Shown: positions 1-64,000 of the stretch, one piece after another | How positions within the stretch are numbered: the stretch's first letter is position 1 | Layout: every line of letters begins with the position of its first letter | Assembly (NCBI GenBank): GCA_024742755.1 | Contig: JANSXW010000003.1 | Location: 1 to 64,000, forward strand | DNA length: 64,000 nt | Source of the DNA: a bacterium | GTDB taxonomy: Bacteria > Bacteroidota > Bacteroidia > Chitinophagales > Saprospiraceae | Direction of reading: 5' to 3' | Translations under genes and position numbers: made by a program | Notes under the pieces: model-generated | The model's database searches: none | Told to the model about the DNA's origin: nothing | What the model saw: only the letters and a program-made list of their open reading frames with translations

Positions 1-583
1 CGGGCGCGTCACCGGCTTTAGCAAAGGTGATGGGCTTATGATTCCAGCTGGCGATGCGGATTTCGGTGGTTTGGGGCTCGCCTGCCTGCTCGGTCCGTAG
101 CCGGTACTGCGGAAAGCGGAAGTGCAGCTCCCCATCCTTTTTATTTAGGGTAAAGCGATTGCCGGCATCCGCTAAAAACTCGAGCTTCTCCCTTACGATT
201 GGGCTTTCGGGGAAGAGCTGCTGACGGATGAGGACGATTAAGCCTTCGGCAGGGCCGGCAGCCGCCCGGTACCGCAGTTCGTATTCAGTGCCCCCATTGC
301 CCAAGGATCGCGATTGCTGACTTTCAAATACCCAAACCGGATCGGCCGCGCTGAGAGGTTGCCCGTTAATGACCGCCTCGAAGTAGGGGAGTCCGGCAGG
401 GTCATTGAGGAGTACTTCTTGTTGCTTGTCGTACAGCTCTACCGAAATGGCATCCGGCTGCCGGGGCTGGGAAAAGGTTTTGCGCAGGGCTTCGTTTTCA
501 AACTGAAGCACAGTTGGGTCTTTGGGAGCGCAGCTTTGCAAAATGAGTAAGGAAAGGATTAAATGAAGTAGAATGTTTTTCAT
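1..583 (-). CDS. Secreted lipoprotein, C-terminus beyond the left edge
   Basis: The frame opens at an ATG complementary to 581-583 and runs off the left edge, leaving about 194 residues. The N-terminus is a short hydrophobic lipoprotein signal ending LQSC, so the protein should be lipid-anchored after export. The rest is beta-rich and polar, with segments such as LNDPAGLPYFEAVINGQ and LIVLIRQQLFPESPIVREK. These faintly recall the N-terminal beta-sandwich of some glycoside hydrolases (GH36-like), but no catalytic part is visible, so no function is assigned. It lies downstream of a beta-barrel gene and a heparinase-like gene on the same strand, which fits a polysaccharide-related role as an inference only. 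Confidence 0.7.
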   Translation of the reverse strand, partial: MKNILLHLILSLLILQSCAPKDPTVLQFENEALRKTFSQPRQPDAISVELYDKQQEVLLNDPAGLPYFEAVINGQPLSAADPVWVFESQQSRSLGNGGTEYELRYRAAAGPAEGLIVLIRQQLFPESPIVREKLEFLADAGNRFTLNKKDGELHFRFPQYRLRTEQAGEPQTTEIRIASWNHKPITFAKAGDAP

Positions 584-641
584 GTTTTTACGTCAACTAA
601 AGGATGGATTAAAGATGTAGCTTGAAGCAAGGGTGGTAAGT

Positions 642-1382
642 CTAAAGGTGGTACTTTACCCCGAATTTGAATAATCTATAGCTTCCGTGCGAATTGATCT
701 GCTCCCGTTTTATGTCCCCCCCGTTTATCTGGTAGGTGATATCTATTTCAAAAAGTTGATCGGTACCGAACAGATAATTATAATGGCCAAAGAGGGATAC
801 TTTGTCGCCAAAAAACAGTTCCAATCCCAGCCCAAGTTCGAAAATGTTGAACGTTCTGCGGAAGCCGTAGTTGCTTTTGGTTTCTTCATCATAGGTCAGT
901 GTGGTTCCCTGCCTTGTAATTGAAAAGCTGGACTGATACAGGTCTGGTTCTTCGTATGAAGTGTTAATCCCAAAATGATAACCTAGTACGCTTTTCAGGA
1001 ATAATTTACTTTTGAAGAACTGCTTGAAAATGGGGAAATTCGTATTCAGACGCAGGGGGATCTGATAGACCGTAGGCCCGTTAGTGGTCGTAAATGATAC
1101 CAGTGAACGGTCTGTAATCTCGTAGGCTCCATGAAAGTTGTTTATCAGGATTCCAGTTTCCAGGCTATGGAACTGGTTGAACCCTCTGCTAACCACTATC
1201 CCAAAAAAAGAGAACTGCGAGGTTTTTCCCAGGCTCAGCGTATTGTTGAAATCAGTGGCGTGGTAAATTGGAGAAGTGCTTCCTGCCTCAATGCCGACCG
1301 AAAGCTTGGATTGTGCTTTTGCGGTGACAGATAAAAGCAGAAAAACAAAAAACGATACCTTTATGAATATGCTCTTTGTCAT
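642..1382 (-). CDS. Outer-membrane beta-barrel protein, unknown role
   Basis: 246 residues with a Sec signal peptide (residues 1-23, ending TAKAQ). The mature part is made of alternating aromatic/hydrophobic strands separated by Gly/Asn/Asp turns, and it ends in FKFGVKYHL, an aromatic-rich terminal strand typical of outer-membrane barrels. It resembles the PorT/OmpA-like small barrels common in Bacteroidota; I do not recognise a specific family. It starts 16 nt downstream of the heparinase-like gene, so the two are probably co-transcribed. Function unknown. Confidence 0.75.
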   Translation of the reverse strand: MTKSIFIKVSFFVFLLLSVTAKAQSKLSVGIEAGSTSPIYHATDFNNTLSLGKTSQFSFFGIVVSRGFNQFHSLETGILINNFHGAYEITDRSLVSFTTTNGPTVYQIPLRLNTNFPIFKQFFKSKLFLKSVLGYHFGINTSYEEPDLYQSSFSITRQGTTLTYDEETKSNYGFRRTFNIFELGLGLELFFGDKVSLFGHYNYLFGTDQLFEIDITYQINGGDIKREQINSHGSYRLFKFGVKYHL

Positions 1383-1398
1383 AGAGGTTTTATAGCTT

Positions 1399-3177
1399 TT
1401 AGTTCAGCCATTCAAGGATACCATCCCTGAACTGCAGCCGGTAAGCGCCAACTTTAATACGATTGCCGCGCACCTTTATTTTAGGTGTTGGGCTTTGGCT
1501 CAGGGATTTGACGGTTACCGTTTGGCCCTTTACTTCCACCTGTTCGCCCTCGTGCCTGCCAGTGGCGACCAGTAAAGCATGAGGAGCCCCGTCCTTCGGA
1601 AATCCAATGGCTACCGATTGCCCCTCTTTAAACCTCAGTACGCTGCGCCTGCCATTTTGGGAGCGGCCCCATAGGGCTACGGCTCCGGGAATCGTTCCCC
1701 AGTTGAAGTTTTGCCCAAAGGCCCGGATTTGAAAAGCCGTATCTGCCTTAGCCCCCATAAATCCATGTGCGCTTTGAGTAAGGGCGGTGATGATGATGTC
1801 ATCGTTGTCCTTCCAGCGGTTACGCCATGCGTAGAAGCCGTAGTGGCTGTCTTGGTAGCAGTGGGGCAGCACCTCTGAAGGGTTACGGGCATCCAAAGTG
1901 TCTGGCCAATTCACGAAAGTAGCAGCTATGATGTGGGGATAGGCAGTGGGTTCATAGAGCAGACCAGCCTTCTGGTCTGCCTCCTTTACAAAACGCTCGT
2001 AAAACCATTGCAGCGCAGCAGCGTACTCAGCAGGAAGCACACCAAAAGCCAGCCCAAAATACCCGGCACCAGATAGCCCTCCTCTGCTCCAGGCATTGTG
2101 GGGATAGCCACCACGGACCGGCCAGATGGCAGGTTTTCCATCCTCCATGTAAGTAAGGTAGAGCCATTTGAGGGCCATCATGCGCACATTCGGTGGTGGG
2201 GCGCCGCCAAAGTCCTTGCCTAGAGTGTTTTTCCAGCCCTGCAAAGCAGTAAGGTAGGCAATGTAGGTCGCCATAGAGCCCGTGCCATCGCCTTCTGCAA
2301 AGTAGCCGCCGTCTCCAAAGCCCTGATTGGCATTGTGTACCATGCTGCGTTGGCTGACCTGCAGCAGGCTGTCGATGCGCTTTTGATCTGCCCAGGGCTC
2401 CCGATGAATGGTGAGCAGGGCAAGAGCCGCGCCACCTACCTGCATGCTGTAATGATTGCTGGTAGGGGGCATCGTGCCACTAGTCAGGCTCGCGAGGTCC
2501 ACCCGCAGCCCACCGCCCCATTTGCTGATGATGTCTGTGCTGTAGTGCTCTATCGCTCTGCCCAGCCGGATACGGGTCGCTTCGTCCCAGCCATTATAGC
2601 AGAGGTCGTAGCCTACCGACATCCATCCGAGTACGGGCCCGGCCCGCAGCGCTCCACCGGGATCCACCCAACTGTAGCGGTCATCCCGGTCGCGCTGCCC
2701 CTCCAGCGCCAGCTCAAAGCATTGTCGACCCAGATCGGCATAAAGCGTATCGCCGGTAAGCTGAAAGAGCAGCCCGTAACCCGCCACATGACCAAAAGTG
2801 TATACGCCCGCGCTGTCCAGGACCAGCTGCTCGTAGTGGCCGTTGGTGTAGGCACTGTCAGCGGGGTTGAAGAACAGGGGCATACTGCGCCCGTCTCCTC
2901 CATTAAGCAGCTCCCTAAGCCGGCTAAGCAGTACTTCACCTTCCGGTTTATCCATTTTGCTGCGCAGCAAGGGCAAGTCTTTTTTTCGAAAGAGTATGCG
3001 GGGGTGTTCCCCGGGCTCCACCGGCTCAAAACCAGGCACCGGCGCCCACCAGCGTTCCGGGTCAGGTACAGGCACGTCCCAGCTTCCGAACTCCTGCGCA
3101 TTGGCGGTAAGGGCAAAGGCCAAACTGATTATTGGAATGGTTATGATTCTTCGAATGGTTTCCTGCAAAGTGGTCAT
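1399..3177 (-). CDS. Heparinase II/III-like (polysaccharide lyase-type) secreted protein
   Basis: 592 residues with a Sec signal ending ALTANAQ (about residues 1-28). After it comes the opening common to these proteins, EPGEHPRILFRKKDLPLL, where the HPR.....DL segment is typical of alginate-lyase/heparinase II/III (alpha/alpha)6-toroid proteins. The middle is helical with Trp/Tyr-rich stretches (TSNHYSMQVGGAALALLTIH, GDGGYFAEGDGTG), and the last 130 residues are beta-rich. Family knowledge suggests cleavage or binding of acidic polysaccharides in the periplasm or outside the cell. Substrate and catalytic residues cannot be assigned by eye. First gene of a minus-strand run with the barrel and lipoprotein genes. 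Confidence 0.65.
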   Translation of the reverse strand: MTTLQETIRRIITIPIISLAFALTANAQEFGSWDVPVPDPERWWAPVPGFEPVEPGEHPRILFRKKDLPLLRSKMDKPEGEVLLSRLRELLNGGDGRSMPLFFNPADSAYTNGHYEQLVLDSAGVYTFGHVAGYGLLFQLTGDTLYADLGRQCFELALEGQRDRDDRYSWVDPGGALRAGPVLGWMSVGYDLCYNGWDEATRIRLGRAIEHYSTDIISKWGGGLRVDLASLTSGTMPPTSNHYSMQVGGAALALLTIHREPWADQKRIDSLLQVSQRSMVHNANQGFGDGGYFAEGDGTGSMATYIAYLTALQGWKNTLGKDFGGAPPPNVRMMALKWLYLTYMEDGKPAIWPVRGGYPHNAWSRGGLSGAGYFGLAFGVLPAEYAAALQWFYERFVKEADQKAGLLYEPTAYPHIIAATFVNWPDTLDARNPSEVLPHCYQDSHYGFYAWRNRWKDNDDIIITALTQSAHGFMGAKADTAFQIRAFGQNFNWGTIPGAVALWGRSQNGRRSVLRFKEGQSVAIGFPKDGAPHALLVATGRHEGEQVEVKGQTVTVKSLSQSPTPKIKVRGNRIKVGAYRLQFRDGILEWLN

Positions 3178-3624
3178 TTTTATGGCTTCTCAATGCGTAC
3201 CTTGATCATAGCTCGGTTTTCGGGTAAATGAGGCTTTGCTTTTTCAGTTGTAACGGCGAACTGCATACAGAAGAAGGCAAAATTCAGGGCAGGCTTACGG
3301 ACACTGCTAAACCCCTGCCCGGTCTAACTGCAGCAGCCGCAAGTCAATAGCCTGAGTGCCGGGAATATCTTTGGCCGAAAGGGCCGGTAGCATACCCAGC
3401 CCGTCAAAAAGAGGAATCCAGCAATTGTTCGGAACATCTTTAAGGAGCTTTGCAAAGATTGAATGTAGAAATGAGCCAAAAAATGAGCATTTCCACTGCT
3501 GTATGTAATCAAATGAAGGCGTTTCGTCGTTGGTTATTCAAGACTACTCTATTGCGCTTCGCGAAGTGCGATACGTTTTGCAACTTGCACTTTATCGGAA
3601 AAATGAATTAAACCAAATATTAAT
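3178..3624. other. Divergent intergenic region (447 bp), no gene
   Basis: Lies between the divergent heparinase-like and M16 peptidase genes and should hold both promoters. The only visible structure is a near-perfect palindrome at 3554-3569 (GCGCTTCGCGAAGTGC), about 55 nt before the M16 start, followed by TACGTTTT at 3572-3579, a near match to the Bacteroidota -7 element TAnnTTTG. A 62-codon minus-strand frame at 3324-3512 has no homology-like features and was not called. Confidence 0.5.
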
Positions 3625-4953
3625 ATGACGCTCAGAAAACTATTTTTTCTACTTAGCGGCGTACTTCTGGGGACCGGACTGCTGGCCCAGGACCGCGCCA
3701 TTGAATTCGAACAGCTCACGCTGGACAACGGATTGGATGTTATTCTGCATCAGGACAAGACCACGCCCATTGTTGCCATCGCGGTGATGTACCACGTGGG
3801 GAGCAAAAATGAAAACCCCGACCGCACCGGGTTTGCCCACTTCTTTGAGCACCTCTTGTTTGAAGGCTCGGAGAACATTGAGCGCGGCCAGTTCGACAAG
3901 TACATTCAGGATGCAGGCGGCACGCTGAATGCCTACACCACTTCGGATGTAACCTGCTACTTTGAGATCCTGCCTTCCAATCAGCTGGAACTGGGCATGT
4001 GGCTGGAGTCGGAGCGGATGCTGCATGCAAAGGTGGAAGACAAAGGCATCGAAACACAGCGCGAGGTAGTCAAAGAGGAAATGCGGCAGCGCTACGACAA
4101 CCGCCCCTACGGTACCTTCCGCATGGAGGCACTGAAGCGGGCGTTCCAAAAACACCCCTACCAGTGGCCAACCATCGGCTCTATGGACCACCTGAATGCC
4201 GCTACGGAGAAGGACTACGTCAACTTTTACAAAGACTTCTACGTGCCCAACAACGCGGTGCTGGTCATTGCCGGAGACTTTGAGCCCAATCAGGCGAAGA
4301 AGTGGGTAAACCAGTATTTTGGCACCATCCCGGCCAAAAAAGGCAGCTTTTACCGCCCGGAAATTAAGGAGCCGGCCCTGAGCGGGGAAGTACGGGATAC
4401 CGTCTACGACCAAATCCAGTTGCCAGCCGTTATCCATGCCTACCGCATTCCATCCATAACCGAGGACGACGCTTACGCCATTCAGATGCTCAACCGGCTG
4501 TTGTCAGAAGGGGAAAGCTCCCGTATGCGCCGTGCCCTGGTGGACGAGCAGGAAAAAGCCCTGGCCGTTTACAATTTTGCAGATGGCACGGAAGACCCCG
4601 GCTTGTCCATGACCTTTGCGATAGCGAGTGCCGGTACCGATGCCAAAGACCTGGAAGAGGCGATGGACGCCGAAACGGCAAAAGTACGGGAGGAACTGAT
4701 TTCAGAGCAGGAGTACCAAAAGCTGCAAAATCAGATCGAGGCCAGCTTCTTTACCGATAATGCCTCCATGTTTGGCATTGCCAACAGCCTGGCTACCTAT
4801 CACACCATTTATGATGATGCCAACCTGATCAACACCGAGCTGGAGAAATACAAAGCCGTGACCCGGGAAGACCTGCAACGGGTGGCACAGCAGTACCTGG
4901 TGCCGGACAACCGCGTGGCGCTCTACTATCTGCCCAAGCCTGCACAGCCGTAA
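3625..4953 (+). CDS. M16 family zinc peptidase, catalytic subunit
   Basis: 442 residues with a signal peptide (1-21, ending LLAQ), so periplasmic or outer-membrane associated. The inverted zinc motif HxxEH is H72-F-F-E75-H76 in GFAHFFEHLLF, and the third ligand is expected at E151/E152 in VVKEEMRQ, about 75 residues later as usual for M16. The length (two M16 half-domains) matches M16B bacterial peptidases that pair with an inactive partner. The next gene, 45 nt downstream, encodes exactly such a partner, so the two probably form a heterodimeric peptidase. Substrates are unknown. Confidence 0.92.
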   Translation: MTLRKLFFLLSGVLLGTGLLAQDRAIEFEQLTLDNGLDVILHQDKTTPIVAIAVMYHVGSKNENPDRTGFAHFFEHLLFEGSENIERGQFDKYIQDAGGTLNAYTTSDVTCYFEILPSNQLELGMWLESERMLHAKVEDKGIETQREVVKEEMRQRYDNRPYGTFRMEALKRAFQKHPYQWPTIGSMDHLNAATEKDYVNFYKDFYVPNNAVLVIAGDFEPNQAKKWVNQYFGTIPAKKGSFYRPEIKEPALSGEVRDTVYDQIQLPAVIHAYRIPSITEDDAYAIQMLNRLLSEGESSRMRRALVDEQEKALAVYNFADGTEDPGLSMTFAIASAGTDAKDLEEAMDAETAKVREELISEQEYQKLQNQIEASFFTDNASMFGIANSLATYHTIYDDANLINTELEKYKAVTREDLQRVAQQYLVPDNRVALYYLPKPAQP

Positions 4954-4998
4954 GCAGGCCCCAAAACCTAATTTTTAAGCAAAAACCTGAATCAAGAT

Positions 4999-7089
4999 AT
5001 GAATTTCAAATCCCTATTATACCTCGTTATCGCGCTATTGGGCACGACCGCCCTGCAGGCGCAAGACGAAGATTTTCGTAAGAAAGCGCCGGAAGGCGGC
5101 CCCCCGCCCCGCATCGAGTTTGGCGAATACCAGCAATTTAAGCTGGACAACGGGCTGGAGGTGATCGTGGTCGAAAACCACAAGCTGCCCAAGGTGACCT
5201 TCCAGCTGCTGGTGGATGTGCCGCCCAAAGCTTACGGCGACAAAGTGGGCATGGCAGGCATGGCAGGCGAAATGCTGAGCCGGGGCACTGAAAGCCGTAC
5301 CAAAAACGAAATCGATGAGGCCGTTGATTTCATGGGGGCAAGCCTCTCCACAAGCAGCGGCGGGGCCTATGCCACAGCGCTGAGCAAGCACAAGGAAACC
5401 CTCATTGAGCTGATGGCAGATGCTGTGCTCAACCCAAGTTTCCCGGAAGCAGAATTTGAAAAACTGCTACAGCAGCAGCTTTCCGCACTGGCGCTTCAGG
5501 CTTCTGACCCCAGCTATATTTCTTCCACCGTATCTGATGTGCTGACCTACGGTGAAGACCACCCCTACGGCGAAATCGAAACTAAGGAAACGCTGGAGAA
5601 TATAAAGCTGAAAGACCTGAAGGAATACTATACCGAAAACTTCAAGCCCAATATCAGCTATTTGGCTTTTATTGGCGACATCGAAGCCGACGAAGCCCGC
5701 AGCCTGGCAGAGCAGTACTTTGGTGGCTGGGAAAAAGGGAACGTAGCCCGCGAGTTTTACCCCCGCCCGAAGGCACCGGATGCGGCACAGGTTGCTTTGG
5801 TGAACAAAGACGGCGCAACGCAGTCTATCCTCAATATCACCTACCCGGTCAACCTGAAGCCCGGCTCGGATGATGCAATTGTAGCCAACGTACTGAACAC
5901 CATCCTTGGCGGTGGGCTGCTGTCCAGCCGTTTGAACCAAAATATCCGGGAAGACAAAGGCTATTCCTATGGTGTCCGGTCTACCCTTCAGTACGACAAA
6001 GTCATTGGGTACTTTGCTGCAGGCGGAAATGTCAGGAATGAGGTGACCGACAGCGCTGTGGTGGAAATGCTGGGCGAGCTGGAGCGCCTGCGCACCGAGC
6101 CCGTCCCCGAAAGAGAACTAAACAGCGTAAAGAGCTTTATCTTCGGCAGCTTTGCCCGGAGTACGGAGCGCCCGGAAACGGTTGCCCGCTTTGCCCTCAA
6201 TATCGCCCGGTACAAATTGCCGAAGGACTATTACGCTACCTACCTCGAGCAGGTTGAGGCCGTAACACCGCAGCGCCTACAGGAAGCGGCGCAGAAGTAC
6301 TTGCTGCCAGACCAGGCCTATATCGTGGTGGTAGGGAATGCCGGTGAAGTGGCAGAACCCCTGGAGCGCGTAGCTCCCGTGATGATGTACGACAAGCAGG
6401 GGCGCCCGCTCGACAAAGCCGGCCTGACTGTACCAGAGGGGCTTACGGCAATGGACGTGATTGAAAATTACATTGAAGCGCTCGGCGGCCGTGAAAAGCT
6501 GGAAAGCGTAAAAGACATGAGCATGACCATGGGCGCTACCATTCAGGGCATGGCACTGACCATGAAGCTGAAGCAAAAAGCATCCGGCAAAATGGCCATG
6601 ACGGTGGAGATGAATGGCTCGGTGGTGAATGAAACCCGCTACGATGGCGAAAAGGCAATGGTAAGCGCGATGGGCCAGAAGCAGGTCCTGGAAGGCGAAG
6701 ACGCTGATGCCTTCAAATCGCAGGCGATGATCCACCCGGAACTGGCTTACGGCAAAAAAGACTACGAGCTTAAGCTGACCGGTGCCGAAAAAGTGGATGG
6801 CGAGCCAGCCTATAAAATCGAAATCACCAGCCCTGATGGCAGCAAGAGCACCGAATATTTCGCTATTGAAAGCGGTCTGAAGCTGAAAGCGGTGACGGTA
6901 CAGGATGGCCCTCAGGGCTCGGTTACCGTTACCAACCGCTTCAGTGATTACCAGGAAGTGGAGGGGATGATGGTCCCGTTCCAGACCGAAGCAGAAGGCA
7001 TGGCGCCTGTACCCCTGACGATGAAAGTGCAGGAAGTGCAAATCAACACCGGTCTTGAAGACGAAGTCTTTGCCGTAGAAAAAGAATAG
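4999..7089 (+). CDS. M16 family protein, non-catalytic subunit with extra C-terminal domain
   Basis: 696 residues with a signal peptide (1-21, ending LQAQ). The M16 fold spans about 45-460, but the HxxEH site is replaced by GMAGMAGEML, so zinc cannot bind there. It keeps the R...Y substrate-binding signature in SRLNQNIREDKGYSYGVRS, as expected of the second subunit of an M16B heterodimer. Residues about 475-696 form an additional beta-rich domain (starting DVIENYIEALGG) resembling LolA/outer-membrane lipoprotein-sorting folds, absent from minimal M16 partners. Follows the catalytic subunit and is closed by the terminator at 7111-7152. Confidence 0.9.
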   Translation: MNFKSLLYLVIALLGTTALQAQDEDFRKKAPEGGPPPRIEFGEYQQFKLDNGLEVIVVENHKLPKVTFQLLVDVPPKAYGDKVGMAGMAGEMLSRGTESRTKNEIDEAVDFMGASLSTSSGGAYATALSKHKETLIELMADAVLNPSFPEAEFEKLLQQQLSALALQASDPSYISSTVSDVLTYGEDHPYGEIETKETLENIKLKDLKEYYTENFKPNISYLAFIGDIEADEARSLAEQYFGGWEKGNVAREFYPRPKAPDAAQVALVNKDGATQSILNITYPVNLKPGSDDAIVANVLNTILGGGLLSSRLNQNIREDKGYSYGVRSTLQYDKVIGYFAAGGNVRNEVTDSAVVEMLGELERLRTEPVPERELNSVKSFIFGSFARSTERPETVARFALNIARYKLPKDYYATYLEQVEAVTPQRLQEAAQKYLLPDQAYIVVVGNAGEVAEPLERVAPVMMYDKQGRPLDKAGLTVPEGLTAMDVIENYIEALGGREKLESVKDMSMTMGATIQGMALTMKLKQKASGKMAMTVEMNGSVVNETRYDGEKAMVSAMGQKQVLEGEDADAFKSQAMIHPELAYGKKDYELKLTGAEKVDGEPAYKIEITSPDGSKSTEYFAIESGLKLKAVTVQDGPQGSVTVTNRFSDYQEVEGMMVPFQTEAEGMAPVPLTMKVQEVQINTGLEDEVFAVEKE

Positions 7090-7110
7090 AAGCCCTCTTT
7101 TTGAGACGGT

Positions 7111-7152
7111 ATAACCCTGGCTGCCCGCTATGTGACAGTCAGGGTTATTTTT
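7111..7152 (+). terminator. Intrinsic terminator of the M16 operon
   Basis: Arms ATAACCCTG (7111-7119) and CAGGGTTAT (7140-7148) are perfect complements. The stem extends inward through a G-T wobble to CTG (7121-7123)/CAG (7136-7138) around a 12-nt loop. A T-rich tract follows directly. It lies 22 nt after the M16 stop codon. Confidence 0.85.
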
Positions 7153-7269
7153 ATTGTAACCAAAGGCAATTCCTGCATTCTGGTAAAGAAGCTGTATTAA
7201 TCCCTGGCTGGTGCTTTGTGGCAGTAGCCATTTGTCGTATTATTGCCGCAAAGCGCAAAAACAGCAATA

Positions 7270-7764
7270 ATGATTCAGGTCTACGTCACCGGCGGTACTT
7301 TCGACAAGGAGTACAACTATATATCAGGGAGCCTCTTTTTCCGGGATACCCATCTGCCGAGCATGTTCGAGCGAGGCCGGTGCACCCTTGAGATAAATGT
7401 GAAGACCCTGATGATGGTGGACAGTATGGATATGATGGAAGAAGACCGGGAAATTATTGCTTACAACTGTCAGCGGTGCCCTTACGATAAGATCCTCATC
7501 ACTCATGGTACCGATACGCTGGTCGAAACGGCGCAATTCCTGGCCAATCGCAAGATTGAGGATAAGACCATCGTGCTGACCGGGGCGATGATCCCCTATG
7601 CTTTTGGGACTTCCTCGGATGGCTTCTTCAATCTGGGCAGTGCCCTGGCGTTTGTGCAAACGTTGCAGCCGGGCGTGTATGTATCTATGAACGGGCGTTA
7701 CTTCAACTGGGATAATGTAGTGAAGAACAAGAAGACTGGTTTTTTTGAGGAACTAAACAACTAG
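7270..7764 (+). CDS. Stand-alone asparaginase N-terminal-domain protein
   Basis: 165 residues from the ATG at 7270; a TTG nine codons upstream is in frame but unlikely, since the beta-strand MIQVYVTGGT begins the fold. Both L-asparaginase signatures are present: TGGTFDK (residues 7-13, nucleophile Thr10) and HGTDT (79-83). Full asparaginases have about 330 residues in two domains; here only the N-terminal domain is encoded and the frame ends cleanly at FFEELNN. Such half-length proteins occur as a family of their own. Whether it hydrolyses asparagine is not known, since part of the active site normally comes from the partner domain. No signal peptide, so cytoplasmic. A small membrane protein follows after 3 nt. 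Confidence 0.85.
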   Translation: MIQVYVTGGTFDKEYNYISGSLFFRDTHLPSMFERGRCTLEINVKTLMMVDSMDMMEEDREIIAYNCQRCPYDKILITHGTDTLVETAQFLANRKIEDKTIVLTGAMIPYAFGTSSDGFFNLGSALAFVQTLQPGVYVSMNGRYFNWDNVVKNKKTGFFEELNN

Positions 7765-7767
7765 CGA

Positions 7768-7992
7768 ATGGAATATTTGGGCTTGCTGATGGAATTGATT
7801 TTCCTGGTCTTTGGTGTCTACCTGTACCTGTTCAGCATAGGCCGGGTACAGGCCGGTGACCCGGAATCCAGAAAAAAGGCAGAAGCCTTCCGGCAGCGCA
7901 ATGCCGGTTGGATGCGTATAGGCGCACTTGCGATCATTGCCATTATGGTGGTTAATCTATACCTGCATTTTGTGCAGCTTAGTGGCAAATGA
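7768..7992 (+). CDS. Small two-helix membrane protein
   Basis: 74 residues: a hydrophobic helix at about 4-24 (LLMELIFLVFGVYLYLFSIG), a charged loop RVQAGDPESRKKAEAFRQRN, and a second helix at about 51-68 (IGALAIIAIMVVNLYLHFV). It starts 3 nt after the asparaginase-domain gene and is probably co-transcribed. No family recognised. The start follows the upstream stop immediately, and codon use matches the neighbours. Confidence 0.75.
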   Translation: MEYLGLLMELIFLVFGVYLYLFSIGRVQAGDPESRKKAEAFRQRNAGWMRIGALAIIAIMVVNLYLHFVQLSGK

Positions 7993-8013
7993 GTGAAAAA
8001 ATAGGTTTGTTCC

Positions 8014-8033
8014 TGTATGGGTTTGCCCGTACA
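8014..8033 (+). terminator. Possible terminator hairpin after the asparaginase-domain operon
   Basis: TGTATGGG and CCCGTACA pair (one wobble) around the loop TTTG, 21 nt after the upstream stop. There is no real T tract, so this is weak. Confidence 0.35.
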
Positions 8034-8157
8034 TAGCCTTCTATCGTCAGCATAATTTCTTAATATTGCAATGAAAAAAGTATAATTTGTCAGCGCTCAG
8101 GAGCCGTTGGTGATTATACCCAAGATAAAATCCTGAAAATCACATCACACCTTCAAT

Positions 8158-9780
8158 ATGAAAAAAACAACGCTGATCCTACTAAGCCTTTTTTGCTTCG
8201 GGGCTTACTCAACACTATGGGCTCAAGACAATACTTCTGATTTTTACGATACCGGTACGATTCAGGAAATCAAAATCAGATTTGAGCAGGACAACTGGCG
8301 CTATGTTCTGGACTCCCTGCGCTTTAACGGGGACGGGCTGCTCTTCGGCACGGTGGAAATCAACGGCCAGAAGTTTGATGATATTGGGGTGCGTTACCGC
8401 GAAAGCCGCTCCTTCCAGCCGGGCAATAAGCGCAACAGCCTGTATTTGAAGCTCAACTACATCGACAAGGAGCAAAACTACCAGGGGCGCGGCACGGTCA
8501 AACTCTCCAGTGCCCTGCGCGATCCGAGCATGGTGCGGGAGGTGTTTGGGTACGAAATTGCCCGCCGCTATATGCCTGCCCCGCTTGCCAACTATGCACG
8601 TGTGATGGTCAATGGCGAGTACTATGGCTTGTTTGTGAATGTGGAGCCCATCGACGATGCCTTCCTCAAGCGCAACTACGGCACAGACGAGGGGACGTTC
8701 ATCCGCTGTGCGCCCAACCTCGTGGAAAATGAGCCCAGCGGGTGCAAGGCAGACGTGTTCGGCAGCCTGCAGTTCGACGAAAGCGCCAAGTGCTACCTGC
8801 ACAACTTCCAGCTCCTTTCGGAAAGTGGCTGGGACGACCTCATCGAGCTGACCTACCTGCTCAATAAAAAGCCGGAGGAAGTGCACCGCGTCCTCAATGT
8901 GGACCAGGCGCTTTGGATGCTGGCGTACAACAACGTACTGGCTAACCTCAGCAGCTACACCGGGCGCTATAGCGAAAACTACTACCTCTACCGGGACAGT
9001 CAGGGGAAATTCAACCCCATCGTATTTGACCTCAACCTTTGCTTCGGCAGTTACAAGAATACAGGCGTTGGCTCTGACCTCAAACTCAAGGATTTGCAGG
9101 AAATGGACCCGCTCCTGCATGTCAACAACGCCGAAAAACCGCTGATCAGCCAGCTGCTGAAGGATGAGCACTACAAGAAAATGTACCTGGACCACATCCG
9201 GACCATCGTTAATGAGGTCTTCCGCAAGGATCAGTACCTGGAGCGGGTGAAGGAACTACAGGCCCTTATCCGTGAGGATTTCAAAGCCGATGAGAACCGT
9301 TACTACGCCATGGAGGACTTCGACAACAGCCTGACCGAGACCATCGGTAAGCGGAGCCGTATTCCCGGGCTGCAGCAGCTCATGACGCCACGTACCGACT
9401 TCCTGAAGCAAGACGTTGTGCTGGCGGTTATCCCTCCGAGCATCGGTGATGTGACGGTAAGTTCACGGGAGCAATTTTCCGCCGAGCGGGTCACAGAGTT
9501 TAAGATTCAGGCTAAAGTCGAGAAGTTCCCCACTGAAGTAGCCTTGTTTTACCGGCACGACAGCACGAAGCCTTTCAAGCGGGTAGACATGGCCGATGAC
9601 GGGCGGCATAACGATGGGGAAGCAGAAGATGGCGTCTTTGGCGCAATTGTCAAGCCGGATGGCGGCGCAACCCAAATTGAGTACTACATCTATGCTGAAA
9701 ATGCCCGCGCTGCCAGTTTCAGCCCGTCGCGCTACATGTTTGAGCAACACACCGCTACCCTGGAAGAACTGAATAACTAG
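8158..9780 (+). CDS. CotH kinase-family secreted protein (copy 1)
   Basis: 540 residues with a signal peptide (1-22, ending LWAQ). The CotH fold covers about 40-420, with diagnostic stretches GVRYRESRSF, VMVNGEYYGLFVNVEPIDD and FNPIVFDLNLCFGSY; the last matches the position of the metal-binding Asp segment of CotH kinases. A C-terminal beta domain (about 425-530, with FYRHDSTKPFKRVDMADDG) follows. CotH-family proteins are atypical protein kinases in spore coats, but secreted bacteroidotal members are of unknown role, possibly surface or cell-wall associated. A diverged paralogue lies 120 nt downstream. Confidence 0.85.
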   Translation: MKKTTLILLSLFCFGAYSTLWAQDNTSDFYDTGTIQEIKIRFEQDNWRYVLDSLRFNGDGLLFGTVEINGQKFDDIGVRYRESRSFQPGNKRNSLYLKLNYIDKEQNYQGRGTVKLSSALRDPSMVREVFGYEIARRYMPAPLANYARVMVNGEYYGLFVNVEPIDDAFLKRNYGTDEGTFIRCAPNLVENEPSGCKADVFGSLQFDESAKCYLHNFQLLSESGWDDLIELTYLLNKKPEEVHRVLNVDQALWMLAYNNVLANLSSYTGRYSENYYLYRDSQGKFNPIVFDLNLCFGSYKNTGVGSDLKLKDLQEMDPLLHVNNAEKPLISQLLKDEHYKKMYLDHIRTIVNEVFRKDQYLERVKELQALIREDFKADENRYYAMEDFDNSLTETIGKRSRIPGLQQLMTPRTDFLKQDVVLAVIPPSIGDVTVSSREQFSAERVTEFKIQAKVEKFPTEVALFYRHDSTKPFKRVDMADDGRHNDGEAEDGVFGAIVKPDGGATQIEYYIYAENARAASFSPSRYMFEQHTATLEELNN

Positions 9781-9834
9781 GAAAGCAAATAATTTGGCGC
9801 ATGCCTGTAGGTTTTGCCGCCAGAATTCCAGAAT

Positions 9835-9875
9835 TTGCGAAGCAAGCAGCTATTGTTTGCTTCGCAATTTTCTTT
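9835..9875 (+). terminator. Intrinsic terminator between the two CotH genes
   Basis: Perfect 11-bp arms TTGCGAAGCAA (9835-9845) and TTGCTTCGCAA (9857-9867) around an 11-nt loop, followed by TTTTCTTTT. It lies 54 nt after copy 1 and 26 nt before copy 2, so the paralogues are probably separate transcripts or only partly coupled. Confidence 0.85.
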
Positions 9876-9900
9876 TGATAGGGTTCAATTGACCAAATCT

Positions 9901-11535
9901 ATGCAACGACTTTTCTTATTCTTTTTGTTTGCTTCGGCATGCACCCTCCCGCTTTTCGGGCAGGATACTGAAATTGATATTTACAACCCCGACTCCATCC
10001 GGGAAGTCCGTATTTACTTTGAGGAAGAAAACTGGGACGATATCCTGGACTCCCTAAAGCAGGCCGGGCTGGACCAACGGCTGATCGCCACCGTGAAGTT
10101 CGCCGGAGAAACCTACGAAGGAGCGGGCGTCCGTTACAAGGGCAACAGCTCCTACTTCAATGTCCGGAAAAACGATTACGCCAAACTGCCGTTCAACATC
10201 GATGTGAATGAGACGGACAAAGACCATAAGTTGCCCGGCGGCTACGATAAGCTCAAGCTGAGCAACGTATTTAGGGACCCCTCCTTTCTCCGGGAAGCCC
10301 TTTCCTATAAAATCGCCAACCGCTACATGGTCTCTCCGAGGGCCAATTTCGTCCGTGTTTTCATAAACGATGAGTACTTCGGGCTTTACAACAATACCGA
10401 ATCCGTTGACGAAGAGTTGATCCAACGCTACTTTGGGGAGGATTACGAAGATGAAACCGGAGTGCTGTTCAAATGCGACCCGGTTTGGAGTTATGAAGCG
10501 CCCGAGGGTTGCAAAGAGGGGGAGAAGTCTTCCCTGGAGTACCTCGGCCCCGATCCGGATTGCTACAAAGGCAACTACGAGATGAAGTCGGATTCGGGCT
10601 GGATGCAGCTGGTGGCCCTGACGGACATTCTGAACAACCACCCTGAAAAAATCGACTCTGTACTCGCGGTGGATGAAGCACTCTGGATGCTGGCATTCAA
10701 CATCACCCTGGTCAACCTGGATAGCTACACCGGCCGCTTTTGCCACAATTACTACCTGTATCAGGACAAGGACGGCGTTTTTCACCCCATCATCTGGGAC
10801 CTCAACCTGTCCTTTGGCGGCTTCCGCTACGACGGGCTGGGCAAGCCGCTGGCCCTGGAGGATATGCAGACGCTGAGCCCCTTCATTCACTACAAGCAAA
10901 AGAACAAGAAACGCCCCCTGATTACGGAGTTGCTAAGTAATGATCTGTACCGCAAGATGTATGCCGCTCACATCCGGACTATTGTCCAGGACTTTTTCGC
11001 AGACAGCACTTACCTGTACGAAGGCATGCGGATGCAGGAACGGATACGCCCCTTTGTGGAGGCAGATTCGAACAAGCTTTACAATGCCAAGGCTTTCGAG
11101 AAAAACCTCTACGAATCAGCCCGGGCTAACAAAGTCAATATTGTAGGGATCACGGAGCTTATGGAGCCCCGGAGGGAATATTTGCAAAACCATCCACTGG
11201 TAGGCCATGAGCCTCCCAAAATTGATACGATCGAATATATCGACGTAGGGGAGGAAGCCATTTTTGCCACCCGGCTGGAGGGCGCAACACGGGCCTGGCT
11301 GTTTTACAGAAACGGTACCCGGGGCAACTTCAGGGCGGTTGAAATGTTGGACGATGGAGCGAGCGGGGATGAAATGGCAGAGGATCAGGTTTTCGGGGTG
11401 ATTATCCCGCACAAGGACAAGGAGCAACCCATTCAGTACTTTGTGGTTGCCGAAAATGACCGGACAGCTGCCCTTTCGCCTGAGCGTGCTTCATTCGAAT
11501 ACCATACAACGGCCACCACAGATGCCACTGATTAA
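9901..11535 (+). CDS. CotH kinase-family secreted protein (copy 2)
   Basis: 544 residues from the ATG at 9901, chosen because it opens a clear signal peptide (MQRLFLFFLFASACTLPLFG); upstream in-frame sequence would overlap the terminator. Domain order matches copy 1: GVRYKGNSSYF, FVRVFINDEYFGLYNNTES, FHPIIWDLNLSFGGF, then a C-terminal beta domain (FYRNGTRGNFRAVEMLDDG). The two are diverged tandem duplicates. It overlaps the next gene (YheT) by 14 nt, so translation of the two is probably coupled. Role unknown, extracellular or periplasmic. Confidence 0.85.
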   Translation: MQRLFLFFLFASACTLPLFGQDTEIDIYNPDSIREVRIYFEEENWDDILDSLKQAGLDQRLIATVKFAGETYEGAGVRYKGNSSYFNVRKNDYAKLPFNIDVNETDKDHKLPGGYDKLKLSNVFRDPSFLREALSYKIANRYMVSPRANFVRVFINDEYFGLYNNTESVDEELIQRYFGEDYEDETGVLFKCDPVWSYEAPEGCKEGEKSSLEYLGPDPDCYKGNYEMKSDSGWMQLVALTDILNNHPEKIDSVLAVDEALWMLAFNITLVNLDSYTGRFCHNYYLYQDKDGVFHPIIWDLNLSFGGFRYDGLGKPLALEDMQTLSPFIHYKQKNKKRPLITELLSNDLYRKMYAAHIRTIVQDFFADSTYLYEGMRMQERIRPFVEADSNKLYNAKAFEKNLYESARANKVNIVGITELMEPRREYLQNHPLVGHEPPKIDTIEYIDVGEEAIFATRLEGATRAWLFYRNGTRGNFRAVEMLDDGASGDEMAEDQVFGVIIPHKDKEQPIQYFVVAENDRTAALSPERASFEYHTTATTDATD

Positions 11536-12490
11536 AGAATCGACCTATAAGCGAGCCCCCCGTTATCAGTTTAACGGGCACCTCCAAACGGTACTCCCTG
11601 CCATTTTGCGCAAGGTACAGACCACCTATGAGCGGGAGCGCCTGACCCTGTCTGATGGCGACTTCGTAGACCTGGACTGGGTAGACAACCGCAGCCGCAG
11701 TTTGGTGCTCCTGTCCCACGGGCTGGAAGGCAACAGCGAACGCCATTACATGATGGGCATGGCCAATCGCTTTTCGGAGGCAGGCTGGGATGTGCTTGCC
11801 TGGAACTGCCGCTCCTGTTCCGGGGAAATGAACCGGCGCTTCCGGCTTTATAACCACGGCGAGATCGGCGACATAGGCGAAGTGATAACCCACGCCCTGC
11901 AAACCAAGGATTACGAAAAGGTGCTACTCATCGGCTTCAGCATGGGCGGCAGCATCTTGATGAAGTACCTGGGAGTGCACGGAAACGAAGCACCGGACGC
12001 TATCATTGGAGGGATTGCTTTTTCTTCCCCCTGCGATCTGAAAGCCAGCGTAGATGCCTTGGAATTGCCGGGCAATGGTTTTTACAAACGCCGCTTCTTC
12101 AGGAGCCTGAGTAAAAAAGTGGCCAATAAGGCAGCAGATTTCCCCGGGCGGCTGGATTTGTCCAAACTGGAGGAAATTGGGCATTGGCGGGAATTTGACG
12201 AACACTATTCCGCACCCCTCGGAGGCTACAAGGACGCGGCAGATTTCTACCGGCAGGCTTCCGCCAAAAACTTCATGGGCGGTACCGACCGGCCCATACT
12301 CCTGGTGAATGCCGATAATGACCCGATTTTACCCCCTGCCTGCTCGCCTGTGGCGCTTTGCAAAGACCACCCCAAACTCTTCCTGGAGCGCCCCAGAAGC
12401 GGTGGCCACGTTGGGTTCACGCTGCCCCGGAAACCTTTTGCCTGGTCAGAGTACCGGGCGATACAGTTCGTGGAAGATCACTTAAACTGA
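11522..12490 (+). CDS. YheT-family alpha/beta hydrolase
   Basis: 322 residues from the ATG at 11522, inside the end of the upstream CotH gene. Longer frames starting at 11441 lie fully within CotH and were rejected. YheT features: YQFNGHLQTVLP near the N-terminus, the oxyanion segment LSHGLEGNSERHYMMG, nucleophile elbow GFSMGGS, acid in NADNDPILPP, and catalytic His in GGHVGF. Proteins of this family are cytoplasmic esterase-like hydrolases whose physiological substrate is unsettled. No signal peptide is present, unlike the genes before it. Confidence 0.88.
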   Translation: MPLIKESTYKRAPRYQFNGHLQTVLPAILRKVQTTYERERLTLSDGDFVDLDWVDNRSRSLVLLSHGLEGNSERHYMMGMANRFSEAGWDVLAWNCRSCSGEMNRRFRLYNHGEIGDIGEVITHALQTKDYEKVLLIGFSMGGSILMKYLGVHGNEAPDAIIGGIAFSSPCDLKASVDALELPGNGFYKRRFFRSLSKKVANKAADFPGRLDLSKLEEIGHWREFDEHYSAPLGGYKDAADFYRQASAKNFMGGTDRPILLVNADNDPILPPACSPVALCKDHPKLFLERPRSGGHVGFTLPRKPFAWSEYRAIQFVEDHLN

Positions 12491-12562
12491 CCCGGCGCTA
12501 AATTTCGGGTGTTTCTTTCAGGTCAATGGCCGGGAGTTCTATATCTTGCGCAAAAAATTGGG

Positions 12563-13720
12563 ATGAACACCCTCGAAAATATAGCTTCTGCATTCCGCGA
12601 TAAATTCTCTTCGCAGCCTCTGCTGGTGCAGGGCTGCGGCCGCATCAATATCATTGGTGAGCATACCGACTACAACGATGGCTTCGTGCTGCCTGCCTCC
12701 ATCAACAAATATATTTACTTCGCCATAGCTGAGAACGGTTCCAATGAATGCCATTTTCATGCCCTCGACATCAACGATTCCTATCAGTTTTCGCTGGACG
12801 ACATCAAAAAATCCGACAAAGGCTGGGCGAATTATCTAATGGGGATTTTGGACCAGCTTCAGAAGGAAGACATCTTGCTGGAAGGCGTGGACGTTGTCTT
12901 TGGCGGCAACCTGCCTATTGGCTCCGGTATGAGCTCCTCCGCCGCACTGGAAGCGGGCTTTGCCCTGGGCATCTGTAGCCTGTTCAATCTTCAGAAAAGC
13001 CGTCAGGAACTGGCACAGCTGGCCCACCGGTCCTCGAACAACTTTCTTGGTATCCCTTCGGGCATTATGGATCAGTTTGCCAGCTTGCTTGGGCAGCGTG
13101 GGCAGGCCATTAAGCTGGATTGCCGCTCCCTGCAGTACGAGTATGTACAACTGGACCTGAAGGATTACGAACTGCTGCTCATCAATACGGGGGTGTCGCA
13201 TGCCCTGGCCAATTCTGCCTACAAAGACCGGGTACGTGAGTGCCGCGAAGGTGCAGAAGCCGTGGCCCAAAAGTTTGAAGGTATCCGATCCCTGCGCGAT
13301 GTGTCTTTGGAACAGCTGGAGGCCTGCCGGGAAGATATGACCGCCGTTGTTTATCAGCGGTGCCGCTACGTCATCGAGGAAAATGAACGCCTGCATCAGG
13401 CATTGCACCTGCTGACGAACGGCAAAATGGAAGCCCTCGGCGAGCTGTTGCTGCGCACCCACGAAGGGTTGAGCAAAGCATACGAGGTCAGTTGCCGCGA
13501 ACTGGACTTTCTGGTGGAACTCGCCAAAGACCATGAAGGGGTTGCCGGTGCCCGCATGATGGGTGGCGGCTTTGGTGGCTGTACCCTAAACCTGGTAAAA
13601 AAATCAGCCAAAGCGGATTTCCTGAAGTATGCCAAAAAGGAATACTACCGGGCCTTTTCCGTGCAGGCGGAGCACTACGAGCTTGAAATTGTAGACGGCA
13701 CCGATATCGTCAGAGGGTAA
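12563..13720 (+). CDS. galK: Galactokinase
   Basis: 385 residues from the ATG at 12563; the in-frame non-ATG start at 12509 adds an unrelated N-terminus. Phosphorylates galactose at C1 with ATP, the first committed step of the Leloir pathway. Signatures: galactokinase motif GRINIIGEHTDYNDG (residues 26-40), GHMP phosphate loop LPIGSGMSSSAALE, catalytic-Asp segment SGIMDQFASLLG and the GHMP C-terminal motif GGGFGGCTL. No galT or galE is adjacent; instead a PLP decarboxylase begins 6 nt after the stop. Phosphoglucomutase, which would act later in galactose use, lies about 11 kb away. Confidence 0.95.
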   Translation: MNTLENIASAFRDKFSSQPLLVQGCGRINIIGEHTDYNDGFVLPASINKYIYFAIAENGSNECHFHALDINDSYQFSLDDIKKSDKGWANYLMGILDQLQKEDILLEGVDVVFGGNLPIGSGMSSSAALEAGFALGICSLFNLQKSRQELAQLAHRSSNNFLGIPSGIMDQFASLLGQRGQAIKLDCRSLQYEYVQLDLKDYELLLINTGVSHALANSAYKDRVRECREGAEAVAQKFEGIRSLRDVSLEQLEACREDMTAVVYQRCRYVIEENERLHQALHLLTNGKMEALGELLLRTHEGLSKAYEVSCRELDFLVELAKDHEGVAGARMMGGGFGGCTLNLVKKSAKADFLKYAKKEYYRAFSVQAEHYELEIVDGTDIVRG

Positions 13721-13725
13721 ATGCG

Positions 13726-15162
13726 ATGAGTTCAGCAACAGACATTTTACAGTTGGCCTACGACCCGGAGAGATTCCGGGCGGCCGGGCATGAGCTGATT
13801 GACCTGCTCGCCGATCATTTGAAATCCGTTCAGGGGCGGGAAAAGCCAACCATTGCTTATTTGCCGCCGGAAGAGCAGGCCGCTTACTGGCAGGGGGACC
13901 TTGTCAACGGAGCGGGCAGCCCCATCCATTTTTTTCAGGAAATCTTATCGCGCAGTGTGCAGGTACAGCACCCCCGGTACATGGGGCATCAGGTTTGTCC
14001 GCCGGCCCCGCTTGCTGCCCTGAGCAGTTTATTGGACGGCCTGCTCAACAATGGGATGGCCGTCTACGAAATGGGGATGTCTGCCACCGCTGTGGAGCAG
14101 CAGGTGATAGCCGCCGTGTCCGAAAAAATGGGCTTTGGCCCGAATGCCGGTGGCGTGCTGACTTCGGGGGGGACCCTGGCGAACCTGACCGCCCTGCTTG
14201 CTGCCAGAGCGGTGAAAAGCAAAAAGGCGGTTTGGACGGAGGGCGGGCATCAGGCTCGCCTCGCCCTTATGGTATCGGAAGAAGCGCATTATTGCGTAGA
14301 CCGGGCCGTCCGGATTATGGGCTGGGGCGAAGCCGGCATCATCAAAATCCCTGTGGACGGTCACTACCGGATGCGGCACGAGTGCCTGCCGGAGTATCTG
14401 GCGCAGGCCAAAGAAGCGGGGCTGGAGGTTATCGCCGTTGTGGGCAGCGCCTGCTCCACTTCCACGGGTTCTTTCGATAACCTGAATGCCCTGGCTGACT
14501 TCTGCGAGGCGGAAGGGCTGTGGCTGCATGTTGATGGGGCACACGGTGCGGCACTGTCGCTTTCGCCCCGGCACAAGCCTGTGGTTGCGGGCCTGGAGCG
14601 CGCCGATTCCGTGGCCATGGACTTTCACAAAATGCTGCTCACGCCTGTGCTTGCCACCGCTTTGATTTTCAAGAACGGATCGGACAGTTACCAGACGTTC
14701 AGTCAGCGGGCGCAGTACCTTTGGTCCGGGCAAACCGAACAGGAATGGTACAATCTGGCCAAGCGTACTTTTGAGTGCACCAAGCTGATGATGGGGATGA
14801 AGGTATACGCCCTGCTGCGTACCTACGGGTTTAAATTGTGGGAGGCTTATCTGGACAAAGTCATGCAAAACGGCGCGCTGTTTGCAGACCTGATCCGTGC
14901 GCATCCTGACTTTGAGCTGGCAGTGGACCCGGCTTGCAATATTGTTTGTTTCCGTTACGTGAAGCCGGGTGCCGGCCTTGATAGCCTGAATGCCCGCATC
15001 CGGCAGTTCCTGCTGGAAGATGGCCGCTTTTACATTGTGCAGACTCAGCTCAAAACCGGGCTTTTCCTAAGAGTTACCCTTACCAATCCACACACGGGCC
15101 GGGAAGATATAGAAGCCTTGCTGACGCTGATTGCCAGCAAGGCTCCGGAGTTGGGGGGGTAA
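13726..15162 (+). CDS. PLP-dependent group II amino-acid decarboxylase
   Basis: 478 residues. Fold-type I decarboxylase of the aromatic-amino-acid/glutamate/diaminobutyrate group: substrate-loop segment HPRYMGHQVCPPAP, GGTLANLTALLAAR, cofactor-stacking HVDGAHGAA with Asp270 and His273, and Schiff-base Lys302 in MDFHKMLLTP. The usual sequence around the lysine is NxHKW, so DFHKML marks a distinct subfamily, often annotated as diaminobutyrate- or tyrosine-decarboxylase-like. The substrate cannot be told from sequence. Cytoplasmic; starts 6 nt after galK, so probably one transcript, with no obvious metabolic link. Confidence 0.85.
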   Translation: MSSATDILQLAYDPERFRAAGHELIDLLADHLKSVQGREKPTIAYLPPEEQAAYWQGDLVNGAGSPIHFFQEILSRSVQVQHPRYMGHQVCPPAPLAALSSLLDGLLNNGMAVYEMGMSATAVEQQVIAAVSEKMGFGPNAGGVLTSGGTLANLTALLAARAVKSKKAVWTEGGHQARLALMVSEEAHYCVDRAVRIMGWGEAGIIKIPVDGHYRMRHECLPEYLAQAKEAGLEVIAVVGSACSTSTGSFDNLNALADFCEAEGLWLHVDGAHGAALSLSPRHKPVVAGLERADSVAMDFHKMLLTPVLATALIFKNGSDSYQTFSQRAQYLWSGQTEQEWYNLAKRTFECTKLMMGMKVYALLRTYGFKLWEAYLDKVMQNGALFADLIRAHPDFELAVDPACNIVCFRYVKPGAGLDSLNARIRQFLLEDGRFYIVQTQLKTGLFLRVTLTNPHTGREDIEALLTLIASKAPELGG

Positions 15163-15197
15163 CCCGCATTGGGGTTGTCGTGCTGTGTGATGCCTGT

Positions 15198-16187
15198 CTA
15201 GAAAGGCGGATGAGCAGGCTTGTTGTCCAATACTTCTTCGATGCTGTTCAGGATTTCCTCATTGAGTTGAGGGACAAGCTCCAGGGCATCAATATTCTCT
15301 TCCAGGTGGTGGACCTTTGAGCCCCCGAGTATGACGGTGCTCACATTAGGGTTGGTCAGGCACCAGGCAATAGCGAGTTTCGGCATGGTGGTGCCCAGGT
15401 CACTGGCGATTTTGCTGAGCTTCCGGACTTTTTCGAGGCGCTCCTCAGTCAGGCTGAGGTCCTTAAGCCACTCAAGCCCTTTCATGCCCAGACGTGTGCC
15501 TTCCGGAAATTTGTCCAGGTACTTGCCGGTCAGTACACCGGAAGCCAGCGGTGACCAAATGGTAGTGCCCAGCCCTACGGTTTTGTAAATCTGGCTGAAT
15601 TCAACCTCTACTTTTTCCCGGTGAAACATATTGTACTGCGGCTGCTCCATGGTCGGCCCGATGAGGTTGAGGCGCTGCGCAACCATGTGAGCTTCCATGA
15701 TTTCCTGGGCGGACCACTCAGAGGTGCCCCAGTACAGGATTTTCCCCTGCTGAATGAGGTGGTTCATGGCCCATACGGTTTCCTCAATGGGCGTGTTCTT
15801 GTCCGGGCGGTGGCAAAAGAACAGGTCGAGGTAGTCCACCCGCAGGCGCTTTAGGGCAGCGTGGCAGGCTTCGAAGATGTGCTTGCGGCTGAGCCCGGTC
15901 TGATTGGGCTTTTGGCCACCGTCCCCGAAGAATACCTTGCTGGAGATCACATAGGAACTGCGGTCCCAGTTCTGTTTGGCAAGGATGTTGCCCATGACAA
16001 TTTCAGACTTGCCCTGAGCGTAAGCCTCTGCATTATCGAAGAAGTTGACGCCCCTTTCATAGGCTGCGGCCATGAGCGATTCTGCCACATCATCACTGAT
16101 CTGCTTTCCAAAAGTCAGCCAGGAGCCCAGCGAAAGTGCGCTCACCTGTAGTCCGGACCGGCCGAGCCGGCGGTATTGCATTTCCAT
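15198..16187 (-). CDS. Aldo/keto reductase, Kv-beta-like family
   Basis: 329 residues, NADPH-dependent oxidoreductase with a TIM-barrel fold. Catalytic tetrad visible as Asp51 and Tyr56 (FFDNAEAYAQG), Lys84 (ISSKVFFG) and His126 (LFFCHRPDK). The opening MQYRRLGRSGLQVSALSLGSW and the C-terminal cofactor segment VSTVILGGSKVHHLEENI match the group related to potassium-channel beta subunits and to YghZ/Gpr-type aldehyde reductases. No signal peptide. Convergent with the upstream PLP decarboxylase; upstream on its own strand is an unrelated barrel gene. Confidence 0.92.
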   Translation of the reverse strand: MEMQYRRLGRSGLQVSALSLGSWLTFGKQISDDVAESLMAAAYERGVNFFDNAEAYAQGKSEIVMGNILAKQNWDRSSYVISSKVFFGDGGQKPNQTGLSRKHIFEACHAALKRLRVDYLDLFFCHRPDKNTPIEETVWAMNHLIQQGKILYWGTSEWSAQEIMEAHMVAQRLNLIGPTMEQPQYNMFHREKVEVEFSQIYKTVGLGTTIWSPLASGVLTGKYLDKFPEGTRLGMKGLEWLKDLSLTEERLEKVRKLSKIASDLGTTMPKLAIAWCLTNPNVSTVILGGSKVHHLEENIDALELVPQLNEEILNSIEEVLDNKPAHPPF

Positions 16188-16257
16188 AGATTGTATTTGG
16201 TTGGTTGTTCTTCCAAAGCAACCCGCGCCGGAAAGGGATTGTTTAGGGCAACGCTGC

Positions 16258-16962
16258 CTAAAACTTCACAGCCGTTCTCACCCCCACCGAGTAGAGATTG
16301 CGGTTGTACTGTTCGAGCGGGTCATTGAGCAGCCCGCTGAGCCAAAACTGAAAGGTAGGCTGTATCATTGTGGTGAAACCATTGAAATGGTGCTCCCAGC
16401 CCAGCCCGGAAATAAAACTGTAGCCCAGCCCGGAGAAGTTGTCGCCCTCAGGCTCTTCCGTCACCCGTTCTGAAATGTCATCGGTGTAGTAAGTGATGCG
16501 TTCGCGGTTTGCGATATTGACGGCCATGGAAATCCCCATGGAGAACAGGAAGTCGTTTTTATCATTTAGCGTTTGGTAGAAGAGGAGTTCAGCCGGGATT
16601 TCAATAAAATAGTGGACGTAGTCGATGCGTTGATCATCGGCACCATCCGGGATGTCATCGCGCAGGTCGACTTCCGTACGCCGGGTTTGGTAGCCGCTTT
16701 CCACAAAATAGGCACCGGTCTTGAAAGCAATGCGTTCGCTGCGCCACTGCGCCATCAAGCCCGCAGAATAGGAAAACCGGGAGACTTCGAGGTTCTCCAG
16801 GCGTTGGGTCTCATTGGGGTCAACGTCATTAAGTTGGGCAACGAGCCTGCGGTGGCTGACGTTCGGGAACAGCTCCACACCTACTTTGAGCTCTGATTGT
16901 GCGAAAAGGCTGCCGGCCAGGCAGCAGGCGACCAGAAGCAATCCGATTCTCTGCATAAACAA
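16258..16962 (-). CDS. Outer-membrane beta-barrel protein, unknown role
   Basis: 234 residues with a signal peptide (1-21, ending SLFAQ), then amphipathic beta-strands with aromatic girdles (SAGLMAQWRSERIAFKTGAY, GLGYSFISGLGWEHHF) and the terminal strand NLYSVGVRTAVKF. Fits the PorT-like barrel group of Bacteroidota. It lies 30 nt downstream of the patatin gene on the same strand, so the two may be co-transcribed. No specific function is inferred. Confidence 0.75.
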   Translation of the reverse strand: MFMQRIGLLLVACCLAGSLFAQSELKVGVELFPNVSHRRLVAQLNDVDPNETQRLENLEVSRFSYSAGLMAQWRSERIAFKTGAYFVESGYQTRRTEVDLRDDIPDGADDQRIDYVHYFIEIPAELLFYQTLNDKNDFLFSMGISMAVNIANRERITYYTDDISERVTEEPEGDNFSGLGYSFISGLGWEHHFNGFTTMIQPTFQFWLSGLLNDPLEQYNRNLYSVGVRTAVKF

Positions 16963-16992
16963 CTTTTATGGAAAAACTCAATTCTCCCGGGT

Positions 16993-18843
16993 TTATTGCC
17001 CGTCGCGGTCCAGAAGGTTGCGTTTTTGAAAATCGGTCAGGATGGTCTTCAGCACCATGTCGGTGGCCCGGTTGGCAGCGATGCCCGCGCCCCATTGTTT
17101 CCAGACACCTTTCAGAACCCAGGTGATGAAGCTGCCGAACAGGCTTGGTTTCACTGATTTATGGTTGTGGTGTTGGAGGATTTGGTGTACCTCTGCTTTG
17201 AGTTTTTCCTGTTCAGGTATTGGCTCCGGCTTTTCGTACTTATCGGCATTTAGGAAGACCTCACGCAGGCGGTGGCGGATATTGCCCTCAATGCTGATCA
17301 GTTCTGAGGGCTTGAGGCGCTGACGCTCCGGGAGCGGGATTTCCGGATTGTCCTTTTTCCGCTGGTCAAAGTTCATATCCGGCACAATAGGATACCCGTC
17401 TACGGATTCGCTGTAGAACCGCTTGTGGCGCTCATCGCTCGCATCCCAGTCCCGGAAGACACTATCCTGCGCTGCGGCTTTGGAGGTGGGGATGCAGAAA
17501 TAATTGCGCAGGAAGCTCTGGCAATTCCGGCGGCCCAGTTCAAAGTCGTGCTCCCGGAAGCCCCGGCTGAAAAATCCACCGAAGCCATCAAGCGAGCCAC
17601 AGGAAATGGGGTAGGGGTCCTTCTGATCTCCTTCCCGTCGGGAGGGGAAGATCATGCGCAGGGTATGGTCAGAAGACAAGCCACCGACCAGGTCGCTTTC
17701 TTTCATCATGGCTTGCCCCCGGATAGCGCCCAGGACTTTGGGGACCAGCTCAATTAACTTAGGCGTTTCCTCCCGGTCCTGCTGTGTTTCTCCCTCGAAG
17801 TTGGGGAAAGGGTCAATCATGAGCACTGCGTAATTCTGCCCGGGGTCGTCCTGGCTTTTTTCTTCCAGCGCCCGGATCACTTCCCCAAAAGGTTCATTGT
17901 TCACGGTGCCGCCGTCAACGGCGTAAAAGTCAAAAGTGTCTTCCTCAATTTGGATGCGCAGCCCCTGCGTTGGCAGCTCTCCTTCCTCGTGCCGCTTGGG
18001 CGAAAACATGCGGTCGACCATCGCTTTGATATACGGCGTTTGGGTGTTGGTTAGGTGCCGTGGAGCCAGCCCCAGTGGGAATGCCCCCGTAGCTTTGGCG
18101 CACTGCAGGAGGGTTTCCCGGTCTATTGCTTCTTCCGGATTGAAAGGCAGGGTGTGGCCGTAGTGCTCCGATCCGGTGGTGTTCACTTTGAAATGGGCAA
18201 TGCCTTTGTGCAGGTACATGCGGTGGGCTGGCTTCGGAGGTTCGCTGAAGGCCCGCTCCTTTTTCACCTCGTCGAAAAAGTTAACCGCTAACGGAATGCC
18301 CCGAAGGCTGGTAATAGTAAGGATAATCTCCAGGTCCGGCGCAATGTAATCTGGCAACTTTGTGATCCTTTTGAGTTCCGCAGCCCGGTCGGCGATTTGA
18401 TCTATTGGCTGGGAGTTGAGCAGGGAGATTACACCATTGTGCTCCTCGATGTCCTCCGTCTGAAGCATTTGCAGGAGAGTGGACATTTTGCCGTCTCCTT
18501 TGTCGTTGAGGTTGACCCAGGCTTCGTACAGTTTGTTCTGTTCCTTATTCGGGTTGTCGTCGTTGATGGGGCGCAACCCTTCGAACAGGCCGAGCGCAGT
18601 GATTGCAGCTGTCATCCCCCCGGCAGAAGAGCCACCCATCACCTCGATAATGACATCGTGCATAGGCACACTGTGGTCATACTCCGGATGGTCTTTTCCC
18701 AATTGTTTGTTGCGCTCTTTAGCGCCTTCCCACTTGGACAGGGTTTCCAGTAAATAGTCGATGACACCGGCTGTGTACGCACCTGCGGAGACTGCCCCTG
18801 CCATTGCAATACCGATTTTAAAGACTTTCTGTTGTTCAGCCAT
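16993..18843 (-). CDS. Patatin-like phospholipase-domain protein
   Basis: 616 residues, much longer than a minimal patatin domain (about 200-300). The Gly-rich oxyanion segment is at residues 13-22 (AMAGAVSAGA), the nucleophile is Ser73 in GGSSAGG (GxSxG), and the dyad aspartate is Asp310 in AVDGGTVNNEP (DGG). These are the complete catalytic elements of a Ser-Asp lipid acyl hydrolase. Residues 330-616 hold a long, charged extension with no recognised domain. No signal peptide, so cytoplasmic or peripheral. A promoter with both Bacteroidota boxes sits upstream (18888-18919). Confidence 0.88.
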   Translation of the reverse strand: MAEQQKVFKIGIAMAGAVSAGAYTAGVIDYLLETLSKWEGAKERNKQLGKDHPEYDHSVPMHDVIIEVMGGSSAGGMTAAITALGLFEGLRPINDDNPNKEQNKLYEAWVNLNDKGDGKMSTLLQMLQTEDIEEHNGVISLLNSQPIDQIADRAAELKRITKLPDYIAPDLEIILTITSLRGIPLAVNFFDEVKKERAFSEPPKPAHRMYLHKGIAHFKVNTTGSEHYGHTLPFNPEEAIDRETLLQCAKATGAFPLGLAPRHLTNTQTPYIKAMVDRMFSPKRHEEGELPTQGLRIQIEEDTFDFYAVDGGTVNNEPFGEVIRALEEKSQDDPGQNYAVLMIDPFPNFEGETQQDREETPKLIELVPKVLGAIRGQAMMKESDLVGGLSSDHTLRMIFPSRREGDQKDPYPISCGSLDGFGGFFSRGFREHDFELGRRNCQSFLRNYFCIPTSKAAAQDSVFRDWDASDERHKRFYSESVDGYPIVPDMNFDQRKKDNPEIPLPERQRLKPSELISIEGNIRHRLREVFLNADKYEKPEPIPEQEKLKAEVHQILQHHNHKSVKPSLFGSFITWVLKGVWKQWGAGIAANRATDMVLKTILTDFQKRNLLDRDGQ

Positions 18844-18887
18844 GATCGTATTTGAGGTTTAGGATGCGGATCACCAACCCGCTTCAC

Positions 18888-18919
18888 CAAAGCTAGGGCT
18901 TTTTTGCAAATGCAACAAC
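18888..18919 (-). promoter_or_regulatory. Promoter of the patatin gene
   Basis: On the minus strand GTTG (complement of 18916-18919), a 20-nt spacer, then TAGCTTTG (complement of 18888-18895), a perfect TAnnTTTG -7 box. It lies 45 nt upstream of the start codon. Confidence 0.6.
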
Positions 18920-18923
18920 TGAA

Positions 18924-19958
18924 TTATCGCAGCCCCCGCTTGCGCAGGTTTTCCCGGTAAATGGCGGCATTGCGGTTGTGTGCAGACAGGGTCCGGGCAA
19001 AGGAATGCAGGCCGGAGCCGTCACCTTTGGCGCAGAAGTAGAGGTACTCGTGGTCCTCGGCATTGAGCACTGCATCGATACTGGAAATGGATGCCATGGA
19101 AATGGGCCCGGGCGGCAGTCCGGCATATAAATAGGTGTTATAGGGCGAGTCAAATTTGGTGTGATAGTCAGTCACCCTCGCTGTACCAAAATCGCGCCGG
19201 GCAAAAACGGCGGTAGGGTCGGCCTGCAGCGGCATCCCAATGCGCAGGCGGTTGAGGTAGACGCCGGCCATTCGCGGCTTTTCACTGCCGACGAGGGTCT
19301 CGCGCTCCACGATGGAAGCCAGGGTATAGACCTCGGCGGGCGTCATTTCCTTTTTGGCTGCTTTCGCCTGTCGGTCCTGCTGTTGCCAAAAGCGGTCCTG
19401 CTCTTTGATCATGCGGCTCATAAAGGCTTCCGGTACGGTATTCCAGTAAAATTCGTAAGTGTTGGGGATGAACAGGCTCATCAGAGTCTCCGGTGTATAG
19501 CCGATGGAGTCGAGGTAAATCTCATTTTGCATCAGGTTCAGAAATGCAAGGGAGTCCTGCTCTAAAAAGCCGGCGACTTTACCGGCCACCTCTTCAATAA
19601 GCCGCTCATTGTGCAATACCACATTTACCGGTGCCTGCGGGCCGTTGCGCAAATGCCGGATAAGCTCAATGTGGTTCCAACCAGGCTGTAGTTCGAACCG
19701 GCCGGGGCGCATGGGGTCGCGCTCGTAGGCCATCCGGTCTGCCAGCACGCGGAAGACCTGCTCATCCTGAACGAAGTCCTGAGCCTTCAACAACGCAACA
19801 ACTTCTTCAAAAGAAGACTGGGTGGGGATTTCTACGATGTAACTGTCCAGCCCCTCCGGCACAGCGACTTTCGCCAAAAAGGCGTTGTAAAGGTACAGCC
19901 CTGCCCCTATGATAGCTACCGTTAGCAGGAGCAGCGTGGTCTTTACGGCTCTTTTCAT
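18924..19958 (-). CDS. mltG: Endolytic murein transglycosylase MltG
   Basis: 344 residues. Cleaves nascent glycan strands in peptidoglycan. One N-terminal transmembrane helix (residues about 8-27), a LysM-like beta subdomain, then the YceG domain with FIPNTYEFYW, the catalytic segment ASIVERET with Glu218, and the substrate-side stretch VYLNRLRIGMPLQADPTA. Ends GLPPGPISMASISSIDAVLN plus HSFARTLSAHN, as in other MltG proteins. Length is normal for the family. PanB lies 54 nt upstream on the same strand; the patatin gene follows. Confidence 0.95.
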   Translation of the reverse strand: MKRAVKTTLLLLTVAIIGAGLYLYNAFLAKVAVPEGLDSYIVEIPTQSSFEEVVALLKAQDFVQDEQVFRVLADRMAYERDPMRPGRFELQPGWNHIELIRHLRNGPQAPVNVVLHNERLIEEVAGKVAGFLEQDSLAFLNLMQNEIYLDSIGYTPETLMSLFIPNTYEFYWNTVPEAFMSRMIKEQDRFWQQQDRQAKAAKKEMTPAEVYTLASIVERETLVGSEKPRMAGVYLNRLRIGMPLQADPTAVFARRDFGTARVTDYHTKFDSPYNTYLYAGLPPGPISMASISSIDAVLNAEDHEYLYFCAKGDGSGLHSFARTLSAHNRNAAIYRENLRKRGLR

Positions 19959-20012
19959 GGTGTTTGTTTTTTAAGGTGATCGCGCATTTGCTTTTGCCCC
20001 ACTTCCTGTCTG

Positions 20013-20828
20013 CTAGTACTGCTCTTTTTCATTAGGGAAATCGCCGGAGCGTACATCATCGCTGTACTGTTCGGCTGCGCGCTTGATCTCGTCAAAGAGG
20101 TCGAGGTAGCGGCGAAGGAAACGTGGCTTGAAGTCTTTGGTGATGCCCAGCAGATCGTGGGAGACCAGGACCTGCCCGCTGACATCAGGGCCGGCGCCAA
20201 TGCCGATGGTGGGGATGTCGATGCTTTCTGTTACCCGCTTTGCCAGCTTGGCCGGGATTTTTTCCAGCACAATAGCGAAGCAGCCCAGTTCCTGCAACAG
20301 CTTTGCATCCTCAATGAGCTTGGTGGCTTCGGCTTCTTCCTTGGCCCGCACAGTATAAGTGCCGAACTTGTAGATGGACTGCGGGGTAAGCCCAAGGTGC
20401 CCCATCACCGGCACACCAGCCGACAGGATACGTTTGATGGACTCCTGAATTTCGGCACCGCCCTCCAGCTTGACGGCATGGGCTCCGGATTCCTTCATGA
20501 TGCGGATGGTGGATTCCAGGGCGATGCGGGAATTGCCCTGATAGGAGCCAAAGGGCAGATCGACCACTACGAGCGCCCGTTTGACTGCCCGGACTACTGA
20601 AGAGGCATGGTAGATCATTTGGTCGAGCGTAATGGGCAGGGTGGTCTCGTGGCCGGCCATGACGTTGGAGGCCGAGTCGCCTACGAGCAGCACATCAATG
20701 TTTGCGGCATCCAAAATACGGGCCATTGAAAAGTCATAGGCTGTGAGCATGGTGATTTTCTCATCCCGCTCTTTCATTTCCTGAATGACGTGGGTAGTCA
20801 TTCGTTTGATATCTTTGTTGACGGACAT
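20013..20828 (-). CDS. panB: 3-methyl-2-oxobutanoate hydroxymethyltransferase
   Basis: 271 residues from the ATG complementary to 20826-20828; a longer start at 20879 would add 17 atypical residues. Adds a hydroxymethyl group from methylene-tetrahydrofolate to 2-oxoisovalerate, giving ketopantoate for coenzyme A synthesis. Signatures: [14 protein letters not shown], Mg-binding VGDSASNVM with Asp51, [14 protein letters not shown], and the catalytic-Glu segment IVLEKIP, then [18 protein letters not shown]. On the minus strand TTTG, 21 nt and TATATTGT lie 25-60 nt upstream, a plausible promoter. Followed by mltG. Confidence 0.95.
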
Positions 20829-20967
20829 GCGTTCCAGATTTTTTTGGAGCCACAATATAGGCTCAATTCCGTTTGCCAAACAAATATTGGGCTGCCTTTG
20901 GTTGAATACTGGCCGTGGGCAGCAAAAAACAATTCCGTCTTTTAAACGTCAATGCCTGTTTATGTCG

Positions 20968-21000
20968 TTTGTGTTATTGAAGGTAATTAGATTACCTTTG
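20968..21000 (+). promoter_or_regulatory. Promoter with overlapping 19-bp palindromic operator
   Basis: TTTG (20968-20971), exactly 21 nt, then TACCTTTG (20993-21000), matching the Bacteroidota -33/-7 consensus. The perfect dyad AAGGTAATTAGATTACCTT (20980-20998; arms of 8 bp, 3-bp centre) covers the spacer and most of the -7 box. A protein bound there would block the polymerase, so it reads as a repressor operator for the lipoprotein gene starting at 21036. Confidence 0.65.
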
Positions 21001-21035
21001 CGTTTGCTTTAACGATTACTGCATAATTTTCTAGA

Positions 21036-22046
21036 ATGAAATTACTCAAGCCTACTATTTTACTGCTTGTTTTGGTGATGGGCTGGAGCGCCTGCTCCAC
21101 CGAAGTCAACCTGGAAGCGGAGTGGAAAGACATCCCTATCGTTTACGGTTTTCTGAATATTCAGGATACCGCGCATTATGTGCGGGTCCAAAAAGCTTTT
21201 CTGGAACCCGGGGGAGATGCCCTTCAGGTTGCACAGATCAGTGATTCGATTTACTACGATGAAATTAACGTTATCCTTGAAAACCGGACGCAGGGCACTT
21301 CCTTTGTGCTGCAGCGCGTCAATGGAGAAGAGGAAGGCTACTTTAAAGAGGAAGGCCTGTTTGCCAATACTCCGAATGTTTTATACAAGCTCAATGCTGA
21401 AGAGGCAGGGCTGGAAGGCGGCGACGAGGTGTCGATCCGCGTGGAACGGGGCGATGATTTGCCCCCGGCTACTGCGGAGACCATCATTCTGAACGAGATG
21501 GACTCCGTTGCAACTTCTCCGTCGAATACCATCAACCGCTGGCGCTACAATCAAATGCTTGCTGTAGCCTGGAGCCCCGGGCCTGAGGCACAGATTTTTG
21601 ATGTCCGTTTTATTATTCACTACCGGGAAGTTACGCCCGGGCAGGGGATGGAACCGGTAGAAAAAACACTGGAGTGGGTGGTCAATAAATCCATACTTCG
21701 GCAGGACTCTGATAGTCAGCGGGAAAAAGTGGACATACCCGGGCAGGGCTTTTATTCTTTCCTGGGGGCTTCTATCCCACCCAGCGAGGGGGAGATCCGG
21801 CTGTTCGACTATATTGATATCATTATTACAGGAGCCGGAGAAGAATTCAGGGACCTGGTCTTGGTAGAACAGGCGAATACCGGTATTACATCGGCGCAAA
21901 ATATACCCGTTTACACTAATGTTGAAGAAGGGCTGGGCGTATTTACCTCCCGTTTCCAGCTCGTTCGCCGTGGCATCCGGATCGGCAATGAAGCCCGGGA
22001 TAGCCTGCAGAATGGTATCTTTACCAGGGACATCAATTTTAACTAA
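21036..22046 (+). CDS. Secreted lipoprotein, DUF4249-like
   Basis: 336 residues. Lipoprotein signal at 1-20 with lipobox GWSAC (Cys20). The start of the mature part (PIVYGFLNIQDTAHYVRVQK, 'demand an opinion on a structure' style beta repeats) resembles DUF4249 lipoproteins, which often sit with TonB-dependent receptors; none is present here, so the family call is tentative. Mostly beta-strands with acidic turns. Probably exported to the periplasm or outer membrane. Its promoter carries a palindrome overlapping the -7 box. A large hairpin (22085-22148) separates it from the next gene. Confidence 0.6.
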   Translation: MKLLKPTILLLVLVMGWSACSTEVNLEAEWKDIPIVYGFLNIQDTAHYVRVQKAFLEPGGDALQVAQISDSIYYDEINVILENRTQGTSFVLQRVNGEEEGYFKEEGLFANTPNVLYKLNAEEAGLEGGDEVSIRVERGDDLPPATAETIILNEMDSVATSPSNTINRWRYNQMLAVAWSPGPEAQIFDVRFIIHYREVTPGQGMEPVEKTLEWVVNKSILRQDSDSQREKVDIPGQGFYSFLGASIPPSEGEIRLFDYIDIIITGAGEEFRDLVLVEQANTGITSAQNIPVYTNVEEGLGVFTSRFQLVRRGIRIGNEARDSLQNGIFTRDINFN

Positions 22047-22084
22047 TGATACCGGACGGGCAGAAAAAAAGATAGCGCCGTAAC

Positions 22085-22148
22085 GTTTTGGTTTTTGGGC
22101 TGATCAATGGGCGATAATCCCATTAATTCATTTCCCAAAAACCAAAAC
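22085..22148 (+). repeat. Perfect 15-bp inverted repeat with nested hairpin, abutting a start codon
   Basis: Arms GTTTTGGTTTTTGGG (22085-22099) and CCCAAAAACCAAAAC (22134-22148) are exact complements separated by 34 nt. The loop contains a second perfect inverted repeat, AATGGG (22106-22111)/CCCATT (22119-22124). The outer arm ends one base before the ATG at 22150. It could be a terminator for the upstream lipoprotein gene (but without a T tract after the stem), an mRNA structure controlling translation of the 728-residue protein, or a mobile-element remnant. Confidence 0.8.
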
Positions 22149-22149
22149 C

Positions 22150-24336
22150 ATGGCCAAACACCATGAAACCCAACCGGAAGATCAGCAGCCTTTAGCGGCA
22201 TTTGCTTTCAGCCGCGATGGCAGCCTGCTCTGCAGAGGAAAGGTCGAAGACGGCAATACCGTATACTTCGATGCCAGCAGCAGCGCGCTCAGGCAATCCC
22301 GGGTCTTTATCCTTCCTGAGCCCGAAACGGGCATCTCACTTACCAGCCTCAGTATTGAGCAGTTGGAAAGGCGTCAGGCCTTCGAGCCTCGTTTGCGATT
22401 TAACGAGAATGGCGGCCTGATTTTCGAGCGTATCCCTGACCGCATCCGTGAAATCTGGTGGTGGCGCCGTTGTTGCATACGCGGGCGGATCACCAACCGT
22501 GCATCTGTGGAAGGGCAGCTGGAAACCTACCCGGTCTGCAATGCCATCGTGCACATTTGCGAGGTAGACCGCATCCGATGGTGGATTGAGCGGATTGACC
22601 CTGACCTGCTGGAACGGCTGCGGGGCGATTTGCTGGAACGTATTCCCATCCCCATTCCGGAGCCGCCCCGGCCGTTACCTGACCCACCGCCATTCCGTCC
22701 GGAGATCGGGCGGGAGCTGTTGCAAAATGCCAGCGCAAACCTTTCCATCAACCGGGTGCCACAGGCGGCCCTGGAAAGCCCTGCCCAGCTTCAGGTGCTG
22801 CATCAGCAAATTCAGCGGGTGGATGGCTCGCAATTCCGGAGTATACTGACGGAGTATTTTCCGGTGTTTTTCCCATATTTCTGCAATTTTCCTTATCTCT
22901 GGCCCTGGCTGTACCGCTGCGATGAAGTGGCTGTAGCGGAGACCGATCAGAACGGGCGGTTCGAAGCCTGCATCTGGCATCAGGGCGATCAGCCGGATGT
23001 CTATGTGTGGGTGGAATACCCATTGGATGGCGGCAATGTCACAGTGTACCGCCCCCGCGTTCCCTGCGCTACGTACTGGGACTACGACTGTGGAGAAGAC
23101 ATTATTATTCAGCTTTCAGATAGCCGGATTCCACCAGTATGCGGGGGGATTCTGGAAGGGACTTCCGTGGCCATCCGGGCTATAGGCACCCATGTTTCTC
23201 CCTTGCATATTGACCAGAGGGTTACCCATACCATTGCTTTGCCGGGGAACGGTAATTTTCGGACGGTAGGGCTGACCAATTATGCGACACAGGGGCTAGG
23301 GAGCTACAGCCCTCAGCTCACCAATCAATTTGTACGGCCGTTTACGGGCACTGTACCCATCTATGCGCAGTTTGGAGACGGGCTTCCCGCCACCAATATT
23401 CACTATTTTCAGGTGCAGTACCGGCGGACACACAATGCGGGGCTGCTTACCCTCATCCATCCCTCGAACCTGAATTCGGGCTGGAAAACCTTGGAAAGTG
23501 GTACGCTCACCCGCCGCTATGTTCTGCAGGACGGGCTGGACTTCAAATACGAATACTACAACCTTGGACCTTTTGAAGTGAACGGAGAACGGGCTTACCG
23601 CATTCCGCCCCTGGACCCGCAACTGCCGGGCATTGATGGCCAGCCCGCTTCCTCAGACCCTACAGCGCGTTGGACACGCTACGACAGGGTGGCTATTGCA
23701 CGGATTGACACCAACCTCCTTGAGGAGGAAGGCTTGTATGAATTCCAGGTCCGTTTTCTGGATCAAAATGGCAACCTTGCCAATGTCAACCCGGATTTTT
23801 TCCGGGTCCCGGATCCGGCAGACGTTAACGCTACTATGGCGGCACCCGGTACATACATTCGTCAAATTGCGGGCGATGCGGTCTTCCAGTTTAGAATGAG
23901 GTTGGATAACCAAGGGCCGGCATTGGGTATTTTCGGGGTTTCGCTGGATGGCGATTTCAGCGCAATGACCGATTGTGGTTTCCTGGCTTATCAGTCCACA
24001 AGCCAGCAGGTGGGGCTTTCCTTTAGGGCCAGCCACCCCCGCGGATTCGGGCTCTTCCATTTTGATTTGGAGCGTGGGCGGCGGAACAGCCTGTTCAACC
24101 ATTTTACCCTGGGGGATGCCAGAGGCGTGGTCACTGGCAGCAAGGCACCCTATACCCTGGGGGCAGATGGTATTTACCGGGCTTCCTTTTCTATCGCGGC
24201 ATTACTGGCGGGTTGTGGAGAGAAAGCAGCTTTTTCGGAAGATCTAACTGTCGTAGGCTTACATACTGATGGCACCCACGCCGGCAACTTCTTTAGGCGC
24301 TCCGTAAGCAATGCTTTTGCGATAGCGCCCCGATAG
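22150..24336 (+). CDS. Large cytoplasmic-looking protein of unknown function
   Basis: 728 residues, no signal peptide or membrane segment. Residues about 97-165 (WWWRRCCIRGRITNRASVEG onward) and 250-330 look like two beta-sandwich units of the transthyretin/carboxypeptidase-regulatory type: CRGRI-like opening, then ETDQNGRFEACIWH, the usual 'D.nG.F' turn of such folds. Between them is a proline-rich linker (PIPIPEPPRPLPDPPPFRP). Aromatic clusters FPYFCNFPYLWPWLY are striking. The C-terminal half (400-728) is beta-rich and includes FRVPDPADVNATM. I recognise no named family. Isolated gene preceded by a strong hairpin; convergent with pgm. Confidence 0.7.
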   Translation: MAKHHETQPEDQQPLAAFAFSRDGSLLCRGKVEDGNTVYFDASSSALRQSRVFILPEPETGISLTSLSIEQLERRQAFEPRLRFNENGGLIFERIPDRIREIWWWRRCCIRGRITNRASVEGQLETYPVCNAIVHICEVDRIRWWIERIDPDLLERLRGDLLERIPIPIPEPPRPLPDPPPFRPEIGRELLQNASANLSINRVPQAALESPAQLQVLHQQIQRVDGSQFRSILTEYFPVFFPYFCNFPYLWPWLYRCDEVAVAETDQNGRFEACIWHQGDQPDVYVWVEYPLDGGNVTVYRPRVPCATYWDYDCGEDIIIQLSDSRIPPVCGGILEGTSVAIRAIGTHVSPLHIDQRVTHTIALPGNGNFRTVGLTNYATQGLGSYSPQLTNQFVRPFTGTVPIYAQFGDGLPATNIHYFQVQYRRTHNAGLLTLIHPSNLNSGWKTLESGTLTRRYVLQDGLDFKYEYYNLGPFEVNGERAYRIPPLDPQLPGIDGQPASSDPTARWTRYDRVAIARIDTNLLEEEGLYEFQVRFLDQNGNLANVNPDFFRVPDPADVNATMAAPGTYIRQIAGDAVFQFRMRLDNQGPALGIFGVSLDGDFSAMTDCGFLAYQSTSQQVGLSFRASHPRGFGLFHFDLERGRRNSLFNHFTLGDARGVVTGSKAPYTLGADGIYRASFSIAALLAGCGEKAAFSEDLTVVGLHTDGTHAGNFFRRSVSNAFAIAPR

Positions 24337-24354
24337 CGCAAAATTGACAAGGGT

Positions 24355-24417
24355 TGGCTTCACCCAGTGCCTGCTTTCGAACATGGTTTGGTTCAGCAGG
24401 TTAAAAGGGTGAAGCCA
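24355..24417. terminator. Long hairpin between convergent genes
   Basis: Perfect 11-bp arms TGGCTTCACCC (24355-24365) and GGGTGAAGCCA (24407-24417), with inner arms CCTGCT (24370-24375)/AGCAGG (24395-24400). It fills the gap between the 728-residue gene and pgm. There is no clear T tract on either side, but the position suggests a bidirectional terminator. Confidence 0.6.
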
Positions 24418-24419
24418 TT

Positions 24420-26060
24420 CTATTGAATGACGCCATTTACCACGCTTTGCGCTTCCTCCTGCAGCTGCTTCAGGTGGCCCTCGCCTTTGAAGCTTTCTGC
24501 ATAAATCTTGTAGATGTTTTCAGTGCCGGAAGGGCGGGCCGCAAACCAGCCATTCTCAGTGGCTACCTTCAACCCGCCGATTGCAGCGCCATTGCCCGGT
24601 GCTTCTGTCAGAATTGCTTCAATGGGTTCTCCGGCCAGAGAGGAGGAAGTAATCTGATCGGCAGATAACTGCTTCAGTTTGTCTTTCTGTTCAGGCGTTG
24701 CCGGGGCATCAATGCGGGCATACACCGGCGCACCGTAGGCCGCGGTGAATTCGTTGTAAATTTCGCCCGGATCCTTGCCGGTCGTAGCCGTGATTTCACC
24801 AGCAAGCAGCGCAGCGATGATGCCATCCTTATCCGTAGACCATACCTTGCCATTGCGGTCCAGAAAAGAGGCACCGGCGCTTTCCTCCCCACCAAACCCA
24901 AGGCTGCCATCGAACAACCCATCCACAAACCACTTAAAACCTACCGGGACTTCCACCAGTTTCCGGCCAAGTTTCTTCGCCACCCGGTCTATCATTTGGC
25001 TGCTCACCAGCGTTTTGCCAATACCTGTATCTGCCGACCAGCCCGGGCGGTGCCGGAAGAGGAAGTCTATGGCTACAGCAAGATAGTGATTGGGCTGCAT
25101 CAGCCCCTGACTGCGGGTCACGATCCCATGCCGGTCGTAATCCGTATCACAGGCTACTGCTACGGCAAAGCGGTCTTTGAGTGCGAGCAGCCGCTGCATG
25201 GCGTAGGCAGAAGAGGGGTCCATGCGCACCTTCCCGTCCCAGTCGAGCGACATAAACCGGAATGTCTGGTCTACCTGCGTATCAACAATATTCAGATTGA
25301 GGTGGTAGCGGTCGGCAATGCGTTCCCAATAGCGCACGCCAGCGCCGCCCAGGGGGTCCACGCCGATTTCCAGGCCTGCACTTCGTATGGCCTCGACGTC
25401 AATCACCTGACCGAGGTCGCCGGTGTAGGCATCGAGGTAATCGTAGGTCTTCGTGGTGGCAGCTTTCAGGGCTTTCTGCAGAGGCATTCGCCTGACCTCC
25501 CTGAGCCCGTTTTCGAGGATTTCATTGGCTTTAGCCTCAATCCAGGAAGTGACGCTGCCTTCTGCCGGCCCGCCATTGGTCATATTATATTTGAACCCGC
25601 CATCCTGAGGCGGATTGTGCGAAGGCGTGATGATGATCCCATCTGCCAGCCCGCTTGTCCGTCCGGCGTTATAGGTTAGAATAGCGTGGCTGACCGCAGG
25701 AGTGGGCGCGTACTCATTATCGGCGGCAATCATAGTTGGCACTTCATTGCCCGCCAGGACTTCCAGCGCGGTGGCTTGTGCGGGCTCCGAAAGCGCATGC
25801 GTGTCCATACCCATAAATACGGGGCCGGTGATGCCTTCCTTTTGGCGGTAGAGGCAGATGGCTTGTGTGGTAGCCAGGATGTGGTCTTCGTTGAAGGAGG
25901 CTGTGAGGGAAGAGCCCCGGTGCCCGGAAGTGCCAAAGGATACCCGCTGGGTGCGTTCTGCCGGGTCCGGCTTATCCGTAAAGTACGCGGTGATCAGGCG
26001 GGGGAGATTAACGAGTTCGCCAGTGGTGGCCGGCTTGCCGGCATTAGGGTGGATTGCCAT
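24420..26060 (-). CDS. pgm: Phosphoglucomutase (alpha-D-glucose)
   Basis: 546 residues, the same length as E. coli Pgm. Interconverts glucose-1-phosphate and glucose-6-phosphate, linking glycolysis to glycogen and sugar-nucleotide pools and to galactose use. Signatures: [11 protein letters not shown] near the N-terminus, phosphoserine Ser147 in [13 protein letters not shown], metal loop [10 protein letters not shown], sugar-binding [10 protein letters not shown] and the phosphate-binding C-terminus [18 protein letters not shown]. Cytoplasmic. A probable promoter lies at 26086-26116. Confidence 0.96.
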
Positions 26061-26085
26061 GGGCTGGTTTGGATTTGGTTGAGCT

Positions 26086-26116
26086 TAAAAATAGGGGACA
26101 GGGGGCGGGTGTGCAA
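26086..26116 (-). promoter_or_regulatory. Probable pgm promoter
   Basis: On the minus strand TTG (complement of 26114-26116), 20 nt, then TATTTTTA (complement of 26086-26093), one base off TAnnTTTG at the last position. It lies 26 nt upstream of the pgm start. Confidence 0.4.
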
Positions 26117-26211
26117 GTTTTTCTGAATGTTGAGTTTTTAATATCCGCAGATATCATAGGTGAAGGGCTATACTTGCCCGGAATTTGAAATGAAAATCAA
26201 TTTATAAAAAA

Positions 26212-26637
26212 CTACGCTGGGGGATGAAGGTGTATTTGTTGCAGGATTCTACGCACACTGATAAGTTGGGCTCGGTTTAGTTTAAGAGCCTGTATCGTAG
26301 CTCTGCCAATTGGTGTTAATCCTTTTAAGTAGAGAGGATTTCTATCCCATGCAAAATGTTTTTTCCATTGATCTGTCCTCGGATTAAAAATAGGGACTAT
26401 TTTATCTGAGATATCGTCTTTAGCTTCTGTTTTATTGTATTTATGGCTATTGCAGCCTCTATACGATAAGGCTAGGTTTTCTGGTATCGAAAGTCCTTTT
26501 TTGGAAAGCGGAATAATATGTTCTATCTCGAAAGGTTGAGTAGAGATTTCCATAGGTGTAAGGCAGTATTCACAACGATTTACAGCCCTGGTTTCCACCA
26601 ACTGGCGTAGTTCATGTGAGTGAGAATTTCTACTCAT
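26212..26637 (-). CDS. HNH endonuclease
   Basis: 141 residues. Compact HNH/McrA-type nuclease: zinc pair C22xxC25 (RCEYC), then EIEHIIPLSKKG with His40, PENLALSYRGCN with Asn54 and Cys62, and His65. The beta-beta-alpha-metal core therefore appears intact. C-terminal residues 75-141 are basic and helical. AT-rich compared with pgm and RseP. It overlaps the upstream gene by 8 nt, so the two are translated together. Small HNH proteins of this kind are often annotated only as HNH nucleases; target and role are unknown. Confidence 0.85.
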   Translation of the reverse strand: MSRNSHSHELRQLVETRAVNRCEYCLTPMEISTQPFEIEHIIPLSKKGLSIPENLALSYRGCNSHKYNKTEAKDDISDKIVPIFNPRTDQWKKHFAWDRNPLYLKGLTPIGRATIQALKLNRAQLISVRRILQQIHLHPPA

Positions 26638-27043
26638 CTGTTAAAAAGGGATTTTCAATACCCAGGTCCTGTTTTAGCTTTTTTATGGTAATTCCACGCA
26701 GAGCGGCTAGTTCAGCGATTGCCTCCAGCCAATTAGCATTATGTTTTTCGGTTTGCTCTACCAGTCTGGTCAACTCTGCATGCTCTTCCGGAAGTATGGT
26801 CTCGTCTTGTAGTTTCTTATATAAGTTATCATAGCGGCGCTGTGCTTTGATTGGAAACCCCTGGTAAATTTTATCTAATAAAGCTAATTCTTTGTCTGAG
26901 GGTTTAGGGGACTTACGGCGGGCTATAATATGATTAAGTGCGTCGGAGAACTTTTCCAGGCTATCTAAATCCATATCAGATAGCCCTTTAAGCAGTTCGT
27001 CTGCATCCAGCTTAATATCCTTTCTAATCTCAATAGTACGCAT
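26630..27043 (-). CDS. Helical partner protein of the HNH nuclease, unknown function
   Basis: 137 residues from the ATG complementary to 27041-27043 (a TTG directly before it is in frame). Almost wholly alpha-helical and charged: DADELLKGLSDMDLDSLEKF, an Arg/Lys segment IARRKSPKPSDKE, and a C-terminal helix ITIKKLKQDLGI. No signal peptide or known domain. Overlap of 8 nt with the HNH gene and shared AT-rich composition suggest a two-gene module, whether toxin/antitoxin-like, defence or mobile-element derived. I know similar helical-protein plus HNH pairs from cyanobacteria and Bacteroidota, without an assigned function. Confidence 0.75.
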   Translation of the reverse strand: MRTIEIRKDIKLDADELLKGLSDMDLDSLEKFSDALNHIIARRKSPKPSDKELALLDKIYQGFPIKAQRRYDNLYKKLQDETILPEEHAELTRLVEQTEKHNANWLEAIAELAALRGITIKKLKQDLGIENPFLTDE

Positions 27044-27116
27044 CAATTCCTTTTAGGTAAAAATACGGTTTAATAGGCTAATTGGCAAGGGCTCAATTTT
27101 ATTGAACTGATCAAAT

Positions 27117-27149
27117 AAAAAAGCCCGGCTGCAACTGCAACCAGGCTTT
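27117..27149 (-). terminator. Terminator of the tRNA-Leu transcript
   Basis: On the minus strand AAAGCCTGG (complement of 27141-27149), a 12-nt loop, CCGGGCTTT (complement of 27120-27128, one mismatch), then a run of T complementary to the A tract at 27117-27119. It begins 6 nt after the tRNA-Leu(CAG) 3' end. Confidence 0.85.
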
Positions 27150-27154
27150 CGGGG

Positions 27155-27238
27155 TGCCCGCGAGAGGACTCGAACCTCCACGTCCGTAAGGACACATGAA
27201 CCTGAATCATGCACGTCTACCAATTCCGCCACGCGGGC
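27155..27238 (-). tRNA. tRNA-Leu (anticodon CAG)
   Basis: 84 nt class II tRNA. Acceptor GCCCGCG pairs with CGCGGGC plus discriminator A; D-arm GCGGAATTGGTAGA; anticodon stem CATGA/TCATG around TTCAGGT gives anticodon CAG. A long variable arm (TGTCCTTACGGACGTG) and T-loop TTCGAGT complete it. CCA is not encoded. Reads CUG codons. Confidence 0.97.
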
Positions 27239-27289
27239 CTATAATTATTATCAACGGGATAAATTGCTCTTCCCGCCTTCTATACTTCG

Positions 27290-27373
27290 TACCGACGGCG
27301 GGAATCGAACCCGCACTCTGTTGCCAGAACTGGATTTTGAATCCAGCGCGTCTACCAATTCCGCCACGTCGGC
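27290..27373 (-). tRNA. tRNA-Leu (anticodon CAA)
   Basis: 84 nt class II tRNA. Acceptor GCCGACG pairs with CGTCGGT (one G-T wobble), discriminator A. Anticodon stem CTGGA/TCCAG around TTCAAAA gives anticodon CAA. Long variable arm TTCTGGCAACAGAGT; T-arm GCGGG-TTCGATT-CCCGC. CCA not encoded. Transcribed first, 51 nt before tRNA-Leu(CAG). Reads UUG codons. Confidence 0.97.
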
Positions 27374-27419
27374 ATAAGATTGCCGATCAATCGGCGCTGC
27401 AATACTTCAATTGCGGATG

Positions 27420-27427
27420 CAAATATA
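27420..27427 (-). promoter_or_regulatory. -7 box of the tRNA-Leu promoter
   Basis: TATATTTG on the minus strand matches TAnnTTTG and lies about 47 nt upstream of the first tRNA. A clear -33 TTTG at the usual spacing is not visible; the right place falls next to the inverted repeat at 27446-27498. Confidence 0.5.
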
Positions 27428-27445
27428 GAGCGGTATTTTCAATTT

Positions 27446-27498
27446 GTAAAGCAAATGGGGCGAAAAAAGTTCCATTAATAACGCCCCATTTGCTTTAC
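27446..27498. repeat. Perfect 17-bp inverted repeat between rseP and the tRNA-Leu genes
   Basis: Arms GTAAAGCAAATGGGGCG (27446-27462) and CGCCCCATTTGCTTTAC (27482-27498) pair without a mismatch around a 19-nt loop that includes six A residues on the plus strand (six T on the minus). No T tract follows the stem on either strand. It starts 21 nt past the rseP stop, so it may be the rseP terminator of a non-canonical kind. Confidence 0.85.
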
Positions 27499-27518
27499 GG
27501 CTGATAGTCAGTGGATTC

Positions 27519-28859
27519 CTAACTGAAAAAACTGCGGATAATATCCAGCCCGTTGGCATACAGGACCAGCCCGATGACAATGATGAACCCGACGATCGTT
27601 GCACGTTCCAAAAACTTATCGCTGGGCTTGCGGCCCGTGACCATTTCGTAAAGAAGGAACATCACATGCCCGCCATCCAGCGCCGGGATGGGCAGTAGGT
27701 TCATGAAAGCCAGGATGAGGGACAGCACCGCCGTCATCGTCCAGAAGCGTTCCCAGAGCCATTCATTGCCAAACATGGAGCCAATGGTGCCGAATCCGCC
27801 AAGGCTTTCGGAGGCTTTGATGCGCCCGCGGAACATCTGCCCAAAGGCTTTCACCTGATCGCCCAGGAAGGTCCAGCCCTTTTGTACACCGGCTGGCATC
27901 GCCTGCGCAAAATTATATTCCTTGCGCTTGGTGCCGAACAGTTCCCCTGCCGTTACCCGTTCTACGCCGATCATGCCGTTTTTGGTAGTCGTCAAAGCGA
28001 GCTGAAGGGTGTCTGATCCGTTGCGGAGCACGGTAAGGTCTACCTCCACGTTATCTTTGCCACGGATGCCCCTCGCGAAGTCGATAAACCAGGGCGTAGG
28101 CTGCCCGTCCAGGCCGATAATCTGGTCTTCAGGTTTGATGCCTGCTTTTTCGGCCGGGCCATCCTCCATGATGTCCTTAATTTTGAAGGGCATGCGGGGG
28201 TAGAAGAGCGCCTTGTTCTTGTATTCGTAGCTGGAGAGCAGCGTAACATACTTAGGGTCGATGGGGACTTCCACTTCCTGGCCTTCCCGTTCCACTGTGA
28301 TCTGGTCTGCGTTATTGATGATAATTTCCCGTACTACCAGGCGGTCGTTGAATTGCTCATAAGGCTTGCCGGCTATGCTGAGGATATGGTCTCCATCGCG
28401 CAGCCCCATTTCCTGTCCGAGGGAATCCACCTGAATGCCGTATTCGAGGTTCTCATTGGGCAAATATTCCTGCCCATACACCCAAAGCACAAAGCCATAA
28501 AGCAGGAAGCCCAGGATAAAGTTGACGGTCACACCGCCCAGCATGATGATGAGCCGTTGCCAGGCCGGCTTGGAGCGAAACTCCCAGGGCTGCGGTTCCT
28601 CGCTCATTTGCTCGGTATCGAAGCTCTCGTCAATCATGCCGGATATTTTGACATAACCGCCCAGGGGCAGCCAGCCGATCCCGTACTCGGTTTCTCCAAT
28701 TTTCTTTTTGTACAATTCGAACCAGGGGTCAAAAAAGAGGTAGAATTTCTCCACACGGGTACCAAACAGGCGAGCCGGCAAAAAGTGGCCCAGCTCATGC
28801 AGTACAATCAAAATAGAAAGGCTAAGCATCAACTGCCCGCCCATGATTAGATAATCCAT
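27519..28859 (-). CDS. rseP: Site-2 (M50) intramembrane zinc metalloprotease RseP
   Basis: 446 residues, normal family length. Cleaves membrane-bound anti-sigma factors or other single-pass substrates within the membrane. First membrane helix carries HELGH (His21, Glu22, His25); the third ligand is in the C-terminal LLPIPALDGGHVMF. Two PDZ-like domains lie between (about 115-290), including EDGPAEKAGIKPEDQIIGLDG. Other helices at about 100-120, 370-395 and 425-443. The ECF/anti-sigma pair at 36.4-37.7 kb encodes a membrane-anchored anti-sigma, a possible substrate by analogy. A -7 box TACCTTTG lies at 28941-28948. Confidence 0.95.
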   Translation of the reverse strand: MDYLIMGGQLMLSLSILIVLHELGHFLPARLFGTRVEKFYLFFDPWFELYKKKIGETEYGIGWLPLGGYVKISGMIDESFDTEQMSEEPQPWEFRSKPAWQRLIIMLGGVTVNFILGFLLYGFVLWVYGQEYLPNENLEYGIQVDSLGQEMGLRDGDHILSIAGKPYEQFNDRLVVREIIINNADQITVEREGQEVEVPIDPKYVTLLSSYEYKNKALFYPRMPFKIKDIMEDGPAEKAGIKPEDQIIGLDGQPTPWFIDFARGIRGKDNVEVDLTVLRNGSDTLQLALTTTKNGMIGVERVTAGELFGTKRKEYNFAQAMPAGVQKGWTFLGDQVKAFGQMFRGRIKASESLGGFGTIGSMFGNEWLWERFWTMTAVLSLILAFMNLLPIPALDGGHVMFLLYEMVTGRKPSDKFLERATIVGFIIVIGLVLYANGLDIIRSFFS

Positions 28860-28940
28860 ATATTATTTTCTTCCTTGCAGGATGGTTAGTTTATCGAACA
28901 AAAGAACAGCTTCTTTCCGGTTATGTTGTTTAGGAGCGGG

Positions 28941-28948
28941 CAAAGGTA
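28941..28948 (-). promoter_or_regulatory. -7 box upstream of rseP
   Basis: TACCTTTG on the minus strand, a perfect TAnnTTTG, about 82 nt upstream of the rseP start. No good -33 element at the expected spacing. Confidence 0.4.
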
Positions 28949-29012
28949 GTTAAATATTATATTAGCGCCGCGGATTTCAGGACGAAACGAACCGGATCAA
29001 CAAAGTGAGGAT

Positions 29013-29717
29013 ATGAATATTTTTTTTACAAAAGAAGTGAGGGGGGCGGTGGCTGCACTTCCTGAAAGCGAAGCCCGGCATTGTATTCAGGTGCTTCGCC
29101 ATAAAGTGGGCGACCGCATTCACTTTATAGACGGGCGGGGCGGGCTATACGAAGGGGAGATTGTCGAGGCGGGCAAAAAGACATGCCTGCTGAAGGTCCT
29201 TTCCCACGAAGAAGCTTATGGCAAGCGGGCCTACCGGGTCCACCTGGCCGTTGCCCCGACCAAAAACATCAGCCGGATGGAGTGGCTGCTCGAAAAAGCC
29301 ACTGAAATCGGGTTGGATACCTTCACGCCCTTGCTTTGCAGTCATTCCGAGCGCCGGGTGCTGAAGCTGGAACGGCTGGAAAAAATTGTCCTCTCCGCTG
29401 CAAAGCAGTCTGTTAAGGCCTATTTGCCGCAGCTCAACCCACTGACCGGGTTTGAAGATTTTTTGGAAAGAACAGACAGCGAAGCCGGGCGCTTCATCGC
29501 CTATTTAGGAGAAGGCGTTAAGGGGGCCTTAAAACAAAACTACAAGGCCGGGCAAGACGTTTGTTTGTTAATTGGCCCGGAGGGTGGGTTTAGCCCTCAG
29601 GAGGCCCGGGCAGCTGCCGATGCAGGGTTCACGCCCGTCACTTTAGGCGAAAGCCGGCTGCGGACGGAAACGGCAGCCCTCGTAGCCTGCCATACTATTC
29701 ATCTTTTAAACGCATAA
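29013..29717 (+). CDS. rsmE: 16S rRNA (uracil(1498)-N3)-methyltransferase
   Basis: 234 residues. SPOUT-fold methyltransferase that modifies U1498 of 16S rRNA using S-adenosylmethionine. N-terminal PUA-like domain (HCIQVLRHKVGDRIHFIDG), then KNISRMEWLLEKATEIG, and the knot region LLIGPEGGFSPQE and VTLGESRLRTETAAL, all diagnostic. Cytoplasmic. Followed after 3 nt by a DUF4159 gene, so probably co-transcribed; divergent from rseP. Confidence 0.96.
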   Translation: MNIFFTKEVRGAVAALPESEARHCIQVLRHKVGDRIHFIDGRGGLYEGEIVEAGKKTCLLKVLSHEEAYGKRAYRVHLAVAPTKNISRMEWLLEKATEIGLDTFTPLLCSHSERRVLKLERLEKIVLSAAKQSVKAYLPQLNPLTGFEDFLERTDSEAGRFIAYLGEGVKGALKQNYKAGQDVCLLIGPEGGFSPQEARAAADAGFTPVTLGESRLRTETAALVACHTIHLLNA

Positions 29718-29720
29718 CTC

Positions 29721-30386
29721 ATGTTGAAAACCGGAATGGCGCTTTTTGCTGCTTTTTTGCTGGCCTTTACGACCCCATTTGACCCCGGAGCAGGAACTTT
29801 GAAGATGGGGCTGCTCAAATACAACGGCGGGGGCGACTGGTACGCCAACCCAACTGCATTGCCTAACCTTGCTGCTTTTTGCAATGCACAGCTGGGGACG
29901 GACTTTGACACAGAGTATGAGGAAGTCGAAGTGGGGAGCGTGGAGTTGTACAACTTTGCTTTTGTGCACATGACGGGGCACGGCAATGTGGTCTTCTCAG
30001 ATGCAGAAGCAGAAAACCTGCGCAACTACCTGCTGGGCGGCGGCTTTCTCCATATTGACGACAACTACGGTATGGACCCCTACGTGCGGGTGGCGATGAA
30101 AAAGGTATTCCCGGAGCAGGAATTCGTGGAGTTGCCCTTCGAGCACGAGGTATTCCGCCAAAAGTTTGAGTTTGAGAATGGCCTGCCTAAGGTGCACAAA
30201 CACGATGACAAGCCAGCACAAGCTTTTGGCTTATTCCACGAAGGGCGGATGGTTTGCCTGTACTCTTTCGAGTCAGACCTTGGTGATGGCTGGGAAGACG
30301 AGGACGTGCACAATGACCCCGAGCCGATCCGCCGCCGGGCCCTTCAAATGGGGGCTAATATCATACAATTTGCCTTTCAGCAGTAA
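29721..30386 (+). CDS. DUF4159 family secreted protein
   Basis: 221 residues with a signal peptide (about 1-18). Features of DUF4159: LLKYNGGGDWYANPTALPNL, then MTGHGNVVFSDAEAENLRNY and GGGFLHIDDNYGMDPYVR, followed by FEHEVFRQKF. This class-I-glutamine-amidotransferase-like fold binds something unknown; the family has no defined biochemical role but is widespread in Bacteroidota and myxobacteria. Starts 3 nt after rsmE. Convergent with a PspC-domain gene, with only 3 nt between stops. Confidence 0.85.
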   Translation: MLKTGMALFAAFLLAFTTPFDPGAGTLKMGLLKYNGGGDWYANPTALPNLAAFCNAQLGTDFDTEYEEVEVGSVELYNFAFVHMTGHGNVVFSDAEAENLRNYLLGGGFLHIDDNYGMDPYVRVAMKKVFPEQEFVELPFEHEVFRQKFEFENGLPKVHKHDDKPAQAFGLFHEGRMVCLYSFESDLGDGWEDEDVHNDPEPIRRRALQMGANIIQFAFQQ

Positions 30387-30389
30387 AAC

Positions 30390-30605
30390 CTACTGCCAGA
30401 TGACCGATCGTTTGCGCCGGATGTAGTTCCGTACATTTAGCCAAAAGGCTACAAAAATGTACAGAATGACTGGCGACCCCAGGGCCACAAACGAAATGTA
30501 GATAAAATTAATGCGCACGCGGGCAGAAGCAATCCCCATTTTGTCACCGAGATAGCTGCACACACCAAACGCTGATCTTTCCAGTAAATCTTTTACGTAT
30601 CGCAT
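30390..30605 (-). CDS. PspC-domain small membrane protein
   Basis: 71 residues from the ATG complementary to 30603-30605; a longer frame to 30650 has no support. PspC domain: VKDLLERSAFGVCSYLGDKM, then GIASARVRINFIYIS and one membrane helix (about 33-56, VALGSPVILYIFVAFWL), ending in a basic tail NYIRRKRS. PspC proteins modulate envelope-stress responses at the inner membrane. No psp partners are visible nearby. Confidence 0.85.
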   Translation of the reverse strand: MRYVKDLLERSAFGVCSYLGDKMGIASARVRINFIYISFVALGSPVILYIFVAFWLNVRNYIRRKRSVIWQ

Positions 30606-30834
30606 AAGCCAATTTTTGATCAGGCACTTCACTTCCATGCAATGCCGCACAGGCTACAGCAACCTGTCCTCCGGTATAACGTAGAATCCGGTTCAGGCGT
30701 TGCCGGCAGGCGGGATTCTGGTCAAAAAGCATGACCGCATCCGCTATTGCTCTGGAATAAATCCCTAACAATAAAATAGGCAAATGGATTACAGGACCGG
30801 CAAAAAAATCAATTTCCCCGGTTGTCGCCTGTAT

Positions 30835-31026
30835 TTATTCGGCTATAGCGGTCATCGCGTCATTCATAGATACCTGCTCATAAACCGCAGCGCCATTTTC
30901 CAGTGAGTGGCCAGGCTCTTGAATGTTGCCTTCAGATCCGGAAAAAAGAAAGAATGCACCGGCGGCGCCAAAAACGAGCAGCAATGCAATGATAATGGTT
31001 TCGATGTTTGATTTGTTACGTGCCAT
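30835..31026 (-). CDS. Small single-pass membrane protein, unknown function
   Basis: 63 residues from the ATG complementary to 31024-31026. A membrane helix spans about 9-28 (ETIIIALLLVFGAAGAFFLF) after a basic start MARNKSN, so the C-terminus (acidic, EGNIQEPGHS) should face the periplasm. The longer frame to 31185 would run through GC-rich non-coding-like sequence and was rejected. No family recognised; moderate confidence that it is a real gene. Confidence 0.55.
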   Translation of the reverse strand: MARNKSNIETIIIALLLVFGAAGAFFLFSGSEGNIQEPGHSLENGAAVYEQVSMNDAMTAIAE

Positions 31027-31757
31027 GATGTTTGGTTGTTTGTTGCAGCGGCAGCACTGGCGGGGCTGAAAGCTGCGGTTTAGGAATACGGGGGGCTTTC
31101 CCGGCGGAGCGGCTGAGCGCTCCGACGCGGCATAGGGGGCCCGGGGCAAGTGCGGGGCACTTTGCCAGGTCAAAGGTTTCGACAAGGCACAGCAAGGGCT
31201 TTCAGCTTCCGTTGCACCGGAGGCTGTTGCAAAGAGGCAGGCATAGCTTGCCCCTTTAGCGGCGTGCGGTCAGGCACGCGCTATTCAGGCATAGGAGTAG
31301 CAGGGCAAGCGGGTACACTTGCCGGAAATGCAGGCATACACCGGGCACAATGATAGCCGGGCTTTTGCCGGGCGATCAGTCAAAAGATGTACAGAGCCTG
31401 CAGGGTACGCTACCGTACCTGACCAATGCTGTGTTTGAAATCGGTGGTTGTAGATGGGCTGCGAGTTGCAAGCCCGGGAGTGTTGTTTATGGAGGAGATG
31501 GCGCAGTGCAGCCTTTAGGGCAGTAGTTGCCCAGGCAGCCTGCACCCGGTTTGTAAGGGTTCTGCATAGGTCGTTTTGGTTTACTGAATGATTATGATTG
31601 TTGGCAGACAGTTTTCCAACTGTGCTTATGCAAATATTATAAAAAATATTTATATAAGTATAATCCGGTCTCGATTTATTATAAAAAATCATCATTTGTT
31701 TCTCTGTATTGCGTTCATCTACAGAGCTACAAAATATATGCCAAAAATATTATGTGT
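31027..31757. other. Long intergenic region (731 bp) without a convincing gene
   Basis: The first 530 bp are GC-rich and the last 160 bp strongly AT-rich. Small structures are seen: hairpin GCGTGC-GGTCAG-GCACGC (31262-31279), AGTGC/GCACT, and three direct copies of CAGGCATA (31238, 31286, 31331; spacing 48 and 45 nt). Frames such as 31285-31695 (minus) have no protein-like composition. I saw no motif of RNase P, tmRNA or SRP RNA. Confidence 0.4.
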
Positions 31758-32951
31758 TTATTTTAGACTTGTGCTCACGGGTTTGGGCGTGCTTTGAGGG
31801 GGCAGCAAAAGCCACAATCTGCCGTAGGATTTCAGGTTGCTGGCTTCCTGTTCCGCCGCATCTCCAATGCCTGTGTAGAAGTCGACATGCCCGGGCCCCC
31901 GGATGGCGCCACCTACGTCCTGCGCGATCAGGAGGCGGTAGTCATGGCCGACCACGCGCTGTTTGCGGTTGTCAAAGATGGGGAAAGCGGCAAGCAGGCA
32001 ACTGCCCAATGGGATGTACCTGCGGTCTACCGCAATAGAATAGCCAGCTGTTAGCGGCACATTGCCTGCTCCGGAGGGTTCAGATTGCTGTCGGATAAAA
32101 AAGGTGTAGGAAGGATTCTGGAAAAGTATGGTATCGGTCAGGGAAGGGTTCTGGAGCAGAAATTTGCGGATACCCCGAATGGAAAGGTCGGCGATATTCA
32201 GGTCTGCCCGGTCCTGTATGTATTTTTCAATACTCAGATAAGGATGGCGGTTGCTGCCGTTATAGGAGAAGAGCTCTCGTGTGCCATCTGGGTATTCCAC
32301 AAACCCGGACCCCTGCACCTGCATGTAATACAAGTCTACTTTGTTGGCCGCGTAGGCAAGCTCGAGCCCCATGCTGTCCAGCACGCCTTCTCCTTCAATC
32401 TGGGCACGGGTAGGAAGCGCCCCTTCCCAGTCAAGGGGGCGGCTGTAAATCGGATACCTGAAGGCCCCTGTAGGTTTCCGGGATACTTTGATGACAGGTG
32501 TAAAGTACCCCGTGAACTGCACATTCCCACGCTGGTCCCGCCCCCAAATCTGATGGGCATTGAGGTACTTTTCCATACCGAAGGGCTGCGCGTGCTGCCA
32601 GGCGGCCAGCATGGCCGTGACTTCCCGGAGTTCTTCGTGACGGATTCGGAGGTTGCCGACCTGATAATTGCTGCGGCCGCGGGCAAGGTCCAGCAATTTA
32701 AGATTTTGCTGAAGTGCTTCTACCGCAGCACCATCGATAATAGGAAGCACCAGTGAATCAAGTGGGGTAAGTTCATAGATTTCTTTTTGTTTGGGCGCTC
32801 CTTTTACCCGCCCGGCCCGGTCGATCCGAAGCTTTGAAGGCTCGTTATCCTTCACAGGCATCGCAACAGGCAAATGCCCGGACTCCGGTGTGGTTTCGCA
32901 GCCAGTGAGCGCAGCGAGCACCAGGCAGATGACGGCCGTATGTATTTTCAT
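31758..32951 (-). CDS. mltA: Membrane-bound lytic murein transglycosylase A (MltA) lipoprotein
   Basis: 397 residues from the ATG complementary to 32949-32951, which opens the lipoprotein signal MKIHTAVICLVLAALTGC (Cys18); the frame extends nine codons further but that start lacks sense. Cleaves peptidoglycan glycan strands. MltA core: FTGYFTPVIKVSRKPTGAF, YYMQVQGSGFVEYPDGT, and the 3D double-psi barrel GYSIAVDRRYIPLGS with LIAQDVGGAIRGPGHVDFYTG, which contains the catalytic Asp. Periplasmic, outer-membrane anchored. Distinct from MltG at 18.9 kb. Confidence 0.93.
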   Translation of the reverse strand: MKIHTAVICLVLAALTGCETTPESGHLPVAMPVKDNEPSKLRIDRAGRVKGAPKQKEIYELTPLDSLVLPIIDGAAVEALQQNLKLLDLARGRSNYQVGNLRIRHEELREVTAMLAAWQHAQPFGMEKYLNAHQIWGRDQRGNVQFTGYFTPVIKVSRKPTGAFRYPIYSRPLDWEGALPTRAQIEGEGVLDSMGLELAYAANKVDLYYMQVQGSGFVEYPDGTRELFSYNGSNRHPYLSIEKYIQDRADLNIADLSIRGIRKFLLQNPSLTDTILFQNPSYTFFIRQQSEPSGAGNVPLTAGYSIAVDRRYIPLGSCLLAAFPIFDNRKQRVVGHDYRLLIAQDVGGAIRGPGHVDFYTGIGDAAEQEASNLKSYGRLWLLLPPQSTPKPVSTSLK

Positions 32952-32992
32952 AAGGTGGTAGGTTGATGCCACGAACAATTATACTATAAAAA

Positions 32993-33871
32993 TCATGGAC
33001 TTCCAAAGGGCTTTTCGGCGGTGATCAGCCCGTAGTACCACAGCCCCTGCCGGAGCGCCTGAAATTGCCGTACACTGCCCACGATATTGTTGTGCTGTGC
33101 CCGGGTCCGGACGCCAAGGGGATAAAGCAGGTAATTGGCCCATAGCCAGCGGCGGGAAATCAAATAAAGGTTTTTGAGCGAGATGAATGCATAGCGGGTG
33201 AAATCTTCTATTTGAATGTTTTCGAAGCGGGCTTGTTCCAGGTGGGAGCGGTGCTCCTGAGTGGTGTCGAGGTCGGGGATGGCCCATCGGTTGACCCAGT
33301 CGAGCAGCAGCTTTTCCTGTGCATCAGGGAGCGGCCTTTGGTAGCGGATGTACTCCGCAAGGACCATTCTGCCTCCGGGTTTCAGCAGTCGTGCGGCTTC
33401 CTGATAGAAGGCGGCTTTGTCGGCGGCATGGCAAAGGCTCTCACAGGCCCAGATGACATCCACGCTGTTGTCTTCGAGCGGCACCTGACAGTAGTCGCCT
33501 TCAATGAACTGGCAAAGGTGGGTGAGCTTGCGTTCCGAAGCCTGTTTTTCAGCGGTGGCGACTTGGGTGGCTACGGGCGTAATGCCGGTTGCACGGACAG
33601 ATTTTTGGGCGGCCAGCCACAAACTGCTGCCTCCGTTGCCACAACCAGCGTCAAGCACATGCTGACCGGGTTCGACCTTGCCCCGGGCTGCCATGATTTG
33701 GTTGGTATTCAGCAGGGCCTGACCGTGGGTCCGGTGGTGGCGGTCATAAAACCCGAAATGTACCGCCTGATTGTCTTCGTTGAGCCAGGCTACCTGATAG
33801 TCAAACCGGGTTTCATCATAATACCGAATGATATCACGAAGATGAGTAGTCTGCAGGGAAGAGGTGGGCAT
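32993..33871 (-). CDS. Class I SAM-dependent methyltransferase (sterol/tocopherol-type)
   Basis: 292 residues. Motif I VLDAGCGNGGSSLWLA, motif II region FIEGDYCQVPLEDNSVDVI, then ACESLCHAADKAAFYQEAAR and LLKPGGRMVLAEYI (motif III). The order and spacing, with GITPVATQVATAEKQ, match the group that includes gamma-tocopherol and 24-sterol methyltransferases, acting on small lipophilic substrates. Substrate unknown. No signal peptide. Starts downstream of the SQR gene on the same strand, but a terminator lies between them; mltA follows after 41 nt. Confidence 0.85.
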   Translation of the reverse strand: MPTSSLQTTHLRDIIRYYDETRFDYQVAWLNEDNQAVHFGFYDRHHRTHGQALLNTNQIMAARGKVEPGQHVLDAGCGNGGSSLWLAAQKSVRATGITPVATQVATAEKQASERKLTHLCQFIEGDYCQVPLEDNSVDVIWACESLCHAADKAAFYQEAARLLKPGGRMVLAEYIRYQRPLPDAQEKLLLDWVNRWAIPDLDTTQEHRSHLEQARFENIQIEDFTRYAFISLKNLYLISRRWLWANYLLYPLGVRTRAQHNNIVGSVRQFQALRQGLWYYGLITAEKPFGSP

Positions 33872-33926
33872 GAGCTCCTATGTCTGTTTCTACCGGCAAA
33901 ATAGGGAATTTTTGAGGATCGGCAGG

Positions 33927-33968
33927 AAAAGAGCGCAGCCCCGCCAACCATTCGGCTGACGGGGCTGC
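33927..33968 (-). terminator. Terminator of the sulfide:quinone oxidoreductase gene
   Basis: On the minus strand GCAGCCCCG (complement of 33960-33968), a loop, then CGGGGCTGC (complement of 33935-33943), perfect 9-bp arms, followed by GCTCTTTT. It lies 24 nt after the gene's stop. Confidence 0.85.
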
Positions 33969-33992
33969 TGTAAGTAGAACAATGAGTCTGTG

Positions 33993-35255
33993 TTATGCTC
34001 TGCCTTTCAGCATCATATTCCAGTACATAAAGGGCAGGCCGTACTTCTTGAGCACCCACATTGGGTAGAGCTCCTTGGAGGTATCGAAAAACTTGGACAA
34101 CATCGGGTCGCTGTCCCGTTCGCCATCGTAGTTGAACTCCGCCAGCACCATTTTGCCGTAGCCAGTCACGAGCGGGCAGGAAGAGTACCCCTGATAATCG
34201 TTGTTGAGCTTGCCGTCATTGGCGATAGCGTGGAACAGGTTCTCTACCACAACCGGGGCTTGCTTGCGCACAGCGGCACCAGTCTTGGCGGTAGGCAGGG
34301 CAGCGGCATCCCCCAGGGCAAAGACATTTGGGTAACGTTTATGCTTAAGGGTATTGATGTCCACTTCAATCCAGCCTTTGGTAGGTCCTTCCTGTACGGC
34401 AAGTTGTGATTGCTGTATGAAATCAGGGGCTGCCTGCGGTGGGGCTAAGTGCAGCATGTCAAACTCCACCATTGCGCTGCCTTCCACGATTTCTTCCTTT
34501 TCGGTGTCGCGGTAGTTGTAGCAGACTGCGGAGATTTTATCGTACTCCTTTACGATATCAAAGTACACCCGTTTGTTCTCCCCGTCAATTTTCCTGATCC
34601 GGTGGAAGAAGCGCAGCTGCAGCCCTTTGCGGTCCACGACTTTCATAAGGGTAGACTTAAACGGCTCCACCCCGAAGATCACGCTGCCCGGTGTCATAAA
34701 AAGGATGTCCGAATTTTCGCGTACGCCCTGCTTGCGCCAGTAGTCGTCAGCGAGGTACATGATCTTCTGTGGGGCACCTCCGCATTTGATAGGTGTGGCG
34801 GGTTGGGTGAAAATAGCATTCCCGCCCTTGAATTCCTGCAGTACTTCCCAGGTATAGTCCGGATCCACATAATTGCTGCAGACCTGGTTCTTGTTCATGG
34901 TTTCTTCCAGGCCTTCAATTTGGGAATAGTCATACTTCACCCCCGGGCAGGCTACGAGGTAGTCATAGAACACCTTCGTGCCGTCCCTGAGCACGACCTC
35001 GTTATTGTCGGGATTGACAGATTCCACATATTCCTGAATCCATTGTGCACCTTTGGGGATAAGGTCGCCCATGTTGCGCTCCGTATCCTTGTAATTGAAG
35101 GTGCCGGCGCCTACCAGCGTCCATGCAGGCTGATAATAGTGCTTGGATGCCGGGTCAATAATGGCGATGTCCAGGTTCTTGTCCTTGAGCAAAAGCTGAG
35201 CAGCAACAGTAATACCAGCTGTGCCTGCCCCAATAATCACTATTTGATGTTTCAT
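33993..35255 (-). CDS. sqr: Sulfide:quinone oxidoreductase, human-type (SQOR-like)
   Basis: 420 residues from the ATG complementary to 35253-35255; the frame to 35324 would extend the protein across the hairpin and the operator-like dyad. FAD enzyme that oxidises sulfide and passes electrons to quinone. Dinucleotide fold VIIGAGTAGITVAAQL (residues 6-21), cysteines Cys158 in PIKCGGAPQKIMYL and Cys360 in SSCPLVTGYGKMVLAEF, matching the two redox cysteines of mitochondrial-type SQR, and FAD segment VFALGDAAALPTAKTGAAVR. Peripheral inner-membrane protein. Single-gene transcript, with a dyad at 35306-35329 as candidate control site. Confidence 0.9.
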   Translation of the reverse strand: MKHQIVIIGAGTAGITVAAQLLLKDKNLDIAIIDPASKHYYQPAWTLVGAGTFNYKDTERNMGDLIPKGAQWIQEYVESVNPDNNEVVLRDGTKVFYDYLVACPGVKYDYSQIEGLEETMNKNQVCSNYVDPDYTWEVLQEFKGGNAIFTQPATPIKCGGAPQKIMYLADDYWRKQGVRENSDILFMTPGSVIFGVEPFKSTLMKVVDRKGLQLRFFHRIRKIDGENKRVYFDIVKEYDKISAVCYNYRDTEKEEIVEGSAMVEFDMLHLAPPQAAPDFIQQSQLAVQEGPTKGWIEVDINTLKHKRYPNVFALGDAAALPTAKTGAAVRKQAPVVVENLFHAIANDGKLNNDYQGYSSCPLVTGYGKMVLAEFNYDGERDSDPMLSKFFDTSKELYPMWVLKKYGLPFMYWNMMLKGRA

Positions 35256-35259
35256 GTGA

Positions 35260-35296
35260 ATTGGCTTTAATAATGTTTTGTAAAGTAAAAGCCAAT
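35260..35296 (-). repeat. Hairpin in the 5' leader of the SQR gene
   Basis: Perfect 9-bp arms ATTGGCTTT (35260-35268) and AAAGCCAAT (35288-35296), 19-nt loop. It ends 4 nt before the SQR start codon on the minus strand, so it could affect translation. Confidence 0.6.
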
Positions 35297-35305
35297 CCCT
35301 CTTTT

Positions 35306-35329
35306 CTTTTGTGTGCTGAATCACAAAAG
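35306..35329. promoter_or_regulatory. CRP/FNR-type palindrome upstream of the SQR gene
   Basis: Perfect dyad CTTTTGTG (35306-35313), 8 nt, CACAAAAG (35322-35329). Its core TGTGT-N6-TCACA differs by one base from the CRP/FNR-family consensus TGTGA-N6-TCACA. It sits 51-74 nt upstream of the start codon, as expected for an activator or repressor of this superfamily. Confidence 0.5.
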
Positions 35330-35417
35330 GAGCTGATAAAAGTCATCAAATGTATAAATAGTTATCACCAGGAGCCTGATTGAAGAGGTTTACGGTCTAA
35401 AAAGGCTGGCATGAGGG

Positions 35418-36422
35418 TCAGCGGCGCTGATCCGGTTTTTCCTTTTCAAGGTAGATGTCTCCAAAGGTCACCGAGATCGTTACATTGGGATAGTACTCTG
35501 CCCGGGGCTGAAATTCCACCTTTTTGATCTCATCGGTATTCTTCAGGAATTCCATTTTGAGGTTGCTGGGGAAGTAAATGCTGCCGTGCTGAGCAGTGAG
35601 GGCATATCCGTAGTCCAGCAGCCTGGGGTCGAAGAGGAAAATGTCGCTTTTGGTACCGGTAATGTTAAGGTCCAGTAATCCTGCGGAGGCCGAAAGGATG
35701 CGCACATCTCCGTAGTTGGATTCAATGCTGTACCGGCCTTTGATCTCCTCCAGCGTTACATTCGAACGCCGGGCATTGATGGTCACGTTGCCATCCAGCC
35801 GCTTGCCGGACACATCCCCAAAGCGGGAGGAAAGGTCAATGCTGCCCTGTACGTTTTCCAGTCCCACCGGGCTGAATTCGCCCTGGTACCGGAACCGTTT
35901 GGCAAGGTTGATGACGTTGGCGGTGCCGAAGTAGTTTTTCAGGTAGACCGGGCAGTTTTCCGGCACTTTGACGACATAGCGGGCGGAAAGATTGGAAGCG
36001 GGTTCGGGGTCGCCCTCGGGCACGGAAATGTAGTTGCGCACGTAGATCTTGTTGCGCACGCGTTCTGCGATGTACTTAATCGCTTCAATATCGGTCTCCG
36101 CAGTAGCTTTTTCCGGGTGTTTGGCAATGAACTCCACCGTCAGGGAAATTTCGTCCTTGTTCCAGGTTTCGATAGAGACATCGGCTTTTTCGCCTTCAAT
36201 GTTCACCTCATACGTATCCCGGTATTTGAACGTTTTTTCCAGCCGCTTGGTGATGACATGGAGGTTAGTGGTTTGGGCCATCAGCCCGTTCCCCAAAAAG
36301 CCCAGCCCGCAAACGGCGAGCATAGCCCAAAGTGGCTTGGTGGAAAGCCAGCTCAGGTTTCGTTTGCCAGCCCGAAGTGTGCAATCCCAACAAGCTCCAA
36401 ATAAAGGGTTCCAATTTTTCAT
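35418..36422 (-). CDS. Secreted DUF4097-like beta-repeat protein
   Basis: 334 residues; a membrane/signal segment at about 28-48 (WAMLAVCGLGFLGNGLMAQ), preceded by a 27-residue N-terminal tail. The mature part is a series of short beta repeats with alternating polar/hydrophobic strands (GDVSGKRLDGNVTINARRS, NYGDVRILSASAGLLDLNI), as in DUF4097 right-handed beta-helical adhesin-like proteins that commonly follow ECF sigma and anti-sigma genes in Bacteroidota. Starts 33 nt after the anti-sigma gene, third in the operon. Probably located at the cell surface or periplasm. Exact role unknown. Confidence 0.75.
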   Translation of the reverse strand: MKNWNPLFGACWDCTLRAGKRNLSWLSTKPLWAMLAVCGLGFLGNGLMAQTTNLHVITKRLEKTFKYRDTYEVNIEGEKADVSIETWNKDEISLTVEFIAKHPEKATAETDIEAIKYIAERVRNKIYVRNYISVPEGDPEPASNLSARYVVKVPENCPVYLKNYFGTANVINLAKRFRYQGEFSPVGLENVQGSIDLSSRFGDVSGKRLDGNVTINARRSNVTLEEIKGRYSIESNYGDVRILSASAGLLDLNITGTKSDIFLFDPRLLDYGYALTAQHGSIYFPSNLKMEFLKNTDEIKKVEFQPRAEYYPNVTISVTFGDIYLEKEKPDQRR

Positions 36423-36455
36423 TATTGGTCCAGCTATTTTGATTGGCAGTGATGA

Positions 36456-37163
36456 TTAAATTTGAGCAATCATTTCCCGGATCAGGCCGGAGCGTTCCTT
36501 TTCGATCTCGCTCATTTGCCGGATGAGCTGAGCATCTTTTCCATAGCGCTCCATCATTTTGGCTACTTCCTCTTGTGCATCCTTCAGGTCTGCCCATTCT
36601 GAAAGCAGCAGTTCATAGGTGGGCAGTTGTTTAGCCACCGGGTCTTCACGGAATTCGTTCACCGCTTTTTGCATCAGAGCCTCCGCCTGTCCCCAGTCTT
36701 CAATACTGGCAAACTGTGCATTGGTGGTTTGCTGATCGTAAGTATAGGTGGCTTGCAACGGGGCTGCCTCCTGCTGTGGCCAGGCCCACCAGAGCCCAAT
36801 CAGTAATGCAATGGCAGCCGCAGCCCGGGCCAGTACCGTCATCCTGACCCTGCGGGCGGGTGGCCGGATACCTTGTTCTATAGCGGGCCAGAGTTCCGCC
36901 GGAGGGGCATACTGCGGGAGCTTTGAAAGAGCATCCCTGAGCCGTTGTCCGGCGGCATCCGCTTCAAGCGTGTCTGCAATGCGTGCCCAGTTCTGAGGTG
37001 GCGGCGCATAGCCGGGCAGCTCATTCAGGGCGGATTTCAGTGGCGCTTCGCGGGCATCCTTGTCCAATTCCCTGCCGATCTCCTGCCAGCATTCCGCCGG
37101 GGGAGCGTACACCGGCATGCGGGAAAGTGCATCCTTAAGGGTGGTACGGTTTTGCTCAGTCAT
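36456..37163 (-). CDS. Membrane anti-sigma-factor-like protein with three 33-residue repeats
   Basis: 235 residues. N-terminal cytoplasmic part carries three repeats of exactly 33-residue period, each with LxxLPxYAPPxxxW (YAPP at 19-22, 52-55, 85-88; Trp at 26, 59, 92). One membrane helix at about 110-129 (VLARAAAAIALLIGLWWAW) and a periplasmic helical tail (KMMERYGKDAQLIRQMSEIE). Between the sigma gene (3 nt gap) and a surface-protein gene, it is in the anti-sigma position. No classical zinc anti-sigma (HxxxCxxC) motif is present, so the repeats may be the sigma-binding element; that is an inference. Confidence 0.75.
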   Translation of the reverse strand: MTEQNRTTLKDALSRMPVYAPPAECWQEIGRELDKDAREAPLKSALNELPGYAPPPQNWARIADTLEADAAGQRLRDALSKLPQYAPPAELWPAIEQGIRPPARRVRMTVLARAAAAIALLIGLWWAWPQQEAAPLQATYTYDQQTTNAQFASIEDWGQAEALMQKAVNEFREDPVAKQLPTYELLLSEWADLKDAQEEVAKMMERYGKDAQLIRQMSEIEKERSGLIREMIAQI

Positions 37164-37166
37164 CGA

Positions 37167-37682
37167 TTAGGAATTGTAATGTTCTAATGTTTCGCGCAGC
37201 CGCTTTTTGGCGTGGAACAGCTGCGATTTGGAGGTCCCGACTGAAACGCCCAGCATTTCTGCCACCTCCTTGTGCGGGTAGCCTTCGATTTCCACCAGGA
37301 CGAACACCGCCCGGTAGCCTTCGGGAAGCGCTTGGATAGCCCGTTCGAGGTACTCGACATCCAGCCGGTGCCCCCAGTCAATGGCTTCGTCTCCAACATG
37401 ATGCTCAAGGGGTTCGAACCTGAGCTGCCGCTTAATATGGCTCAGCGCTGTGCGTACGACTATCGTCTTGATCCAGGCTCCGAGCGTAGACTCCCGCCTG
37501 AACTTAGGCAGTGCCCGAAAAACCTTGATGAAGGCATCCTGTAAAACATCATTGGCGGAATCAAAGTCATTGGTGATCCGGTAGGCTGCGGTGTACATGG
37601 CTTTACAGTACCGCTCGTACAGCTCGCGCTGTGCGAGGCGGTCGTGGGCCAGGCAGCCTTCAATAAGTTCTGATTCCGTCAT
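37167..37682 (-). CDS. ECF-family RNA polymerase sigma factor
   Basis: 171 residues from the ATG complementary to 37680-37682 (MTESELIEGCL, the usual opening for this group); an ATG seven codons upstream (37703) is also possible. Region 2: LYERYCKAMYTAAYRITND with promoter-melting DVLQDAFIKVFRALPKFR; region 4: LPEGYRAVFVLVEIEGYPHK then EVAEMLGVSVGTSKSQLFHA, the -35-binding helix-turn-helix. Followed by the repeat anti-sigma (overlap 3-nt gap) and a beta-repeat protein, so an envelope-stress type module. A leader hairpin lies upstream (37706-37750). Confidence 0.93.
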   Translation of the reverse strand: MTESELIEGCLAHDRLAQRELYERYCKAMYTAAYRITNDFDSANDVLQDAFIKVFRALPKFRRESTLGAWIKTIVVRTALSHIKRQLRFEPLEHHVGDEAIDWGHRLDVEYLERAIQALPEGYRAVFVLVEIEGYPHKEVAEMLGVSVGTSKSQLFHAKKRLRETLEHYNS

Positions 37683-37705
37683 ACTTTTTGTCGCATAAAC
37701 CATGA

Positions 37706-37750
37706 GCCTGGAGTTCTCCTTAATATTCGGTTATAAGGAGCATCTCAGGC
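37706..37750 (-). repeat. Hairpin in the leader of the ECF sigma operon
   Basis: Inner arms CTCCTTA (37716-37722)/TAAGGAG (37734-37740), outer arms GCCT..GAG (37706-37713)/CTC-AGGC (37744-37750). On the minus strand the 3' inner arm is TAAGGAG, a rare Shine-Dalgarno match 12 nt before ATG 37703, buried in the stem. Confidence 0.5.
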
Positions 37751-37780
37751 AGGGGGTGGGTTGTATAGGGGTGAAAAAAA

Positions 37781-38425
37781 TTACCTGCCGAGCAACAGGC
37801 CCAGGGAGAAAATCAGCCGTTCGGGGCGCTGATCGAAATCATACCGCTGCTCATTGAAGTACATGTGGTCGCCAAACCGGGTGAAGTTGCCCTGATAGCG
37901 TACATCAAGCATGATGTTCCAAATATCGAGCCCCGCCCCAAGCTGATAACCGTAGGTCAGCTCTTCAAACCGCTGCTCGTAGTTGTCGTAGGCCAGCAAA
38001 TCGGAGGTGCTGTTGATGTACAAATGCCCCAGCGGCCCACCGCAGAGCCGTAGTGCCCCAATCCGGTAGTGGAGCAGGAGGGGGATGTCCAGGTATTGAT
38101 ATTTTTCAGACAGCACCTTGCTGACCGCTCCGGAGCTTCTGAGTTCCTCTACTTCGTAGTCCACCCGGTTGGAATTGAAGATGACTTCGGGTTGGATGAT
38201 CCATTTCTCTCCCAGGGGGATTTGCAGGACGAGCCCTCCCTGAATGCCAAACTGTGCCTCGTCTACGTCGAGGTTCAACTCCGGGGAGCCGCCGCCTCCG
38301 GGGATGTTGTTGGGGCTCGAAGGCACGTTCAGGTTGACCAGCCCGGCGCGAATGCCCAGGCGGACCTGAGCAGATAGGGTTGTGCTGCACAGCAACAGCA
38401 GGGTAATCAAAGTTGGGCGTTTCAT
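37781..38425 (-). CDS. PorT-like outer-membrane beta-barrel protein
   Basis: 214 residues from the ATG complementary to 38423-38425 (MKRPTLITLLLL), chosen because it opens the signal peptide ending TTLSAQ. The mature part is PorT/OmpW-like: VRLGIRAGLVNLNVPS, FGIQGGLVLQIPLGEKWIIQ, YLDIPLLLHYRIGALRLCGG, and terminal strand ERLIFSLGLLLGR. Small barrels of this group are common in Bacteroidota; role unknown. A promoter -7 box TAAATTTG (38452-38459, minus) lies 27 nt upstream. Upstream of the ECF operon but separated by a hairpin. Confidence 0.8.
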   Translation of the reverse strand: MKRPTLITLLLLCSTTLSAQVRLGIRAGLVNLNVPSSPNNIPGGGGSPELNLDVDEAQFGIQGGLVLQIPLGEKWIIQPEVIFNSNRVDYEVEELRSSGAVSKVLSEKYQYLDIPLLLHYRIGALRLCGGPLGHLYINSTSDLLAYDNYEQRFEELTYGYQLGAGLDIWNIMLDVRYQGNFTRFGDHMYFNEQRYDFDQRPERLIFSLGLLLGR

Positions 38426-38451
38426 ATTTATGTTCGTATTTTTATTAACCA

Positions 38452-38459
38452 CAAATTTA
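38452..38459 (-). promoter_or_regulatory. -7 box of the PorT-like gene
   Basis: TAAATTTG on the minus strand, perfect TAnnTTTG, 27 nt before the start. TTTCG, close to TTTG, lies 20-21 nt further upstream. Confidence 0.45.
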
Positions 38460-38498
38460 GGCTATAATTGCCATCTTGGACGAAATCAGATTTAGCCT

Positions 38499-39116
38499 AT
38501 GGATATCAAACAAACCGCATTTGCCGGAAGCTATGCTAAAGAATCACAGTGCCCGCGCGATGGGAAGCCGGAGTACGCTTTTATCGGCCGCTCAAATGTA
38601 GGCAAATCTTCGTTAGTCAACATGCTATGCAAACGCAAGAGCATTGCCCGTATTTCCCGCACGCCCGGCAAAACCCAGCTCCTCAATTACTTTTTAGTGA
38701 ACGGGGTATGGTACCTCGTGGATTTGCCAGGCTATGGCTATGCCAAAATTTCCAAGAAGAAGCGGCAGGAATGGCAACGGATGATCCGGACGTACCTCAA
38801 AACCCGGTACACCTTGCAATCGGCCTTTGTGCTTATTGACAGCAATGTGCCGCCTCAGGAGATTGATCTTGATTTTATGAATGAGCTGGGGGAGGAGCAG
38901 ATACCTTTTGCTATCGTTTATACTAAAGCCGACCGCCTGAAGCCACAGGAATTAGAGGACAACCTTGAGCAAATCAGAAAGGCTATCCTGCAGCATTGGG
39001 AAACGCTTCCGCCTGAATTCATTACCTCTTCCAACACGGGCCTCGGCCGGGAAGAACTGCTGGCGTATATTGATCAGGTCAACCAGCAGTATTTTGAACA
39101 CCACGAAGACCTGTAA
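38499..39116 (+). CDS. engB: Ribosome-biogenesis GTP-binding protein YihA/EngB
   Basis: 205 residues. Essential GTPase in assembly of the large ribosomal subunit. G1 GRSNVGKSS (residues 30-38), G2 TPGKTQ, G3 DLPGYGYAKI (75-84), G4 YTKADRL, G5 SSNTGLG near the C-terminus. Length fits. Cytoplasmic. Divergent from the PorT-like gene; an acyltransferase gene follows 28 nt after its stop. Confidence 0.97.
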   Translation: MDIKQTAFAGSYAKESQCPRDGKPEYAFIGRSNVGKSSLVNMLCKRKSIARISRTPGKTQLLNYFLVNGVWYLVDLPGYGYAKISKKKRQEWQRMIRTYLKTRYTLQSAFVLIDSNVPPQEIDLDFMNELGEEQIPFAIVYTKADRLKPQELEDNLEQIRKAILQHWETLPPEFITSSNTGLGREELLAYIDQVNQQYFEHHEDL

Positions 39117-39144
39117 AAGCGGAGGAGCCCGAACGCAGAAGCCA

Positions 39145-40851
39145 ATGAAGAAGAAAGAACAACGAGCCGGCTATGAGCATGTGATCCCTGAGATTGAGGA
39201 CTGGCCGATTTATAAACTGAGCCAGGACCGCCGCAATTTTATTGCAGACATCGATCAGTTCATCACAGACCGCTTTATGCGGCAGCCTACCCCTAAGCTT
39301 ACAGATATCCTGTCCAAGACCATCTACCTGGAGCGCATCCGGATGAAGGAGGAGCCCTGGAAAGTGGACCCGCCCAACGAGCGTCAGTTTTGGCGCAAAA
39401 TCCGGAATCAACTGATGGGGCAGTCGCTGGACCGCAGCGAAGAAGAAGCGCGCCGGACCAATGAAGAGCTGCTCCGGAAAATCGTCCATCGGTATTCCGA
39501 AGAAATCGTGGGCACTTTTCAAAAAGGGACTTTCCTTTTTGCCCGGCGGTTTTTGACCCTGTTTTTCACCCGTTTGCTTAACACCGCTGCGAGCCGCAAC
39601 TGGCGGCGGTTCTGGGGCAGCAAGCACCGGCTTCAGGACCGGCTGCTGGTCAGGGGGCATGTAGAGACTATCCGCACGTTGATGAAAAAAGGCACGGTCG
39701 TCATCGTCCCCACTCACTTCAGCAACCTGGACTCTATTTTAATTGGCTATGCGCTGGACTCCTTTGTGGGGCTGCCCTCCTTTTCCTACGGAGCGGGGCT
39801 CAACCTTTACAATACCGGCTATACGGCCTACTTCATGAACCGCCTTGGCGCCTACCGGGTCGACCGGCGCAAGAAAAATCCGATTTATCTGGAAGTGCTG
39901 AAGGGAATGTCAAAACTCTCCATTCAACGCGGCGTCAACAGCCTGTTTTTTCCGGGAGGCACGCGCTCGCGCTCCGGTGCCCTGGAGACCAAGCTGAAGC
40001 TGGGCCTGATGAGCACCGCTGTGGAAGCCCAACGGGCCATCTACGAGGAAGGCCGGCAGGAGAAAGTCTTCATTTGCCCGCTGATCCTGGGCTACCACTT
40101 TGTTTTGGAGGGGCAGTTCCTGATTGACCAGCACCTTAAGCGGATGGGCAAAGAGCGCTACATGCAAAGCCGGGATGAGTTTTACAGCTTCCGAAAACTG
40201 ACCAAATTCATCTGGCAGTTTTTTTCTCAGGAAAATGACATTACCCTTTCCTTCGGGCAGCCGATGGACGTGCTCGGCAACTACGTGGATGCCGATGGCC
40301 GCAGCTTTGATCAGTACGGCAATGAAATCAATCTGGAGGAATACTTCTACACCGCCGGGAAAGTCACTAAGAACCTGCAGCGGGAGTCGGAGTACACCAA
40401 GCGGTTGGGGGAACGCATTGTGGAGCGCTACTTCAAGGACAACATCGTGTTGACCAGCCATCTGGTAGCCTTTGCCGCTTTTCAGATTGTGAAAAACAAA
40501 AACAGCCGCCTGGATCTCTACGGCATCTTGCGCCTGCCGGCAGATGACTATGTCTTTCCCAGGGCAACCATGCGGGAAGTGGTGGGGCAGCTGCGGCAAC
40601 GCCTCATCGATATGGCAGATGCCGGGGAAGTGAAATTGTCGGAACAGGTGATGTATGACGTCGATCAGCTCATAGAAGATGGCATCAGCCGCCTGGGGAC
40701 CTACCACATTGCCAAGCCTTTGCGCTTCAATAAAAAAGGGCAAATCATTAGTGAAAGTTTTAAGGTATTGTATTTTTATCACAACCGCCTTACCGGCTAC
40801 GGGCTGGAAGAAAAGGTGCAGTGGAAGCAATTTGACCTTGAAATGGTTTAA
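39145..40851 (+). CDS. Glycerol-3-phosphate 1-O-acyltransferase-like (PlsB-type) acyltransferase
   Basis: 568 residues from the ATG at 39145 (MKKKEQRAGYEH); an in-frame extension to 38965 lies inside engB and was discarded. Acyltransferase motif I HX4D in VPTHFSNLDSILIG, motif II region NRLGAYRVDRRKKN, motif III FFPGGTRSRSG, and motif IV VFICPLILGYH. The layout resembles PlsB glycerol-3-phosphate acyltransferase domains, but is shorter than proteobacterial PlsB (about 800). The first committed step of phospholipid synthesis is a reasonable inference. Followed 5 nt later by a channel gene. Confidence 0.8.
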   Translation: MKKKEQRAGYEHVIPEIEDWPIYKLSQDRRNFIADIDQFITDRFMRQPTPKLTDILSKTIYLERIRMKEEPWKVDPPNERQFWRKIRNQLMGQSLDRSEEEARRTNEELLRKIVHRYSEEIVGTFQKGTFLFARRFLTLFFTRLLNTAASRNWRRFWGSKHRLQDRLLVRGHVETIRTLMKKGTVVIVPTHFSNLDSILIGYALDSFVGLPSFSYGAGLNLYNTGYTAYFMNRLGAYRVDRRKKNPIYLEVLKGMSKLSIQRGVNSLFFPGGTRSRSGALETKLKLGLMSTAVEAQRAIYEEGRQEKVFICPLILGYHFVLEGQFLIDQHLKRMGKERYMQSRDEFYSFRKLTKFIWQFFSQENDITLSFGQPMDVLGNYVDADGRSFDQYGNEINLEEYFYTAGKVTKNLQRESEYTKRLGERIVERYFKDNIVLTSHLVAFAAFQIVKNKNSRLDLYGILRLPADDYVFPRATMREVVGQLRQRLIDMADAGEVKLSEQVMYDVDQLIEDGISRLGTYHIAKPLRFNKKGQIISESFKVLYFYHNRLTGYGLEEKVQWKQFDLEMV

Positions 40852-40856
40852 CCCCT

Positions 40857-41678
40857 ATGATCAAACGGTTTTTTCTTTCGGAACGCAATATGATGGCTGC
40901 AATCCTGGTCAATGCAGTGCTCATCTTTATGCTATACTTTCCGGGCTGGCGGCACAATGAGTGGCTGGAGCTGATAGACCATGTCTTCATTCTGTTTTTT
41001 CTGCTGGAGGCCGCCGTAAAGCTGTACACGCTCAAGCCCCGAGGTTATTTTGCTGACCCCTGGAACCGTTTCGATCTGATCATTGTGCTGGGCAGCCTGC
41101 CTTCCCTGCTGGTTCAGGTCATTCCTGTACCCGATACCTCCCTGTTGATTATTCTGCGCTTGTTCCGGCTGATCCGCCTCATCCGGTTCATCCGTTTTGT
41201 GCCCCATCTGAGCAAAGTCATTACCGGTCTGGGGCGGGCCCTGCAGGCGTCGCTCTTTGTGCTTTTGGCTTTGTTTTTTCTGAATTTGTTGCTGGCCATC
41301 TTCACCTGCCACTTTTTTGCAGATATTGCCCCGCAGTATTTTGGGGACCCCCTCATTGCATCTTATTCCATTTTCCAGATGTTTACCGTGGAAGGGTGGA
41401 ATGAGATCCCGGCTACGATTGCCCAAAGTTTAACCGAGCAGCAAACGCAGGCTGGGATTTTTAACACAAGTGTCCTCATTGGCATGACACGGCTTTACTT
41501 CGTGCTGGTGGTGTTGCTGGGCGGCGTTTTTGGCATGTCGCTGGCCAACGCCGTGTTTGTCGACGAAATGACCATGGACAATAATGATGCCCTGGAGCGT
41601 AAGGTCGATGACCTGCACAACGAAATCAGGGAACTGAAAGCCCTGCTGCTGCGTAACGAACAAAAAGAAAACCCATGA
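40857..41678 (+). CDS. Voltage-gated cation channel of the BacNav type
   Basis: 273 residues. Six-helix ion-transport domain: S1 about 12-30, S2 40-58, S3 71-90, S4 96-115 with five arginines at three-residue spacing (R101, 104, 107, 110, 113), S5 128-155, pore helix and filter FTVEGWNEIP, then S6 206-235. The filter FxxxTxExW (Thr177, Glu179, Trp181) is that of bacterial sodium channels, with the Glu predicted to line the pore. C-terminal coiled coil at about 244-266 (hydrophobic heptad positions L246, V250, L253, I257, L260, L264) would tetramerise the channel. Inner membrane. Overlaps the next gene by 4 nt. Confidence 0.9.
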   Translation: MIKRFFLSERNMMAAILVNAVLIFMLYFPGWRHNEWLELIDHVFILFFLLEAAVKLYTLKPRGYFADPWNRFDLIIVLGSLPSLLVQVIPVPDTSLLIILRLFRLIRLIRFIRFVPHLSKVITGLGRALQASLFVLLALFFLNLLLAIFTCHFFADIAPQYFGDPLIASYSIFQMFTVEGWNEIPATIAQSLTEQQTQAGIFNTSVLIGMTRLYFVLVVLLGGVFGMSLANAVFVDEMTMDNNDALERKVDDLHNEIRELKALLLRNEQKENP

Positions 41679-42217
41679 ACTTCATCGTTTACGATCTGGA
41701 AGCCACCTGCTGGGAAGGGCGCCCGCCCAATAAAACCCAGGAAATCATTGAGATTGGTGCGATCTCAATCAATGGTTACGGAGAGGTCACGGGCTCTTTC
41801 AATAAGTTCATACGGCCGGTACTCAACCCCAATTTGTCTCTTTTTTGCCGCGACCTGACCTCTATCGAACAGGAATACGTAGACCGGTCTAACGAATTTC
41901 CGGAAGTCATTGAGCACTTTCAGGACTGGGCCGAAATTTTTGATGAAGATTACCTGCTTTGCTCATGGGGTGCTTTTGACCGCAAAATGCTGATTCAGGA
42001 TTGTGAGCTGCACGGAATGGAGTGGGAGTGGGCGGAGCACCACCTGAATGTGAAAAAGGAATATGCCAGGATGCGGGGGTTGCGCCGGCCCCGGGGGCTG
42101 CGCGCTGCCGTTGAAAAAGAAGGGTTTGAGTTCACCGGTACGCACCACCGGGCCATTGATGATGCCGAAAATCTTGCTAAGCTGTTTGTCAAGTATCTCG
42201 ATGAGTGGCAGTATTGA
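41675..42217 (+). CDS. DEDDh 3'-5' exonuclease (ERI-1/DnaQ-like)
   Basis: 180 residues. Exo I YDLEATCWEG (catalytic Asp7, Glu9), TQEIIEIGAISI, Exo II region DLTSIEQEYVD and WGAFDRKMLIQD, Exo III HHRAIDDAENLAKLF with the catalytic His and Asp. Resembles the ERI-1/3'hExo group (Exo I DLEATC), which includes RNA exonucleases, rather than the epsilon proofreading subunit. Cytoplasmic. Start codon ATG overlaps the channel gene stop (ATGA), so translationally coupled. Confidence 0.9.
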   Translation: MNFIVYDLEATCWEGRPPNKTQEIIEIGAISINGYGEVTGSFNKFIRPVLNPNLSLFCRDLTSIEQEYVDRSNEFPEVIEHFQDWAEIFDEDYLLCSWGAFDRKMLIQDCELHGMEWEWAEHHLNVKKEYARMRGLRRPRGLRAAVEKEGFEFTGTHHRAIDDAENLAKLFVKYLDEWQY

Positions 42218-42219
42218 AG

Positions 42220-42249
42220 CACCGGCAATGCGCAGTTGCACCGCCGGTG
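42220..42249. terminator. Possible bidirectional terminator
   Basis: CACCGGC (42220-42226) and GCCGGTG (42243-42249) are exact complements, loop 16 nt, in the 51-nt gap between two convergent genes. No strong T tract on either side. Confidence 0.45.
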
Positions 42250-42268
42250 TCTTCTAATGACCATCAGT

Positions 42269-42985
42269 TTAGAAGCCCATGCCTACAGTGAGCTTGTAGA
42301 AAGAGTCATTCCCTTCCAGCACATCGCTACCGAAGGCAAAGCGTGCCCAGGTACTGCCGTTGGGATTGGAGAATTGCAGGTAAGGCCCCACCCACTGATA
42401 TACATCGGAAGATTCTTCCACATCAGATCCGCCAGACAGGATGAGGTGCTCCCAGTGCGCACCGAAGGATAGGAAATCCAGCGCTTTGTAGCCCGCGTTC
42501 AGCCAGTAGTGGGTATAGGCCAGGGTAGAGCCTTCTTCCCGCAGCGGTGCGTAGTAGCCCAGGTAGAACTCGCCTTCCATGCGCTCCGTGCTGAGCCCAA
42601 CGGTGAGGTTAGGCACGATGCCGTCACCCATAATTCCCGGGCCAGCCGTAGCACTGGAGAGCAGGTTGCCGCCCAGGAAGCCGATCTGTGGAGTGATGCT
42701 GATAGACTCAGACGCCTCAAAACTCACCCCCATGCCGAATTCTGTCCAGTTCCCCCAGCCTCCGCCGGTGCCGCCAGACCAAAGGATTCCGTAGAAGGTG
42801 AAGTCCATTTTGTCGCTAACGCTGTAGCCTCCGGAAAAGAAGGGGTAGAACCCGAAAAACTGGTCGGAGTTCAGGGTGACGTTCATGCTGAACTTGTCTT
42901 CTTCCTGCGCCTGAGCTGAAAAAACGAGCGCCAGGCAGCAAACTGTGGCAAGTCCTAATCGCTTGAGTTGGTTAACATGCTTCAT
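42269..42985 (-). CDS. Outer-membrane beta-barrel protein (DUF6733-like)
   Basis: 238 residues with a signal peptide (1-27, ending FSAQAQ). Regular alternating strands: FSMNVTLNSDQFFGFYPFFS, GGYSVSDKMDFTFYGILWSG, FGMGVSFEASESISITPQIG, and a terminal strand FYKLTVGMGF with C-terminal Phe, typical of outer-membrane barrels. I recall similar proteins under the name DUF6733, but that assignment is from memory and not secure. Function unknown. Single gene facing the channel/exonuclease operon. Confidence 0.75.
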   Translation of the reverse strand: MKHVNQLKRLGLATVCCLALVFSAQAQEEDKFSMNVTLNSDQFFGFYPFFSGGYSVSDKMDFTFYGILWSGGTGGGWGNWTEFGMGVSFEASESISITPQIGFLGGNLLSSATAGPGIMGDGIVPNLTVGLSTERMEGEFYLGYYAPLREEGSTLAYTHYWLNAGYKALDFLSFGAHWEHLILSGGSDVEESSDVYQWVGPYLQFSNPNGSTWARFAFGSDVLEGNDSFYKLTVGMGF

Positions 42986-43475
42986 TTTAGTGAGATTTGT
43001 TGGTTGTGAAATAAGTGTTCAGATCACTGCCTGTGCAGCAACCGGGGCTAAGTGCCTTTTGTGAGCCAGCACCATGCAATGGCTGGCTTTACGCAGGGCG
43101 CAAAGCATTATGAATAATGAGTGAAAAAGTCTTGCTTTCCCCGGCACAGGGCTTTTATGCCTAAGGGGTGTTTGGTCAGGGTTGGTCTATTTGGAAAGAG
43201 GCATCCGTTTGTATTTGGATGAAGTCAAAAGTAGGAGCGGAAGGGGAGTTATACTACTCTGATTTTTTATGCTGTGTTATGCCAAAAAATGATTTTTATT
43301 CTTAAAGTTTTGATAATCAATAAACAACAGGATTTTTGATGTTGTGCCTAATCTGATTTTATTGCTTTTGAATTCGATTGTGTTGCTATCGGTTTTAGGT
43401 ATGATTGTCTCAAAAAGGCAGATAGCCTTGCCCGGTTACGGGTAAGGCTATCCGCAATTAAGGATGAAGTTAGGA
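42986..43475. other. Intergenic region (490 bp), terminator only
   Basis: Between two minus-strand genes. Contains the DUF1080 terminator at 43412-43452 and, next to 42985, presumably the barrel gene's promoter. A 65-codon frame at 43348-43545 overlaps that terminator and the DUF1080 gene and was rejected. The rest (43200-43400) is AT-rich with no gene-like features. Confidence 0.5.
43412..43452 (-). terminator. Terminator of the DUF1080/Gfo operon
   Basis: On the minus strand GATAGCCTTACCC (complement of 43440-43452), loop GTAACC, GGGCAAGGCTATC (complement of 43421-43433; one mismatch), then TGCC and a run of five T (complement of 43412-43416). It begins 23 nt after the downstream DUF1080 stop. 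Confidence 0.85.
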
Positions 43476-44063
43476 TTACAATGGTTTCAGCTCCAGGTTT
43501 TTCCATTTGACCCGGATGCCGCCGCCATCGTGTATTTGAAGGCATATGCCGCCTTCGCCTGCTCCAATTTTTTCATCTTTTATTTTGACCATGCGTTTGC
43601 CGTTGAGCCAGGTGGTTACCCGGTCTCCTTTGGCCTTGATTTTCATGGTATTCCAGGCATCAGCCATCAGCGCAGCCTCTCCTCGGGCATCGGGCTTGAT
43701 CAGCCAGCCTCTGCCGTAGGACTCATAAATGCCGCCGGTATGCTTATCGGGCGGGGCTACTTCCACCTGCCATCCCTGCACCTTCGTGCCATCTACTGTA
43801 GAGCGGAAGAAAACGCCGCTGTTGCCGTTCGCTTCCTGCAGGAATTCAAGGGTGAGCACGAAGTCGTCGTAAAATTCAGTAGTGCAAAGGTAGCCATACT
43901 GTTCGTCCGGGCCACTTTCTGAAATCAGCAGGCCCTCCTCGACGTACCATTTTTCGGTGCCGTAGGCTTCCCAGCCGGTGAGGTCTTTGCCATTAAAGAG
44001 CTGTTGCTGTGCACTGAGGCTGATCGAAAGCCCCATCAGGGCGAATCCAAGTAATATTCTCAT
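43476..44063 (-). CDS. Secreted DUF1080 (3-keto-disaccharide hydrolase-like) protein
   Basis: 195 residues, signal peptide 1-18 (ending SLSAQ). DUF1080 jelly-roll lectin/hydrolase: LFNGKDLTGWEAYGTEKWYV at the start, LEFLQEANGNSGVFFRST in the middle and GGIYESYGRGWLIKPD. This family, related to laminarinase folds, has been called 3-keto-disaccharide hydrolase: it cleaves sugars after C3 oxidation. Start overlaps the stop of the longer DUF1080 gene by 4 nt (ATGA), so translation is coupled. Part of a sugar-oxidation locus with a Gfo/Idh/MocA oxidoreductase. Confidence 0.85.
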   Translation of the reverse strand: MRILLGFALMGLSISLSAQQQLFNGKDLTGWEAYGTEKWYVEEGLLISESGPDEQYGYLCTTEFYDDFVLTLEFLQEANGNSGVFFRSTVDGTKVQGWQVEVAPPDKHTGGIYESYGRGWLIKPDARGEAALMADAWNTMKIKAKGDRVTTWLNGKRMVKIKDEKIGAGEGGICLQIHDGGGIRVKWKNLELKPL

Positions 44064-44806
44064 AGTGGGCGGATTTTGATGTTCTTAAACCAGATTTTGC
44101 TGCCGTGGTCCTGCAGGCCGATGAGCCCGGATTTAGCAACGCCATAGTCGGGGTAGTCTTTCCACTTGCCGACCTCCTTGCGCATTTGCCAGTCAGCTGA
44201 CCAGGGCTCAAAACTGAGCATTTCCGCTCCGTTGAGCCAGTAGGTTACTTTTTTCGGGGTGAACTGTATGCGGCTGCTGTTCCACTCCCCGGCCGCTTTG
44301 ACGGGCCGGTCCTCCGCAGGTACGTACATGCCGTAGTCGGCGCCGGTATATTGGTTGGGCAGTAGTTCAGCCGGGAAGCCAATATCATCCAAAAGTTGGT
44401 ACTCCGGGGCATTTTCATACATGGCATGGTATTGCTCTCCTTCCAGTACATGGTAAAAGATGCCGCTGTTGCCCGCCTCTTCAATCTTCCATTCCAGGTA
44501 CAGATCAAAATCTTCGAAGGGTTGTTTGGCATACACGATGTCGCCGCCGTGGCCCGAAGTGAGCAAGGTGCCCTCACTCACAGACCAGGTGGCGGGAAGG
44601 CTATCCTGATTGTAGCCCCGCCAGCCTTCTGTGGATTGCCCGTTAAAAAGGAGCATCCAACCCTCGGCTTTTTCGGCTTCGGTCAGGGTGTTGTCGGCGG
44701 CAGCTTCGGGCTGCGGTTGTTCTGCTGAGGCTTGTTCCTGCTCAGTGGCAGCGCCTCCACACCCCCAAAGCAGGAGGGGAAAGGCAAAGAATAATAGGTT
44801 CTTCAT
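44060..44806 (-). CDS. DUF1080 lipoprotein
   Basis: 248 residues. Lipoprotein signal with LLLWGCGG (Cys16), followed by a low-complexity E/Q/A linker to about residue 40, then DUF1080: LLFNGQSTEGWRGYNQDSLP, LEWKIEEAGNSGIFYHVL and YTGADYGMYVPAEDR, ending KIWFKNIKIRPL. Same family as the neighbour that overlaps by 4 nt, but lipid-anchored and longer. Upstream on the same strand lies the Gfo/Idh/MocA gene (57 nt away). Probably exposed to the periplasm or cell surface. Confidence 0.87.
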   Translation of the reverse strand: MKNLLFFAFPLLLWGCGGAATEQEQASAEQPQPEAAADNTLTEAEKAEGWMLLFNGQSTEGWRGYNQDSLPATWSVSEGTLLTSGHGGDIVYAKQPFEDFDLYLEWKIEEAGNSGIFYHVLEGEQYHAMYENAPEYQLLDDIGFPAELLPNQYTGADYGMYVPAEDRPVKAAGEWNSSRIQFTPKKVTYWLNGAEMLSFEPWSADWQMRKEVGKWKDYPDYGVAKSGLIGLQDHGSKIWFKNIKIRPL

Positions 44807-44863
44807 GCAATTGAATTTTAGTTGGATCGTCGTTTTGAATGGCCATCGGTTTGGGTATTGGCC

Positions 44864-46210
44864 TTAAACCACTTTCATATCCACCGGGTCCCAGTCAATG
44901 AACCGGTTCTCAAAGTAGCTGTCGTTGCACAGGAGTGCCGGTGCGCAGGCCCGAAAGCCGAAGATGGGGTCTTCCACCACCTGCCCGCCCTCGCGTATGG
45001 CGCGGAAGAGGTTGCCAAAGTGGTCGTAGTGGGCGCCTTTGTAGCCTTTTTCCACCTCGTAGATCATCTTTTGTGGTGGGAGGATTTGCTTGCGGTCGCT
45101 GCGGGTGCCTGTTTCTTTCTCCTTGGCGTCCAGGAAAGGGTCGTCGCTGTGAACGGCGCGGTTGCGCTCTACGGTGACATCGTTCCAACCAACATTCATG
45201 GAGCCTTTGCTGCCGTTGATCTTAAGGTAGGTGGAGCCGCTTGTGCCATCCACAAAATTACAGCGCAGAGACAGGTTGAAGCCCGGGTGTGCTTCGCTGT
45301 CGGGATAGTTGAACATGCCCAGCAGGACATCCGGTACTTCCCGGCCGTCTTTCCAGTACCGTAGCCCGCCCATAGCCGCGATGCGCTCCGGGCCCATAGA
45401 GCTGGTGATGAAATGGAGGCTGGAAAACAGGTGCACAAACAGGTCGCCTGACATGCCCGTGCCATAATCCCGGTAGTTGCGCCAGCGGAAAAAGCGCAGG
45501 GGGTCAAAGTCGCGCTTCGTGGTATTGGAAATGTACGTGGCCCAGTCCACCGTCTTTTCGCTGGCATCCTCAGGCACCGGGTATTGCCAGGCACCGGCAG
45601 GGGAGTGGCGGGCCCAGAAACCTTCAGCATAGTTGATGTCTCCGATTACGCCGGCTTCCAGAAGCTCTTTTGCCTTTTCATTACCCAAAGATGATAAGCC
45701 CTGACTGCCGACCATAAAGACGGTGCCGGATTCTTTCCAGGCTTTGATCAATTCCTGGCCTTCCCCTACGCTGTGCACCATTGGCTTTTCGCAGTACACG
45801 TGCTTGCCCGCTTTCATGGCATCTATGCTGATGGTTTTGTGCCAGTGGTCGGGCGTGCCGATGATGACCATGTCCACATCCTTTCGTTTCAGGATGTCTT
45901 TGTAGTTTTTTGTCAGGAAAAGGTCCTGCCCCCAGCGCTCTTTAGCGGCTTCAAGCCGCCCGTCGTAGAGGTCACAGGCCGCAACGATGCGTATGCCCTC
46001 ATGCTCCAGTGCGGTATTCACATCTACGGTGCCCATGCCACCGGCCCCGATCACAGCGATATTCAGCGTCTGCCCCGGTGCAGGGCGGGGTTTGGGTTTC
46101 AATATTTCATAAGGTACCGGAGCTTCCTGCGCTACCGACCTGGCGGCACCCGCCAGCGCAGCGCCTGCTAAGCCTGCCTTTTTGATGAATGATCTGCGGT
46201 TTTGGCTCAT
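44864..46210 (-). CDS. Tat-exported Gfo/Idh/MocA family oxidoreductase
   Basis: 448 residues. Twin-arginine signal at the N-terminus (RRSFIKKAGLAGAALAG), so folded in the cytoplasm with its cofactor before export. NAD(P)-binding Rossmann segment LNIAVIGAGGMGTVDVN, EKP motif YCEKPMVHS, then the C-terminal alpha/beta domain (RFFRWRNYRDYGTGMSGD). The family oxidises or reduces sugar hydroxyls; with three DUF1080 neighbours, a C3-oxidising sugar dehydrogenase role is the natural inference. Upstream of the two DUF1080 genes on the same strand; 1st gene of that run. Confidence 0.9.
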   Translation of the reverse strand: MSQNRRSFIKKAGLAGAALAGAARSVAQEAPVPYEILKPKPRPAPGQTLNIAVIGAGGMGTVDVNTALEHEGIRIVAACDLYDGRLEAAKERWGQDLFLTKNYKDILKRKDVDMVIIGTPDHWHKTISIDAMKAGKHVYCEKPMVHSVGEGQELIKAWKESGTVFMVGSQGLSSLGNEKAKELLEAGVIGDINYAEGFWARHSPAGAWQYPVPEDASEKTVDWATYISNTTKRDFDPLRFFRWRNYRDYGTGMSGDLFVHLFSSLHFITSSMGPERIAAMGGLRYWKDGREVPDVLLGMFNYPDSEAHPGFNLSLRCNFVDGTSGSTYLKINGSKGSMNVGWNDVTVERNRAVHSDDPFLDAKEKETGTRSDRKQILPPQKMIYEVEKGYKGAHYDHFGNLFRAIREGGQVVEDPIFGFRACAPALLCNDSYFENRFIDWDPVDMKVV

Positions 46211-46374
46211 AAGATGGAAGTTTCGTTTTGTGGTTTGATGAATTTAGCGCTTTAAATTAGGAAAAGGCGAAAGGAACTCCTACAATGGAGACGTGTTTAT
46301 GCTGTTAGAAATGAAAAAAGGTGAGCATTTCTTCACGAATTGTGTTATCTTGTTACAATACCAACTATTAATTT

Positions 46375-47034
46375 ATGTCAACTGCAATTGCTGCCATGCC
46401 ACTGACCAATGAAGAGCTGTCTAAAATCGATGAACCGTTGCCGGTACGCTATCCGGCATCGGAAGCAGAATATTGGTCGCTCGCTCAGGAGGCAGAGTAC
46501 CGGGCAGACTACTACCGTGGAGAAATCATCGCGTCTATGAGTTATGAATCTGAAGACCACGCAGAGATCATGAATGAACTGATGTTTCATTTGAAGTCTA
46601 TCTATCGTGGATCAAACGTTCGCTTTGGCAACAGCAACCGCCCGGTCTGCATCCCAACCTGTGGCAATGCCATCTTCAACCCGGATGGCTCTGTCATTCA
46701 GCTGCCGGCGCGCTTTTATGAATATCAAAAAGGCATGCGGGCAGATTTGACGCCCATTGTGGTTTTTGAAGTGCTCTCGCCTTCCACCCGGGTGCGTGAC
46801 CTGGGGGAGAAGCTGCCCTGTTACAAGCAGATTGAAGGCATCGAGCACATCCTTTACGTAGACGGAGCTACCGTGAAAGTGCACCATATGCAGCGGCAGG
46901 GCGATAATCAATGGCTGGAAACAGTCTACACGGAAAGAGGACAACACTTCGAAATTAATGGAGCATCCATCAAAATCGGAGATTTGTATGCCGGCGTTGA
47001 TTTCGAAAAACCGGAAGATCAGTCTGGTAAATAG
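46375..47034 (+). CDS. Uma2 family (DUF820) nuclease-fold protein
   Basis: 219 residues. PD-(D/E)xK nuclease fold of the Uma2 group: SEAEYWSLAQEAEYRADYYRGE at the N-terminus, ESEDHAEIMNELMFHLKS, central NPDGSVI (the PD) and IVVFEVLSPSTRVRDLGEKL with the E and K positions, then PCYKQIEGIEHILYVD. Often found in many copies in cyanobacteria and some Bacteroidota; function not established. No signal peptide. Last 16 nt overlap the convergent gene at 47019-47528, an unusual tail-to-tail overlap. Confidence 0.88.
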   Translation: MSTAIAAMPLTNEELSKIDEPLPVRYPASEAEYWSLAQEAEYRADYYRGEIIASMSYESEDHAEIMNELMFHLKSIYRGSNVRFGNSNRPVCIPTCGNAIFNPDGSVIQLPARFYEYQKGMRADLTPIVVFEVLSPSTRVRDLGEKLPCYKQIEGIEHILYVDGATVKVHHMQRQGDNQWLETVYTERGQHFEINGASIKIGDLYAGVDFEKPEDQSGK

Positions 47035-47528
47035 CGTGCCGGTATCGGCTGCTCCTCGGTTTCTCCCATCCAATATACACTAACGATCCACCAGCGCTCT
47101 TCATCGTAAAGCAACTGAATGCTATTGATGCCACGGGCAAACGGCTCCTTATCCGCTCTTGAACGGTAAGATTCATAGGTGCTGAATACATGGGTGATGG
47201 TGCCGTAAGTTTCGGTGACCCGATGTATTTCTTTTTCGTGAAACCCGTTTTCCTCCAGCCATTTCCCGGAAGTATTGACGTAGCCCTCCGGTGTCATCAC
47301 CTGGTAGCCTGATTTGCCGGACTTGTCCTTTCCGCTGGGGATAAGCTGTGCCTCCGGGATGAAAAGGTAACGGAACAGTTCCCAGTCCCGCTCAACGCCG
47401 GCATCTCCGGAAATTACTTCGTAAAGCGTTGCAACGGTTTGGTCCAGGGTTTGTACCCGTTCCTGATAGTCTTGTGCTAGAAGGGAGCCACTGCCGAGTA
47501 AGGCGAGCATAACAAATAGAGTTTTCAT
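47019..47528 (-). CDS. Secreted SnoaL-like (NTF2-fold) protein
   Basis: 169 residues, signal peptide 1-18 (ending SLLAQ). The mature part fits an NTF2/SnoaL-like cone: helices DYQERVQTLDQTVATLYEVI with DWELFRYLFIPEAQL, then strands HRVTETYGTITHVFSTYES and INSIQLLYDEERWWIVSVYW. Such small proteins bind hydrophobic ligands or act as enzymes, and nothing specific is seen here. Convergent with, and overlapping by 16 nt, the Uma2 gene. Confidence 0.75.
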   Translation of the reverse strand: MKTLFVMLALLGSGSLLAQDYQERVQTLDQTVATLYEVISGDAGVERDWELFRYLFIPEAQLIPSGKDKSGKSGYQVMTPEGYVNTSGKWLEENGFHEKEIHRVTETYGTITHVFSTYESYRSRADKEPFARGINSIQLLYDEERWWIVSVYWMGETEEQPIPARYLPD

Positions 47529-47681
47529 TTTTGCCCTAAATTAAGCATTTGCTATCGGTATCAGGGGGCAATTCTTGCCTGGTTGTGTCCTGATGAATTG
47601 AAATTCAGCCCATCTCAATTCCTGCCTTTGGCAACAAGTCCGTAAATTGCTGGTCTATTCATCGAACGATCCAATCTGATT

Positions 47682-49502
47682 ATGCCAAGACTCCTGCTGA
47701 TTTTGCTGTTGTTTAGCCACACCCTGCTGGGCCAACGGCAACCTATGAAAGAATTGCCGCTCAATGACCTTTCCGCCTTTCAGCCGCAGGCCGGGAACTG
47801 GTCTGTAGCGGGCCAGGTGCACATGCACCCGTTTATCGACATCCACGATGACCTGGAAAGTGCCGTACGTGTTGAGCCGGGCACCGGTATTCTGATTAAC
47901 CAAAATGACGACTCCCTGCGCGATCAGCTGCTGACCCGGCTGGAGCACGGTGATATCATACTCGACTTAGAGGTGATGTTGCCCAAAGGTTCTAATTCCG
48001 GCATCTATCTGCAGGGGCGGTACGAGGTGCAGCTCCTGGACAGCTGGGGCGTCCAACAACCTGCTTACGGCGATATCGGCGGCATCTACCGCAATTGGCC
48101 CAATGATGTTTATCCGGATTATCTGGGCAAAGCGCCTCTGACTAATGCCGCTAAAGCACCCGGCTTATGGCAGCATATGCGCATCGCTTTTCAGGCACCC
48201 CGCTTTGATGGGGATGGCCGAAAGGTTCAAAACGCCAAAATGGTCTATGTTGACCTGAATGGGGTTCGCATCCATGATAATGTGGAAATCCCGGCACCAA
48301 CAGGTGGCCCTGTTGAGCTCAATGAGGTGGCGAAGGGGCCTTTGATGATACAGGGCGATCATGGGCCGGTTGCTTTTCGCAATATCCGCTACCAGTTGAT
48401 GGAAGCTCAGCCCGTGCAATTCTCCAATTTGCGTTACGAAATCTATGAAGGGGCCTTTGACGGGCCCTCCGCTGTAGGTGGCGAAAGTGTGTCGGCTTCC
48501 GGTACAATGGCGCAATTTACGGTGGCCCCGGCTACGGATTTTTCCACCTTTGGGATGAAAATTCAGGGGCAGTTGACAGTGCCGGCTTCCGGCCAATATG
48601 ATTTTCAGTTGGAAGGCAGTGGCGGCTTCCGGTTGGAGATCGGCGGGCAATCTGCAGAAGCTGCTCATGCGCGTAGATTCAGTGAGCCTGTAGCGTTGAA
48701 GCTGGACGAGGGCACTCACGATTTCGAGTTGACTTACTATAAAAGAGAGGGTTGGTTCCCCACCCGGCTGGCCTGGTACAACCAAACTGCTCACCCTGTA
48801 CCGATGCATGCCCTAAGCTCTTTCCCTCCTCCTTCCGGCAGCGGGCCTATCATCGAAAGGGTAGGGCAGCGCCCCCGGTTGCTGCGGGCTTTTCTCGATT
48901 ATGAGCATAACCGGGAAGACCGTCTGACACACACCATCGGCGTAGGCACTCCTCAGGGCGTACACTATGCTTACGATTTGAAGGCCGGGACACCGGTTTG
49001 TATCTGGAGGGGAGGCTTCGTGGATGCCACACCAATGTGGAAAGGTCGGGGCGATGGCTCCTTCCGCCCATTGGGCAGCCCGGTATATTTGCCGAAAGGG
49101 CATGCTGTTGCCTTGCTATCAGACAGCACCGCCGCTTTCCCGGAAGGGCTGTCTGAAGCCGAGGGTTTTCACAACGTGGGCTATGAGGTGAGCCCGGAAA
49201 CCGGCCATCCCACCTTTCTGTATGAAATTGGAGGCGCCAGCATCCGGGACGAAATTCTGCCCGATAGCAGCGGGAAAGCCCTGGTCCGGCGTCTGCAACA
49301 GGAAGGGGCATCAGCGCCCTTGCACGTCCGCCTGACAGCAGGCGAAAACATCCGGCAGTTGCAGGGGGGCTTGTACGAAGTCGATCAGCAATACTACATC
49401 GAGCTGCCTCAGGGCATCAATGCCACCCTGCGGGAAACAGGCGGCAAATCCGAGCTGCTGCTGCCACTGCACAATCAAATTGAATACACGATCAACTGGT
49501 AA
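47682..49502 (+). CDS. Secreted DUF1080 / PA14-like two-domain protein
   Basis: 606 residues, signal peptide 1-18 (ending LLGQ). DUF1080 domain at about 45-240 (GSNSGIYLQGRYEVQLLDSW, GIYRNWPNDVYPDYLG, GPVAFRNIRYQLM). Next a PA14-like beta-barrel (about 255-385: FSTFGMKIQGQLTVPASGQY, FRLEIGG, then FELTYYKREGWFPTRLAWYN), usually carbohydrate-binding. The C-terminal 200 residues are beta-rich and of unknown nature. Stops 2 nt before a cytochrome c dehydrogenase gene, so one transcript. Forms, with the divergent DUF1080/Gfo cluster, a secreted sugar-processing locus. Confidence 0.8.
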   Translation: MPRLLLILLLFSHTLLGQRQPMKELPLNDLSAFQPQAGNWSVAGQVHMHPFIDIHDDLESAVRVEPGTGILINQNDDSLRDQLLTRLEHGDIILDLEVMLPKGSNSGIYLQGRYEVQLLDSWGVQQPAYGDIGGIYRNWPNDVYPDYLGKAPLTNAAKAPGLWQHMRIAFQAPRFDGDGRKVQNAKMVYVDLNGVRIHDNVEIPAPTGGPVELNEVAKGPLMIQGDHGPVAFRNIRYQLMEAQPVQFSNLRYEIYEGAFDGPSAVGGESVSASGTMAQFTVAPATDFSTFGMKIQGQLTVPASGQYDFQLEGSGGFRLEIGGQSAEAAHARRFSEPVALKLDEGTHDFELTYYKREGWFPTRLAWYNQTAHPVPMHALSSFPPPSGSGPIIERVGQRPRLLRAFLDYEHNREDRLTHTIGVGTPQGVHYAYDLKAGTPVCIWRGGFVDATPMWKGRGDGSFRPLGSPVYLPKGHAVALLSDSTAAFPEGLSEAEGFHNVGYEVSPETGHPTFLYEIGGASIRDEILPDSSGKALVRRLQQEGASAPLHVRLTAGENIRQLQGGLYEVDQQYYIELPQGINATLRETGGKSELLLPLHNQIEYTINW

Positions 49503-49504
49503 CC

Positions 49505-51466
49505 ATGACCATTTTAAGATATACGTTTTTACTGGCCGGGCTGCTCTTGCTGGCACCCGCCCTGTTCGCGCAGGAAACCTTACAGGACCGCGAAAACCAA
49601 TACTATCAAATCCTTACGCTGCCGGTGCCCGAAGACATCCTGCTCGAGGTCGGCGGTTTGGCCACCTTGCCAGACGGCCGCATCGCCCTTTGCACCCGCC
49701 GGGGCGATGTATGGATGGTGGAAAACCCGGATATGTACGCTGGGGGCACCCCGCAGTACACCCTGTTTGCACAGGGGCTCCACGAGCCGCTTGGGCTGGC
49801 CTACCGGGATAACGCCCTTTATGCTGTACAACGGGGCGAGCTCACCCGCTTACGCGATACCAATGGCGATGGTGTGGCGGACCGGTACGAAACCGTCTTT
49901 GACTGGCCGCTGTCCGGGCATTACCACGAGTACTCCTACGGGCCTAAGTTTATGCCGGATGGCAGCATGATGGTCACTACCAACGTCGCATTCGGTGACG
50001 AAGAATGGTGGCGGGGCGAAAGCCGGGTGCCCTGGCGCGGCTGGACGATGAGGATCACCGGAGAAGGGGAGATGGAGCCCTGGGCCACAGGCATGCGTTC
50101 CCCCTGCGGGCTCGGTGTCTACGATGGCGAATTCTTTTATGATGACAATCAGGGTGATTGGATGGGCAGCGGCGCGATCTGGCATGTGGAAAAGGGCAGC
50201 TTCACCGGGCATCCTGCCGGGCTGAGGTGGTCCGAAGAAGCCAATTCGCCGGTATCTTTGACGCAGGAAGCGTTTTTTGCTAAAATAGACCGGCGGCGGG
50301 AAATGGAAAACGGGCGATACCTCAAGCCTTCCAATATCCCGGATGAAGCAGATCCCGATGTCCTCTTTGAAGTGCAGGAGGAACTCTCTCAGGTACAGGT
50401 GCCAGCCGTTTGGCTGCCCCACGGCATCCTGGGTATTTCCAACTCTGAAATCCTTGAAGATCGGACCAATGGGCAATTTGGGCCTTTCGCGGGGCAGCTC
50501 TTTGTTGGCGATCAGGGGCAAAGCAAGATTATGCGGGTGGTGCTGGAAAAGGTGAAGGGGCAATATCAGGGCGTTGCCTTTGATTTCCGCTCCGGTTTTC
50601 AGTCGGGCGTGCTGCGCATGGACTGGGGCAGCGATGGCTCCCTGTACGTGGGCGAGACCAACCGGGGCTGGGGCTCCGCAGGTACCAAAACCTCCGGTCT
50701 TGAGCGCCTGGTGTGGACGGGTTTAATGCCCTTCGAGATGAAAACAGTCCGTGCTATGCCTGATGGTTTCCAGATTGAATTCACAAAACCGGTAGACCCC
50801 AAAAGTGCGAAAGATCTGGACGCCTACTCCGGGCAAAGCTTTATTTACAAGTACCATCCGGTTTACGGCAGCCCGACGATCAAAAAAGAGCCCCTTGACA
50901 TTGAGGGCGTAGTGGTATCGGACGATGGGAAAACGGTACGCCTGCAGGTTACGAATATGCGGGAACATTTCATTCATCAGCTTAATGTGCCGGGGCTGCG
51001 TGCAGCTCAGGACACAAGCCTGCGAGTGTTGCACCCCACCGCGTACTACACCCTCAACGCCATCCCTGATGGTACCGCCCTGGCAGATGATGCCTGGATC
51101 CGCTACAGTTCTGCCGCTGAGCGTGCGAGGGAAGAAGCCAAAGCCCTGGCTGCCCTCAAAGCCCGCCGCGCCAGGGCTGCCCAGCAGGCAGCAGCTAAAA
51201 AAGCAGATGCCGTGCCGGCTTACGCTGAAATCGAGCCTCTGTTGATCCGAAATACCTGTACAGCCTGCCACAACCCCAATACCCGGCAGGTGGGCCCGGC
51301 GTTTAAGGAAATCGCAAAGCGGGGCTACACGCCGGAGCGTATCGTGGAGCTGATTTACAATCCGGAGCCTGAGAACTGGCCTGATTACACCCCAATGGCG
51401 CCCATGCCACAGGTGCCCCGGGATGAAGCACTGAAGATTGCCCGGTGGATCAATTCCCTGAAGTAG
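49505..51466 (+). CDS. Secreted beta-propeller dehydrogenase fused to cytochrome c
   Basis: 653 residues, signal peptide 1-23 (ending ALFAQ). Residues about 40-480 form a sugar/sorbosone-dehydrogenase-type (PQQ-like) beta-propeller: VGGLATLPDGRIALCTRRGD, GLHEPLGLAYRDNALYAVQR, LPHGILGISNSEI, GSLYVGETNRGWGSAGTKTS. An Ala/Lys-rich linker (about 535-575) leads to a class I cytochrome c domain: heme site C585TACH589 and axial Met631 or Met634 in YTPMAPMPQ. It would pass electrons from sugar oxidation to a periplasmic chain. Follows the DUF1080/PA14 gene by 2 nt. Confidence 0.85.
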   Translation: MTILRYTFLLAGLLLLAPALFAQETLQDRENQYYQILTLPVPEDILLEVGGLATLPDGRIALCTRRGDVWMVENPDMYAGGTPQYTLFAQGLHEPLGLAYRDNALYAVQRGELTRLRDTNGDGVADRYETVFDWPLSGHYHEYSYGPKFMPDGSMMVTTNVAFGDEEWWRGESRVPWRGWTMRITGEGEMEPWATGMRSPCGLGVYDGEFFYDDNQGDWMGSGAIWHVEKGSFTGHPAGLRWSEEANSPVSLTQEAFFAKIDRRREMENGRYLKPSNIPDEADPDVLFEVQEELSQVQVPAVWLPHGILGISNSEILEDRTNGQFGPFAGQLFVGDQGQSKIMRVVLEKVKGQYQGVAFDFRSGFQSGVLRMDWGSDGSLYVGETNRGWGSAGTKTSGLERLVWTGLMPFEMKTVRAMPDGFQIEFTKPVDPKSAKDLDAYSGQSFIYKYHPVYGSPTIKKEPLDIEGVVVSDDGKTVRLQVTNMREHFIHQLNVPGLRAAQDTSLRVLHPTAYYTLNAIPDGTALADDAWIRYSSAAERAREEAKALAALKARRARAAQQAAAKKADAVPAYAEIEPLLIRNTCTACHNPNTRQVGPAFKEIAKRGYTPERIVELIYNPEPENWPDYTPMAPMPQVPRDEALKIARWINSLK

Positions 51467-51510
51467 ATCGTCATACTTTTGCAAGGGATTGAAAATATTT
51501 TGCGGGCACA

Positions 51511-51543
51511 TTTGTTTTTCTAAATCAAATGCCGTTATCTTTG
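51511..51543 (+). promoter_or_regulatory. trp operon promoter
   Basis: TTTG (51511-51514), 21 nt, then TATCTTTG (51536-51543), both boxes of the Bacteroidota vegetative promoter. Transcription should begin near 51550, about 10 nt before the leader peptide start. Confidence 0.75.
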
Positions 51544-51560
51544 ACGCAAACACAATTGAA

Positions 51561-51626
51561 ATGAATTCTTTTACAAGCAACAACTGGTGGTGGTGGCACA
51601 ATCGTTCGGGAGACCGGGTGAAGTGA
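51561..51626 (+). CDS. trpL: Tryptophan operon leader peptide
   Basis: 21 codons plus stop (ATG 51561 to TGA 51624-51626), beginning MNSFTSNN and followed by four consecutive TGG Trp codons at 51585-51596, then HNRSGDRVK. Four Trp in 21 residues cannot be chance at this site. The ribosome would stall on these codons when charged tRNA-Trp is scarce. It precedes the antiterminator and terminator structures and trpE. Placement relative to the helices matches classical attenuation (see the findings). Confidence 0.9.
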   Translation: MNSFTSNNWWWWHNRSGDRVK

Positions 51627-51683
51627 CACGGCTATGCTTGTAAAATTAAATCAAGATAAAAAGCGGCTTGTCGATTCACTCGG
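51602..51683 (+). promoter_or_regulatory. trp attenuator: 1:2 hairpin and antiterminator
   Basis: Region 2, CCGGGTGAAGTGACA (51614-51628), can pair with region 3, TGTCGATTCACTCGG (51669-51683): 14 pairs, two of them G-U, one G-A mismatch. Region 3 contains the top of the terminator's 5' arm and its whole loop. Region 2 alternatively folds with TCGTTCGG (51602-51609) around a GAGA tetraloop (8 pairs, three wobbles). These are the two mutually exclusive states needed for attenuation. Pairings were read by eye; energies were not calculated. Confidence 0.8.
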
Positions 51684-51699
51684 CAAGCCGCTTTTCTGT
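51659..51699 (+). terminator. trp attenuator terminator
   Basis: Perfect 12-bp arms AAAAGCGGCTTG (51659-51670) and CAAGCCGCTTTT (51684-51695), extended inward by T-G wobble and CGA/TCG around TTCAC, followed by CTGTTT. It ends 23-27 nt before the trpE start. Confidence 0.92.
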
Positions 51700-51722
51700 T
51701 TCACCGCATAACGAAATCATTC

Positions 51723-53141
51723 ATGCCAACGCTTACGGACACGAAATTCAAAATCAAAACCACGGTCAGGCGCTACCTGGCGGATATCGTCACGCCAGTT
51801 ACGCTCTACCTCAAGGCGCGCGATCACTTTTCAGAACCGGTGCTGCTGGAGAACAACGACTTCCGCAACAAGGAGGACTGCTATTCCTTCATGGGGCTGG
51901 GCGTGCTGGGCAGCTTTCAGGTGCAGAACGGGCAAATCACCGAGCGTTGGCCAGACGGTACTACGGAGCAGCAGCGTGTAAATGACACCCTGACTGTACC
52001 GGCAGCCATGCAAAGTTTCCTAAAGCGTTTCGAGGTGGAACAGGATGCGGCCTATGCCGGCTTTAACGGGCTGATTGGCTACACCGCATTCGATGCCGTA
52101 CAGTATTTTGATACCCTGAAGTTTGATGCGGAAAAGCGGCGCTTCGATTTGCCGGATATCCGCTACAACCTTTACCAGATTATCATTGCAATTAATCACT
52201 TCAAGGACGAGCTTTATGTCCTGGAGAATTTGCCGGAAGGCACGCCCTCCCGTATGGAGGAGGTGGACCGGCTGATCAAAAGCCAGAAGTTTGCCACCCA
52301 TCATTTTCAGCGGGTTGGAGAAGAAGAAAGTAACCTTACCGATGAAGCATTTATGGAATTGGTGCGCATTGGGAAGCACCACTGCCAGGTTGGCGATGTC
52401 TTCCAGATCGTCTTCTCCCGGCAGTTTTCCCAGAAGTATACCGGCGACGATTTCAGTGTATACCGGGTGCTGCGCTCCATCAATCCTTCGCCCTATCTTT
52501 TCTACGCTGATTTTGGGAGTTACCGGATTTTTGGCTCCAGCCCGGAGACGCAGATGTCGGTAAATAAAGGCAAGGCAGTGGTCAATCCCATTGCAGGCAC
52601 GTACCGCCGCACGGGCGATCTGGAGGAGGATACCCGCAATGCGCTGGAACTGCGCGACGACCCCAAGGAAAATGCAGAGCACATCATGCTGGTCGACCTG
52701 GCCCGCAACGACCTGGGGCGCCACGCTACGAATGTCAAGGTGGAATCCCTCAAAGATATTCAGTACTTCAGCCATGTGATCCACCTGGTCTCCAAAGTGA
52801 CCGGAGAATTGGGGCCGGATACGAACCCGGTACAGGTCTTCGGTGATACTTTCCCCGCAGGTACATTATCTGGTGCGCCAAAGTACAAGGCGCTTGAGCT
52901 AATCAATCAATACGAAAACCAAAACCGCAGCTTTTACGGCGGCGCCCTGGGGTACATCAACTTCAACGGGGAGATGAACAACGCCATCGTCATCCGCTCT
53001 TTCCTGAGCAAGGACAACACCCTGTACTATCAGGCCGGTGCGGGCATCGTGGTGGCCAGTCAGGAAGCCAAAGAACTGCAGGAAGTCAATAACAAACTGG
53101 GCGCGCTCACCAAAGCGCTGCGCGAAGCCGAAAAACTCTAA
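51723..53141 (+). CDS. trpE: Anthranilate synthase component I
   Basis: 472 residues. Converts chorismate with ammonia (from TrpG) to anthranilate. Chorismate-binding domain with FQIVFSRQFSQKY, GSSPETQMSVNKG, PIAGTYRRTG, MLVDLARNDLGR and FPAGTLSGAPKYKALELI, all diagnostic. The N-terminal feedback segment reads LLEN (41-44) where the tryptophan-binding motif of enterobacterial TrpE is LLES, so the feedback site may be altered. First structural gene after the attenuator; trpG follows after 3 nt. Confidence 0.97.
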   Translation: MPTLTDTKFKIKTTVRRYLADIVTPVTLYLKARDHFSEPVLLENNDFRNKEDCYSFMGLGVLGSFQVQNGQITERWPDGTTEQQRVNDTLTVPAAMQSFLKRFEVEQDAAYAGFNGLIGYTAFDAVQYFDTLKFDAEKRRFDLPDIRYNLYQIIIAINHFKDELYVLENLPEGTPSRMEEVDRLIKSQKFATHHFQRVGEEESNLTDEAFMELVRIGKHHCQVGDVFQIVFSRQFSQKYTGDDFSVYRVLRSINPSPYLFYADFGSYRIFGSSPETQMSVNKGKAVVNPIAGTYRRTGDLEEDTRNALELRDDPKENAEHIMLVDLARNDLGRHATNVKVESLKDIQYFSHVIHLVSKVTGELGPDTNPVQVFGDTFPAGTLSGAPKYKALELINQYENQNRSFYGGALGYINFNGEMNNAIVIRSFLSKDNTLYYQAGAGIVVASQEAKELQEVNNKLGALTKALREAEKL

Positions 53142-53144
53142 ACC

Positions 53145-53741
53145 ATGAACATACTCGTTCTCGATAATTACGATTCCTTCACCTTCAACCTGGTGCAGTA
53201 CATTCAGGAATTGCTGGAGCAGGAAGTGACCGTGCGCCGCAATGACGCCATCAACCTCGACGAAGTGGATGGCTTTGATGCCATCGTACTTTCTCCCGGC
53301 CCCGGGCTGCCCGCAGAAGCCGGGATTATGCCGGAGCTGATTCAGCGCTATGCACCCATCAAGCCTATTCTCGGCGTTTGCCTCGGGCATCAGGCGATTG
53401 GTGAAGCCTTTGGCGCGGATTTGCTGAACCTTGAGGAAGTCTACCACGGCATTGAGACCCCCATTACCCGGGTAGTGGCCGATGCGCCCTTGTTCCTTGG
53501 GCTGCCGGATCAGTTTCAGGCCGGGCGCTACCACAGCTGGGTAGTGAAAAAAGAGAGCCTGCCGGCAGAACTGGAAGTAACCGCAGTGGACGACCGGGGC
53601 GAAATCATGGCGATGCGCCACATCGAATACAACGTGCATGGCATGCAGTTCCACCCGGAGTCCATCATGACACCGGAGGGCAAGCAGATGCTCGCCAACT
53701 TCTTCAAGCATTGTGTGAACCCTGAACCCGTAACTGTTTGA
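53145..53741 (+). CDS. trpG: Anthranilate synthase component II (glutamine amidotransferase)
   Basis: 198 residues. Supplies ammonia from glutamine to TrpE. Starts LVLDNYDSFTFNLVQYI; nucleophile Cys79 in GVCLGHQAIGEAFG; catalytic His and Glu in GMQFHPESI; LSPGPGLP oxyanion segment. Not fused to TrpD, as it is in some enteric bacteria. Starts 3 nt after trpE and ends 2 nt before trpD. May also serve folate synthesis (pabA role) as in other bacteria, which is an inference. Confidence 0.96.
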   Translation: MNILVLDNYDSFTFNLVQYIQELLEQEVTVRRNDAINLDEVDGFDAIVLSPGPGLPAEAGIMPELIQRYAPIKPILGVCLGHQAIGEAFGADLLNLEEVYHGIETPITRVVADAPLFLGLPDQFQAGRYHSWVVKKESLPAELEVTAVDDRGEIMAMRHIEYNVHGMQFHPESIMTPEGKQMLANFFKHCVNPEPVTV

Positions 53742-53743
53742 TT

Positions 53744-54736
53744 ATGAAAGCAATTCTTAACCGGCTTTTCAACCACGAACGGCTTTCAAGAGAGGAAGCC
53801 CGGCAGGTGCTGCTGGATATTTCCCACGCCCGCTACAATCAGGTGCAGGTAGCCAGTTTCATGACGGTCTTCCAAATGCGCCCGGTGGCGATTGCAGAGC
53901 TGCAGGGGTTCCGGGATGCACTGCTGGAACTCTGCGTGCCCTTTGAAGTGGGCGGCATGGAAACCATTGATATCGTCGGCACGGGAGGTGACGGCAAAAA
54001 CACTTTCAATATTTCCACCACTTCGGCCGTAGTCGTGGCTGGCGCAGGGTATAAAGTCACTAAGCATGGCAGCTACGGCGTATCCTCTTCGGTAGGGTCT
54101 TCCAATGTGCTGCAGGAGCTGGGGTACACCTTTACGAATGACATCGACACCCTGCGCCGTCAGCTCGATCAGGCGAACATTTGCTTTTTGCACGCGCCTT
54201 TATTCCACCCGGCAATGAAGGAAGTCGTGCCGGTGCGCAAGCAGTTGGGCATGAAGACCTTCTTCAATATGCTCGGCCCGCTGGTCAATCCGGTACAGCC
54301 CACACATCAGCTATTCGGGACGTTCGACCTGGAGCTGTCGCGCTTGTATCAGTACATCATGCAGGAAACCGGGCGGCGCTACAGCATCGTTTATGCCCTT
54401 GATGGGTACGATGAAGTGTCCCTGACCGGCCCTTTTCGGCTGCGCACCAATGAGTCCGACACCATTTTTACGCCTAAGGATTTAGAGGCACCGCAGCTGC
54501 AGCAGCAGGACTTGCACGGAGGGGATACGCCGGAAGAGGCTGCCCATATTTTCCGTTCGGTGCTTGAGGATACCTGCACGGAAGCCCAAAAAGCAGTCGT
54601 TGCAGCCAATGCCGGCCTTGCCATTCAGTGCCTGCGCCCGGAGCAAAGCCTTGCTGACTGCATGGCGGAAGCCCGGGAAAGCATAGAAAGTGGCAGGGCC
54701 CGGCAGACTCTAGACCAACTAATCACCATGAATTAA
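53744..54736 (+). CDS. trpD: Anthranilate phosphoribosyltransferase
   Basis: 330 residues from the ATG at 53744 (two residues shorter than the maximum frame). Transfers phosphoribose from PRPP to anthranilate. PRPP-binding GTGGDGKNTFNIS (79-91), metal segment KHGSYGVSSSVGSSN, FLHAPLFHPAM and LGPLVNPVQP, all typical. Cytoplasmic, dimeric in known homologues. Between trpG and trpC. Confidence 0.96.
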   Translation: MKAILNRLFNHERLSREEARQVLLDISHARYNQVQVASFMTVFQMRPVAIAELQGFRDALLELCVPFEVGGMETIDIVGTGGDGKNTFNISTTSAVVVAGAGYKVTKHGSYGVSSSVGSSNVLQELGYTFTNDIDTLRRQLDQANICFLHAPLFHPAMKEVVPVRKQLGMKTFFNMLGPLVNPVQPTHQLFGTFDLELSRLYQYIMQETGRRYSIVYALDGYDEVSLTGPFRLRTNESDTIFTPKDLEAPQLQQQDLHGGDTPEEAAHIFRSVLEDTCTEAQKAVVAANAGLAIQCLRPEQSLADCMAEARESIESGRARQTLDQLITMN

Positions 54737-54769
54737 ACCAAGCCCTAACCGGTCAATAAACAAGAAAAT

Positions 54770-55591
54770 ATGAACATCCTGGATAAAATAGTCGCTCACA
54801 AAAAGCAGGAGGTCGCTCAGCGCAAGGAACGCTACCCGGTCAAACTGCTGGAGCAAAGCATCTACTTCGAGACCCCGGTGGTCTCCCTGAAGCAGTACCT
54901 CCGCCGGCCTGACAAATCAGGGATCATTGCTGAATTTAAGCGGCGGTCCCCGTCCAAAGGCGACATTAACCCCTACGCATCCGTGGAGCGGGTATCGATT
55001 GGGTACATGCAGGCTGGGGCATCGGCGCTGTCTGTGCTCACCGATGGCGAGTTTTTTGGCGGTAAGAATGCCGACCTTACGGAAGCCCGGAAATTCAATT
55101 TTTGCCCCATTCTTCGCAAAGACTTCATCATCGACGAGTACCAATTGATTGAAGCCAAGTCGATTGGGGCGGATGCGGTGCTGCTCATCGCGGAATGCCT
55201 GGAGCCCGGCCGGTTGGCTGAGCTGGCGAAACAGGCCAAAGCCCTGGGGCTGGAAATTCTGATGGAAGTGCATAGCGCCGGGCAGTTGTCCAAATACGTG
55301 CACGAGATTGATGCCGTGGGGGTCAACAACCGCGACCTGACGACTTTTAATGTAGACATTGCCACCTCCCTCGAACTGATCGGGCAGTTGCCGGAGAACG
55401 TTGCCCGGGTATCCGAAAGCGGTATCAGTGACCCGCAGGTGGTGGCAGAGCTTCGGCATGCCGGGTATGAAGGCTTCCTGATTGGGGAGCACTTCATGAA
55501 GCAGGCAGAGCCTGGCAAGGCTTGTCAGGAATTTGTAAAACAAGTCCGGCACGTGGAAGCCCTGTTGGATGGCGCCATTGCTGAAAATTAA
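54770..55591 (+). CDS. trpC: Indole-3-glycerol-phosphate synthase
   Basis: 273 residues, TIM barrel. Cyclises carboxyphenylaminodeoxyribulose-5-phosphate to indole-3-glycerol phosphate. Signatures: AEFKRRSPSKGDI (catalytic Lys), ALSVLTDGEFFGG, LRKDFIIDEYQ, VLLIAECL, VGVNNRDLTTF and SESGI. Separate from trpF, unlike the fused enteric trpC. Follows trpD by 33 nt and precedes trpF by 11 nt. Confidence 0.96.
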   Translation: MNILDKIVAHKKQEVAQRKERYPVKLLEQSIYFETPVVSLKQYLRRPDKSGIIAEFKRRSPSKGDINPYASVERVSIGYMQAGASALSVLTDGEFFGGKNADLTEARKFNFCPILRKDFIIDEYQLIEAKSIGADAVLLIAECLEPGRLAELAKQAKALGLEILMEVHSAGQLSKYVHEIDAVGVNNRDLTTFNVDIATSLELIGQLPENVARVSESGISDPQVVAELRHAGYEGFLIGEHFMKQAEPGKACQEFVKQVRHVEALLDGAIAEN

Positions 55592-55602
55592 AGATAAACG
55601 GT

Positions 55603-56262
55603 ATGCAAATCAAAGTATGCGGCCTGCGCGAGCCGGAAAATATCCTGGAAGTGGCCCAATTGCCTGTGGACTGGCTGGGGTTTATCTTCTACGCCAATTC
55701 ACCGAGGGCGGTAAAACCCAAGCTGGCCAAATGGTTGGAAGGGCAGGAGGAAGCCCTTGCCGGCAAAAAGCGGGTAGGTGTTTTCGTGAATGCAGAAATT
55801 GAGGAGGTGCTCAATGCGGTGCATGACTTTCAGCTCGACCTGGTTCAGCTGCACGGCGAAGAGAGCCCGGAATACTGTCAGCTCATCCGCAACCTCATGG
55901 AAAGCACGTCTATGCGCAAAGCACAGTTGATGAAAGCTTTTCAGGTGGGAGATGTCTTTGACTTCAACCGGGTGTACCCTTACGCTGCCCACTGCGCTTA
56001 CGTGCTTTTTGACACCAAGGGCAAGCACTACGGTGGCAATGGCGAACAGTTCAATTGGGAGCTACTGCAGCAATATCAGGGCGTGACGCCTTTCTTCCTT
56101 AGCGGAGGCATTGGCCCGGAAGATGCCGCCGATGTGCTGGCATTCCGCCACCCGCAGCTTTACGGCATTGACCTGAATAGTAAATTCGAAACCGCTCCGG
56201 GCGTTAAAAACCCGGACTTGCTGAAACCCTTTCTCGAAACTTTGAAAAATGACACCCTATGA
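55603..56262 (+). CDS. trpF: Phosphoribosylanthranilate isomerase
   Basis: 219 residues, TIM barrel. Isomerises phosphoribosylanthranilate by Amadori rearrangement. Catalytic Cys in KVCGLREPEN, FVNAEIEEV, VQLHGEESPEYC, and the phosphate-binding C-terminus LSGGIGPEDAADV with IDLNSKFETAPGVKN. Overlaps trpB by 4 nt (ATGA), so coupled translation. Confidence 0.94.
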   Translation: MQIKVCGLREPENILEVAQLPVDWLGFIFYANSPRAVKPKLAKWLEGQEEALAGKKRVGVFVNAEIEEVLNAVHDFQLDLVQLHGEESPEYCQLIRNLMESTSMRKAQLMKAFQVGDVFDFNRVYPYAAHCAYVLFDTKGKHYGGNGEQFNWELLQQYQGVTPFFLSGGIGPEDAADVLAFRHPQLYGIDLNSKFETAPGVKNPDLLKPFLETLKNDTL

Positions 56263-57455
56263 TCGCAGTGGATGAAAGAGGCTACTACGGAGAGTTTGGC
56301 GGGGCTTACATACCCGAAATGCTCTACCCAAATGTTGAAGAGCTCCGGCAGCGGTACCTGGAGATTATGCAGGAGGATATCTTTCAAAAGCAGTTCCACC
56401 GCTTGCTGCGCGATTATGTGGGGCGACCCTCGCCTTTGTATCTGGCAGAACGGCTTTCGGAGCATTACAATACCAATATCTACCTGAAGCGGGAAGACCT
56501 CAACCACACCGGGGCCCACAAGATCAACAATACGATCGGGCAAATCCTGCTGGCTAAGCGGTTGGGCAAAAAGCGTATCATTGCTGAGACGGGTGCCGGG
56601 CAACACGGTGTGGCTACGGCTACCGTCTGCGCCCTGATGGGCATGCCCTGCGTGGTCTACATGGGCGCTGTGGACATCAAGCGGCAGGCTCCCAACGTGT
56701 CCCGCATGCGTATGCTTGGGGCAGAGGTGCGCCCGGCAGAAAGCGGCAGCCGAACGCTCAAGGACGCCACCAACGAAGCCATCCGGGACTGGATTAATAA
56801 TCCCGTAGACACGCACTACATCATCGGTTCTGCCGTGGGCCCGCACCCGTATCCGGACATGGTCGCCCGTTTTCAATCGGTCATCAGCGAGGAAATGAAG
56901 TGGCAGCTGGAGGAACACACTGGCAGTACAAAACCAAACGCTGTGATCGCCTGCGTTGGGGGCGGAAGTAATGCCGCTGGTGCTTATTTCCACTACCTGA
57001 ATGAGCCCGATGTGCGCCTTATTGCGGTTGAAGCCGCTGGCAAAGGCGTACACTCTGGCGAATCGGCAGCGACGAGCGTATTGGGCACTAAAGGCATTAT
57101 TCACGGCAGCCGGACGTTGCTTATGCAGACCAAAGACGGGCAAATTGTGGAGCCCTATTCCCTTTCTGCCGGGCTGGATTATCCCGGGATTGGGCCTATG
57201 CACGCCCACCTCATTGCGAGCGGACGGGCAGAAGCCATTAGCATTACGGATGAGGATGCGCTTAAAGCCGCCTACTTCCTGTCGAAGAAAGAGGGTATTA
57301 TCCCGGCACTGGAGACTTCCCATGCGTTTGCTGCTCTGGACGTTATGGAATACAACAGCAGCGATGTCATCGTCATCTGCCTATCTGGCCGGGGCGACAA
57401 AGACCTGGAGACCTTCATCAATCATTTTGACGACTACCAAAACGGAGACTTATGA
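56259..57455 (+). CDS. trpB: Tryptophan synthase beta chain
   Basis: 398 residues. Joins indole with serine to give tryptophan. PLP lysine Lys88 in NHTGAHKINNTIGQ, GAGQHGVATATVCAL, phosphate loop CVGGGSNAAGAY, and HSGESAATSVLG. Start codon overlaps the trpF stop and its stop overlaps the trpA start by 4 nt. Substrate indole is channelled from TrpA. Length normal for the family. Antisense frames across it, including one of 387 codons, are shadows. Confidence 0.97.
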   Translation: MIAVDERGYYGEFGGAYIPEMLYPNVEELRQRYLEIMQEDIFQKQFHRLLRDYVGRPSPLYLAERLSEHYNTNIYLKREDLNHTGAHKINNTIGQILLAKRLGKKRIIAETGAGQHGVATATVCALMGMPCVVYMGAVDIKRQAPNVSRMRMLGAEVRPAESGSRTLKDATNEAIRDWINNPVDTHYIIGSAVGPHPYPDMVARFQSVISEEMKWQLEEHTGSTKPNAVIACVGGGSNAAGAYFHYLNEPDVRLIAVEAAGKGVHSGESAATSVLGTKGIIHGSRTLLMQTKDGQIVEPYSLSAGLDYPGIGPMHAHLIASGRAEAISITDEDALKAAYFLSKKEGIIPALETSHAFAALDVMEYNSSDVIVICLSGRGDKDLETFINHFDDYQNGDL

Positions 57456-58243
57456 GCCGATTGCAATCGCTTTTCGAGCGCAAAAAACAGGATGCTCTCA
57501 ACGTCTACTTCACCGCCGGCTATCCTGCCCTGGATGATACGGGCAAGATCATCCGCGCATTGGATAATGCCGGCGTGGACCTGATTGAGGTAGGCATGCC
57601 CTATTCCGACCCACTGGCAGACGGGCCCACGATACAGGAGAGCGGTCAGCAGGCTATTCAGAATGGGATGACCCTGCCGCTTTTGTTTGAGCAAATCGCA
57701 GAAGCCCGGGAACACACCGATATCCCGCTGGTGCTGATGGGCTATTTCAATCCGGTGATGCAGTACGGAGAACAGCGCTTCTTCGACCGCTGTGCAGCGG
57801 CAGGCATTGACGGGCTCATCCTGCCGGACCTGCCGGTCTACGAGTACGAAAACTTCTACCGGGAAGGCATTGAAAAAGCGGGGCTGGACATCAGCTTCCT
57901 CATCACCCCACAGACGAGCGACGAGCGCATCCGTCAAATTGATGCATTGAGCACCGGATTTGTCTACATGGTTTCCAATTCTGCCATCACTGGAGCCAAA
58001 TCAGGTATTTCTGAGGAGCAGATCGCCTATTTCGAGCGGATCCGGAGCATGCAACTGGAAAGCCCGCGCCTGATCGGGTTTGGTATTTCCAGCCATGAAA
58101 CCTTCCAAACGGCTTGTCAGTATGCCAATGGGGCGATCATCGGCAGTGCCTACATCCGGGCACTTGGTGAAGGGCAGCCCGTGGAGGAAGCCACCCATCA
58201 GTTTGTACAACAAATTCTCAAAACACCCATCCCTCAAGACTAA
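57452..58243 (+). CDS. trpA: Tryptophan synthase alpha chain
   Basis: 263 residues, TIM barrel. Splits indole-3-glycerol phosphate to indole, which passes to TrpB. Catalytic Glu46 and Asp57 in LIEVGMPYSDPLADGPTIQ, matching Glu49 and Asp60 of the E. coli enzyme; later VYMVSNSAITGAKSGISE and phosphate-binding LIGFGISSHET. 4-nt overlap with trpB; the DAHP synthase gene starts 3 nt later. Confidence 0.97.
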   Translation: MSRLQSLFERKKQDALNVYFTAGYPALDDTGKIIRALDNAGVDLIEVGMPYSDPLADGPTIQESGQQAIQNGMTLPLLFEQIAEAREHTDIPLVLMGYFNPVMQYGEQRFFDRCAAAGIDGLILPDLPVYEYENFYREGIEKAGLDISFLITPQTSDERIRQIDALSTGFVYMVSNSAITGAKSGISEEQIAYFERIRSMQLESPRLIGFGISSHETFQTACQYANGAIIGSAYIRALGEGQPVEEATHQFVQQILKTPIPQD

Positions 58244-58246
58244 ACT

Positions 58247-59257
58247 ATGATCATTCAACTCGAACCCAATATAAAAGCCGACCAATTGCAGCGGCTGGAA
58301 GAACAACTCGACGCCATCCGCTACAGCACTACGCGCGTAACCACGCAGTTTGCGGACTACATCATTGGCGTCGGCAAAGCTGAATTCGATATCCGCAGCA
58401 TTGGTACCCTGCCTGGCATACGCGATATCCACCGGGTGAGCGACGCCTATAAGCTTGTTTCCAAAAAGTGGAAGGTGGAAGACACCGTCATCGACCTTGG
58501 CGATGGGATTCAGCTGGGTACCGGTCATTTTGGTATCATGGCGGGCCCCTGTTCGATAGAATCAGAGGAGCAGATTGAAAAGACCATCACGCACCTGCAG
58601 CAGGAAGGCGTGCGCATTATGCGGGGCGGCGTGTACAAGCCCCGCAGTTCGCCCTATTCCTTCCGGGGGCTGGGCATCGATGGATTGAAAATGTGGTACA
58701 AACGCACCCGGGAAGCCGGTATCAAAATCATCACGGAAGTCATGATGGTGGAGCAAATCGAAGCCATGGCAGACTATGTGGATGTCTTTCAGGTGGGGGC
58801 ACGTAACTCCCAGAATTTCAACCTGCTGGACGCTCTGGGTGAAGTGGATAAACCGGTGTTGCTCAAGCGTGGCATATCCGGTACGATTGATGAGTTGCTG
58901 CAGGCCGCTGAGTACATCTTCTCTAATGGAAATGAACGCGTCATGCTGTGTGAGCGAGGCATCCGCAGCTATGAAACCGCCTACCGGAATACCATGGATG
59001 TCAACGCCATCGCCATGCTCAAGGAAAAGACGCATCTTCCGGTGATTGCTGATCCATCCCACGGTATCGGGCTGCGCCGTTATGTCGACAAGATTGCGCT
59101 GGCTTCCATCATGGCAGGTGCCGATGGAGTCATCATGGAAGTCCACGAACAGCCCGAAAAAGCTTTCTCGGACGGGCAACAGACGTTGAGTTTTCCGGAG
59201 GCAGCACGGTTGTACCGGCGCATGCGGCAGGCTTATGAGTTGCGGGAGACTTTTTAA
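58247..59257 (+). CDS. aroF: 3-deoxy-7-phosphoheptulonate synthase (type I beta)
   Basis: 336 residues. Condenses PEP with erythrose-4-phosphate in the first step of the shikimate pathway. N-terminal ferredoxin-like regulatory domain (about 1-75, MIIQLEPNIKADQLQRLEEQ, HRVSDAYKLVSKKWK) as in Thermotoga-type DAHP synthases, then MAGPCSIESEEQI, GGVYKPRSSPYSFRGLG, MQVEQ-like VMMVEQIE, RNSQNFNLL and PVIADPSHGIGLRRYV. The regulatory domain suggests feedback control by aromatic amino acids. Last gene of the trp operon, 3 nt after trpA, so it falls under the same attenuator. Confidence 0.94.
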   Translation: MIIQLEPNIKADQLQRLEEQLDAIRYSTTRVTTQFADYIIGVGKAEFDIRSIGTLPGIRDIHRVSDAYKLVSKKWKVEDTVIDLGDGIQLGTGHFGIMAGPCSIESEEQIEKTITHLQQEGVRIMRGGVYKPRSSPYSFRGLGIDGLKMWYKRTREAGIKIITEVMMVEQIEAMADYVDVFQVGARNSQNFNLLDALGEVDKPVLLKRGISGTIDELLQAAEYIFSNGNERVMLCERGIRSYETAYRNTMDVNAIAMLKEKTHLPVIADPSHGIGLRRYVDKIALASIMAGADGVIMEVHEQPEKAFSDGQQTLSFPEAARLYRRMRQAYELRETF

Positions 59258-59322
59258 AGGATTTTCTTAAGGGCTAAAAGGATAAAAAAACAAGCAAAAT
59301 ATTTTGTTTGACCAAAAAAGTG

Positions 59323-59330
59323 TATTTTTG
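59323..59330 (+). promoter_or_regulatory. -7 box of the restriction-modification operon
   Basis: TATTTTTG, perfect TAnnTTTG, 13 nt before the methyltransferase start, so transcripts would be almost leaderless. The -33 site is unclear (TTTG is only 12 or 16 nt away). A palindrome CAAAATATTTTG lies at 59295-59306, just upstream. Confidence 0.45.
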
Positions 59331-59343
59331 AAAAAAATAGGAA

Positions 59344-60852
59344 ATGAGTCCACTTGAAAAAGCGAGCGAAACAGGGTTATTGTTTGCTAAACAGTCAGAG
59401 AAAGCTCACAAAAAAAAGCTAGGACAATATTTCACTTCTAGCTTAGTAGCAAAATTTATGGCGTCGTTAGTGGATGAAATCCCAGGAAAACGATTAAGAA
59501 TATGCGATCCAGGAGCAGGACATGGGATATTAAGCTGCGCACTAGTTGAAAGACTCGTCAATTTGGGTGCTGAAGAGATTTTTATTGACGTATTCGAGGT
59601 TGATAAAACTATACTATCCCTTTTAGAGAGTAATCTAACTTACCTCAGAGAATTTTATAGTAAGCAGTCAATTGTAATTAAGTTTAGGGTTTTCAATGAA
59701 AACTTTCTAATCTGGGCAAATAAAAACTATCTCGAACTTCGGGAAAGCTATGATTACGTAATCTCAAATCCTCCGTATTTCAAGTTGAATAAGGGGGATG
59801 AAAATATTCAAGCCGTCTCTTTTTTACTTGAAGGAGTGACGAATATTTATGCTGGTTTTATCGCAATGGGGATTAAACTTACAAAGATATCCGGAGAAAC
59901 GATATTTATTGTTCCAAGGAGTTTTTCTTCCGGACTATATTTTAAAAAGCTAAGGCAGTTTTTCTTCCGGGAAACAAGGTTAAAACATGTACACCTTTTT
60001 CAATCTAGGACTGAAGCATTTAAAGAAGACAAGGTTTTACAGGAAACATTAATATTTAAGGCAAATAATAGGGAGGGAGTACGCACAAAAATTACAACAA
60101 GTGAAGGTATAAAAGACTTAGGCTTTACATGCAAAAGTTTCAATTATAATATTTCAGAACTAATTGAACTGGATTCGGATCATAAAATACTTCATCTCCC
60201 TACAAGCCAAGAAGACTATGAAGTTATCAAGATGTTGAAAACCCTTAAATATAGATTGATTGATCATCAAATCAAGGTTTCAACCGGTAGAGTGGTAGCT
60301 TTCAGGTCAAAAAATAACTTAAAGACTGATAATGCAGATAACCGTTACGTACCACTTATTTGGAATTTTAATGTAAAAAAATACTCAATTAATTGGCCTG
60401 TAATACAAGATAAAAAGCCTCAGTATATCGATAGAGGTAATAATAAAATACTTGTGCCGTGTCAGAATTATGTGGTTCAGCGAAGGTTTAGCGCAAAAGA
60501 AGATAAAAGTAGAATTGTTTGTGCGCCATTTGTTGGCAAAGAGTACAAGTGTGTTGAAGTTGGCTTTGAAAATAAAACAAATTTCATGTATAAATTAGGG
60601 GGGGAAATGTCAATTGATCTTGTATATGGCTTATGTGTTTTGTTTAATTCGTCGATCTATGATCGTTATTTTCGGATAATCAATGGTAATATAAATGTTT
60701 CGGCTACAGAAATGGCTAATATGCCAATTCCCTGTTTACAAATAATTAATTATCTCGGAGCGATGTATATCGAAAATGAAAATATAGTATTTAACGAGGA
60801 GCTGATTAAGACAATTCTTTTTTCCGGAAAAGCCGAGAAGATAATATCATGA
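59344..60852 (+). CDS. Type II DNA adenine-N6 methyltransferase
   Basis: 502 residues, strongly AT-rich relative to the trp operon. Class gamma-like (Eco57I/TaqI/BsuBI-type) adenine methylase: motif X LGQYFTSSLVAKFMASLV (27-44), motif I ICDPGAGHGILSCAL (53-67, DPxxGxG), acidic motif II IDVFEVDKT, motif IV NPPY (142-145), and target-recognition region from about 290 (IKVSTGRVVAFRSKNN, then QNYVVQRRF). Protects host DNA from the adjacent nuclease. Overlaps the next gene by 4 nt. Cytoplasmic. Confidence 0.9.
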   Translation: MSPLEKASETGLLFAKQSEKAHKKKLGQYFTSSLVAKFMASLVDEIPGKRLRICDPGAGHGILSCALVERLVNLGAEEIFIDVFEVDKTILSLLESNLTYLREFYSKQSIVIKFRVFNENFLIWANKNYLELRESYDYVISNPPYFKLNKGDENIQAVSFLLEGVTNIYAGFIAMGIKLTKISGETIFIVPRSFSSGLYFKKLRQFFFRETRLKHVHLFQSRTEAFKEDKVLQETLIFKANNREGVRTKITTSEGIKDLGFTCKSFNYNISELIELDSDHKILHLPTSQEDYEVIKMLKTLKYRLIDHQIKVSTGRVVAFRSKNNLKTDNADNRYVPLIWNFNVKKYSINWPVIQDKKPQYIDRGNNKILVPCQNYVVQRRFSAKEDKSRIVCAPFVGKEYKCVEVGFENKTNFMYKLGGEMSIDLVYGLCVLFNSSIYDRYFRIINGNINVSATEMANMPIPCLQIINYLGAMYIENENIVFNEELIKTILFSGKAEKIIS

Positions 60853-61829
60853 GGAAAAAAATAAAAGAAGCTATAAAAATTTTGAAAGCTCTAGGGGCTC
60901 CAAAGAATGTTCTCAGTGAGAGATCCGCTCTCGTACTATTATCTCTAGCAGGGATGAAACCTCGTGGAGATTGGAGGAATTGTGGTAATCCTCGATTAGG
61001 AATAGTAGGAAATAAAAAGGGGAATGGATATTCTGGTATTATGCAGTTTATGCAGACTATGTATAAGAAGAAGTATGCTGAGAATACTCGAGAAACGATT
61101 AGACGTAATGACATACATACCTTTATACAACTTGGTATTGTTGAGCAAAATGTTGATGATCCAGCAATTCCCACAAACAGTAGTAAAAACCATTACTCAT
61201 TAATTCCTGAGTTTGTTGAGGTGCTCAAAAAGTTCGGTACACCACATTTTGATAGTGCGATAGATTTTTTTGTCAAAACCAGCGAAACAAGAAATAAGCG
61301 TTACAAAAAGAAGAAACTTAAAGAGCAGATTTCTGTAGAACTTCCTAATGGGCGAATACTCAAGCTTTCACCGGGAGATCATAACGAACTTCAGGCCAGG
61401 GTTATAGATTCTTTTTGTAAATATTTTGCAAAGGGAGCAATAGTCCTGTACATTGGAGATACAGCTGATAAATATTTGCACTTTGAAGCGGAAGGGTTGC
61501 TGGAAATAGGTATAAATATTAGCAAAGAGTCGCATACAAAACTGCCGGATGTAGTATTATATGATTCTGACAAAGGCTGGCTGTATTTAATTGAAGCAGT
61601 CACTTCGCATGGGCCTATTGGAGATAGCAGAATCCATGTATTGGAAAACATGTTGTCTGATATTGATTGTGGTGTTGTCTATGTTACTGCTTTTTTGAGT
61701 AGAGAGGATTTTAGGAAATACGCAGCAGACATAGCGTGGGAAACTGAGGTTTGGATTGCAGAGGAGCCAACACATATGATTCATTACAACGGAGATAAAT
61801 TTTTTGGTCCAAGGAAAAAAAAGATGTAG
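60849..61829 (+). CDS. BsuBI/PstI-family type II restriction endonuclease
   Basis: 326 residues. N-terminal helical domain (about 1-135, with a winged-helix look), then the BsuBI/PstI nuclease domain: LPDVVLYDSDKGWLYLIEAV with Asp234 and Glu249, then TSHGPIGDSRIHVLENML and CGVVYVTAFLSREDFRKY, all characteristic of that family. Known members cut CTGCAG, so this specificity is likely but not proven. Start ATG overlaps the methyltransferase stop, so translation is coupled. AT-rich; convergent with the PLP lyase gene. Confidence 0.9.
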   Translation: MRKKIKEAIKILKALGAPKNVLSERSALVLLSLAGMKPRGDWRNCGNPRLGIVGNKKGNGYSGIMQFMQTMYKKKYAENTRETIRRNDIHTFIQLGIVEQNVDDPAIPTNSSKNHYSLIPEFVEVLKKFGTPHFDSAIDFFVKTSETRNKRYKKKKLKEQISVELPNGRILKLSPGDHNELQARVIDSFCKYFAKGAIVLYIGDTADKYLHFEAEGLLEIGINISKESHTKLPDVVLYDSDKGWLYLIEAVTSHGPIGDSRIHVLENMLSDIDCGVVYVTAFLSREDFRKYAADIAWETEVWIAEEPTHMIHYNGDKFFGPRKKKM

Positions 61830-61848
61830 CCTTTTAGACTTCTTAGAT

Positions 61849-63060
61849 TCAGCCTGCTTTTTCTATACTCGCCATACCTTTCTCCAGATCAGAACAAATA
61901 TCCTCAATATTCTCAATGCCAACGGATAAGCGGATCATCCCGTCCGAAATACCTGCTGCCTGCCGCTGCTCAACCGGTACTTTCAGGTGAGACATGGTTG
62001 CAGGGTGCATGACTAAGGTATCCACATCGCCCATCGTCGGAGCGAGGGTGCAAAGTTGCAGCCCCTCCACAAACTTCCGGCCGGCGTGGAGCCCGCCTTT
62101 AAGCTCAAAGCTCACCATTCCGCCAAAGTGGCGCATTTGCCTGTTTGCCAGTTGGTGGTCGGGGTGATCAGGAAGGCCCGGGTAGTTGACTTTGCTGACC
62201 TGTGGCTGCCGGGTAAGCCATTCGGCAACCTTTGCGGCGTTTTGGCAGTGGCGGTCCATTCGGAGTTCGAGGGTTTTCATGCCGTTGTTCAGCAGCCAGG
62301 CTTCAAAGGGGCTGCCATTGGTGCCGAGGAGTTTCAGGGCGGGGAAGACCCGTTCCTGCATCGCCATTTTGTCTCTGCCCACTATGGCACCGGCGGTGGA
62401 ATTGCCATGCCCATTGAGGTATTTAGTGGTGGAATGTACTACATAGTCGGCCCCCAGGAGCAACGGTTGCTGAAGGTAAGGGGTGGCAAAGGTATTATCG
62501 GCTACTGCAATCGCTCCATGCGCATGCGCTAGTGTACTAACGGCTTGGATATCTACGCAGCTCAGTGTAGGGTTGGCAGGGGTTTCGAAATAAATCATCC
62601 GGATTGCAGGGGTTTGCTCCAGCGATTTGCCAACGGTATTCAGGTCGGAAAGGTCTGCCAGGATCACCTCAAAACCGAGCGGCTGAAGCACTTTCCGGAA
62701 AAGCTCATCGGTCCCTCCGTAGAGATTGGGCTGGGTAAGAATGGCATCCCCGGGCTGCAATAACCCCAGGCAAAGGGTGCTGATGGCAGACATCCCTGAA
62801 CTGCAAAAAAGCCCATGCCCGTCTTCCCCGCTGCCATGCATTTCCAGTTGCGCAATTTTCTCCGCTACGGCATCAATCGTTGGGTTGCCAAAACGGCTGT
62901 AAAGGTGCCCCTGCTGCTCACCACTGAACACCGCCATACCTTCCGGCAAATCGTCAAAAGCAAAGGAGGAAGTAGCGTAAATGGGCAGTTGGTGAGGGCG
63001 GGTGGTCTTCGTGTCCCGGGCCGCACGTACGCACTGTGACCCGAATTGTATGTTTTTCAT
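61849..63060 (-). CDS. Cys/Met-metabolism PLP-dependent enzyme (gamma-lyase/gamma-synthase type)
   Basis: 403 residues from the ATG complementary to 63058-63060 (MKNIQFGSQCVRAARD, the usual opening); two more codons-in-frame starts lie upstream. Trans-sulfuration family: LYSRFGNPTIDAV, FCSSGMSAI, NLYGGTDEL, FETPANPTLSCVD, VADNTFATPY, and PLP Lys213 in VHSTTKYLNGHG. Methionine gamma-lyase has Cys after Tyr114-Gly; here it is Gly (YGGT), so cystathionine gamma-lyase/synthase or sulfhydrylase activity is as likely. Cytoplasmic. Confidence 0.88.
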   Translation of the reverse strand: MKNIQFGSQCVRAARDTKTTRPHQLPIYATSSFAFDDLPEGMAVFSGEQQGHLYSRFGNPTIDAVAEKIAQLEMHGSGEDGHGLFCSSGMSAISTLCLGLLQPGDAILTQPNLYGGTDELFRKVLQPLGFEVILADLSDLNTVGKSLEQTPAIRMIYFETPANPTLSCVDIQAVSTLAHAHGAIAVADNTFATPYLQQPLLLGADYVVHSTTKYLNGHGNSTAGAIVGRDKMAMQERVFPALKLLGTNGSPFEAWLLNNGMKTLELRMDRHCQNAAKVAEWLTRQPQVSKVNYPGLPDHPDHQLANRQMRHFGGMVSFELKGGLHAGRKFVEGLQLCTLAPTMGDVDTLVMHPATMSHLKVPVEQRQAAGISDGMIRLSVGIENIEDICSDLEKGMASIEKAG

Positions 63061-63176
63061 GCCGGTGAGATGTTTTGTTTCTTTCATCAAGGAGTGTTAA
63101 ACAGTCGCCTCCACGCAAATGTTAAGGCACTGATGAGATTGGCAAGATTCATACGTCAGGGTGTGTTCATTTTCTG

Positions 63177-63184
63177 TAACTTTG
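63177..63184 (+). promoter_or_regulatory. -7 box upstream of the pseudouridine synthase gene
   Basis: TAACTTTG, perfect TAnnTTTG, 57 nt before the start. No clear -33 box at 19-21 nt. Confidence 0.4.
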
Positions 63185-63241
63185 CCCGCTCAACAAGCGA
63201 CACCCAACACCATTCCCAAAAAACAGGCCGTGGAAAAAGCG

Positions 63242-64000
63242 ATGGAAGATAATACTTCAGACGAATATTTTGAGCATAAGGTTATCAAAGCGGATCCCAA
63301 GCAATCGATGATCCGGATTGATAAGTTTCTGAATGACAAGCTACAGCACGTTTCCCGTAGCCGGGTGCAGGATGCCATAAAACTGGGCTCCATCACCGTA
63401 AGCGGGAAACAGGTGAAGCCCAACTACAAGATCAAGCCGGGGGATGAGATTGAAGTCGTTGTCCCTCAGCACTATGCGGAGAAGGCGAACTTTGTCAAAC
63501 CGCAAAATATACCTCTCGATATCCGCTACGAAGATGACGATCTGCTGATCGTGCACAAACCGGCAGGTATGGTGGTGCACCCCGGTGTAGGCAATCCGGA
63601 CGGGACGCTGGTCAATGCGCTCGCTTACCACTTCAACTTTGAGGAGCTTCCGGTGCTGGAGGGCAATACCCATCAGCAGGTGGGATTGGTGCACCGGATC
63701 GACAAGGATACTTCCGGGCTGTTGGTGGTAGCGAAAACCGACTATGCGATGACCCACCTGGCACGGCAATTCTTTGAGCATACCATCGACCGGCGTTACG
63801 TAGCTATGGTGTGGGGCGGTTTTGAAGAAGAGAAAGGGACGATCCGCGGGAATGTGGGCCGTCATCCGCGCTTCCGCCAAAAGCATACCGTCTTTCCGGA
63901 AGGGGAGGGCGGGAAATGGGCGGTGACCCACTACCGGGTATTGGAAGACCTGTACTACGTTTCTTTGGTGGAATGCAAACTGGAGACCGGGCGGACCCAC
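63242..64000 (+). CDS. rluD: RluD-type 23S rRNA pseudouridine synthase, cut by the right edge
   Basis: The frame runs from ATG 63242 (a GTG four codons upstream is possible) to the end of the window, 253 codons, without a stop. N-terminal S4 RNA-binding domain (MIRIDKFLNDKLQHVSRSRV, GSITVSGKQVKPNYKIKPGD), then the catalytic domain: IVHKPAGMVVHPG and motif II HRIDKDTSGLLVVAK with the catalytic Asp, plus KWAVTHYRVLE. Makes pseudouridines in 23S rRNA (RluD targets 1911/1915/1917) in the cytoplasm. C-terminus not seen. Related RluA-family enzymes cannot be wholly excluded. Confidence 0.9.
   Translation, partial: MEDNTSDEYFEHKVIKADPKQSMIRIDKFLNDKLQHVSRSRVQDAIKLGSITVSGKQVKPNYKIKPGDEIEVVVPQHYAEKANFVKPQNIPLDIRYEDDDLLIVHKPAGMVVHPGVGNPDGTLVNALAYHFNFEELPVLEGNTHQQVGLVHRIDKDTSGLLVVAKTDYAMTHLARQFFEHTIDRRYVAMVWGGFEEEKGTIRGNVGRHPRFRQKHTVFPEGEGGKWAVTHYRVLEDLYYVSLVECKLETGRTH

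Follow-up and report, generated by a model that had tools for sequence, protein, structure and literature searches.

The trp leader of E. coli, in which the ribosome that translates a short peptide decides between alternative RNA structures, carries two Trp codons, and the comparative survey that Lopatovskaya et al. are said to have made in 2010 may, by its title, already include cases of the present kind. In the Bacteroidota the closest described system is the "Bacteroid-trp" family (RF01692), which Table 1 of Weinberg et al. (2010; PMC2864571) lists as a likely RNA with a likely cis-regulatory role, and which Rfam describes as "Bacteroidete tryptophan peptide leader RNA". A passage in PMC6414381 compares the Bacteroid-Trp RNA with the E. 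coli leader and reports its conservation ahead of the trp operon of Flavobacterium psychrophilum, a passage in PMC9723704 speaks of strong clues that amino-acid operons of F. psychrophilum are preceded by leader-peptide attenuators, and short open reading frames (ORFs) in Bacteroides 5' UTRs are called reminiscent of leader peptides in a part of PMC7366714. The relevant works returned by a literature search are those cited here. A preliminary description of the present locus had implied that such attenuation is rare in the Bacteroidota, which does not hold, as Rfam has listed the peptide leader from 2010 onwards and the F. psychrophilum papers, in the passages just named, mention it or the mechanism. 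The leader analyzed here is a new and divergent case of an already known kind of Bacteroidota trp leader, and is not new in kind.

The locus occupies positions 51511-51701 of the window (the whole stretch of DNA analyzed, 64 kb in length) and lies ahead of the operon trpEGDCFBA-aroF; the genome is of the Phaeodactylibacter type (Saprospiraceae, Bacteroidota; source assembly 6.95 Mb). The TrpE of Phaeodactylibacter xiamenensis is 97% identical to that of the window, and the remaining near TrpE loci belong to the Saprospiraceae or are labelled Bacteroidota. The locus is very probably a ribosome-mediated transcription attenuator of the E. coli trpL type which senses charged tRNA-Trp and which would make read-through into the operon dependent on Trp. 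The component features are listed in Table 1. Beyond the operon, an ORF at 59344-60852 (+) contains an NPPY motif and looks by eye like an N6-adenine DNA methylase.

Table 1. Features of the trp leader and operon, in window coordinates.
Feature	Position	Strand	Basis or detail
Bacteroidota-type promoter candidate	51511-51543	+	TTTG 51511-51514, 21 nt, TATCTTTG 51536-51543; read directly
Leader peptide ORF, 21 codons, MNSFTSNNWWWWHNRSGDRVK	51561-51626	+	ATG 51561-51563, stop TGA 51624-51626
Control codons, four consecutive Trp codons (TGG x4)	51585-51596	+	Read directly; Trp-run leaders in relatives
Outer 1:2 helix	51569-51645	+	51569-51579 with 51635-51645; MFE fold, partner swapping
Inner 1:2 hairpin, 8 pairs, GAGA loop (pause or preemptor hairpin)	51602-51621	+	51602-51609 with 51614-51621; fold
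Region 2, 5' strand of antiterminator, contains stop codon	51614-51628	+	Duplex calculation, covariation
Region 3, 3' strand of antiterminator	51669-51683	+	Spans terminator upper 5' arm, loop and upper 3' arm
Intrinsic terminator	51659-51701	+	51659-51670 with 51684-51695, then UUUUCUGUUU overlapping the stem end
Regulated operon trpE-trpA	51723-58243	+	Directly downstream of leader
trpE	51723-53141	+	Best NCBIfam hit below its cut-off; operon context also used
trpG	53145-53741	+	Curated NCBIfam cut-off reached
trpD	53738-54736	+	Curated NCBIfam cut-off reached
trpC	54770-55591	+	Curated NCBIfam cut-off reached
trpF	55603-56262	+	Best NCBIfam hit below its cut-off; operon context also used
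trpB	56259-57455	+	Curated NCBIfam cut-off reached
trpA	57452-58243	+	Curated NCBIfam cut-off reached
DAHP synthase gene (aroF-type), operon end	58247-59257	+	

The leader ORF, its four Trp codons (codons 9-12) and its stop codon lie exactly where the preliminary description had placed them, and the promoter letters that it had read upstream, TTTG-N21-TATCTTTG, are present. A sigma-70 promoter scan, which does not cover the Bacteroidota promoter type, called no site at the locus. Transcription is predicted to start near 51550. Of 123 representative leaders, 73 have a TAnnTTTG box no more than 60 nt from their ATG, compared to 4.7% of shuffled 60-mers, and 62 of these 73 also have TTG at the -33 distance; in the other 50 of the 123 there is no such box near the ATG. 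In 24 of the 73 box-bearing leaders no more than 8 nt separate the end of the box from the ATG, so that nearly leaderless mRNAs are predicted for these; the corresponding gap in the window's leader is 17 nt. None of the Shine-Dalgarno-like strings tested occurs at -18 to -4 in any of the 123 representatives, and the window leader likewise has no SD-like motif. The string TGGTGGTGG starts at three places on the + strand of the 64-kb window, two of them within the trp leader, while the third (22456) has no ATG in reach.

The RNA of positions 51550-51700 folds with a minimum free energy of -57.3 kcal/mol (z -7.06), and none of 200 shuffled sequences folds as low. The inner 1:2 hairpin with the GAGA tetraloop of the preliminary description is recovered with 8 pairs, and the fold also contains an outer 1:2 helix, absent from that description, which encloses the Trp codons. 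The antiterminator, described as having 14 pairs, does pair at 14 of 15 positions, two of them G-U, and the duplex of region 2 with the terminator has an energy of -25.9 kcal/mol (empirical p of about 0.005 when region 2 is shuffled 200 times). The possibility that the antiterminator touches the terminator apex alone, leaving the lower stem free, was rejected because the duplex calculation shows region 2 entering the 5' arm, where it forms a mean of 7.3 pairs in 104 leaders and 5.9 in 28 leaders selected by means of RF01692. The antiterminator and terminator are mutually exclusive, since they share the strand 51669-51683.

The claim of a terminator with a T tract stands for the stem but is weakened for the tract: the perfect 12-bp stem lies where it had been placed and extends to 16 pairs in the predicted fold, while the U-tract (UUUUCUGUUU, 51692-51701) is short, its first four U can pair with AAAA, and a generic terminator scan called no site at the locus. 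The idea that this genome uses the stem GCGGCUUG as a stereotyped terminator was rejected, because the exact hairpin pattern occurs at two sites only in the assembly; the second hairpin with the GCGGCUUG/CAAGCCGC outer stem (G000:C205:9134-9163, locus L215) is an ordinary terminator between other genes.

In the proposed mechanism, transcription would start near 51550 and a ribosome would begin the leader ORF. When Trp-tRNA is scarce, the ribosome would stall at codons 9-12 and cover region 1, so that region 2 is left free and can pair with 51669-51683 once that segment leaves the RNA polymerase, which would block the terminator and allow the trp operon to be transcribed. When Trp-tRNA is plentiful, the ribosome would reach the stop codon inside region 2 and mask that region, and the terminator at 51659-51695 would form; it would form as well if the ribosome has gone or was never loaded, with the 1:2 structure then holding region 2. 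The anatomy, its conservation, the covariation of antiterminator and terminator and the switching in silico are results of the present analysis, while we infer the start site, the translation of the leader, the relative timing of ribosome and polymerase, and the response to Trp.

Switching of this kind is obtained when the RNA is folded with an assumed ribosome footprint, which covers 18 nt upstream and 13 nt downstream of the first base of the A-site codon, and with RNA ends at 51684 or 51690, which approximate the RNA exposed when the polymerase is near the U-tract. With the ribosome at any of the four Trp codons, the antiterminator forms at both RNA ends with a best pair probability of 0.88-1.0, while with no ribosome, or with the ribosome at the stop codon, it falls to 0.01 or less and the terminator reaches 1.0 by 51690. 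The folding thus agrees, for RNA ending at 51684-51690, with the earlier statement that a stalled ribosome frees region 2 and a ribosome at the stop codon covers it. When the RNA extends to 51699, the terminator wins in every state, that with a stalled ribosome included, so the switch must be kinetic; and because the antiterminator wins only before the 3' arm of the terminator has fully emerged, the first ribosome would have to follow the RNA polymerase closely. The spacing on which the mechanism depends is found in other leaders as well: the median distance from the first Trp codon to the start of region 2 is 23 nt in 104 leaders (25 nt in the 28 RF01692-selected leaders), and the stop codon lies within region 2 in 96 of the 104 and 27 of the 28.

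The conservation of the leader was evaluated in genomes with a TrpE at least 46% identical to that of the window, of which there are 47 including the window's own; 46 were used, with the fragmentary TrpE of G002 omitted. A Trp-rich leader precedes trpE in 45 of these 46 loci (the window included), and the sole miss, L026, is truncated by the end of its contig, with 134 nt available upstream. Among 80 named loci, which overlap with this set, 73 have a leader with Trp-Trp or three Trp; one of the 80, L092, has 35 nt of upstream sequence. The leader of L106 lies far upstream (-572 to -425), beyond the 450 nt covered in one scan. In six loci (L074, L077, L079-L081 and L085), which form a group that contains Haliscomenobacter, the Trp run is replaced by Trp-Arg-Trp in the leader MNLFITWRWRFSSSKG, and the terminator is still kept. 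Pooling with loci chosen by means of RF01692 (L111-L143) gave 159 loci with 136 distinct upstream regions, and both a leader and a called hairpin are found in 132 of the 136 (the exceptions are L026, L092, L106 and L119), where the hairpin caller takes the best-scoring candidate at each locus and single calls may be wrong. At L119 (1400-1700, reverse strand) trpB, identified by similarity to the TrpB of the window, is the first gene of the operon and is followed by trpE; a Trp-Trp leader and a terminator-like hairpin stand before trpB, so the leader goes with the head of the operon and not with trpE.

In a sample of 198 genomes of the phylum, 49 have a TrpE at E 1e-90 or better, and all 49, drawn from 10 families of which two lie outside the class of the window, have a leader with the pattern W.?W (WWW in 43). 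Short ORFs of this kind are infrequent by chance, with WWW in 4 and W.?W in 50 of 954 control windows, to be read with the difference in scope that the controls covered 330 nt and ATG starts only, while 46 of the 49 leaders were sought within 506 nt and those of L001, L022 and L027 come from the scan of 450 nt. A search of a plasmid collection gave no match.

Covariation was evaluated in an alignment, made by sequence alone, of 70 of 72 non-redundant Saprospiraceae-type leaders (two were omitted for length), using slid registers, shuffles and permutations as controls, none of which fully removes relatedness. For the antiterminator, 82.0% of cells are paired, compared to 29.0-48.0% when the strands are slid, double-changed cells number 57 compared to 9.5 in shuffles, and 9 of 13 pairs have double changes compared to 4.8 in shuffles; further pair types are not above shuffles (102/500). 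For the terminator, the corresponding values are 96.2% compared to 29.0-52.2%, and 91 double-changed cells compared to 21.8, with double changes in 13 of 16 pairs. The inner 1:2 helix has 65.8% of cells paired compared to 38.7-48.9% when slid, but it is weakly supported, because its double-changed pairs are not above shuffles (233/500) and two slid versions have clearly more double-changed cells than the true register. When partners were swapped among 98 of the 132 leaders, the pairing of region 2 with the terminator and that of the outer helix were both weakened, and none of 5000 permutations was as low; evaluated against shuffles of its own region 2, the duplex reaches p 0.05 in 93 of the 132 leaders and does not in 39.

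The preliminary description had named a lack of conservation of the leader ORF and stems in relatives as evidence that would count against it; in relatives the leader and stems are conserved, the inner 1:2 helix weakly, and the antiterminator and terminator covary, so the comparative half of that test came out in its favour. The proposed fit to an E. coli-type mechanism is likewise supported by the cognate operon downstream, the conservation, the covariation, the in-silico switching and the His-rich leader with a terminator-like hairpin before hisG in the same genome. Across the antiterminator the RNA sequence is conserved while leaders differ in the frame in which they read it: of 72 representatives, 28 have the core GRGUGA within the leader in frame 1 and 3 in frame 2, 12 use its UGA as their stop, 6 carry the core beyond the stop, and in 23 the exact core is missing. 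Selection therefore acts on the RNA, and the Arg-Val-Arg/Lys end of many leaders may best be read as a by-product of RNA pairing.

A leader of another specificity is seen in the same genome, where a His-rich ORF, MIINNWHHHVHHFPLPGSEWWNRA, lies about 95 nt upstream of hisG and is followed by a strong terminator-like hairpin (L206, reverse strand 1174-1248; G000:C192). Leaders with three or more consecutive His codons occur at all five hisG loci (L206-L210), which were found in 5 of 14 genomes searched, and the sequences suggest a candidate his attenuator before hisG in this genome and at all five loci. Ile/Leu/Val leaders were sought around ilvB (runs of 5), in the 4.2 kb before it (runs of 4) and before ilvD/ilvB, and none was found.

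Other explanations of the locus must be weighed against attenuation. The leader might be translated while control is mainly translational or operates via ribosome re-initiation, in which case access to trpE would be regulated instead of early termination. PMC4833913 puts forward re-initiation as a way in which leader genes increase translation of the gene downstream, and gives a distance peak for Bacteroidetes, but that peak lies at 11-14 bp while the leader stop here lies 96 nt before trpE. Since re-initiation also leaves a conserved terminator and a covarying antiterminator unexplained, we consider this explanation improbable.

T-box RNAs, TRAP-like protein binding and tryptophan riboswitches control trp genes in other phyla, and this counts in favour of the idea that another Trp device operates here and the leader ORF is incidental. 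Against it, the 11 matches that Rfam gives in 51450-51800 at E up to 10 include no T-box and no tryptophan riboswitch, the only trp-related match being RF01692, and Trp-run leaders are present in all of the sampled TrpE-bearing genomes, so that such a device is very hard to credit. The hairpin might instead be the terminator of the upstream gene (49505-51466), which ends 94 nt ahead of the leader, with a Trp-rich ORF arising beside it by chance, and the presence of the same stem core in the ordinary terminator at G000:C205 fits this. Yet conservation and covariation extend over many genera and families, the hairpin follows the leader and adjoins trpE, and WWW is as infrequent in the control windows as reported above; the explanation has almost no likelihood left and is already contradicted by the comparison of sequences. 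For the broader proposal that trp leader attenuation is ancestral and near-universal in Bacteroidota with a trp operon, that it operates on SD-less and often nearly leaderless mRNAs, and that the first ribosome trails the polymerase closely, at least in the leader, we hold the chances to be evenly balanced.

Attenuation at this locus can be placed with respect to the known systems as follows. At the gathering threshold, Rfam reports for the window two tRNAs only, a tandem pair at 27155-27238 and 27290-27373 on the - strand (RF00005, 51.3 and 62.3 bits), and nothing at the leader. In a permissive scan RF01692 scores 30.9 bits at the leader, below its gathering cut-off of 49, in a full-length alignment to 51541-51672 that takes in the start codon, the Trp codons and the 5' arm of the terminator (GGCUUGUC). 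The two systems share the phylum, but they differ in that the RF01692 model ends inside the terminator 5' arm and, by its structure line, pairs neither the terminator nor the antiterminator. Sub-threshold matches to RF01692 occur in 5 of 15 relatives' loci, none of which exceeds the cut-off, and with strict filters applied the cut-off is reached by one genome among the 61 from the window's family and by 27 among the 296 from the phylum. A reciprocal model, R1, built from 70 Saprospiraceae-type leaders, matches the leader in all 29 RF01692-selected loci L115-L143 at E 7.3e-6 or better, and it is by these matches that the window-type leaders are seen to be homologous to RF01692. In the window's own genome R1 matches the trp leader strongly (E 3.2e-24), while the reverse strand of this leader and the C205 terminator follow with E values of 4.7e-4 or weaker. 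In L195 and L197-L202 (families f29, f23, f36 and f33) R1 matched nothing up to an E of 1, so it does not reach every family.

With the present work, a Bacteroidota attenuator that was known but has received little study is extended to a family largely missed by the curated model; the work also adds antiterminator and terminator structures, with covariation, that are missing from the Rfam model. The leader could also serve as a natural reporter for close coupling of transcription and translation in bacteria with SD-less leaders. It shares its phylum and its proposed mechanism with the F. psychrophilum trp leader, as that leader is characterized in the passages cited, which belongs to another family. 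The E. coli trp leader (RF00513, Trp_leader) gave no match in 51450-51800 at E up to 10, and it appears in one relative, L010, below threshold (23.3 bits, cut-off 41). The two leaders resemble each other in having Trp codons, a stop codon within region 2 and mutually exclusive 1:2, 2:3 and 3:4 pairings, while that of the window differs in its four Trp codons, its lack of an SD-like motif, its TAnnTTTG promoter and an antiterminator that spans the terminator loop.
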